Shown one piece after another: positions 1 to 27,208 of a stretch of 27,208 nucleotides of DNA (the first letter of the stretch is position 1; each line of letters starts with the position of its first letter). Origin of the DNA: a virus. The translations under genes and the position numbers were made by a program. A model generated the notes under the pieces. That model had not been told where the DNA came from. It made no database searches and saw only the letters and a list, made by a program, of their open reading frames with translations. Where the stretch lies: positions 1 through 27,208 of IMG/VR virus record IMGVR_UViG_3300042090_003237. The stretch is one strand, 5' to 3'.

Positions 1-1302
1 ATGTCAAACACTCGCCAGACCACCAACACCAGCCGGGCCCTCTGCGTCATCATGGGCGGCGGCCAGGGCAAGCGCCTGTTTCCGCTCACGAAGGACCGCG
101 CCAAGCCCGCCGTGCCGCTCGCCGGCAAATACCGCCTGGTGGACATCCCGATCTCGAACTGCATCAACTCCGGCTACCGGCGCATTTACATTTTGACGCA
201 GTTCAATTCCACCTCGCTGAACGGCCACATCTCGCGCTCCTACAAGTTTGACGGATTCACCCCCGGCTTCGTGGAAGTCCTCGCGGCGCAGCAGACGCTC
301 AACAACAACTCGTGGTATGAAGGCACGGCCGACGCGGTGCGCAAAAACCTCGTCCACTTTTTGAACCATGATTTCGACCAGCTCGTCATTCTGAGCGGCG
401 ACCAGTTGTATCGGATGAATTTCCAGTCGGTGGTTTCGCAGCACATCGTGACCGGCGCGGACATCACCATCGCCACCATGCCCGTCGGCCGCAGCGAGGC
501 GATGGCGCTCGGCATCATGCAGATTGACGACACCAACCGCATCACGCGCTTCGTGGAAAAGCCGAAGGAGGACGCCACGCTGGACACGCTCAAGCTGCCG
601 GCGGCGATGCAGGCGAACCTCGGCATCAAGGACGGCGAGCATTACCTCGCCTCGATGGGCATCTACGTTTTCAGCCGCCGGGTCATCTGCGAGCTGCTGG
701 ACAACCCGCTCTCCGACTTCGGCAAGCACATCATCCCGCACGCCATCCAGTCGCGCCGCGTTTTCTCCTACGTTTATCAGGGCTACTGGGAGGACATCGG
801 CACCATCCGTTCTTTTTTCGAGGCGAACCTGGATCTGGTTTCCGAGCTGCCGCGCTTCAACTTCTTCGACATGACCGCGCCGATTTTCCACGCGCCGCGC
901 AACCTGCCCGGTTCCAAAATCAACGGCGCGCAGATTGACCATGCGCTCGTCGCCGACGGTTGCATCATCAACCGCGCGACCATCAACCGCACCATCGTCG
1001 GCCTGCGCACCATCATCGGCTCGGGCACGGAGCTGAACCGGGTCATCATCCTGGGCAGCGACTATTATGAATCCATCGAGTCGGTGAAGCACCACGAACA
1101 AAAGGGCTGGCCGCGCGTCGGCATCGGCGAGAACTGCAAGATCGAGAACGCCATCATTGACAAGAATGCGCGCATCGGCAACAACGTGACCATCTCGCCC
1201 GCCGGCAAGCCGGAAAACCACGACGACAAGCTTTACTACGTCCGCGACGGCATCGTGATCATCCCGAAGGACGCGGTGATTCCGCACGGCACGGTGATTT
1301 GA
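1..1302 (+). CDS. glgC: Glucose-1-phosphate adenylyltransferase (ADP-glucose pyrophosphorylase)
   Basis: This enzyme makes ADP-glucose from glucose-1-phosphate and ATP in the cytoplasm, the committed step of bacterial glycogen synthesis. The 433-aa protein is full length for the family. It shows the nucleotide-binding loop GGGQGKRL (residues 19-26) followed by the RAKPAVPLAGKYRLVDIPIS segment, GTADAVRKN (108-116), GDQLYRMN (133-140), the sugar-phosphate motif FVEKP (184-188) and YWEDIGT (262-268). The C-terminal third has the hydrophobic repeat pattern of a left-handed beta-helix, which carries allosteric control in this family. The ATG is the first base of the window, so its ribosome binding site and any upstream start cannot be seen. 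It is the only gene here that is clearly host housekeeping, and it runs opposite to the phage operon. Confidence 0.97.
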   Translation: MSNTRQTTNTSRALCVIMGGGQGKRLFPLTKDRAKPAVPLAGKYRLVDIPISNCINSGYRRIYILTQFNSTSLNGHISRSYKFDGFTPGFVEVLAAQQTLNNNSWYEGTADAVRKNLVHFLNHDFDQLVILSGDQLYRMNFQSVVSQHIVTGADITIATMPVGRSEAMALGIMQIDDTNRITRFVEKPKEDATLDTLKLPAAMQANLGIKDGEHYLASMGIYVFSRRVICELLDNPLSDFGKHIIPHAIQSRRVFSYVYQGYWEDIGTIRSFFEANLDLVSELPRFNFFDMTAPIFHAPRNLPGSKINGAQIDHALVADGCIINRATINRTIVGLRTIIGSGTELNRVIILGSDYYESIESVKHHEQKGWPRVGIGENCKIENAIIDKNARIGNNVTISPAGKPENHDDKLYYVRDGIVIIPKDAVIPHGTVI

Positions 1303-1327
1303 ACCGGCGGCCGGCCGGAGAGTTTGC

Positions 1328-1351
1328 GCCGCCTTTGCGAAACGGCTTTTT
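1328..1351 (+). terminator. Possible intrinsic terminator of glgC
   Basis: About 25 bases after the glgC stop, GCCG (1328-1331) can pair with CGGC (1343-1346). Inside it TTT/AAA closes on a GCG loop, leaving a two-base bulge, and five T residues follow (1347-1351). The stem is short and bulged, so this is a modest candidate, but its position and T tract fit. Confidence 0.4.
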
Positions 1352-1452
1352 GACGAAAAATGACGAGCAAAATGATGCAGCAAAACAAATTGGCAACAAA
1401 ACGCCGGCCAACCCTGAAAATAGATAGGCTCCAAAAGCTGAGGCCGATTATC

Positions 1453-1465
1453 TGTTAGGCCGCAC
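1453..1465 (+). repeat. 13-bp inverted repeat, left copy (TGTTAGGCCGCAC)
   Basis: This sequence is the exact reverse complement of 1809-1821, and the pair brackets the 121-aa ORF. It contains GTTAGGC, which fits the integron core-site consensus GTTRRRY, and it begins with TG like many transposon ends. The start codon of the enclosed ORF lies only 7 bases inside it. I see no clean target-site duplication outside the two repeats. Confidence 0.6.
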
Positions 1466-1472
1466 GACGCCT

Positions 1473-1838
1473 ATGTTTACAAATGACGCATTCATGGATA
1501 GAGCTATCAGAGCTTTTTTAGCTCCGGTCATTTGGAGTGCCATTGCTTACTTTGCTGCCAGCTTCATTTCACGGCTTGCTTCATCAGAGGCACGCGGGAT
1601 TTATTTTCGCAGACTCATTCTCATGCTCGTAGCAGCTTTCATTATTGCGGGGCTTTATCCGGCGTTGGGAGCTGCATTCATCGGGAATGGAGCCGACCCA
1701 CGCAATGAGGAGCGCCACGCCCTTTGGATGGCAAAGCAGTTGGGCACAAGTTATGGCATTCATGCGATTTGGGCTTGGTTGTTGATAGCTTTGATTGATT
1801 GGCCAAAGGTGCGGCCTAACACCTATCAAGCCCGATAG
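1473..1838 (+). CDS. Small integral membrane protein of unknown function (cassette-like ORF)
   Basis: I do not recognise this 121-aa protein. It has about three hydrophobic segments (roughly residues 13-35, 46-70 and 95-108), with a charged stretch around residues 71-90 between the last two, so it probably sits in the inner membrane. Its DNA is visibly AT-richer than glgC and the phage, and it lies on the strand opposite the phage. It is boxed by the 13-bp inverted repeats at 1453 and 1809. The second repeat falls inside the last codons, so the C-terminus is encoded by repeat-derived sequence. There is no convincing Shine-Dalgarno; residue 8 (Met) is an alternative start. The compact layout resembles an integron gene cassette or a very small mobile unit carrying one gene. 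Confidence 0.6.
   Translation: MFTNDAFMDRAIRAFLAPVIWSAIAYFAASFISRLASSEARGIYFRRLILMLVAAFIIAGLYPALGAAFIGNGADPRNEERHALWMAKQLGTSYGIHAIWAWLLIALIDWPKVRPNTYQAR
1809..1821 (-). repeat. 13-bp inverted repeat, right copy
   Basis: GTGCGGCCTAACA is the perfect reverse complement of the copy at 1453-1465. It contains GCCTAAC, matching the inverse integron core RYYYAAC. It overlaps the 3' end of the 121-aa reading frame. Confidence 0.6.
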
Positions 1839-1928
1839 GTCAATAGATAAAAAGCATTCAAGCCGGAAAAGGTTTTCTTTCCGTTTTTACGTCCAACTAA
1901 CGAAGCTCTCCGGCTTAATTTCAATTGG
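1814..1928 (+). other. attC-like palindromic region (candidate integron recombination site)
   Basis: The region opens with GCCTAAC, then has a perfect 7-bp hairpin (ACCTATC at 1821-1827 with GATAGGT at 1834-1840). It continues with a longer-range inverted repeat, TTCAAGCCGGA (1857-1867) against TCCGGCTTAA (1909-1918). The pattern R''-TCAAGCCGG...CCGGCTTAA-R' is how many attC sites look. However, the closing GTTRRRY core is missing: only ATTGGC is present near 1924-1929. It could therefore be a decayed attC or an unrelated stem-loop cluster. Confidence 0.3.
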
Positions 1929-2006
1929 CAGCTCGGACCATGGGACGTCCGGCTAAACACCTATACGGACTCGGTCGAGCGGGCCGGCGTAACCGCGAGA
2001 AAAGAT

Positions 2007-2072
2007 TGTAAAGGGTCTAAAAACGGCCTGAAAAGGGTAGTTCTGGACCCGCGCCGAAAGCACGAAAAGGGT
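2007..2072 (+). repeat. Three short direct repeats near the phage late end
   Basis: TGTAAAGGGT (2007-2016), TGAAAAGGGT (2029-2038) and CGAAAAGGGT (2063-2072) are direct repeats with spacings of 22 and 34 bases. They lie just beyond the last phage gene, on the side where a Mu-like phage would have its right end. Transposable phages carry several roughly 22-bp transposase sites there, so these may be such sites, with the TG at 2007 as a possible terminal dinucleotide. The last copy doubles as the T tract of the terminator candidate at 2075-2102. Confidence 0.35.
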
Positions 2073-2074
2073 TA

Positions 2075-2102
2075 CTGCAATCCGCCAGCAGATCCACTGC
2101 AG
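2075..2102 (-). terminator. Possible terminator of the phage late operon
   Basis: Read on the minus strand, CTGCA pairs with TGCAG and encloses an ATCTG/CGGAT stem (one G-U pair) with a CTGG loop. TAACCCTTTTC follows. The structure lies 16 bases past the last phage stop codon. The bulge and short T run make it a weak candidate. Confidence 0.3.
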
Positions 2103-2118
2103 CCGGCCGGCAGCGCCG

Positions 2119-3012
2119 CTACCAGTTCGTAATCGCCAGCCGGCCCCAAGCATTCGTCCCCCAGCAATAATATAGGTAGTTTGAGTCCCCGCAAATCTGC
2201 CCACCTCCGACGCCGAAACTCGATGCATTATTCGACGAAATAGTGATGAACGGGATCGTCAGCGGAATGACCGGAGCGAGGCTGGCAAACGCCGGCCCAA
2301 ATTGCGACTGGATCGAGCCGGATGTCAGCACGACATTGGTGTCACCCGTGGGGTCGGTTCCAATGCTGAACGACACGTTCGTCTGGTTGAAATTAGTCAG
2401 GATCGTGGCGCTGAAATAGCCGGGCAAATTCGTGTCTCCGGAAGTGAAGGAAATATTGGAAACAAGGTTGGTTGTGCCGTCGTAATCCAGCGAGCCGGAA
2501 AGGGTGAATCGCCGGCCGCGTCCGGCGGTCCATGGAGAAGTAAAAACTGTCGCGCCACCGACCTGAACAATCACGGAATTCGACGCCGAAGAAGAGTTGT
2601 TCCAGCCGGCCGTCTGAAACGAGACACGGCCGCCGTTCAATGGCCAGAAATTATTCAACGTGACGGAGCTGATTGCGGACGGCGGGAGCGGCGTAGGAGA
2701 AAACCCTGGAGCCGGAAGCGGAGCCGAACCGGAGCTAATCCAGGAGCTGTAAAGATCCAAAGTTGTTCCTTGATAAATTGGCGACCCACCTAGTCCAGTA
2801 TTATAAAGCGCAAAAAATGAACCCGAAACAGCCAAAGTTACATACCATGTAGGGTCACCAACGTGATGTGAATAATTCCCGCTGACATCGTTCGTGTATT
2901 CGCCGAGCGCGGCCGTGTCGCCGCAATTGGTCAGCCAGAAGGGTGACGTTGGCAGCGTTTGCGCCGCGGCCGTTAGAGTGATCAACGAGAGCAGGGACAG
3001 AAATGTTTTCAT
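2119..3012 (-). CDS. Exported fibre-like protein ending the tail operon
   Basis: This 297-aa protein begins with a signal peptide-like stretch (MKTFLSLLSLITLTAAAQTLP, cleavage probably around residues 17-20). A Ser/Thr/Asn/Gly-rich beta-type body follows. Its last residues, SNYLYYCWGTNAWGRLAITNW-like in pattern (aromatic-rich, ending at residue 297), resemble the C-termini of phage tail fibre or tip proteins. The ATG overlaps the stop of the J-like gene by one base (TAATG), so it is translationally coupled to it. The last gene of a tail operon is where a receptor-binding or fibre protein is expected. A Sec signal on such a protein is odd: it may be a surface protein of the lysogen, or the hydrophobic N-terminus may dock it to the tail. 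No enzyme motif is visible. Confidence 0.75.
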   Translation of the reverse strand: MKTFLSLLSLITLTAAAQTLPTSPFWLTNCGDTAALGEYTNDVSGNYSHHVGDPTWYVTLAVSGSFFALYNTGLGGSPIYQGTTLDLYSSWISSGSAPLPAPGFSPTPLPPSAISSVTLNNFWPLNGGRVSFQTAGWNNSSSASNSVIVQVGGATVFTSPWTAGRGRRFTLSGSLDYDGTTNLVSNISFTSGDTNLPGYFSATILTNFNQTNVSFSIGTDPTGDTNVVLTSGSIQSQFGPAFASLAPVIPLTIPFITISSNNASSFGVGGGQICGDSNYLYYCWGTNAWGRLAITNW

Positions 3013-5819
3013 TAGTTGACGAGGTCAAATACGACGCTTAAAGGGTTTGAGATGCCGCCCAGGTTCAGATAGCCAGGTGCGGTGGTCAGCACGCAAAACT
3101 GCAGCGTCCAGCTCGACTGGATGACGGCCGGCGATCCCAGTTCAAACAACCCGTGGAAGGGTTGCAGATCGTCGGCATACGTCAGGCCCGCCGGCGGCAT
3201 GGACGGGTTCGACAAAACGCCAGACTGCAGCACGAGGCCGTTCGTGAAGAACTGGCACCACGATCCAGGCGAAGAACATTTGATGGTGATCGGCCCGAAT
3301 GGAATCGGAACCTTAGGCGATTGCGTCACTGTGTAAATTCCGCCGCCGTAAGTCACAGTCACAGGGATTTCATTGCCGTTGCAGTCCAGGAACGTGGGGA
3401 AGGCGCACGTCGTCGCGGCCGTGATGGGTGCGGTGACGGTGGCCGTGATCTGGATGGACGTGCTCAAATTGTTTGAATCGCGCGCCGTCAGCGTGATCAC
3501 CCATGTGCCGGTTGAATCGAACGATATATAAGAGTTGAACGCATACGTTCCGCGTGGGCTGAACTGCTGGTTGATGACGGGCCTCGGCACCAAGTCGGTT
3601 GATTTCTGCAACGTCATCTCAAATTCAACCAGGTTCTGGTCCGGATCGGTCCAGACGCCGGCGACGTTCAACCGATTGGGAAATGTCAGTGCATAAACGG
3701 CCGGTGCGAACGACGCCGGCGCGCTCAATGCCAGGGATGGCGCGGAGATTGAGTTAAGCGGGAACCGGAACTGTTCGCTGGTGGCGCTGCTCAATGGCAG
3801 CGACGCCACAAATGTATAAGGACAAAGCCTGAACTGTGCATAAGCCGGCGTCAATCCAAGCAGCCGGTTGGCGCGGATCGTCTCGAAAAGGTTGTGATTG
3901 AAAAATGCCAGCAGATTTGCGGGGATCAACCACACCTCCGCCGTGGCGGTGGAAAAGGCAGCCGGCAATGTATTTTTCCGGCCGCGTAAAATCGTGAGGT
4001 CATATTGGCCTGCCCCCACCAGCGTCTGTGTGCTCACGCTGCAAATCTCCATGATTTGGTAGCCGCCAGATTCATCCACCTCGCCCGTGTCCGGGCCGCT
4101 GCTAACGGTCTGCAAGATGAATGCCAACATCGTATCATTGACCGCATCCTTGGCGGTATATTCCTGGGTAAAATAATCCGCGTCCGCCTGCGTGGTGTCC
4201 ACCGTCAGGTGGAGCGTTGCATCGGTGGCGGCCAGATTCGAGCGCAACGTGGCCTTGGCGGCAAAGCTGCCGAATGTGCCTAGAAGTGAAAACGTGCCGG
4301 CCGGATCGGTGTCAAAATAAAGCGCAGCACCGGCAATCAGATTGCTTGGGCGGGCGGCAAGCACAATGATCTCACCGCGCTCACCGCTCAAGACGGTGGG
4401 CACCTCCAAAAAGCGGAAGCTGGTGATTGGCGGCACGGCGGAGTTTCCAACCAGCACCGGAGTGGCCGAATTGTTCCAGGGAACTGCCGCGAGTGTGTTG
4501 TCGGCGAACACATTCAAGGTGACCGGGCCCGTTTGGGCCATCTTCGTCTGCGTCACGCGGAAAAACTGGAGCAGCGAATTCATGCCCGGTTCCAGATCCA
4601 CGTCCACCAAAACATAATCACCAGGTCGGATATTGCGCCCAATCTCCCGACGCACCTCGAGCTCACCCGACATTTGTGCATGGCCGATCACCCGCAATGT
4701 TTCGCGCGCGTGAATCAATGCCTGGGCGTCGCGGGTGATCCACGGCCGGTCAAGCGTCTGTGGTCGGATTTCTCCAAGCACAAAAAACCCGCGCGGATCC
4801 ACCGCCGGCGGGGAAGAAGTCTGCTGGTAGTTCAACTGGCGTGACTGGAAATTAACGACGGCGCAATTAAATGTCTCCTGCCATGAATTGGCGGTGAATT
4901 TTGGAATTTTGGTGAATGAATCCGCCGTCAGTGTCACATAGCTGCCAATCGTAGGAACCACTCCGTGTTGATAGACGCCGACCTCGATTTTTTTTGAGAC
5001 CGGATTGAACCGCACATAGCCGTCAATCATCTGCATCAGGCTGTCGAACAGGTCGCCGATCGTCTCCAGGGTGTCAATCAAAACGCTCGCCCCATATTTG
5101 TCCTGGTTTGTCTGCAGCCAGTCGGCGACTGCGATGAAACTTGTGGCATCAATCAAGCTGACATCCTGCCCCAGGCAATTTTCGTTTGTAATCCATTCTG
5201 CGGCGACGGCCATCAGGTTAGCCTGTCCGTCGGTGATGCCGGCAGCCGCATCTGTGATAACCGCCTGATTTGGCTTGCGACGAATAACAATTTCAATATT
5301 CGGTCCGGATTGGATCTCCTGGCCGAGCAAAAAATCCTTCAGGATGACGCCGACCATGTCTTCATAGTCGGGATGCTGGTCGCCGTTGCCAAAATTGCCG
5401 GCAATGCCGCCATCATTGCCGGTGGACTTGAGAAAATTATCCACGACCTGTGCCGTCGTGCCCCAGAGCAGGGTCATCAATCCATAAACTGTGCCATCAC
5501 TGGCGGTCAGGGTAAAATCATCCGTGGCCTCCGTCGTCCGGGTGAAGGTGAATTCAGTCCAGCCTTCCAGCCCGGAGCCGGGCGCATTGGCGTTCGAGGC
5601 GACATGATTTGAAGTGCAGATCCATGTCTGTGCATCAAAGACGTAGAGCTGGCCGCCTATAATGGCCAGTCCAACGGCCCAGGCGATGCCTTTGGGCCAC
5701 ACCTCTTCGCCATTGAGCAGGATGGACACCAGATCTTCCCCCGGCCCGATGCACAACATTCCCACCAGCGTTCCATAATAATTGTAGGTTTGCCCGGCGC
5801 CGCCGCCCTTTTTGCTCAT
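3012..5819 (-). CDS. Phage tail tip / host-specificity protein (lambda J / GTA gp15 type)
   Basis: This 935-aa protein forms the central hub of the tail tip, which contacts the receptor and opens the way for DNA. Its N-terminus has the Gly-rich TYNYYGTLVGMLCIGPGED start and an ILLNGEEVW motif (about 34-42), typical of J-like tip proteins. A middle region with baseplate-hub character runs to about residue 450 (RPGDYVLVDVD at about 405). Beta-sandwich-like repeats follow, including an Ig/PKD-like segment near 735-800. It follows the NlpC/P60 and 63-aa genes, the usual order. The ATG lies one base after the previous TAA (TAACATG), with an A-rich stretch GGGAAAAAATAAC just upstream serving both genes. 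Confidence 0.85.
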   Translation of the reverse strand: MSKKGGGAGQTYNYYGTLVGMLCIGPGEDLVSILLNGEEVWPKGIAWAVGLAIIGGQLYVFDAQTWICTSNHVASNANAPGSGLEGWTEFTFTRTTEATDDFTLTASDGTVYGLMTLLWGTTAQVVDNFLKSTGNDGGIAGNFGNGDQHPDYEDMVGVILKDFLLGQEIQSGPNIEIVIRRKPNQAVITDAAAGITDGQANLMAVAAEWITNENCLGQDVSLIDATSFIAVADWLQTNQDKYGASVLIDTLETIGDLFDSLMQMIDGYVRFNPVSKKIEVGVYQHGVVPTIGSYVTLTADSFTKIPKFTANSWQETFNCAVVNFQSRQLNYQQTSSPPAVDPRGFFVLGEIRPQTLDRPWITRDAQALIHARETLRVIGHAQMSGELEVRREIGRNIRPGDYVLVDVDLEPGMNSLLQFFRVTQTKMAQTGPVTLNVFADNTLAAVPWNNSATPVLVGNSAVPPITSFRFLEVPTVLSGERGEIIVLAARPSNLIAGAALYFDTDPAGTFSLLGTFGSFAAKATLRSNLAATDATLHLTVDTTQADADYFTQEYTAKDAVNDTMLAFILQTVSSGPDTGEVDESGGYQIMEICSVSTQTLVGAGQYDLTILRGRKNTLPAAFSTATAEVWLIPANLLAFFNHNLFETIRANRLLGLTPAYAQFRLCPYTFVASLPLSSATSEQFRFPLNSISAPSLALSAPASFAPAVYALTFPNRLNVAGVWTDPDQNLVEFEMTLQKSTDLVPRPVINQQFSPRGTYAFNSYISFDSTGTWVITLTARDSNNLSTSIQITATVTAPITAATTCAFPTFLDCNGNEIPVTVTYGGGIYTVTQSPKVPIPFGPITIKCSSPGSWCQFFTNGLVLQSGVLSNPSMPPAGLTYADDLQPFHGLFELGSPAVIQSSWTLQFCVLTTAPGYLNLGGISNPLSVVFDLVN

Positions 5820-5820
5820 G

Positions 5821-6012
5821 TTATTTTTTCCCAGTCCTTTGCGGCGCGGGCGCGCTGCGCAAGTTGTAGATTGGTCCCACCCATTTGATCACAAGCTTGC
5901 GCGTGCCGGCCACATACGCCCCTGGCAGCGCCTGCTGCTGGTTGGCCGTCATCTGGTCCTGCACGCCGAATGGCTGGGCCTGCGGCGGCTGGCTGCTGGA
6001 ATTGCCTATCAT
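5821..6012 (-). CDS. Small tail-tip-associated protein
   Basis: This 63-aa protein is Gln/Pro/Ser-rich in its first half and has a short GTRKLVIKWVGPIY segment (about 36-49). It resembles the short strand found near the N-terminus of tail tip proteins in some siphophages, so it may be a split-off N-terminal part of the J-like hub encoded next. The start overlaps the peptidase stop by ATGA, and its stop is one base from the J start. It is small, but the tight packing on both sides makes it a confident gene. Confidence 0.7.
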   Translation of the reverse strand: MIGNSSSQPPQAQPFGVQDQMTANQQQALPGAYVAGTRKLVIKWVGPIYNLRSAPAPQRTGKK

Positions 6013-6551
6013 GATGCCACCTCCACTGGTCGCCAGATCCGCTCGATGCGCTTGAGATAAGTGGCGTCGCGCAGATTGTTATACTGCACCCCTTTTGAAT
6101 CGCGCATACAATGGATGAAGGCACCGCTGCCGGAGAGCACAATCCCTGCGTGGTGAAGGCACCCCATATATTTGAATCCGACCAGGTCGCCGGGCGCCGC
6201 TGTGGAATCCAACACCTCCTCAAACCGGCCGGCGGCCACCTCGTCCGCCATGAAGGGAGTGATCAGCGAATCTTCATGCGCATGGCTCCAGTCCATCGGC
6301 CCTTCAGGAATCTTGAAGTCTGGCGGCCAGACACCGGTGGCGATGTAGATTGAACCCACCAGCATCTGGCAGGAAACGCCGGCGCCCTTGATACAGCCGT
6401 TGGGCATGAAGGGTGTTTCCTTCCATGAGTCGGCTTCGGCGAGAAGCTGCTGGCGGCGAAGCTGCGATGTGAAGTATGCGTTCATATTAGGGATGCGTGG
6501 AAAGCCATGGCCGGCTGAAAAATTATCGAATTTTTGTTTTATTGATTTCAT
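6009..6551 (-). CDS. NlpC/P60-type cysteine peptidase of the tail tip
   Basis: A 180-aa protein likely to cut peptidoglycan peptides locally during DNA entry. The catalytic Cys lies in GVSCQMLV (C61), where the family usually has DC; the catalytic His is in HHAGIVL (H134), followed by FIHCM (H147) as third polar residue. GDLVGFKY (about 121-128) is the usual GDL strand before the His. Position between the DUF2163 protein and the J-like hub matches gene transfer agents and many siphophages (lambda K region). It overlaps both neighbours by ATGA. Asp replaced by Ser before the Cys is a common variation and does not argue against activity. Confidence 0.82.
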   Translation of the reverse strand: MKSIKQKFDNFSAGHGFPRIPNMNAYFTSQLRRQQLLAEADSWKETPFMPNGCIKGAGVSCQMLVGSIYIATGVWPPDFKIPEGPMDWSHAHEDSLITPFMADEVAAGRFEEVLDSTAAPGDLVGFKYMGCLHHAGIVLSGSGAFIHCMRDSKGVQYNNLRDATYLKRIERIWRPVEVAS

Positions 6552-8575
6552 TTCTTCCCGGTGCCGCTCGGCTGGGTGATGCGCAGCACGGTCGGATTGC
6601 CGATCGGCATGAATGGAAATCCGCCGAACTTGGCCTGGTAGTTGTTGAATTTGTTTTTGGCCGTCGCCGCCTGGCCATCATAGCCCGGAAATAAATTCAC
6701 CACGTCGCCGGCTGACGGCGCGGTCGTCAACGCCGTCGCCAGGAAGACGGACATCGAGCCGCCGGCCGGCGCAGTGTTGTCGCCGATCATCCGCACCTGC
6801 TGCTTGCCGCTGCCTGCCGTGATGATGAGATAACCGGCGGCGAACCAGTGAATGGGTGTGGCGTTGGCGAGCGCATTGGCCGGCGTTTGTTGCACGAGCG
6901 TGTTGACCACCAGCGTGGACGTGGATGCATCATAGCTGACCACGACCGCGTTCCATTGCCAGTCGGCCGGCGTGAGTCCGTTGGCGGTTTCAAAAAGAAC
7001 CCAGTTGTCGGTGCGCTGGTATTGTCGGCGTGGAATTTTCCGGTCCCAGATGTGCGAAAGGGTTTTGCAGTTCACCACCAAAAACGGCGGCTCCGGCTGG
7101 CATGTCCCGCATTCGCCATAAAAATAACAGCGCAGATTGGAGACTGTGTTCGCGCCGCCATTTATGTCGCCCTCGAAAATCTCCACCATCAGCGGCCACT
7201 CCAACTGGAGCGGGAAGAGCTGTGCGAGCGGGTTGCCGGGAAAGTTGCGCGACGTGATCGCGGTGGAATTGCGTTTCAAATCCGCCGTCTGGATGATGGT
7301 GTCGTATTCCATCGCCGCAGAGAGCCAGACATTCACGCCATCGGACAAGTTGCGTTCAAACCCGGTAAAATACCATGTTGTCACCCCACTCGGCGTGGTC
7401 TGGGTATATTTGAAAAACGTGCCTGTCATGGGCAGCGCGCCCATCGTGGTCCCGTAGATCTCGCCGGCGACGGCATTCGTCTCCCAGGGCGTCTCCTTGA
7501 ACGACACCTGCGCGGTCGCATATATCGGCGAATTGAAATTAACCGTCAGCTTCAACGCGTCGAACCGCGCGAGCACGAGCGACTCAATGCGGGTCTGACC
7601 GGCAGTAAATGCGGTGCCGGCCGCGCTATCCAGGTTCCAAATGTTGCCTGCCACGCTGTCCACTACCAGCGGGACACGGTGGACGCCGTCCGACAATAAA
7701 ATAAAAGCATTGGTCCCCAGCGCCGCGCCATTGTCCACCGTCATCACCATGCCGGCCGCGCCCAGGTTGGCGGTGAGACTGGCTTCAGTCAGGCACGCGC
7801 CCAGCCAGAAATTATTCTGCTCACCGCCCATGTCCGAGAAGAAACGCAGCAGGTTGAACGCATCGGAATTTTGGAGCGTAAAGAATTGCTGTGTCTTGCG
7901 GCGGCCGCGCTGCGCGTAATATGCCGCCGCAAGCGTGCGCAGGTTGCCGATCTGCCGGCGCTCCACGTCCTGCTCGCTGCTGCCCGAATGCGGCGTGGTG
8001 GACCAGTCCGGGATGAACGGGAAGAGCGGTCGCATTCCCCCGGCCGCATTCAACCCGTTCGGAGCGGCAAACGCCGCCGGTATGAGCGGATAATTTCCAT
8101 TGTCGGAGAAATCAAAATCCACCTGCACCTTGCCGGCATCAAGCATCACAGGATCCGGATCAGTGGAAAAAATCCCGACCATCAGCGGATACGCCGGCAA
8201 TACAAACGGCAGCGCAGCCGCCGGCTGGATTGAACTGAAGGTGCCGTCTGAATTAAACAGCGCGTAAAATGCGGCCGTCACCGGCGGCGTGATGCCAGGC
8301 TGAAAACCCGCTGGCCAGAAGGGACAGAGGACCGGCTGGACATTCAACGCCTGGATCGAGTTGCGCAGGTTGGTGACAGCGACAGGATTTTCCAGGACGG
8401 CGGTGAACTTGCAGCGAAGCCGCAGTGTGTCTGCAGTTGGGCGGCGCGTTTCCCGGCCGGACAGCCCGCGCTCATAGCTCGCCGGGATCGTGGCGTCCAC
8501 GGCAAAGCCAGCGTCCCAGTTTGGCTGGTCATCAATCAGGAGGGCCGGCGCGGCGTTGAAGACAACGGAAATCAT
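6548..8575 (-). CDS. Distal tail protein with DUF2163/phage_BR0599-like C-terminus
   Basis: This 675-aa protein sits directly after the tape measure, where distal tail or baseplate components are found. Residues from about 370 ([20 protein letters not shown]) to about 500 look like the DUF2163 N-terminal domain. The end (about 625-665: [17 protein letters not shown], then FGGFPFMP) matches the characteristic tail of the BR0599 domain, equivalent to gene transfer agent gp13. The first 330 residues look like a separate distal-tail-type domain, so the gene probably combines what are two genes (gp12 and gp13) elsewhere. It overlaps both neighbours by ATGA. It likely forms the ring between tail tube and hub. 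Confidence 0.75.
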
Positions 8576-11124
8576 CCCACATACCTCCTCACGGCACCGG
8601 TGGCCACGTCATGCACCCATTTTTCATGGTCGGTGTTTTTTTCCAGATGATCGGCCATTTTGTCCAGGTCAAAAAAAGCATAGGTGGAGACGTTGGTTTT
8701 GACGCCCGGTGCCCCACCGGAAGGCGCGCTCCCGGCGCCGCTGGAGCGCGGCTGTGCGCCGGCGTGCATCGCGGCCAGGTTGCCGATGCCGATTCGCTGG
8801 ACGGCGTCCGCGTTGAAGACGAACTCGCCCTTGTGGACAATGCCTGCGGGTTCATTTTTACCGCCCGCACCGGTGTAGCCGCCCTCGGAAAATGCGCCCA
8901 TCAGATGCGCACCTTCAGCGATCATCGCCCCCGCCGCGGCGACCGCAAGGATTGGTCCGACGTAGGGAATGCTCGCCATCGCCTCCATCGCGGCGATGGC
9001 CGCCAGGGCAATGTTAATCGCGGCCCGGATGACGGCCTGCGCGAGCGTGACGGCCGTGGACATGATTTCGCCGGCAATGTGCGCCGCGACACGGGCCGCC
9101 ACCATCAAACCGTGGAAAATAGTTTCCGCGAGACGGATCCCGCCGCGCGACGTAGCCCCCGCGGCCGTCGCCCCGGTTTTGGCCACTTCTCCGCTGCCAT
9201 GAATGGCCACCTGGGTCGTTGTCGCGGCCGCTTGCTGGGCGGTCTCCAACGAATGCCACACTGCGCTCATGGCCGCCATGACCGTGTGCTGCAAGACCCA
9301 CTGCACCGCCATTTTGCTGATCTGCAAAATAAAATCGTCCACCACATTTTTATAAACGGCGCGCGCAGCTTCACCCCACGTTTTGTGCTTCTCCAAAACT
9401 TCCGCGAGGTTGGCGCTGCTGGAGGCCGCCATTGACTGGTAAACACTGCCGACCGCCTGCGCCGTTTGCTGCGCGACCGTGCCGACGTTTTGCAACTGGG
9501 TGATTTCCTTGCCGAGCTGGAAACCATAGCTGCCGACGTTTTGCGCCTCCTGAAGCTGGTGCTGCAGCTCCACCTGCTGCAGGGTCAGCTCATTGATCTG
9601 CTTGAGCGCCTCCAGCCGCGCACTGTCGTCCTTGGTGTTGGCCGCCGTGTTGCGCAAGTTGCCGATGCTGGCGTCATTTTGACTAATCAATCCTTGAATT
9701 GCCGGAACCGAATCGGTCGCCTTTTGGGTGTTGTTGAGAAATGGATTCAGCTCGATCTGCTTTAATTTGATCTGGGCATCCGACCGCGCGATCTCCTGCG
9801 TGAGCTGCTCCCGTTTTAGCAGTTCGGCATTATATTCCCGCTGCGCGTCAGTCGCCTTGGTCGTGGCAACCTGCACCGCATCATTAAAGTCCTGCTCGCT
9901 GATTTTCCCCTCCACGTAAAACTTAGTGGCCAGCGCCGTCCGCTGAAGATATTCGCTGAAAAACAGATCCTTCCGTTTATCCACGCCTTCAGCAGCGCTC
10001 GCATTGACCTGGTCCGTCAGCTCCTTATTGGCCTTGGTCCATTCCTTCGCGTTTTCCTCCCGGATTTTGGTTTCCGCCTCGCCAGCTTTCCGGGCTGATT
10101 CCTCGGCGGCTTTCTGCTGGATATCGCCGATGCTGCTTTGCTCGGAGGTCTGGCTGTTCGCCCTGGCCTGCTGATAACGCTTCTCCTCCGCGTCGTTCCA
10201 CGCACCGGTGGCGACCGCAATGTCTTTTTTGGCATCGAGCTCGCGCAGCTCGAGCGCGTAGCGGTCCTTGATGCGGTCAATTTCCTTTTGGGAGCCGATC
10301 TCGGAATCACGCTGCAGTTTTAGTTCTTGATCGTGGGCGGCGGCGAGGGCCTCATCGCCAGGCTTTGATTTGTCATTGGCATCCGTGATGCCCCCGGTTT
10401 TTAACTGATAATCGGCATAGTCCAGACGGTCTTTAGCATTCGCCAGTTGTCGCTGGCCGACGATCTGGCCGGTTCGTGAATTACGAATGTCTCGATCGGT
10501 GGTTAATTGGGGGATGTCTTCACCAAAATATCCGAAGGCGCCTGTGCCAAGCCTGCTGGCATGGCCGCCAAACGCATCCGGCACCGTGTTCTCATTGTAG
10601 AGCGGCGTTGTGCCGCTGACCATGTCCTTGTATTTTTGAGCCACTGCCGGCGTGATGCTGCCGGCACGCAGTGCAATATTTATCTTGTCAATGATGTCCG
10701 GCACACGGAGGAGGGCATCGGCGAGTTCGCGGGCGCGCTTGGCTGGATCCACCAGCGCCTCGCCATAAAAATTCCACGCCACAGCACCCACGCCGAGAGC
10801 CGCACCCACTTCGCCGAAAATGGGAAGGAGTTTGCTGAAACTGAAGCCGCCGGCCACCAGTCCGCGCGTCAGCTCGTCCACGGCATAGAATGCGGCGCGC
10901 GAGCCGCCGGCCATCGCAGCGAAACGGATCCCGTCAATGGCCGACCTGAAATAATAAACCTTGCCGGCGAGATCATCGAAGCCCTTAGCGGTCTCTTCGG
11001 TCATCTGCTTTCCGGCCGCGCCGGCCTTTTGCAGGTCGGATCCGTAGTTGCGCAGGAACTGCTGCAGCGCCTCGGCGGCCTGCGCCGTCTGCGCCGTCAC
11101 AACTATTTTGATTGGCTCGCTCAT
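8572..11124 (-). CDS. Tape measure protein
   Basis: This 850-aa protein sets tail length and sits inside the tail tube until DNA ejection. It is mostly helical. A long charged coiled-coil-rich region spans roughly residues 240-560. A hydrophobic Ala/Ile-rich block follows (about 630-745, including [21 protein letters not shown]). The C-terminus has [28 protein letters not shown]-type sequence (about 755-782), a standard mark of lambda/HK97-type tape measures. Using the usual rule of about 1.5 angstrom per residue, a tail of about 125 nm is implied. It follows the tail assembly chaperone by 9 bases and overlaps the next gene by ATGA. Confidence 0.92.
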
Positions 11125-11133
11125 GTAGTAAAT

Positions 11134-11681
11134 TTACGATTGCAGCAGTTTCAACAACCGGTCCCGCTGGGCCTTCCACGCCTCGTCATTGCCCTGCGCG
11201 GCCACCATCAGTTGCAACATGATCCTTGCCTGTTCCTGGTTCCGGGCCTGCGCCGCCAGCTCCAGCCGTTCCCAGCTCTGGTCCAGCGCCTCGTCCAGTG
11301 TCAGCCCAGCGGCGGCGGCATGGAGGGCGACGGCGCGGCTGAAACTGTCCGCTCCATGATCTGTTTCACCATTTCCGGCGGCATCCCGGCCATCTGGTTT
11401 TGGGCGCGGGCGAGCTGCCGCGCCGACCAGACGAAAAAACCCTTCTCATTCACCTCCTGCACGGCCGCATAGAGCAGCTCGTAGCTTGTCGGATCCACCG
11501 CGCCGATCTCGTTGGCTGGAATCCCGCACACCGCCGCCACCAGCGCGATCTCATGGTCCAGTTTTGGAAACAGCGTGACGTATTCGCGCACCTGTATCTG
11601 GCGCACCGTCACTTCGCGCGTGGTTTTGTCGTTGAAGGTGATGGTCAATTTTCGTCCGCCCAGCAATGTGTCTGTATTCAT
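11134..11681 (-). CDS. Tail assembly chaperone, -1 frameshift product (gpGT-like)
   Basis: This is the predicted fusion made if ribosomes slip back one base at GGGTTTTTTC (11433-11442). It keeps residues 1-82 of the 126-aa chaperone (to EKGF) and continues FRLVGAAARPRPKPDG in the -1 frame for 100 more residues to the TAA at 11134-11136, giving 182 aa. The -1 frame is closed by TGA two codons before the slip site and fully open after it. It has no early ATG, and its end (LTLDEALDQSWERLELAAQ, then ...DRLLKLLQS) reads as a helical protein. This is the layout of lambda G/GT and of many siphophages, immediately before the tape measure. It also accounts for the otherwise empty interval 11137-11300. 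Confidence 0.78.
11301..11681 (-). CDS. Tail assembly chaperone (gpG-like)
   Basis: The zero-frame protein is 126 aa: a beta-rich N-terminus (LTITFNDKTTREVTVRQI) followed by helices, then a low-complexity end (SAAPSPSMPPPLG) typical of unshifted chaperones. In siphophages this protein coats the tape measure while the tail tube polymerises. The start overlaps the lipoprotein stop by ATGA and is preceded by AACAATCAAAAAAATATG, so the C-terminal codons of the upstream gene double as an A-rich leader. Identification rests on position before the tape measure and on the frameshift signal, because these chaperones diverge strongly in sequence. Confidence 0.75.
   Translation of the reverse strand: MNTDTLLGGRKLTITFNDKTTREVTVRQIQVREYVTLFPKLDHEIALVAAVCGIPANEIGAVDPTSYELLYAAVQEVNEKGFFVWSARQLARAQNQMAGMPPEMVKQIMERTVSAAPSPSMPPPLG
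11433..11442 (-). promoter_or_regulatory. Programmed -1 ribosomal frameshift site
   Basis: On the minus strand the sequence is GGGTTTTTTC, read in frame as AAG GGT TTT TTC. It contains G_GGT_TTT and, overlapping it, T_TTT_TTC; both fit the X_XXY_YYZ slippery heptamer rule. Slipping here joins the 126-aa chaperone to the -1 frame ending at 11134. Confidence 0.72.
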
Positions 11682-12349
11682 ATTTTTTTGATTGTTAATT
11701 TAGGAATGGAATTGGTTGGCACCGGCACCGTGTAGCTCAAATTGCTGCTCAACGCGCTCACGGCGCCGGCGGCGCTGTAATTGAACGCGGCAAAATCGTA
11801 GGTTGTGCCGCAGTTCAGGTTTGAGACTGTCAGGGTCAGGTTGGTGCCGGCGTCATTGGTGGCCGTGTAAACGCCGGGCAGAATGCCCCACACAATTTTT
11901 GTGCCCGCCACGAGCTGACTGGGAGATTGAGTCCACGACAGGGTCACATTGGCCGCGTTCGTTTCCACCAGCCGGAAATAACGGTGCGGTGAAAGATCGT
12001 TTGTGAATGCGACGCTGTTGGTGGACCAAACGCCCCAATCCTGCCAGCCGCTGTCCGCGCTGGTGCTCGTCTGGACCGCCACCAGATTGGTGACAGTCCA
12101 GAACAATTGAAACACCGCCGGTGGATTCGTGGCGGATGTCGTGGCCACGGCGCCCACGGCGGTCTGCTGCCGCGGCGTAAGCAACGGCGTGACGGGAACC
12201 GCTGGCATGATCGAAATGTCGGCATGGCAAGCCACAACCCAAAGCAGGATGACCAGCAGCGCAAGGGCTATCACTTTACGCCAGGTAAAAATCAGCTTAA
12301 AGCGAGACATCAAATCCGACTTGTCGAAATCCGGGGGCTGGGTGCTCAT
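11678..12349 (-). CDS. Phage-encoded fibronectin type III lipoprotein
   Basis: This 223-aa protein has a basic N-terminus, a strong hydrophobic segment (about 28-41: VIALALLVILLWVV) and a lipobox-like VVAC, with Cys at about residue 41. It is probably exported and lipid-anchored rather than part of the capsid. Residues about 135-210 form an Fn3-type domain (VTLSWTQS, GTKIVWG, LTVSNLNCGTTYDFAAFNYSA), and RYFRLVET before it is a phrase common in exported verrucomicrobial proteins. The first ATG overlaps the upstream stop (ATGA); Met14 would give a more usual signal length. It sits between the SGNH protein and the tail chaperone. A surface role in the lysogen, such as adhesion or superinfection exclusion, is possible but not shown. 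Confidence 0.7.
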   Translation of the reverse strand: MSTQPPDFDKSDLMSRFKLIFTWRKVIALALLVILLWVVACHADISIMPAVPVTPLLTPRQQTAVGAVATTSATNPPAVFQLFWTVTNLVAVQTSTSADSGWQDWGVWSTNSVAFTNDLSPHRYFRLVETNAANVTLSWTQSPSQLVAGTKIVWGILPGVYTATNDAGTNLTLTVSNLNCGTTYDFAAFNYSAAGAVSALSSNLSYTVPVPTNSIPKLTIKKI

Positions 12350-15126
12350 TGTATGCCTGGCGCATTGTTCCTGCGCAAATGGAAGTAGGAGCCTTTGCCC
12401 AGATCAACATAGCCATCACCATTATTATAGGGACAAACCTGAATCAGAATGTTTGCCGTGTTGGTGATGACAATCGTGCCTTGACCCCACCATTTTGAAG
12501 CGAGATTTCCGGCTGGTGCTGCGCCAATGCCGATGCAGCCGCCTGACCCGGATGTGGCGTTCGCTATGATGCTCATACCATTGGCGTTGGCGTCCAGGTT
12601 TCCAGCCCCGGCGCTAAATTGAACGTCCATGATGTAACCTGAAAGGTCAGTGATGTTCCCCGATGAAAGCATGATCTGGCCCTTCGTCCCGGCACTGTTG
12701 GTGGACAGCGCGCAAATCATGTAGTCCACCGAGTAGTAGCCGGGCGCAACATTCGGCACAGTCAAAGCCGTCGTTAAGGTGTTGTTGTTTATGATCGGCA
12801 GATTCGCCGAGTTGGTTGCCGAATAGCCGATGTAGTATTCACCGCCGAAGGCCAAGATGTTTGTCTGTGGCGTTCCTGATGGAGCAAGCATAACCGCCGT
12901 GATGTTTGTTCCATCTGATGAGAGCTGTGCGCCGGTCGTGCCGTTGTAAGACGGTTTGTTTGTGGCCGGCAGCACAACGCCATTTGTCGCAGTCATTGTC
13001 GTCGCCAGTGTCGCGCCGCCTGCCGAAGAATCAAATCCACCCGTTACATGCTGGATGCTGTCGGTTCGAGGATTGTAATTCCAGTTCGCACCGCCGCCGT
13101 AGTTTCCTAAATGGTATCCAGTTGAATCCAATCGGATAAAACCTTCATTGGCATTTTGCGGTGAAGAAAACACTAACCCAAAGACATTCCCGTATGCGGT
13201 CGAGTTTCCATATTGATATTGCAAGTTTGGCGCTCCGATTTTGGAGAATGAATAAAACCGCGCGTCGTTTCCATTTGATGTGTAGGAATTCAAAGAAACG
13301 TCATCGGCTGTGTTCTGGGAAATGAGCGAATCAAATCCGATGGCCTGCATCAGTTGATTGACCGCCCAAACTCGAAGCTGATGCTGCGGATGAATGCCGG
13401 CGCCGCTGGCCGCGAAGCCGGCCCCGATGTCGAAATTATTGTTCATCCAGTTTGTTCCGCCTTGATCCATATAAAGCTGGTATTGGTCAAAGAACGTCCA
13501 TCCATTTGAAGCGGCAACCGATTTTATCGACGCGTCTTCACCGGTGTTCGCCGTCCCTGTAGGGTCAGTGCCGCTCATGATCGGATTCGGGCTGACTAAA
13601 ATAACGTCCGCATTGGGACAGCCGGCCATGAAGTTTGTAAGCGTGTAAGGCGAATAGACCGCCCAATCGTTGCTTGAACTTATTTGCTGGATGATTACCA
13701 GGTTCGGCTGAATCGCCGCCGCCAGTGCCGTCCAGTTCGTGAATGAAGTATAGTTGACCCAGTCCGCGCCGCCGACTCCCTCATTAAAAACCTGGACGCC
13801 TTTTGATGTCCGGTCGCAAATGCCGCATTGATAAACCTTCACTGGATTGCTGGACGCGGCCAGCTTGATGTTATACACGCCGGCCGGCATCGAAAATCCA
13901 ATCTCTTTGATCGTCAGCGAGCTGGCGCTGCATGAAACCGAACCGAGGGTTGTATAGCTGCCGCCTTCGAGAGATGCCGACACCGTCAAAGTTCCCGCCC
14001 CTGGTTCGGCGAAATAATAAACTTCAACGTAGCTCGCCCATAATCTCGCCGACGAGCTTCCAGAGCAATCGCCGTCGAGGACAACGCTTCCGCCGGCCGG
14101 CAGATATGGCGTCTGAAATTGTGTCGCCAGCGGGCCATAAACCGGGCCGTTTGTGGCATACGCGCCGCCGGCGTATGTCGTGCAACCACCTCCCCATCCG
14201 GCGTTGCCGCCTGCCCACATCCCATGCGCCTGAAAATATGCCTGATACGCGTCATACTGATTTGCCGCGAGCGAGTCGCCGAGCGTTACAATCGTGAACG
14301 GGCGGCTTTGCGCCAATGCCTGCCAAGAATTCGTCGCAAGATAAAGGCGGGTTGCAGCGAGCGCCTCGCTCCGGTCCTTTGCCATCGTCAACAAGGTTGC
14401 CGGATTGATGGCTGGATTTGTTCCCAGCGTTGCTGTGTTTGTCACCGCCAGCGCCAGGCCGTTCAATGGCGTCCCATTCGGCGCATTGGTCGCCGTGGTG
14501 GCAATGGCGGCGGTCCCGGACGATGTGGCATACACTGCCGTCAATGCATTCGATGCGGTCGTCCCGCTGACAATCATTATCCAGTTCAAATTTCCCGTGG
14601 CCGAAGTTTTTGTCCATTGCTGGACCAGATTGGTCAAGGTCGTGTCGAACTGGTTGTAGAGCGATCCGTAGCCGGCCGTGTAAATGCCGTTTGGATTGGC
14701 ATTGGTTCCGGCCCAGACGGAGATCGGCAGCGGAATGCCCGCCGGCGGCGCGCTGGTGGTGCTGCCGACCGAGCTGCTGCTGGTGTAATACGCCTGCACG
14801 CCGTTGGTGAGCAGATATGAAAAATTGCCGCCGTTTGAATTAGCCAGCGATGTCCACGCGCTGAAGCGTCCCACATTTAGGCCGCCGTTCAGGATGGCAA
14901 CGCCGCTCCAGGTGCCGCTGTTGGTGGTGATGACGGCCTGCGTGTTGGTGGCCAGCGTTGTGACGGCCGCAAACTTATAGCTGCTGCCGCCGTTCGTCTG
15001 GTAGAGACCAATGACAAGCGGGATGGCGATGTCATTGGTGGCCGTGTAGGAGTTGGCCGCCGGCAGCTCGCCGGGCATCAGGAAGGCGGCAATGGTCGCC
15101 AGTAAAATCAAAAATCTATTTTTCAT
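12346..15126 (-). CDS. Exported SGNH/GDSL-hydrolase-like large protein
   Basis: I start this 926-aa protein at the ATG at 15126, because MKNRFLILLATIAAFLMPGE gives a clear signal peptide; the open frame continues upstream only as antisense-like sequence. Residues 1-270 are Thr/Asn-rich beta structure. An SGNH hydrolase domain spans about 275-600: TIVTLGDSLA (Ser285), the NEGVGGADW Gly block (448-456), SSND (Asn486) and GIHP (His579). The Asp normally three residues before that His is Ala576, so it would work as a Ser-His dyad or be impaired. The last 320 residues are beta-rich and end near WWGQGTIVIT. SGNH domains in phages usually deacetylate or cleave surface glycans. It lies between the tail tube and chaperone genes, where tail fibres are not normally found. 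Confidence 0.72.
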   Translation of the reverse strand: MKNRFLILLATIAAFLMPGELPAANSYTATNDIAIPLVIGLYQTNGGSSYKFAAVTTLATNTQAVITTNSGTWSGVAILNGGLNVGRFSAWTSLANSNGGNFSYLLTNGVQAYYTSSSSVGSTTSAPPAGIPLPISVWAGTNANPNGIYTAGYGSLYNQFDTTLTNLVQQWTKTSATGNLNWIMIVSGTTASNALTAVYATSSGTAAIATTATNAPNGTPLNGLALAVTNTATLGTNPAINPATLLTMAKDRSEALAATRLYLATNSWQALAQSRPFTIVTLGDSLAANQYDAYQAYFQAHGMWAGGNAGWGGGCTTYAGGAYATNGPVYGPLATQFQTPYLPAGGSVVLDGDCSGSSSARLWASYVEVYYFAEPGAGTLTVSASLEGGSYTTLGSVSCSASSLTIKEIGFSMPAGVYNIKLAASSNPVKVYQCGICDRTSKGVQVFNEGVGGADWVNYTSFTNWTALAAAIQPNLVIIQQISSSNDWAVYSPYTLTNFMAGCPNADVILVSPNPIMSGTDPTGTANTGEDASIKSVAASNGWTFFDQYQLYMDQGGTNWMNNNFDIGAGFAASGAGIHPQHQLRVWAVNQLMQAIGFDSLISQNTADDVSLNSYTSNGNDARFYSFSKIGAPNLQYQYGNSTAYGNVFGLVFSSPQNANEGFIRLDSTGYHLGNYGGGANWNYNPRTDSIQHVTGGFDSSAGGATLATTMTATNGVVLPATNKPSYNGTTGAQLSSDGTNITAVMLAPSGTPQTNILAFGGEYYIGYSATNSANLPIINNNTLTTALTVPNVAPGYYSVDYMICALSTNSAGTKGQIMLSSGNITDLSGYIMDVQFSAGAGNLDANANGMSIIANATSGSGGCIGIGAAPAGNLASKWWGQGTIVITNTANILIQVCPYNNGDGYVDLGKGSYFHLRRNNAPGIQ

Positions 15127-15146
15127 AATCGGTTTCAGGTTTTTTT

Positions 15147-15175
15147 GGTGCGGCCGCAGACGGCACGGCCGCACC
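15147..15175 (-). other. Intergenic stem-loop H1
   Basis: On the minus-strand transcript GGTGCGGCCG pairs perfectly with CGGCCGCACC around a 9-base loop, 15 bases after the stop of the 51-aa gene, and is followed by AAAAAAA rather than a U tract. It is therefore not a standard terminator. It may protect the upstream 3' end or separate translation of the SGNH gene. Confidence 0.7.
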
Positions 15176-15190
15176 AGGTGAGGGGTGGTT

Positions 15191-15346
15191 TTATTTGCCG
15201 GCAATTTTGTCCGCGACCGGCGGATTCGGTATCGGATTGGTTTTGGCCGCGTCCGCCTTTGGCGGGTTGCTGGGGTCAATCGGCTTGGCGGTGTGGCCGT
15301 TGACCGGTTTGCCGCCGACGACGATGTCATGTTTCGTGTTGTCCAT
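15191..15346 (-). CDS. Small Pro/Lys-rich protein after the tail tube gene
   Basis: This 51-aa protein begins MDNTKHDIVVGGKPVNG and ends VADKIAGK. It is hydrophilic, with repeated Pro and Ala-Lys, and is probably disordered. I accept it because the gap between the tail tube and SGNH genes would otherwise be about 260 bases. Its ATG is also preceded by CAACCAACGAAAAATT, nearly identical to the leader of the decoration protein at 19694. A strong stem-loop follows its stop. Function unknown; its place suggests a small tail or chaperone role. Confidence 0.6.
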   Translation of the reverse strand: MDNTKHDIVVGGKPVNGHTAKPIDPSNPPKADAAKTNPIPNPPVADKIAGK

Positions 15347-15362
15347 AATTTTTCGTTGGTTG
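15347..15362 (-). promoter_or_regulatory. A-rich translation leader
   Basis: The bases before the 51-aa start read CAACCAACGAAAAATTATG on the minus strand, with no GGAGG-like motif. Compare the leader at 19695-19710. Confidence 0.55.
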
Positions 15363-15386
15363 AATTTTTATTGTTTGGATGGGTGG

Positions 15387-15941
15387 TCAGATTCCGGACA
15401 CGTTCAGGGTGCTGGGCGCGGATCCAAGCCAGGTGAATTTGAACTTGGGCTGGATGATGTTCGGCTCCACGACGGTGAACTCCTCGCAATCAAGGTCGGC
15501 CCACCAGTCGTCGGTGATCCATGGGGCGCCGTTTTGCCAGCGCACGCGCTTGAGCCAGCCCTGCAGGCTGCTCGAGGTGAGCGGATAAAACGTGGTGTCC
15601 GCCAGTCCGATGAGCGGGGACTTGTAGAAACCGGTCAGCGCGAGCCGGCTCATTTCGTTCATGGTGACTTCCATCGTCAGCTCGTGCTGGGGGCGCAGGA
15701 TGTTGAAGGGCACGATGGTTCCCTGGATGGTGGGCTGCATGATGGTCACGGCCTTGGAGGTGCGTTTGTCCTGCGGCAGCTTGGCCACGGTGCCAAGGCC
15801 GAAGGTCAGCCATATCGGGTCGGCCGGGTCGGGTTTGGCGCTGTTGGATACGACGCCGGCGGCCGGGATGTTGAATGCCTGCCCGGCCGGGGCGAAGTAG
15901 AGATAATCGCCGGAGGCGATGACGGATGGTTGTTGTTGCAT
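15387..15941 (-). CDS. Major tail tube protein (putative)
   Basis: This 184-aa protein is predicted to polymerise into the non-contractile tail tube. Size and beta-rich composition fit: an N-terminal SGDYLYFAPAGQAF strand, a central TMEVTMNEMSRLALTGFY segment and an aromatic, acidic C-terminal third (NGAPWITDDWWADLDCEEF). Its position, after the neck proteins and before chaperone and tape measure, is that of the tube protein. No sheath gene precedes it, so the tail is not contractile although the head is Mu-like. The start lies 3 bases after the cold-shock gene, behind the A-rich leader ACCAACCATAAAATAAAATATG minus its first two bases, consistent with independent high translation. Sequence identity is not specific enough to be certain. 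Confidence 0.68.
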   Translation of the reverse strand: MQQQPSVIASGDYLYFAPAGQAFNIPAAGVVSNSAKPDPADPIWLTFGLGTVAKLPQDKRTSKAVTIMQPTIQGTIVPFNILRPQHELTMEVTMNEMSRLALTGFYKSPLIGLADTTFYPLTSSSLQGWLKRVRWQNGAPWITDDWWADLDCEEFTVVEPNIIQPKFKFTWLGSAPSTLNVSGI

Positions 15942-15944
15942 ATT

Positions 15945-16175
15945 TTATTTTATGGTTGGTGATGTTTGTTGGGCGGCGGGTTGGATCAGCCGCACGCGCG
16001 CCGCTCTCTCACCGCGCTGGCTGTTTTCGATTTCAAACTCGACCAGGTCGCCCTGGTTAAGCTTCGTGCCGTAACGGACGGCGGAACCGTGGACAAAGAC
16101 ATCCGGCGCGTCATCGCGGACGATGAAGCCGAAGCCTTTCTTGGCATCGAACCATTTAATTTTTCCGGTTTGCAT
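15945..16175 (-). CDS. Cold-shock-domain RNA/DNA-binding protein (CspA family)
   Basis: This 76-aa protein is a near-canonical cold-shock domain. It shows GKIKWFDAKKGFGFI with RNP1 at residues 13-18 (KGFGFI), RNP2 at 26-32 (VFVHGSA, usually VFVHFSA) and the closing LVEFEIENSQRGERAARVRLI. These proteins bind single-stranded nucleic acid and melt RNA structure. The gene lies between a neck protein and the tail tube gene, 4 bases after the former and 3 before the latter, so it belongs to the late operon and is made during virion assembly. Its last codons also form part of the A-rich leader of the tail tube gene. The operon contains strong stem-loops it could act on. Phe to Gly in RNP2 is a notable change at a base-stacking position. 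Confidence 0.93.
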   Translation of the reverse strand: MQTGKIKWFDAKKGFGFIVRDDAPDVFVHGSAVRYGTKLNQGDLVEFEIENSQRGERAARVRLIQPAAQQTSPTIK

Positions 16176-16179
16176 AAAA

Positions 16180-16725
16180 TCAGGGAACGGCGGTGATGGG
16201 CGCCTCCAGCCGGCCGCCGCGGCATTTCACTTCCAGGATCACCGCGATCCGGTTGGGCAGTTTTTTGGCGGTGTCCTTGACGGACATCACCGAGACATGG
16301 CTGGGCTCGCTGACGACGCCGTTGGGATTATCAATCAACTGGCCGCACACGGCCGGCAGGGTCAGCTCCATGAGCCCCATGGCGCCGGGCGTCGTGGCAT
16401 TGCCCCAGAGCGCCTCCTTGCGGCTGCCGATGACCCGGTCGCTGATGATGAGCGCGACGGGCCGCACGCGCCGCACGATCAGCTTCATGCCCTGGCTGAT
16501 GGTCTCGATGGTTTCACTCAATGGCACGATGACGCACACGCGCTGCTCGACGATGGTCAGATACGCAAACGCATCGGCGAGGTTTTCCGCGTCGAACAAT
16601 TCCACGTTGCCAAAAGCCGGGCCGGCGGGATCAAAACCTTCCGGCAGTTGCACTCCTTCCACCGCCGCCTGGAGCTGCGTTATGATCGTGCCGGTCGTTG
16701 CGTAAAATGTGGTTGCGGGTGTCAT
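16180..16725 (-). CDS. Putative neck / tail-terminator protein
   Basis: This 181-aa protein follows the gp36-like connector with an ATGA overlap, where Mu-like phages have gp37 and siphophages have head-closure or tail-terminator proteins. It has mixed alpha/beta character: QRVCVIVPLSE, an Arg-rich RRVRPVALIISDRV segment (about 85-98), and a C-terminal strand RIAVILEVKC. I cannot match it to a named family from sequence alone. Role inferred from position and length. Confidence 0.55.
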   Translation of the reverse strand: MTPATTFYATTGTIITQLQAAVEGVQLPEGFDPAGPAFGNVELFDAENLADAFAYLTIVEQRVCVIVPLSETIETISQGMKLIVRRVRPVALIISDRVIGSRKEALWGNATTPGAMGLMELTLPAVCGQLIDNPNGVVSEPSHVSVMSVKDTAKKLPNRIAVILEVKCRGGRLEAPITAVP

Positions 16726-17138
16726 ATCTGTCCTCCTTCACCGCCGAAACCCGAGCGCATCCGGCCGTGAACACGGCGGGCACTCCCGGCCGCGCCGGCG
16801 CGAGACTGGAGGTTCACGTCCGTGACCTTGGGCAGGTTGGGCCGGTCGCCGCGGGCGATGGACTGCAGCTCGTTCATCACCGCGGTATATTGCTTGTCAA
16901 TATCCTCCGGCACCGGACCGGCGAAACCATAAGCCCGGAACAGCACGATGGTGCGGCTGAAGTTGGTGAGCGACGTGGCATCGAGCAAGTAGCCGGCCGT
17001 GAGCCGCGCCACATCGGCGTCCGCCTGGGCACAGAGCGTGAGCATCCCGGCGTTGGCGTTGCCGGCATCGCCCAGGGCGGTGGCAAACTGCGCGAGCTTG
17101 TCGGGCGTCAACTGCAGGTCTGCGATTGCGGTGGCCAT
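16722..17138 (-). CDS. Head-tail connector, Mu gp36-like (DUF1320)
   Basis: This 138-aa protein is predicted to sit under the portal and join head and tail. Residues about 40-98 show the DUF1320 pattern: VARLTAGYLLDA, then TIVLFRAYGFAG, then KQYTAVMNELQSIARGD. The end is Arg/Gly-rich and flexible (RRVHGRMRSGFGGEGGQI). It is preceded by stem-loop H4 and an AGATTAAATTTTC leader and overlaps the next gene by ATGA. Its order after the capsid gene matches Mu-like phages. Confidence 0.7.
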   Translation of the reverse strand: MATAIADLQLTPDKLAQFATALGDAGNANAGMLTLCAQADADVARLTAGYLLDATSLTNFSRTIVLFRAYGFAGPVPEDIDKQYTAVMNELQSIARGDRPNLPKVTDVNLQSRAGAAGSARRVHGRMRSGFGGEGGQI

Positions 17139-17151
17139 GAAAATTTAATCT

Positions 17152-17191
17152 GAAGCGCGGATGAACGGCGTGCGCCATCCATCCGCACTTC
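17152..17191 (-). other. Intergenic stem-loop H4
   Basis: On the minus-strand RNA GAAGTGCGGATG pairs with CATCCGCGCTTC: 12 pairs including one G-U. The 16-base loop holds a small GGC/GCC hairpin. The plus-strand RNA would have an A-C mismatch at the wobble. It starts 6 bases after the stop of the 127-aa gene. Confidence 0.65.
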
Positions 17192-17197
17192 GATCAG

Positions 17198-17581
17198 TTA
17201 AGTTGCTTCCGCCAGCAGTTCGGTCACCACTTCATTGACCGCCCTGGCATCGAGACGCCCCGGCTCGGCGTTCAAGACCGCCGCCGTTTCCGTCTGGATC
17301 CGTTTCAGGTCGTCCTTGGAGGCGCCGGCATATTGTTCCTTCAACGCGGCCTTTTTGGCGGCCGCCTCGTTTGCCTGGTTTTTTTCCTGTTTGGGATTTA
17401 CCGGGATGCGGCTGGCCTCCACGGTCGCGCCGGCCGTGACCGGCGTGGTGTCGCTGACCTTCTCGGCCCAGCCGTCTTCCACCAGGAGTTTGCCGTGCTT
17501 GTCGCTGACTTCGACGACCGCGCCGACCTTGTGATGCAGTTTGCCGCCGAGTGCGACGGGCTTTCTAATTTTTACTTTCAT
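17198..17581 (-). CDS. Phage head-associated protein of unknown function
   Basis: This 127-aa protein has two parts. An N-terminal beta domain (MKVKIRKPVALGGKLHHKVG, then VVEVSDKHGKLLVEDGWAE) resembles the short domain often found beside capsid genes. A helical, Ala/Lys/Glu-rich C-terminus (about 70-127) follows. Mu-like phages have a gene of this size (gp35) between capsid and gp36, so it may be its counterpart. It is bracketed by stem-loops H2 and H4, and its leader CAACAAAAATAAAATCATC is A-rich. Confidence 0.6.
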   Translation of the reverse strand: MKVKIRKPVALGGKLHHKVGAVVEVSDKHGKLLVEDGWAEKVSDTTPVTAGATVEASRIPVNPKQEKNQANEAAAKKAALKEQYAGASKDDLKRIQTETAAVLNAEPGRLDARAVNEVVTELLAEAT

Positions 17582-17609
17582 GATGATTTTATTTTTGTTG
17601 TTTGTTTTT

Positions 17610-17632
17610 GGCGCAGCCAGGCTGGCCGCACC
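17610..17632 (-). other. Intergenic stem-loop H2
   Basis: Minus-strand RNA GGTGCGGCC pairs with GGCTGCGCC around AGCCT, with two G-U pairs that would be A-C mismatches on the other strand. It begins 9 bases after the stop of the prepilin-like gene and is followed by AAAAACAAACAACAAAAA. The first arm shares GGTGCGGCC with H1. Confidence 0.65.
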
Positions 17633-17641
17633 TTTGGATGT

Positions 17642-18184
17642 TTACTGGCCCGACTGCGAATAGGTCAGCGTGGTGGTGACCGAGTTCGAGCCGGCCAGCG
17701 CGCCGGCCGTGTTGTTGGTGGCGGTGGTGGCCTGGATCGTCCGCACGTTGTCCAAGTAGGCCGCCGGAAAGTTTGTCCAGAACGTGTTCGTCGTGAGCGT
17801 GCCCTGGGCGCTCGCCGGTGGCCCGAACGTCCACTTGATCGGCTGTGTGGTCGTGCCGCGCAGGCCGTCATAGGTGACGTCGAACCCGATCGTTTCCGTC
17901 GTCACCGTGGTGTTGGAACTGACGCATGTCGCGAACGCGGACAAGCCCTTGCCCTGGCGCAACGTTTTTTTGGCGCCCGCCAGCGTCGCGGATTGTGCAT
18001 TCGTCAACGTGATCGGAAATGCGTTCGTGTCCTGCACCCAAAAATTAGGCGCACCGCCCGGATAAGTCAGCGTCGTCAGTCCCTGCCCCATTGCCGGCAA
18101 CGTAAGCGCGGCGAACAGGCCGATGATGGCCACAACCACGAGCAATTGCAGCATCGAGAAGTTTTCCCATTTGTTGAATTTCAT
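17642..18184 (-). CDS. Prepilin-like protein in the phage capsid operon
   Basis: This 180-aa protein starts MKFNKWEN and then reads FSMLQLLVVVAIIGLFAAL (residues 9-27), TLPAM. This is almost the type IV prepilin/pseudopilin helix of verrucomicrobial and planctomycetal proteins (FTLIELLVVIAIIAILAAL). Two key residues differ: the Gly before the cleavage point is Asn8, and the Glu5 equivalent is Gln13. Cleavage and methylation by prepilin peptidase are therefore doubtful. The remaining 150 residues are Thr/Asn-rich beta structure without a family I recognise. The gene follows the major capsid gene, separated by stem-loop H3 and an A-rich leader, with H2 behind it. It could be a membrane protein of the lysogen interfering with pili, or a virion protein with a borrowed helix. 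Confidence 0.8.
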   Translation of the reverse strand: MKFNKWENFSMLQLLVVVAIIGLFAALTLPAMGQGLTTLTYPGGAPNFWVQDTNAFPITLTNAQSATLAGAKKTLRQGKGLSAFATCVSSNTTVTTETIGFDVTYDGLRGTTTQPIKWTFGPPASAQGTLTTNTFWTNFPAAYLDNVRTIQATTATNNTAGALAGSNSVTTTLTYSQSGQ

Positions 18185-18210
18185 ATTTTTATTTTATTAT
18201 TTGGATTGTT

Positions 18211-18241
18211 TGGCGGCGGAGCCATGGTGGCCCCACCGCCA
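18211..18241 (-). other. Intergenic stem-loop H3 behind the capsid gene
   Basis: Minus-strand RNA TGGCGGTGGGGCCA pairs with TGGCTCCGCCGCCA: 14 pairs, two of them G-U, with a CCA loop. It starts 5 bases after the capsid stop codon. No U tract follows; the leader AATAATAAAATAAAAATATG of the next gene does. Stabilising the capsid mRNA 3' end or partial termination are both plausible. Confidence 0.7.
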
Positions 18242-18246
18242 GATGT

Positions 18247-19251
18247 TTAGAACGACAGCACGGACTGCAGCAGGAACGCCGCCTTGGCGCCGACGACTTT
18301 CTCGCCGACGTAATGCTCGCCGCGATGCACGTCCGATTTTTTTGTTTCATCCCGGTAGTCCATGATCTGGAGCAGTTCGGGACCGCCGCCGCCGCCGGCC
18401 ACCATGCCGGGCCCGGTGCCGCCCGTGGCCGGAGTGACCGGCGACGTGAACGCCGTCCAGTAGAACGTGCGCGCGAAGTTGGGCAGTTCGAGATCGTCGC
18501 CCTCCTCCACGTGGGCAAGAATGCAGTCGTGGCCCCAGATGTCGGCCGGTGTGAAGATCTGGCCCTCCAGATTTGTCGCCTGCACCGTCTTGGCAATGAC
18601 CACGCCGCCCTGCGGCAGCCCGAAGTAGGACGCGAGCTTGTCCTCGTTGAGCAGGCCGGCCTGCGTGTATTTGAACACGTCGAGCAGCTTCGGATGCTGC
18701 TGCAGTTTCAGGAACACGGGATTGCTGATGACCATGAGGTTCACCTCCATGCCGCTGTTCTGGCGGATGAACTCCTTCGCGGCGTCCACGTCGTCCTTCG
18801 GATTGCTGGAGGGATCATCCCACTTGGCCGCGACGCCGGCATAGGAGACCTTGGTGGTGTCCGTGGCCAGCGTATGGACGCGGAGCTCGTGGTTGACCTT
18901 GAGCGTGTCCACGATCTTGCGGACCTTGGCCACGTCGGCGTCGAAGAAGGCGCCGTATTTTGCGCGCTCTTCGTCGGGCACCAGGCCTTCCAAACCGAAG
19001 TTCTGACAAAAATAATTGTCATTGCTTAAGATGGAGGTCACGCGCGGATAGCCGCTGCCCGGAGCGCGCGGGCGCAGGATGGGCACGTTGGCGAGTTCGT
19101 CGGCTCCGAACATGTAGTAGGAGGCCGCCTGCAGCGCGGTCGGGAACGGGGGTGCCAGCTTGGCGCCCACAAAACCCTTCGGATCGCGCATGAACTGGTT
19201 TGCGATCTTGGTGAGGATCGGATTCAATGTTGCGTTTGTTTGAATTGGCAT
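18247..19251 (-). CDS. Major capsid protein (HK97 fold)
   Basis: This 334-aa protein is the predicted shell subunit. Features typical of this capsid group are the N-terminal FMRDPKGFVGAKLAPPFPT, YYMFGADELA, the RAPGSGYPRVTS loop (about 62-73), FGLEGLVPDEERAKY (about 85-99) and a C-terminal GEHYVGEKVVGAKAAFLLQSVL strand. It is followed by H3 and preceded by the leader AACGACATAAAAATATG in a 35-base gap, as expected for the most abundant protein. It lies after protease/scaffold and decoration genes, the Mu/lambda order. A Gly-rich stretch near residue 285 probably forms a surface loop. Confidence 0.88.
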   Translation of the reverse strand: MPIQTNATLNPILTKIANQFMRDPKGFVGAKLAPPFPTALQAASYYMFGADELANVPILRPRAPGSGYPRVTSILSNDNYFCQNFGLEGLVPDEERAKYGAFFDADVAKVRKIVDTLKVNHELRVHTLATDTTKVSYAGVAAKWDDPSSNPKDDVDAAKEFIRQNSGMEVNLMVISNPVFLKLQQHPKLLDVFKYTQAGLLNEDKLASYFGLPQGGVVIAKTVQATNLEGQIFTPADIWGHDCILAHVEEGDDLELPNFARTFYWTAFTSPVTPATGGTGPGMVAGGGGGPELLQIMDYRDETKKSDVHRGEHYVGEKVVGAKAAFLLQSVLSF

Positions 19252-19286
19252 ATTTTTATGTCGTTAATTTTTTCGGTGGTTGAGCG

Positions 19287-19694
19287 TTATGGGACGGTGA
19301 CGAAAAAGTCCTGGATTTCCATCACGTCATTAGCCGCGTCGGCGACCGACGGGCTGATCTTGCTGCCGTGCGCGAGGTTGCCGGAGACGGCCGCGATCAT
19401 GGTGCCGCCGTTCTGCGCCTTCACGTAGCATGGGTTCTGGCCGATGCTGCCGTCGCCGGCGATGCAGCGGACCGTGCCGCCCTTGCCGGCGAGCCGGACA
19501 TTCCAGTTCACATCGCCTTCGAGCCGCTCGAAGAGCCAGCCCAGCAGCGGCCGGCCGGCGGTCGCGGTGTAGAGCTGGATCGTCTGCGTGCCGGGAACGA
19601 GCTCCACGGCGTAGCCTTCCATCCCGACCAAGTTCGCCGCAACTGCGGCCGCGAACGACTGGTAGGGGCTGTCATTGTAGGTTTGTTTTGCCAT
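19287..19694 (-). CDS. Capsid decoration/stabilisation protein (putative)
   Basis: This 135-aa, Gly/Ala-rich beta protein lies between protease/scaffold and major capsid genes, the place of gpD-like decoration proteins. Segments such as GTQTIQLYTATAGRPLLGWLFE and a GGTMIAAVSGNLAHG loop fit a small beta-barrel. The start is certain because it is preceded by CAACCAAAGAAAAATTATG, closely matching other leaders of the operon. The family is not recognised with certainty; position and size carry the call. Confidence 0.65.
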   Translation of the reverse strand: MAKQTYNDSPYQSFAAAVAANLVGMEGYAVELVPGTQTIQLYTATAGRPLLGWLFERLEGDVNWNVRLAGKGGTVRCIAGDGSIGQNPCYVKAQNGGTMIAAVSGNLAHGSKISPSVADAANDVMEIQDFFVTVP

Positions 19695-19710
19695 AATTTT
19701 TCTTTGGTTG
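19695..19710 (-). promoter_or_regulatory. A-rich translation leader
   Basis: On the minus strand, CAACCAAAGAAAAATTATG runs into the decoration start. It is nearly the same as the leader at 15347. There is no Shine-Dalgarno-like purine core. Confidence 0.55.
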
Positions 19711-19721
19711 GATTGGATCGG

Positions 19722-20312
19722 TTATTTCGACGCGGCAACCGTGCGAACTTTTTCACGGAACTGGTTTTGCAGCTCGGTGCCCTCCGCCGTGCGGCCGAAG
19801 GCGATGAACGCCTGCACCTCGTCGGTGATTTTGTTTTCCGTGGCGTAGGCCTTCGCCTTCGCCATGAAGATGTCCTCCGGCTCGGTGGCCGCGGCCGTCG
19901 CGGTTTGGGTGCCGCCGGCGCTCGTGGTGTAGCGCGAGCCCGAGGCGCGGGCCGGCAGCTTGCCCAGCAGCTCCTCGGTGGTGGCGGGATCGGCGATGAA
20001 GGATTTCTCCCAGAAATCAATCGCCTTGGTGTCCTGCGGCGCGAGCCCGACCCGGCCGACGAACTTCGCCACGGTCGCTTTCGCGCGGGCCTTCACTTCA
20101 TCTTGCGCGGTTTTTTCCATCGCGGTGATTTTGGTTTCGATCGGTTTCACGGCCGCCGTGACGGCGTCGGTGATGACCTTGGTGAGATCCGCAGAGGCAG
20201 ACGCCGCTGTGGCCGGTTCCGCCGCCTTGGCTTTCGCTTCCAGCGCGGTGACTTTTTCGACGACAGGTTTGATCGCGTCGTCAACGATCTTCTTCATTTC
20301 TTCAGTGGTCAT
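19722..20312 (-). CDS. Nested scaffold protein (internal in-frame start of the protease gene)
   Basis: An ATG at protease residue 183 (MTTEEMKKIVDDAIKPVVEK) begins a 196-aa helical, Lys/Glu/Ala-rich product identical to the C-terminal half of the protease. It is preceded by AACCAACAACGAAGAAAATATG minus its first two bases, the same A-rich leader that stands before the other abundant structural genes, although here it lies inside a coding region. Mu gpI/gpZ and lambda C/Nu3 use the same arrangement to make extra scaffold. Confidence 0.6.
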   Translation of the reverse strand: MTTEEMKKIVDDAIKPVVEKVTALEAKAKAAEPATAASASADLTKVITDAVTAAVKPIETKITAMEKTAQDEVKARAKATVAKFVGRVGLAPQDTKAIDFWEKSFIADPATTEELLGKLPARASGSRYTTSAGGTQTATAAATEPEDIFMAKAKAYATENKITDEVQAFIAFGRTAEGTELQNQFREKVRTVAASK

Positions 20313-20858
20313 ATTTTCTTCGTTGTTGGTTGTGGTTGATGACGCCGCTTTCGCGAACGCCGCTTGTGTAGCGAAGCCGGGGCGATTGACCAGGCCACCG
20401 ACATTTTCGTTGATCAGCCCGATGAACTTTTTCTTCGCCTGGCTGAACAGGAAATTTTGCGAGAAATACCGGAACGCCTTCGCCCGCACGAGCGAGCCGC
20501 CGAATTCGTTCCAGTCGGGCACGACGCGCACGCCGCCCTTGACCTTGTCGTCGCCGGCCCAGAAATAGCGCAGCGGCGTGAACGTGGCCTCCGCGTCCTC
20601 ATGGTTCTTGTCCGCGAATGGCATCGGACCCTGGCCGGCGGACGCGCGCGACAAAAGCATCTGCAGGTCGGCGTTGGCCTTGGCCGCCACCGAGGCGTCC
20701 ACGTCCATCTCGAATTCCTTGCCGGGATAATCCTGCAGCGTGAACTTCACGCCCCTGCCGGGCGGAAACACCTGGAGATCCGCCGGCAATGCACCGTCGC
20801 TGCCAATGTCCGGCAATGCCGCGAGCGCCGAGGCGTGAATGAAGTTTTCAGTTTTCAT
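19722..20858 (-). CDS. Prohead protease-scaffold (Mu gpI-like)
   Basis: This 378-aa protein is predicted to process the prohead and shape it. The N-terminal half is a gpI/U35-type serine protease domain. It has the DKNHED motif with candidate catalytic His86, AKAFRYFSQNFLF with candidate Ser133, and LINENVGGLVNRPGF (148-162), the typical end of the domain. Residues 183-378 are the helical scaffold part. The ATG overlaps the virion morphogenesis stop by ATGA. Its place between portal-associated genes and the decoration and capsid genes matches Mu-like heads. Confidence 0.85.
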   Translation of the reverse strand: MKTENFIHASALAALPDIGSDGALPADLQVFPPGRGVKFTLQDYPGKEFEMDVDASVAAKANADLQMLLSRASAGQGPMPFADKNHEDAEATFTPLRYFWAGDDKVKGGVRVVPDWNEFGGSLVRAKAFRYFSQNFLFSQAKKKFIGLINENVGGLVNRPGFATQAAFAKAASSTTTNNEENMTTEEMKKIVDDAIKPVVEKVTALEAKAKAAEPATAASASADLTKVITDAVTAAVKPIETKITAMEKTAQDEVKARAKATVAKFVGRVGLAPQDTKAIDFWEKSFIADPATTEELLGKLPARASGSRYTTSAGGTQTATAAATEPEDIFMAKAKAYATENKITDEVQAFIAFGRTAEGTELQNQFREKVRTVAASK

Positions 20859-21487
20859 GGTATCTCCTCATCCGGGTTGGGTTTATCCTCTTCGAGCTGC
20901 CGGTCGAGCACGCGTTGCGCCCGTGACAGGACGGCCGCTTCGAGCAGGGACTTGTCCGGGAGCGCCGTCGTGTCGGCCTTCTGGTCCACGCTGGGGGTGA
21001 GCAGATATTCCACAGTAAAACCTCTTCCGCTTTCATCCTTCACCACTAGCAACGCCTTTTCAAAATCGCTGTCGCCGGAATGGATCAGAAATAATTTTAG
21101 GCCCGTCTCCTGCTCGAAGGTGTGTGTGGTGCGGCCGTAAGCCTCCGGCGATTCGGGGATCGTCAGCGCGCCGGCCTCCTTGGCAAAGATCGGGCCGCCG
21201 AAAACTTTTTGCGCAAGGTCCGGATGATTGATCGAGACGGAAATGGTGGTCGGATTTTCCTGCACCGGGTTCTGCACCATCTGCGCCACGGCCAGCCAGA
21301 AGTGCGACCGCCGGTCCGGGGCGAGCGTGTTCGCATCCGTCTGGTCTTTTTCCCGGAAATGTTTCTTGAGCTGGTTGCCGACTTCGCGGCCGGAGTTCAT
21401 CAGGATCGCGCGCGGATTTTTCGCCGCCGTCATGATGGTGCCGAACCGTGCCTGGAATTTCGTGTCGTTGAACTCGAACGTGATCAT
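20855..21487 (-). CDS. Phage virion morphogenesis protein (Mu gpG / tail-completion family)
   Basis: A 210-aa protein with the family's helix NSGREVGNQLKKHFREKD (about 31-48), followed by ANTLAPDRRSHFW and by VFGGPIFAKEAGALTIPESPEA (about 94-115). The last matches the FGG...LTIP motif of virion morphogenesis proteins. These proteins act at head completion or head-tail joining. It overlaps both neighbours by ATGA. The acidic C-terminus (EEDKPNPDEEIP) is typical of nothing in particular. In Mu, gpG follows portal and F; here the F gene is not seen. Confidence 0.75.
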   Translation of the reverse strand: MITFEFNDTKFQARFGTIMTAAKNPRAILMNSGREVGNQLKKHFREKDQTDANTLAPDRRSHFWLAVAQMVQNPVQENPTTISVSINHPDLAQKVFGGPIFAKEAGALTIPESPEAYGRTTHTFEQETGLKLFLIHSGDSDFEKALLVVKDESGRGFTVEYLLTPSVDQKADTTALPDKSLLEAAVLSRAQRVLDRQLEEDKPNPDEEIP

Positions 21488-21759
21488 GCGGCGCCTCCCA
21501 TCACGGCCGCAGTTGAAAGCGGATCCGGTTTTTCCAGTTCACGAATCCATGCCTCGAACTCGGTGATTTTCTTGAAGCCGGCGATCAACTGAATTTCGCC
21601 CCGGATGATTTCAGCCGGATGACCCAGCCGGTCCAGCCATTTGACCACGTCAATCGCGGCGTTGGATTGTGGCGCATGGATGAATTTTCCGTTTTGCGAC
21701 AATCCTCTAAAACGGCGGATCGCGTTGGAGAGCTTCCGGATTTTTTCAATCTTGCTCAT
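21484..21759 (-). CDS. Small conserved-position head-module protein, function unknown
   Basis: This 91-aa protein is basic at its N-terminus (MSKIEKIRKLSNAIRRFRGL) and mostly helical. It is coupled by ATGA overlaps to the portal before it and the morphogenesis gene after it. I do not recognise the family. It occupies the slot where Mu-like phages encode the F-type minor head protein but is far too short to be one. Confidence 0.65.
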   Translation of the reverse strand: MSKIEKIRKLSNAIRRFRGLSQNGKFIHAPQSNAAIDVVKWLDRLGHPAEIIRGEIQLIAGFKKITEFEAWIRELEKPDPLSTAAVMGGAA

Positions 21760-23681
21760 GCGACCACCGCCTTTCTGCGATCCACGGCCCCGCGGACCGC
21801 GCCGTTGACGACCGCCGCGCCCTGGGCATTCTCGAATGCCTTCGCGAGCGCGCCGGCGTCGAGCTTGTGGAAAAGTTCCGGGATCTGTTTTTTTGCCTTG
21901 GCCAGGGCGCTGATAAAATCCGCATCACTCAATGCCTCATCCTTCGCCTTGGCGATCAGCTCGTGGAAGAATGGTTTCACTTCGCCAAGCCATTTTTCCG
22001 AAACGCCGGTCAGATCCTCCAGCGTCCGGTTCACAATCTGCGTGTCGGCCGGCGCCTTCGCATGGGCATGAATGCAGCGGCGCTGCGCACCGCGTGCAGA
22101 ACCGGACACCGGCCCCTCGTTCTCCGGGTCGGGATTGTTCGGATCATCCGCCCCAGGACCGCCCGGACCGCCGGGAGTGTTTTGATTTTGACCGCCCGAC
22201 GCCTGGCCGATCAGCACATCATCACCGTCACCCGGCACCACAAGATCGTTGTCCTCGTAGAACTGCTGCTTGCTCACCACCACGCCTGGAATCGAAAGCA
22301 CCGTCTTATATTTGGTGGCCACGGCCACGCCGTCCTTGGCCTGGGCCGCCGCCGGCTCGAAATAAGGGCAGAGCTGGTCGTCGCCGAAATTGATCCGGCA
22401 GAGCGGCTTCAATAGTTGCTGGTTGAGGATCTTCGCCGCCTTGCCGGCGACCGCATGGACCTTTTCATCGCGCTTGGTTTTGCCGACGGTGGCGCTGGCC
22501 TGCGTGCCGCCGCCGCGGCCGCCTGCGCCGCCGTGCTCGCTGCTCATCGCCTCATTCAGCACCACGAGGTCGCAGATCGTGTCGGCGGAATCTATGAGCA
22601 CCTTCTGCGGATTTTCGCCGCCGCCCTTCATCGCCTCGATGATCTTGAGGTCCGTGCCGGCCGGGAACGCCGCGTAGGCCGAGCTGCCCATGTCGCGCAG
22701 AAGATTTTCCACCAGCGTGATCGTCTCCTGCAGCGCGTTCGGATCGTAGGTCGCCCAGCGGATCGGCTGGCCGAAGATCTGCGCGAAGTTCAGGAACCAT
22801 TCCCAGGTGAAGTTCTGGGCCGCCCAGAAAAATCCCAGCACGCGCAGCATCCCGCTGTTGATCGGGTGCCCGGATTTCTGCTTGAACATCGAGATGATGA
22901 ACTTGTCGTCGGGAAATTTCATCCAGATCGAACCGTCATCTTCCGACAATTGCGCGGCCGGATTTGAAAACTTCACTTCCTTCGCGTTCAACATCAGCTC
23001 GTCGCCGACGACCGGATAGTTCGGATAACCGTAGTAGCGCGGATGCACCCAGCGCGTCGCCTGCAGCGGAAACACCCACTCGACCGTGTCTCCCAGATTC
23101 ACCTGCACCGGCTCGGATGGGATGTCCATCTCCAAAACGGAAATGCTTTTTCCCAGCGCGTCGCACACGTCGAAGATCGTGTCGTCGAAATCATTTTCGT
23201 TAGCCTTCATATCCGGATCCATGTTCCAGATGATGTGTTCGAGGATCCGGGCCCGGCGTTGCGCCTCGTCCGATGGTTTCTGCCCTTTCAGGGCGAAGGG
23301 CTGAAGATTCCATTCCAGGTCAATGATCGCGTCCTTGAGCTCCTTCAGGTTTTTTTGCAGGCGCGGCCACGTCTGCTCCATCAGGTCGAACATCAGCCAC
23401 TGTGACAAAAGATTTCCCGCCATCGCGCCGCGGCAGATGTTCTCGACATACGTCGGCGTGTATTGCGAGATGAGAGAAGACTGCCAGCGGTCGCGCGCGG
23501 AGGGCCGGATGATCAGCGACATCGGCACCTGGGCCGGCGCCGGCGCGGGTGCGGGCATCGGACTTTTGGCCGGCGGTGCGGAGTCAGCCTGGGGAATTTG
23601 ATCGCGGCGCGGTGGCAGGCCGCCCACCTTGGAAAGCGGTGTCCCCGGACGGGCCAGATCGTTGGACAAACCGGCGCTCAT
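21756..23681 (-). CDS. Portal protein (Mu gp29-like, DUF935)
   Basis: This 641-aa protein would form the ring through which DNA enters and leaves the head. DUF935 features are visible: ENICRGAMAGNLLSQWLMFDLMEQ, LKDAIIDLEWNLQP, the CDALGKSISVLEMDI segment, and FFWAAQNFTWEWFLNFAQIFGQPIRWATYD, then DTICDLVVLNEAMSSEHGG. A Gly/Pro/Asn-rich linker (about 480-510) leads to a helical C-terminal part that resembles the start of F-type head morphogenesis proteins. I chose the ATG at 23681 because it overlaps the stop of the 52-aa gene by ATGA; an upstream in-frame ATG at 23750 would run antisense-like through that gene. Length is above Mu gp29 (about 510 aa), due to the extension. Confidence 0.87.
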   Translation of the reverse strand: MSAGLSNDLARPGTPLSKVGGLPPRRDQIPQADSAPPAKSPMPAPAPAPAQVPMSLIIRPSARDRWQSSLISQYTPTYVENICRGAMAGNLLSQWLMFDLMEQTWPRLQKNLKELKDAIIDLEWNLQPFALKGQKPSDEAQRRARILEHIIWNMDPDMKANENDFDDTIFDVCDALGKSISVLEMDIPSEPVQVNLGDTVEWVFPLQATRWVHPRYYGYPNYPVVGDELMLNAKEVKFSNPAAQLSEDDGSIWMKFPDDKFIISMFKQKSGHPINSGMLRVLGFFWAAQNFTWEWFLNFAQIFGQPIRWATYDPNALQETITLVENLLRDMGSSAYAAFPAGTDLKIIEAMKGGGENPQKVLIDSADTICDLVVLNEAMSSEHGGAGGRGGGTQASATVGKTKRDEKVHAVAGKAAKILNQQLLKPLCRINFGDDQLCPYFEPAAAQAKDGVAVATKYKTVLSIPGVVVSKQQFYEDNDLVVPGDGDDVLIGQASGGQNQNTPGGPGGPGADDPNNPDPENEGPVSGSARGAQRRCIHAHAKAPADTQIVNRTLEDLTGVSEKWLGEVKPFFHELIAKAKDEALSDADFISALAKAKKQIPELFHKLDAGALAKAFENAQGAAVVNGAVRGAVDRRKAVVA

Positions 23682-23836
23682 GAGGACACCACCCTTTCTG
23701 ACCGGATTTGAACGTCCTGACCTCGGGTAATTTGCCCCATCGCCGCGCATTGCAGCCTATTGCAAGCGTCAGGCACCCGATTGGCGACGATTCTGCGCCG
23801 GAGGCCGGCCTGGGGATTGTGGAGGGGCGGATTCAT
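23678..23836 (-). CDS. Small basic protein between terminase and portal
   Basis: This 52-aa reading frame begins MNPPLHNPQAGLRRRIVANR and ends VQIRSERVVSS. It starts one base after the terminase stop (TGACATG) and its stop overlaps the portal ATG (ATGA), the same tight packing as the real genes around it. It fills an otherwise 156-base gap. It is Arg-rich with two Cys (25 and 30). It may encode a small protein or serve mainly to keep ribosomes coupled into the portal. No family recognised. Confidence 0.5.
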   Translation of the reverse strand: MNPPLHNPQAGLRRRIVANRVPDACNRLQCAAMGQITRGQDVQIRSERVVSS

Positions 23837-23837
23837 G

Positions 23838-25502
23838 TCAAGTGAGCCGGGCCGGAATGAACCGCGGCCGGGTTGTGTTGTTTCCGCCCACGCGGATTTT
23901 TTTTACGGTGTCAATGTTGATTGCACCGGTGGCGCTCATCAGGGCGAAACCGGATAGCTTGCCGCTGTCGAAAGTGTCGCCGTGCGCGCCGGTCTGGCTG
24001 TCGGGCACGCAAATAAAACGACCGCCGTCCTTCATGACCATCCGGTAATCTTTTTTGATGTATTCATCCGGCGGCAGCACAATGCGCCCGTCATTGACCT
24101 GTCCCGCCTCCAGATCGCCGAGGAATGTCTTGTAATTGATTTCGCCGTCCTGCTCCGCGTAGCCCGGCGGCCGCGGGGTGACATTGTTGCCATTGAAAAT
24201 CAACATCACGGGAATCATCGGAGCCAGGATGTCCGCCGTTTCCTCCGCGAAATATCGTTCGTTGCTGGCGTCAATGCAGAGCCGGCGGGCGGGAATGCCG
24301 CACGCACGGTGGCGAATCACCTGCACAATTTCCTGCAGCCGGGCGCGCGCGACCTGCGGCTTGCGCTCCTTCCATACCACCTTGAGCCGGTCATAATAGA
24401 GGCCGTCATTGCCACGCTCGCGAACCGTCACCGCGCTGGGATTGCTTAGTTCAGCCGTCGTGGTGGCCACGTCGAAGCCGATCCCGACCGGACCATCACG
24501 CAGGCTGGCCGCCAGCAATTGCAGCGCTTGCTGAAAGTCGAGGTCGCTGTCCACATAAACGAAGTGGCATTGCCCCACGCCGCGGCGCTGGGCTGTGACC
24601 ATCGCCACAATGTCAATGACGCTGGCGCCGCCCGGCTTGTGGTTGAGCGCGTAACTGACATCCCAGCCGCCGCGCATGGATGGAAACGCGCGGCACTGCT
24701 CATAACTCATCGGCTTGCCCTCATCATCGAAGAGCTGATGGCCGGCCTTGTAGGCATCCTTCAGCGCCACGCGGTGGATCAACATCCCGGTCTGACCGAT
24801 GTAAAGATGCCCGTCCGCATTCGGCGGAAACTGGTCCTCTTCATTTTCCGCCGTGATCTCGCGCGGCATCGTGTCTTCAAACCACGGGTGCGCATCGTCC
24901 AGGCAGAGGTTGCAAAAGAACAACATCTTGCGGTCGGGCGTGTCGCGCATCATCGCATCGGCGGAATTACGGATGTCCTGCGCCTGGTTGCGCGGCACAT
25001 AACCCCATTCGTCAAACCCGATCAACGCCCGGTAGGAACGGAACGTAGAAATGCTCGGGGCCAGAATCAATTCGCGCGAATAACTGGTGTTGCTGAAATA
25101 CAACCGCAGCTCCATCGCGCGGGTCTGATAGAGTTCCGTGAACTGGTCGGAGGTCAGAGCGGTTTTGTATTCCTTGCCGGTCGTCGAATTGGCAACCTTG
25201 AAATCCAGACCCTGCGCCGCGGCATTGTCCTCGATCGAACCGCGCACGGCCGCCGCCTCGCTGGCCAGTATCTCCGCCTGCTCGATCGCCGTCAGCGTCA
25301 TGCCGATGGATTCCTTGCCCAGCATCAGCGACGCCGAGCAGTTGATGACCGTCCGTCCCGGCTCGGTGGACATTTCCTGAAAATAAATATCGCCGGCTGT
25401 GGTGGATTTGCGACAGCGACGGGCCCAGTAATAACCCACAATGCGCCGCTCGGCCTGAACGGCCAGGGCGACGGTCTGGTATGGGCGACGTTTGCGTTTC
25501 AT
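23838..25502 (-). CDS. Terminase large subunit (Mu gp28-like)
   Basis: This 554-aa protein is the DNA-packaging motor and headful nuclease. The ATPase part has a variant Walker A (ARRCRKSTTAG, Lys32) and Walker B LIGFDEWG with Asp164-Glu165. The nuclease part has three acidic blocks: GIGFDVAT (Asp344), RLCIDASN (Asp411) and GAHGDTFDSGKLSGFA (Asp509). I start it at 25502, where the ATG overlaps the small terminase stop (ATGA). The open frame extends further upstream but that part is a shadow of the previous gene. It follows the gp27-like protein and precedes the portal, the Mu order. Confidence 0.92.
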   Translation of the reverse strand: MKRKRRPYQTVALAVQAERRIVGYYWARRCRKSTTAGDIYFQEMSTEPGRTVINCSASLMLGKESIGMTLTAIEQAEILASEAAAVRGSIEDNAAAQGLDFKVANSTTGKEYKTALTSDQFTELYQTRAMELRLYFSNTSYSRELILAPSISTFRSYRALIGFDEWGYVPRNQAQDIRNSADAMMRDTPDRKMLFFCNLCLDDAHPWFEDTMPREITAENEEDQFPPNADGHLYIGQTGMLIHRVALKDAYKAGHQLFDDEGKPMSYEQCRAFPSMRGGWDVSYALNHKPGGASVIDIVAMVTAQRRGVGQCHFVYVDSDLDFQQALQLLAASLRDGPVGIGFDVATTTAELSNPSAVTVRERGNDGLYYDRLKVVWKERKPQVARARLQEIVQVIRHRACGIPARRLCIDASNERYFAEETADILAPMIPVMLIFNGNNVTPRPPGYAEQDGEINYKTFLGDLEAGQVNDGRIVLPPDEYIKKDYRMVMKDGGRFICVPDSQTGAHGDTFDSGKLSGFALMSATGAINIDTVKKIRVGGNNTTRPRFIPARLT

Positions 25503-26128
25503 GCCTTGGGGATCTGTAGTTTGCCGCTCGCCTTGAGCGCCGTTACATCTTTGAATGCCGCCGAGCGCAATGCCGCGATCCGGTCGGCCTGCGAAAGCTT
25601 GTTGTCGCCCAGCAGCTCCTTGGCCTTGTCCAGCAGCCGGCTGAAGTAGGCATCGGACTCCACCAGGAATTTCTGCAGGTCCAGATCCAGCTTCGCCTTC
25701 TTCAAAACGAAGTTGCCCTGCATCCCCTCCTTGTTCTGCTGCAGCGCGATCAACTGGAGCTTCTGGTTTTCGCCCAGATTCAAAAACGACATCTCGAACA
25801 TCGTTTGCGCGATCCGGTCCTTCGTCGCCTGTTCGATGTCCGCCGGCAGCTCGGCCTTCGCCGTCTCCGCCGACTGCGCCGCCTGTAGTGACGCAAACCG
25901 CAGCCGCATGTCCATCGAGTTGTAAAAACCCTGAAGCGCCGTCTTGGAAATCTTGATGCCGTAGCCCTCCAGCCATTTCTTCGCCTGGGCGTAGGACATT
26001 TCGTTGTTGAAAAATGCCGAGCAGAATTCCAGCGCCAGCGGCTGCGCACGCGACTGCAACTGCTCCCAAAGCGAGTGCCCCGGCAATTTTCTGCCGACTA
26101 AAACGTCTGGTCTGTTTGGCGTGCTCAT
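25499..26128 (-). CDS. Terminase small subunit-like protein (Mu gp27 / DUF3486-like)
   Basis: This 209-aa protein probably recognises phage DNA for packaging. Its N-terminal part (about 20-70) has a helix-turn-helix pattern close to DUF3486: ALEFCSAFFNNEMSYAQAKKWLEGYGIKISKTALQGFYNSM in outline. A long helical region then follows (ADIEQATKDRIAQTMFEMSF, NLGENQKLQLIALQQNKEG), as expected for an oligomer. The ATG abuts the upstream TGA (TGAATG), and the stop overlaps the large subunit by ATGA. Assignment is by pattern and place. Confidence 0.75.
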   Translation of the reverse strand: MSTPNRPDVLVGRKLPGHSLWEQLQSRAQPLALEFCSAFFNNEMSYAQAKKWLEGYGIKISKTALQGFYNSMDMRLRFASLQAAQSAETAKAELPADIEQATKDRIAQTMFEMSFLNLGENQKLQLIALQQNKEGMQGNFVLKKAKLDLDLQKFLVESDAYFSRLLDKAKELLGDNKLSQADRIAALRSAAFKDVTALKASGKLQIPKA

Positions 26129-26392
26129 TCATTGATCCAGAAATGCGATGCCGGCGGAGGTGATCCGCCAGGCACGGTTTTCTTTGCTGATGGTTTTGGT
26201 CACTTCTTCGCAAAGATTTTTAGCCGCGATATAGTCCAGGGCATCGGCGACCTCGTCGTCGGCGGTCTTGGCAAAGCCATAGGCAGACAACGTGAGGGCG
26301 ATCGCGTTCACGCCCAGGCCGAACCGCGTGCGGTTGGCATCGAGCACAGACAAAACCGCGCGCCGGAAAACTTCTTTTTGCATGGCGTTCAT
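26129..26392 (-). CDS. Small winged-helix-like protein upstream of terminase
   Basis: This 87-aa helical protein ends in a strand-turn pattern ENRAWRITSAGIAFLDQ resembling the wing of a winged-helix domain. Mu-like phages have a small helical gene (gp26 area) at this point, so it may assist packaging or regulate late genes. The ATG at 26392 overlaps the upstream stop (ATGA); Met4 is an alternative. No specific family recognised. Confidence 0.65.
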   Translation of the reverse strand: MNAMQKEVFRRAVLSVLDANRTRFGLGVNAIALTLSAYGFAKTADDEVADALDYIAAKNLCEEVTKTISKENRAWRITSAGIAFLDQ

Positions 26393-26814
26393 GATTTCCT
26401 TTCCAGCAGCCGTGTGATCTTGGAGTCCATCTGCGCGAGCTGCTGATTTTGGAATTCAGTCGCTGCTTCCAGGCGACCCGTGGCCTTGTCCAGCAGATTG
26501 ATCCGCGCATGTATGGCCGTTACTTCGGTTGAAATTTTTGCACCGGTGCCGCGGTCCACGCCGCCGATCTTGGAAAAGATGTTGTCATGCTCATGCCGGT
26601 TTTCTGCGATGTGCTTGTCGAAATTTTCCTTCGAGGCAAAAACCTTGTGCAGCTCCTCCGTGATGGTGACGCTCACCGGTTGCTGGAACTGCACCTTCTG
26701 GCGTTTGTTGAAGGCCGCCGCCATGAATAACAGCGCGCCGACCGTGGCCAGCGCCATCACCACCTGGCTGATCAGCATCCAGACTTCCATTTGTGAAACT
26801 TCAGCGAACATCAT
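26389..26814 (-). CDS. Membrane-anchored coiled-coil protein
   Basis: This 141-aa protein has one N-terminal transmembrane helix (about 12-35, MLISQVVMALATVGALLFMAA-type) and a long charged helical part (about 55-141), probably a coiled coil. It sits between a holin-like gene and the packaging genes, coupled to both by ATGA. Mu-like phages encode small membrane proteins of the lysis region here, so a holin partner or spanin-like role is possible. No motif proves it. Confidence 0.65.
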   Translation of the reverse strand: MMFAEVSQMEVWMLISQVVMALATVGALLFMAAAFNKRQKVQFQQPVSVTITEELHKVFASKENFDKHIAENRHEHDNIFSKIGGVDRGTGAKISTEVTAIHARINLLDKATGRLEAATEFQNQQLAQMDSKITRLLERKS

Positions 26815-27059
26815 GATTTTGGTGCGTTTGACGGAATGAGTTCAGAAACCGGATGCGCATCGAGATATGCGAGGATGGCGCGGCCGAACGTGATGAGGAA
26901 CACGGCGGCGAACTGCTGAACATTGAGCGCCGGGACGGCATCAAACGCCGCGTGCGCGCCGGCCACGCCGAAGAAAGCCACACATGAATGCACCGCCGCG
27001 TCCAGCGCACTCGCGTTCATCGCCAGCCAATAACGCAGGATGGAGGGTGGAATTTTCAT
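26811..27059 (-). CDS. Small membrane protein, possible holin
   Basis: I start this 82-aa protein at the ATG at 27059 (MKIPPSILRYWLAMNASAL), because it overlaps the upstream stop by ATGA; an open extension to 27146 reads out of frame over that upstream gene. It has two hydrophobic helices (about 18-38 and 45-63) and a short polar tail, the size and layout of a two-helix holin. Lysis genes are often placed just before packaging genes in Mu-like phages. Confidence 0.5.
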   Translation of the reverse strand: MKIPPSILRYWLAMNASALDAAVHSCVAFFGVAGAHAAFDAVPALNVQQFAAVFLITFGRAILAYLDAHPVSELIPSNAPKS

Positions 27060-27208
27060 GCGCTCTTGGAGTGATGGATTGGTTTTGAATCCCACGCCGC
27101 CCAGCCCCCCAGCCGGACCGCGATGTAGATCACCAGGCGCTTCCATAAAATCGTTTTGCCGCCGCCGGGCGCGACCATGGCCGAATACAAAATCCAGTCG
27201 GCCTGGAA
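27056..27208 (-). CDS. Partial small membrane protein cut by the window edge
   Basis: The minus strand is open from the edge to TGA at 27056-27058, which overlaps the next ATG. The visible 50 residues include MVAPGGGKTILWKRLVIYIA and VRLGGWAAWDSKP, with one hydrophobic stretch. An internal ATG at 27178 would give a 40-aa protein. The GGGKT resembles a P-loop by chance, since no ATPase domain follows. It is probably another small lysis-region or membrane gene. Confidence 0.4.
   Translation of the reverse strand, partial: FQADWILYSAMVAPGGGKTILWKRLVIYIAVRLGGWAAWDSKPIHHSKSA

Follow-up and report, generated by a model that had tools for sequence, protein, structure and literature searches.

What are two genes with export signals doing in the middle of a phage tail module? 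The window, a virus contig of 27,208 bases analysed over its whole length, holds them at 11678-15126, between the genes for the tail tube and the tail assembly chaperone (table 1), and a sequence-only reading had described them as an ATGA-coupled pair encoding an SGNH hydrolase-like protein and an Fn3 lipoprotein, inserted in the tail module and perhaps altering the receptor of the lysogen. The two open reading frames, their position and their coupling were recovered as described. The minus strand from ~2.1 kb onward represents the head and tail part of a Mu-like siphophage, with genes for terminase, portal, a Mu-G-like protein, protease, DUF2190, capsid, tube, chaperone, tape measure, BR0599, an NlpC-like protein and tip. 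Bases 1-1302 encode GlgC on the plus strand, 85% identical to a genome of the same class as a Verrucomicrobia MAG, and this end of the contig is therefore host DNA. The nearest isolates by capsid are of the RcapMu type together with other transposable phages, all at <31% identity, and the Verrucomicrobia MAG Centralia_MAG_180 carries a relative.

Table 1. Features of the window that bear on the tube-to-chaperone genes.
Feature	Position	Strand	Basis
Exported protein, 297 aa, after the tail-tip gene	2119..3012	-	predicted signal peptide
Tail assembly chaperone, downstream slot border	11301..11681	-	Phage_TAC_7, E 5e-5, just below cut-off
Small slot protein, 223 aa, ATG start, Fn3-like, lipobox VVAC	11678..12349	-	ORF and signal-peptide prediction
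Large slot protein, 926 aa, ATG start	12346..15126	-	ORF, signal-peptide prediction and sequence comparison
SGNH-like domain, residues 274-600 of the large protein	13327..14307	-	ordered motifs
Shared N-terminal region, residues 24-200	14527..15057	-	homology to L063, L051 and L058 slot proteins
Tail-fibre motif NPNGxxxxGxGSLYxQFD..QQWxK..GNxNW, residues 142-195	14542..14703	-	phrog_21909, weak match
Sec signal peptide, residues 1-24 of the large protein	15055..15126	-	predicted cleavage near LPA/A-N
Small Pro-rich ORF, 51 aa, between tube and large slot protein	15191..15346	-	
Tail tube protein, upstream slot border	15387..15941	-	position and homology among relatives
Exported protein, 180 aa, after the major capsid gene	17642..18184	-	predicted signal peptide

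Relatives were gathered by scans with the capsid, BR0599 and the N-terminal region, at 87% down to ~25% identity, and the tube-to-chaperone stretch (the slot) was inspected in each. Complete slots were obtained from 13 phages (the window, L002, L008, L009, L047, L049, L050, L051, L056, L058, L059, L063 and L075), a count that includes L058 and L063, in which the upstream border was taken without a separate check of the tube gene, and leaves out L048, identical to L047 across the 12 kb compared. In each of the 13 the slot encodes either one or two proteins whose N-terminus is of export type, with a single gene filling it in L002, L008, L049, L050, L058, L063 and L075; in the more distant L024 and L067, exported proteins lie immediately upstream of the chaperone. 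The slot is empty, or holds a small non-exported ORF only, in L006, L023, L061, L066, L070 and Rhodobacter phage RcapMu. The genes are inserted relative to these outgroups only, and within the clade the slot is always filled; the notion of an insertion holds at the first level and fails at the second, where no uninserted arrangement occurs. In L058, L059, L063 and L075 the exported slot protein carries an in-frame N-terminal fusion to a Pro-rich region similar to the small ORF of the window, and in L075 no start codon separates this tail from the hydrophobic segment. In the fused proteins the hydrophobic stretch is still followed by AxA-like sites (RFAALA/Q, RPAVA/S), which fits cleavage, and a membrane-anchored form may also occur.

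Using one home-made rule-based caller in place of SignalP, with starts up to ~110 codons in allowed for slot proteins and only starts near the homology-based one for core genes, signal peptides were called in 20 of 21 slot proteins and in none of 108 core late proteins (13 families), so that chance is excluded. Calls were also made for 4/4 post-capsid and 7/8 post-tip proteins, and low-scoring calls for the tip protein (4/12). The call for slot protein L047 5492 was made at an internal start, and the actual N-terminus of this protein is also hydrophobic; the single slot miss is L075, where the Pro-rich tail precedes the hydrophobic stretch and places it at residue 62. The fibre-like post-tip proteins of the more distant L070 and L023 have no signal peptide, and the export trait therefore appears to be tied to this phage clade. 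Taken together, the predictions strongly suggest Sec export and cleavage of the slot proteins. Both proteins of the window look exported, as had been proposed, the large one by a predicted signal peptide (MKNR-FLILLATIAAFLMPG-ELPA/AN) and the small one by a long n-region followed by a lipobox (LLVILLWVVAC/HAD).

The large protein is laid out as signal peptide, N-terminal fibre domain, SGNH-like domain and beta-rich C-terminus, and the n/h/c pattern of its signal is maintained in homologues although the residues differ. Homology over its first 200-250 residues was found in the slot proteins of L063 (41%, E 1e-26), L051 (36%, E 8e-22) and L058 (33%, E 3e-19); the L056 protein aligns best to residues 124-299 (34%, E 6e-18) and that of L059 weakly to the N-terminus (E 0.01). 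The second half of the shared region recurs in L056 and L075, and L075 shares the tail motif, which is weak in the window copy and better in L063 and L075; in L063 the motif resembles tail and tailspike proteins from unrelated phages, Klebsiella phages among them (best E 5e-5). Tailed phages are assumed to assemble their fibres in the cytoplasm, and these usually carry no export signal; because a signal peptide is predicted on the large protein, it is termed fibre-like here and not an ordinary fibre. AlphaFold models of the 926-aa protein (pLDDT 33) and of the N-terminal region (pLDDT 52, the first 60 residues reaching 62-80 and being all beta) were both too weak to type the N-terminal domain; Foldseek searches of the latter model against viral and PDB libraries returned no significant match. 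The N-terminal profile gave one weak match in 384 class genomes, a search run without a positive control that says little on host copies.

Either the N-terminal region or the tail motif is kept in the large proteins of 6/13 phages, with differing C-termini. Profile matches to phrog_8480 identify SGNH domains in L058 (E 1e-32) and the partial L055 (E 4e-23), and SGNH motifs are present in the C-terminal part of L063. The same place is taken by an alpha-galactosidase-like domain in L009 (Melibiase_C, E 1e-4) and, by motif, in L051; L075 has beta-helix-like repeats (by eye), L056 alone has a fibritin foldon (Fibritin_C, 23.9 bits, above the Pfam cut-off of 21) with additional weak matches to 'tail protein' and 'fibritin neck whisker', and the slot proteins of L002, L008, L049 and L050 have the look of repeat fibres with no enzyme. 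Phage receptor-binding proteins combine a kept N-terminus with an exchanged glycan-active C-terminus. By sequence comparison the large slot proteins follow this logic, because a homologous N-terminus precedes different C-termini. Among the enzyme domains of Klebsiella prophage receptor-binding proteins, the SGNH and pectin-lyase folds are the most frequent (PMC13123978). The post-tip protein of the window likewise consists of a domain common to relatives and a variable C-terminus. A disulphide-based reason for export was dropped, as cysteine content varies and the mature part of the L056 protein is apparently free of cysteine.

In the window protein itself the SGNH motifs occur in order: LGDS (Ser285), block II Gly450/Gly453, N486-D487 and His579. 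GxND reads SSND, with Gly replaced by Ser, and in block V Ala576 stands where Asp is normally found, three positions ahead of the His; the block is complete in L058 (DGVH), L055 (DGTH) and L063 (DGLH). The domain gave no Pfam, PHROG or PDB profile match; profile comparison with L058/L055 aligned the GDS strand alone, and there is weak similarity to the esterase gp31 of Arthrobacter phage Anekin (E 0.4). Searches with the window proteins, full-length and by domain, against viral contigs, phages, plasmids and Verrucomicrobia genomes returned no direct homologue beyond the shared N-terminus. The SGNH assignment thus stands on motifs, and catalytic activity is uncertain, because of the lack of a profile match, SSND for GxND and Ala576 for Asp.

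The small gene overlaps the large gene and the chaperone gene by 4 nt each (ATGA), and no promoter- or terminator-like sites above chance were found around the slot genes, which sit in a translationally coupled late tail operon. The Fn3 match of the small protein is sub-threshold (E 0.022) and better in its L051 counterpart (L051:6169-6771; E 2e-4); no lipobox was seen in the small partners of L009, L051, L056 and L059. Of the proposed Fn3 lipoprotein the lipobox of the window copy was borne out; it is not clearly kept in relatives.

The reading we favour, at a probability of roughly 0.55, is that the slot encodes modular glycan-active adsorption proteins of tail-fibre or tailspike type, made as Sec precursors in a clade of Mu-like Verrucomicrobia siphophages; comparison thus favours what had been offered as a second possibility, membrane-crossing fibre proteins. 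Synthesis of the slot proteins would be late and coincide with that of the tail proteins, and signal peptidase would free the mature fibre into the periplasm. After the membrane is breached at lysis, the conserved N-terminal region would dock the fibre on the tail exterior, and the C-terminal domain, SGNH-like in the window protein and possibly an esterase, would bind or trim a host surface glycan at the next infection. Virion attachment outside the cytoplasm and action on glycan at adsorption are proposed on the ground of fibre homology. We know of no route in tailed phages by which a Sec-exported protein joins a cytoplasmic virion, and the attachment step is therefore a conjecture. More tentatively, particles of the clade might be built naked in the cytoplasm, with all their outer decorations Sec-exported and added outside at lysis. 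A doubtful but possible assignment of parts would then make the post-capsid protein a head decoration, the slot protein a tail decoration and the post-tip protein a fibre. To our knowledge, such two-compartment assembly is not known for tailed phages.

The main rival holds that the slot proteins are late envelope enzymes outside the virion, which, exported near the end of infection, would strip or mask the cell's own receptor glycan, sparing progeny from capture on debris and blocking superinfection. The predicted signal peptides and the glycan-active cargo agree with it, and phages can export enzymes before lysis, as with signal-peptide or SAR-anchor endolysins (PMC6116005). We nevertheless regard it as unlikely: the foldon, the tail motif and the shared N-terminus have no obvious use in a soluble enzyme, four slot proteins (L002, L008, L049, L050) resemble repeat fibres with no enzyme, and export signals are also found on proteins after the capsid and tip genes. 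This last observation weighs in addition against ordinary cytoplasmic fibres whose N-terminal hydrophobic segment serves as a virion-attachment or loading element, because an export-type feature then recurs at three non-homologous gene positions. Such a role would accord with the fibre homology and with the Pro-rich tail ahead of the hydrophobic segment in L058, L059, L063 and L075, the last with no internal start; the classical n/h/c pattern, the AxA-like cleavage sites even in fused proteins and the lack of the segment from homologous modules elsewhere make it improbable.

The explanation put forward at the outset, lysogenic conversion by an SGNH enzyme and a lipoprotein anchor that alter the receptor of the lysogen, draws on the signal peptide, the lipobox, the Fn3-like partner and a similar pair in L051. 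We consider it the least likely, because the genes are part of a coupled late operon, have no promoter of their own and occur in all close relatives; the promoter, terminator and sporadic presence of a moron are all lacking. The enzyme type is also swapped between phages, the pairing is inconstant, the partner being often absent and its lipobox not clearly kept, and the fibre N-terminus is retained.

Modular glycan-active fibres are already well known. What appears to be new is that fibre-like proteins with predicted Sec signals occur across a tailed-phage clade, and no precedent for signal peptides on tail fibres was found in the literature searched (subscription journals lay outside its coverage). 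The absence of signal peptides has even been used as an argument for phage over bacterial origin of variable proteins (PMC6199706). Export signals on fibre-like proteins throughout a clade would point either to a new assembly route or to release of tailspike-type enzymes before lysis; either outcome would change the annotation of such genes, and the signals prompt one to ask in which compartment these virions are completed. The slot proteins also supply a ready list of candidate receptor-binding proteins for phages that infect the Verrucomicrobia, a phylum that has been little studied.

Several known systems share parts of this arrangement. In the Mu-like siphophage RcapMu the head-tail gene order is the same and the capsid is homologous (27%), but nothing large lies between the tube gene (RcapMu48) and the next tail gene (RcapMu49), and the post-capsid protein RcapMu43 has no signal peptide, unlike that of the window phage. 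T4 fibritin, the whisker protein, is not known to carry an export signal, and its foldon is matched in L056, not in the window protein. Minor tail proteins annotated in phrog_8480 as 'lysophospholipase L1-like esterase' (Gordonia phage JuJu gp32, Shewanella phage vB_Sb_QDWS) contain a module homologous to the SGNH module of L058 (27-28% identity over 88%), a homology found for L058 and L055 but not for the window copy; unlike the slot proteins, the two translated have no signal peptide. Close in design to the window protein are E. coli phage G7C gp63.1 and the Klebsiella prophage receptor-binding proteins (PMC13123978), which are modular, with an SGNH-like domain, a fibre-type N-terminus and a variable C-terminus, and are encoded among tail genes; the window protein differs in its predicted Sec signal peptide, in a gene position between tube and chaperone instead of after the tip, and in the missing Asp. 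Exported endolysins (fOg44 Lys44 and SAR endolysins; PMC6116005) are, like the predicted slot precursors, phage enzymes that pass through Sec before lysis, but they are lysis enzymes, whereas the slot proteins are fibre-like and encoded in the tail operon.

Some of the exported proteins encoded between the tail tube and tail chaperone genes were built from short repeats (TTNYSRTNLSS or FGTNAPGSLTASN), and the five listed below are possibly variable-length repeat fibres. In four phages, an exported protein of this slot was fused to a Pro-rich region resembling the product of the small ORF that follows the tube gene, and this fusion hints that the two products may interact. In the more distant locus L067 (2406-5919), a DDFNRADTTEPDLG domain was common to four neighbouring genes, with a signal peptide only in the last, which adjoins the chaperone gene, so that exported and non-exported forms of one domain lie adjacent.

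Locations of the features
Feature	Locus and position	Strand
Repeat-built exported slot proteins	L002 13754-14416; L008 13031-13927; L009 13630-14304; L049 6052-6783; L050 5951-6751
Pro-rich/slot-protein fusions	L058 46-2784; L059 5532-6104; L063 3865-6450; L075 3273-5039
glgC and small membrane protein, host flank adjoining phage end	window 1-1302 and 1473-1838	+
Cold-shock-domain protein gene in head-tail module, just upstream of tube gene	window 15945-16175	-
Predicted exported protein after tail-tip gene	window 2119-3012	-
Post-tip exported proteins in relatives	L048 15617-18055; L090 524-1471; L092 168-815; L093 231-2222
Post-tip exported proteins in relatives	L094; L004	reverse
Predicted exported protein, gene directly after major capsid gene	window 17642-18184	-
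Post-capsid exported-protein genes in relatives	L002 11085-11603; L007 11092-11616; L008 10420-10959; L009 10990-11604; L049 2282-2767; L050 2153-2659

The host flank, its boundary approximate, agrees with random Mu-like insertion. A protein similar to the cold-shock-domain protein is encoded in the outgroup L006 (12261-12455).

The post-tip exported proteins have a common domain (NFWxxxGxxVSF...LSGxLxxDGTN) and differing C-termini, that of the window protein being fibre-like (GDSNYLYYCWGTNAWGRLAITNW). If the post-capsid protein decorates the head, it would be unusual for it to carry a signal peptide. The hydrophobic segment of this protein resembles, in several phages, the N-terminus of a type IV prepilin (FTLTQLLVVVAIIGLL) from which Glu5 has been lost.

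Follow-up and report, generated by a model that had tools for sequence, protein, structure and literature searches.

A prepilin-like helix as a probable export leader for a beta-sandwich protein encoded behind the capsid gene of Mu-like phages

Why should a protein encoded directly behind the major capsid gene of a phage begin with what looks like the hydrophobic helix of a type IV prepilin? The question is raised by a virus record of 27,208 bases (IMG/VR IMGVR_UViG_3300042090_003237), analysed over its full length and called the window here, which carries on its minus strand a Mu-like late operon with a Mu-type portal, a family-E capsid protein and an NlpC/P60 protein. The window virus is likely a virus of Verrucomicrobia-type bacteria. 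Comparisons with host prepilins use G001, the bacterial genome in which the relative L037 lies; by host order we mean the order of G001. The answer that we favour, and hold to be probable, is that the gene encodes an exported phage protein, whose leader would be a prepilin helix converted to a Sec signal peptide for the export of a jelly-roll-like domain. The features of the window to which the text refers are the following (an arrow marks a putative cleavage point).

17642-18184, minus strand: the gene studied, an open reading frame with homologues in all other rows of the clade described below; its product of 180 amino acids has a hydrophobic leader and an all-beta domain
18086-18184, minus strand: leader, residues 1-33 (MKFNKWEN FSMLQLLVVVAIIGLFAALTLP AMG)
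18104-18160, minus strand: prepilin-like hydrophobic helix, residues 9-27, with Asn before Phe1 and Gln at +5 (score 74; helix at 11-27 in the model)
18083-18094, minus strand: putative signal peptidase I site AMG↓Q, residues 31-34, read by rule
17645-18085, minus strand: mature domain, residues 34-180, a predicted jelly-roll-like beta-sandwich with strands between residues 47 and 178 (model and fold matches)
18247-19251, minus strand: major capsid protein gene (family E), directly upstream (phrog_1005, 6.1e-53; Phage_cap_E, 3.9e-5)
17198-17581, minus strand: small gene directly downstream, with weak PHROG matches
18211-18241, minus strand: hairpin between the capsid gene and the studied gene, -28.7 kcal/mol, not specific to the gene
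17610-17632, minus strand: hairpin after the studied gene, -18.5 kcal/mol, found by folding
12346-15126, minus strand: second leader-bearing gene, behind the tail-tube-like gene; its product has 926 amino acids and starts MKNRFLILLATIAAFLMPGELPAAN
11678-12349, minus strand: gene in the same tail slot for a protein of 223 amino acids whose N-terminus carries a hydrophobic segment, found by eye and unflagged by the scan

The reading frame is real, though it lies on the minus strand, and residues 9-27 of its product are exactly FSMLQLLVVVAIIGLFAAL, the prepilin-like helix noticed in the initial annotation. Translation also bears out what was said there of the two residues most needed by a pilin: Asn stands before Phe9 in place of Gly-1, and Gln stands at +5 in place of Glu5. 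The placement between the major capsid gene and a head protein gene holds on one side, where the capsid gene lies upstream in a capsid operon; the downstream gene has weak PHROG matches only, the best at 3.8e-5 to a family of unknown function and another at 0.012 to a head-tail connector family. Scored ungapped with BLOSUM62 against the prepilin consensus, the window leader reaches 74, and none of 5000 shuffles of its 24-residue core is as high (mean 6.1, sd 8.9), the observed score being the best position in the leader and the shuffles being scored at one position. The window helix is prepilin-like well above chance, in a comparison that leaves convergence possible.

Searches of family libraries likewise found matches at the N-terminus. 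Curated pseudopilin models align the window protein at about residues 6-33, weakly and far below their cut-offs (the best, GspG, has an E of 0.017 over residues 9-32 and reaches 15 bits where the cut-off is 89), and the best pseudopilin-model match in the family is 5.8e-07. Against Pfam, N_methyl included, the window protein matches 0 families at E<=10, and N_methyl is matched by one of ten family members (5.1e-05). PHROG 27437, a candidate lead for the whole protein (2e-5, residues 4-135), was rejected: without the leader, the mature domain has no PHROG match at E<=0.1, so the score comes from the leader. With the window protein alone as query, 34 pattern matches were obtained among viral contigs, none of which was confirmed, so that no relative by sequence was found there, and in phage records short N-terminal matches only, spread over 52 records and in every case short of 80% query coverage. 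When ten family members were built into a profile, 155 of 387 Verrucomicrobiota genomes had matches to it at E<=0.001, with at most eight candidates scored per genome; most among the matches listed cover just the first part of the profile, and all 29 loci examined among those outside G001 are FTL.EL-type prepilins.

Relatives came from capsid and portal queries, which gave the viral contigs L002-L005 and L011-L036 and the genome contig L037, from a query with the family alignment, which added L010, and from a capsid profile run on whole genomes, positive in 11 of 387 and 9 of 293, G600 among them. Some identifiers denote one and the same contig (L002/L003/L007/L012; L004/L009/L016; L005/L008/L015; L006/L011; L037/L068/L080). 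In a capsid tree of 17 rows, ten (the window, L010, L011, L012, L013, L014, L015, L016, L037 and G600) form one supported clade (100/100), and in all ten rows of this Mu-like clade the gene lies directly behind the capsid gene, a count in which the window is the discovery site and L010 was found with the gene as query, the other eight not having been chosen for the gene. Outside the clade, L018 also carries the gene, and a remnant of the family is present in contig 95 of G001 (prophage remnant L120). In the stretches examined of L017, G229, G092, G498, G436 and G244, likewise outside the clade, there is no such gene behind the capsid gene and no profile match; the capsid matches in G422, G463, G502, G533, G115 and G218 are not counted among these gene-less relatives. 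One capsid query gave 26 loci, seven of which have the gene; it is absent among the open reading frames listed for the other 19, which gave no profile match.

The mature domain ties these proteins together. Besides its own members, a profile of seven close mature domains recovered L013 (6e-16), L018 (2e-6), L120 (3e-6) and L037 (5e-5) from 6264 open reading frames and nothing else at E<=10; a second round added L014 (3e-6), the next match having an E of 1.1. Judged by this domain, the proteins form one family, at the same place in the ten clade rows, L018 and the L120 remnant. Its closest pair, L011 and L012, has a dN of 0.087 and a dS of 0.388, and the window and L011 have a dN of 0.49 and a dS of 0.92. 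At the level of titles and abstract openings, the literature searched held no report of this protein family; a search for prepilins of Lentisphaerae found no paper.

The leaders are of two kinds. Among fourteen that we scored, the twelve of the family and two from unrelated proteins of G210 and G069, seven are prepilin-like, with scores of 50-80 and 0/5000 shuffles as high in each case (window, L010, L011, L012, L015, L016 and L037), and the other seven, G210 and G069 among them, score -1 to 20. The clade thus has seven members with prepilin-like leaders and three with other leaders before the same all-beta domain, and L018 and the L120 remnant also keep the mature domain behind leaders that are not prepilin-like. 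According to the initial annotation, related phages with an N-terminal helix unlike prepilins would speak against its reading, and three of the ten clade members are of this kind. Since five family members keep the domain behind non-prepilin leaders, the pilin helix is not the conserved part. G600 (score 9) adjoins L016 (score 68) in the capsid tree, with support of 100/99, and 52% of the mature domain is common to both; on the same tree, the prepilin-like label needs three changes, at least two of them forced by well-supported branches. It follows from this difference between neighbours and from the changes on the tree that the leader changes and the cargo is kept. Across the family, leaders of 29 to 94 residues with one to two hydrophobic stretches have the same domain behind them.

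We then compared the prepilin-like leaders with the prepilins of G001. In the 84 listed, the residue at -1 is Gly (41) or Ala (43), that at +5 is Glu (84) and that at +1 is Phe in 83. Gly or Ala at -1, present in 84/84 of these, occurs in none of the seven phage leaders, which have Asn (window, L015), Lys (L010, L011, L012, L016) or Ser (L037), so the altered residue before the cleavage point, first described for the window gene, generalises. The alteration of Glu5 does so in part: the window and L010 have Gln at +5 and L011 and L012 have Gly, making four of seven, and Glu5 is kept in L015, L016 and L037. Of the best-scoring 30 loci of G496, G600, G658 and G607, 29 have Gly or Ala at -1; the remaining one, L198, lies at the end of a contig and is misaligned there, and it too reads Gly-Phe.

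A further difference lies behind the helix. At least one Lys or Arg stands at offsets 24-39 after Phe1 in each of the 79 host prepilins (of the 84) that are long enough for this stretch, and none stands there in the six phage leaders with the domain directly behind them. Furthermore, a small-x-small motif followed by ten residues without Lys or Arg is found in 0/79 host prepilins and in all six of these direct phage leaders, where the putative sites are AMG↓Q (window), AAA↓Q (L010), AWS↓Q (L011 and L012), VQA↓D (L015, one residue farther from the helix than the other five) and AMA↓Q (L016). Small residues occur at offsets 22 and 24 in 46/79 host prepilins, so that the small-x-small motif by itself would be inherited and the uncharged stretch behind it is the difference. 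L037 departs from this pattern: behind its helix come six Lys/Arg and then a second hydrophobic stretch that ends AMA↓Q before the domain, and for this reason its helix resembles a membrane segment rather than a cleaved signal. In the window leader, the features of a class I Sec signal are present by rule, namely a positive n-region, an h-region, a small-x-small c-region and an uncharged mature start.

Asn at -1 was rejected as sufficient proof of lost processing and, taken alone, is not decisive, because other Verrucomicrobiota prepilins relax this position and carry Lys, Asn, Arg or Ser there. Prepilins with Ser, Asn, Lys or Arg at -1 and with Glu5 retained were observed in several Verrucomicrobiota genomes (L081-L109, and loci L216-L245 of G206, G174 and G095). 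In the 29 host loci L081-L109, which were picked by the phage profile and hence with a preference for such residues, the -1 position is K 6, N 6, R 5, Q 4, S 3, I 2, A 2 and C 1, and Glu5 and Lys/Arg behind the helix are retained in every one of them; the first ten loci have S 6, G 3 and N 1 in G206, G 4, A 4, S 1 and Q 1 in G174, and G 6, A 2 and S 2 in G095. The review PMC4471445 describes Gly at -1 as absolutely critical for the prepilin peptidase site; it also describes non-canonical substrates accepted by many prepilin peptidases, and prepilins without class I cleavage residues after the helix.

In the model of the full protein, a low-confidence linker joins a helix at residues 11-27 to an all-beta domain (pLDDT 73, pTM 0.59), and the mature part modelled by itself reaches a pLDDT of 76 and a pTM of 0.73. 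The best structure match listed for the full model, to BcsB, has a Z of 9.7 and an rmsd of 3.6 over 120 residues; the best fold match of the mature-part model has a Z of 8.9. Further fold matches are Eph receptor ligand-binding domains, CBM16 and IBDV VP2, Foldseek gives TNF-like lectins (1.6e-4), and there is no pilin among the structure matches listed. These fold matches are middling and mutually unrelated, and we consequently call the domain jelly-roll-like and no more; a jelly-roll-like beta-sandwich is what the models predict, and matches of this kind are common to many unrelated beta-sandwiches.

Together, these comparisons point to a leader that descends from a prepilin and serves in export, and we infer the following course. 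The helix would still direct the nascent chain to the Sec machinery. The prepilin-peptidase site and the charged stretch after the helix have been lost, as the sequences show, and a putative small-x-small signal peptidase I site is present at the helix end, whereby the all-beta domain would be released to the periplasm, or stay tethered if cleavage is poor. The domain would then act outside the cytoplasm and not in a pilus, perhaps by binding surface glycans or a receptor, or newly released virions around lysis; this last step, which we propose more tentatively than export, is suggested by the position behind the capsid gene and the lectin- or CBM-like predicted fold. The conserved slot is puzzling for such a protein, because an exported protein cannot join head assembly in the cytoplasm.

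A second reading, unlikely but the one we would consider next, leaves the leader uncleaved, as a one-pass anchor (two-pass in L037, L014, L013 and G600) that holds the beta domain on the periplasmic face, where it might, for example, exclude other phages or anchor an assembly step. The prepilin helix is normally a membrane anchor, and in these four of the ten clade members a loop separates two hydrophobic stretches. Among phage proteins, several that obstruct type IV pili or other receptors in Pseudomonas are listed in the review PMC11436027. Against tethering stand the signal-peptidase-I-like junctions without Lys or Arg behind them in the six direct leaders, and the place of the gene among the head genes of the late operon.

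The capsid slot is not the only one in which a leader is found. Between the tail-tube-like and tail assembly genes, a signal-type start is present in all seven clade members with a comparable tail module (window, L010, L012, L013, L015, L016 and G600, the tail assembly gene of G600 being itself unmatched); it is flagged by our signal-peptide scan in the window, L010, L013, L016 and G600, and was read by eye in L012 and L015. L014 and L037 have another tail module, with no leader-bearing gene in the slot, and the L011 contig ends before it. L018, with the same alternative tail module, has signal-like starts at two other places. Leader-bearing and probably exported proteins thus follow both main shell genes (capsid, 10/10; tail tube, 7/7), which has led us to consider that they are adhesin-like coat parts, stored in the periplasm and bound to new heads and tails at the burst, a host pilin leader having been captured as one among interchangeable export tags. 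We regard this as rather doubtful, somewhat more so than a tethered domain. The scan itself is crude, since it also flags tape-measure, terminase and misread reading frames, and it served to find candidates only: its hits number 1 to 4 at each locus of the clade, 1 to 3 in three gene-less capsid relatives and 0 to 2 in the eleven further Mu-like phages scanned, counts that alone do not show an excess of leader-bearing genes. It flags the studied gene in 10 of 11 loci, though in L013, L014 and L037 the start flagged is an internal one, and leaves G600 unflagged.

Several single observations belong beside these slots. Late-operon products with signal-like or membrane leaders are encoded in the window at 12346-15126, 11678-12349 and 2119-3012, all on the minus strand, and the first of these matches no Pfam family at E<=0.01. 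At 15178-16065 of L018, a signal-like start is in frame with a tail-tube-like protein through apparently untranslated sequence. In G210 and G069, which are more distant Verrucomicrobiota prophages, the capsid gene is followed by a small protein that is unrelated to the family and has a plain signal-type start (L074 and L075, reverse strand; 42% identity between the two); as candidate family members both were rejected (hhalign probability 0.2 and 0.0). In another distant prophage, a product of 137 amino acids with a signal-like start is encoded directly upstream of the capsid gene (L078 of G057, 251-664).

Improbable, in our judgement, is a virion component made in the cytoplasm, a head decoration or fibre whose hydrophobic N-terminus is packed on or in the capsid. 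Its place directly behind the capsid gene in every clade row would suit such a protein, as would the annotation of several fold-matching predicted viral structures as tail or fibre proteins and the presence of the unrelated small signal-leader proteins in the same slot of G210 and G069. A peptide that docks on the capsid would, however, be expected to be conserved, whereas the leaders vary in length and in the number of their hydrophobic stretches.

Very unlikely is one of the roles proposed in the initial annotation, that of a dominant-negative pilin; its unprocessed helix would enter the pilus or the type II secretion machine of the host and block it, thereby excluding superinfection. The resemblance to prepilins is genuine, five genomes of the likely host order offer 33 to 101 N_methyl places each, and Gly-1 is altered, as is Glu5 in four of seven leaders; moreover, pilins with mutated Glu5 can enter mixed filaments, according to the review PMC4471445. 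Yet three of ten clade rows, L018 and the remnant keep the domain without a prepilin-like helix, the leader differs between the neighbours G600 and L016, and an uncharged stretch with a signal-peptidase-I-like site, at which six of the seven prepilin-like leaders end, replaces the charged stretch of pilins. Last, a leader that is hydrophobic by chance and shares no history with prepilins is scarcely credible. Seven of the fourteen leaders tested are indeed ordinary hydrophobic stretches, but the other seven stand well apart from them (50-80 against at most 20) and no shuffle reaches any of these, a comparison that does not bear on convergence.

The stem-loops on both sides had made the gene look like an inserted unit. 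Two hairpins do flank it in the window (-28.7 and -18.5 kcal/mol); neither, however, travels with the gene across relatives. Ten loci were folded: a strong hairpin stands behind the capsid gene in the window (-28.7), L011 (-43.6) and L012 (-29.6), and this hairpin is -7.4 or weaker in L013, L014, L015, L016, L018, L037 and G600, all of which bear the gene; in L010 an inverted repeat after the capsid gene was read in the sequence. Capsid relatives without the gene differ among themselves, G229 having such a hairpin (-40.2) and G244 none (-2.0); L017, G092 and G498 were discounted, their stretches of 103 to 134 bases being ones that may hold coding sequence. For the hairpin after the gene, the next strongest among nine relatives folded is that of L018 (-12.7). 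A unit marked by stem-loops was consequently rejected, the hairpin after the capsid gene being missing in several gene-bearing relatives and present in the gene-less G229. Comparison with related phages also goes against insertion: a moron would be present in some close relatives and absent from others at the same place, and here all ten clade rows have the gene there. Its absence from more distant capsid lineages implies that it was gained or lost once, at a deeper level.

The protein has partial likenesses to several known systems. With type IV prepilins and pseudopilins (class III; N_methyl, TIGR02532, GspG) it shares a Phe-first N-terminal helix near the consensus and an expected Sec route, and it differs from them by having no Gly or Ala before Phe1, by the missing Glu5 in four of seven leaders, by the lack of a charged continuation in six of seven, by the signal-peptidase-I-like site after the helix and by an all-beta domain with no pilin among the matches listed. 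Phage-encoded pilins (PHROG 3433 'pilin', for example in Synechococcus phage S-CAM7), which PHROGs classes with morons, are likewise phage genes with a prepilin-type N-terminus, and here about the first 30 residues alone align (17% of the query, E about 1; phrog_3433, E 0.0093). Head decoration and head fibre proteins are encoded behind capsid genes and resemble the studied protein in gene position and in having a small beta-sandwich domain; to our knowledge, none has an export leader. T5 Llp and lambda Lom and Bor are exported accessory phage proteins that act at the envelope and thus share with it a signal peptide on a phage accessory protein; they differ in the protein itself and in gene position.

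If the favoured reading of an exported protein is right, a pilus-subunit helix seems, in this phage family, to have been captured and turned to another export route, one peptidase site being lost and another gained, and leaders change between close relatives with the cargo kept. Signal-type leaders also stand, in these Mu-like phages of Verrucomicrobia, in slots that are usual for virion decoration genes. Should the cargo be found on virions, these phages would have coat parts that are added from outside the cytoplasm; should it be absent from them, the late operon would encode an unrecognised factor that acts at the envelope.

Two other genes of the window deserve mention. At its left end (1-1302, plus strand) lies a glgC-type gene, whose best match among 293 genomes is 85% identical and comes from G496, a genome drawn from the same order as G001; it is probably host DNA beside a prophage end. 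Within the late operon, between the head and tail genes (15945-16175, minus strand), lies a cold-shock-domain gene (Pfam CSD, 2.8e-20); the same search found none in the stretches examined of L010, L011, L012 and G600, and found one in each of L013, L014, L015, L016, L018 and L037.
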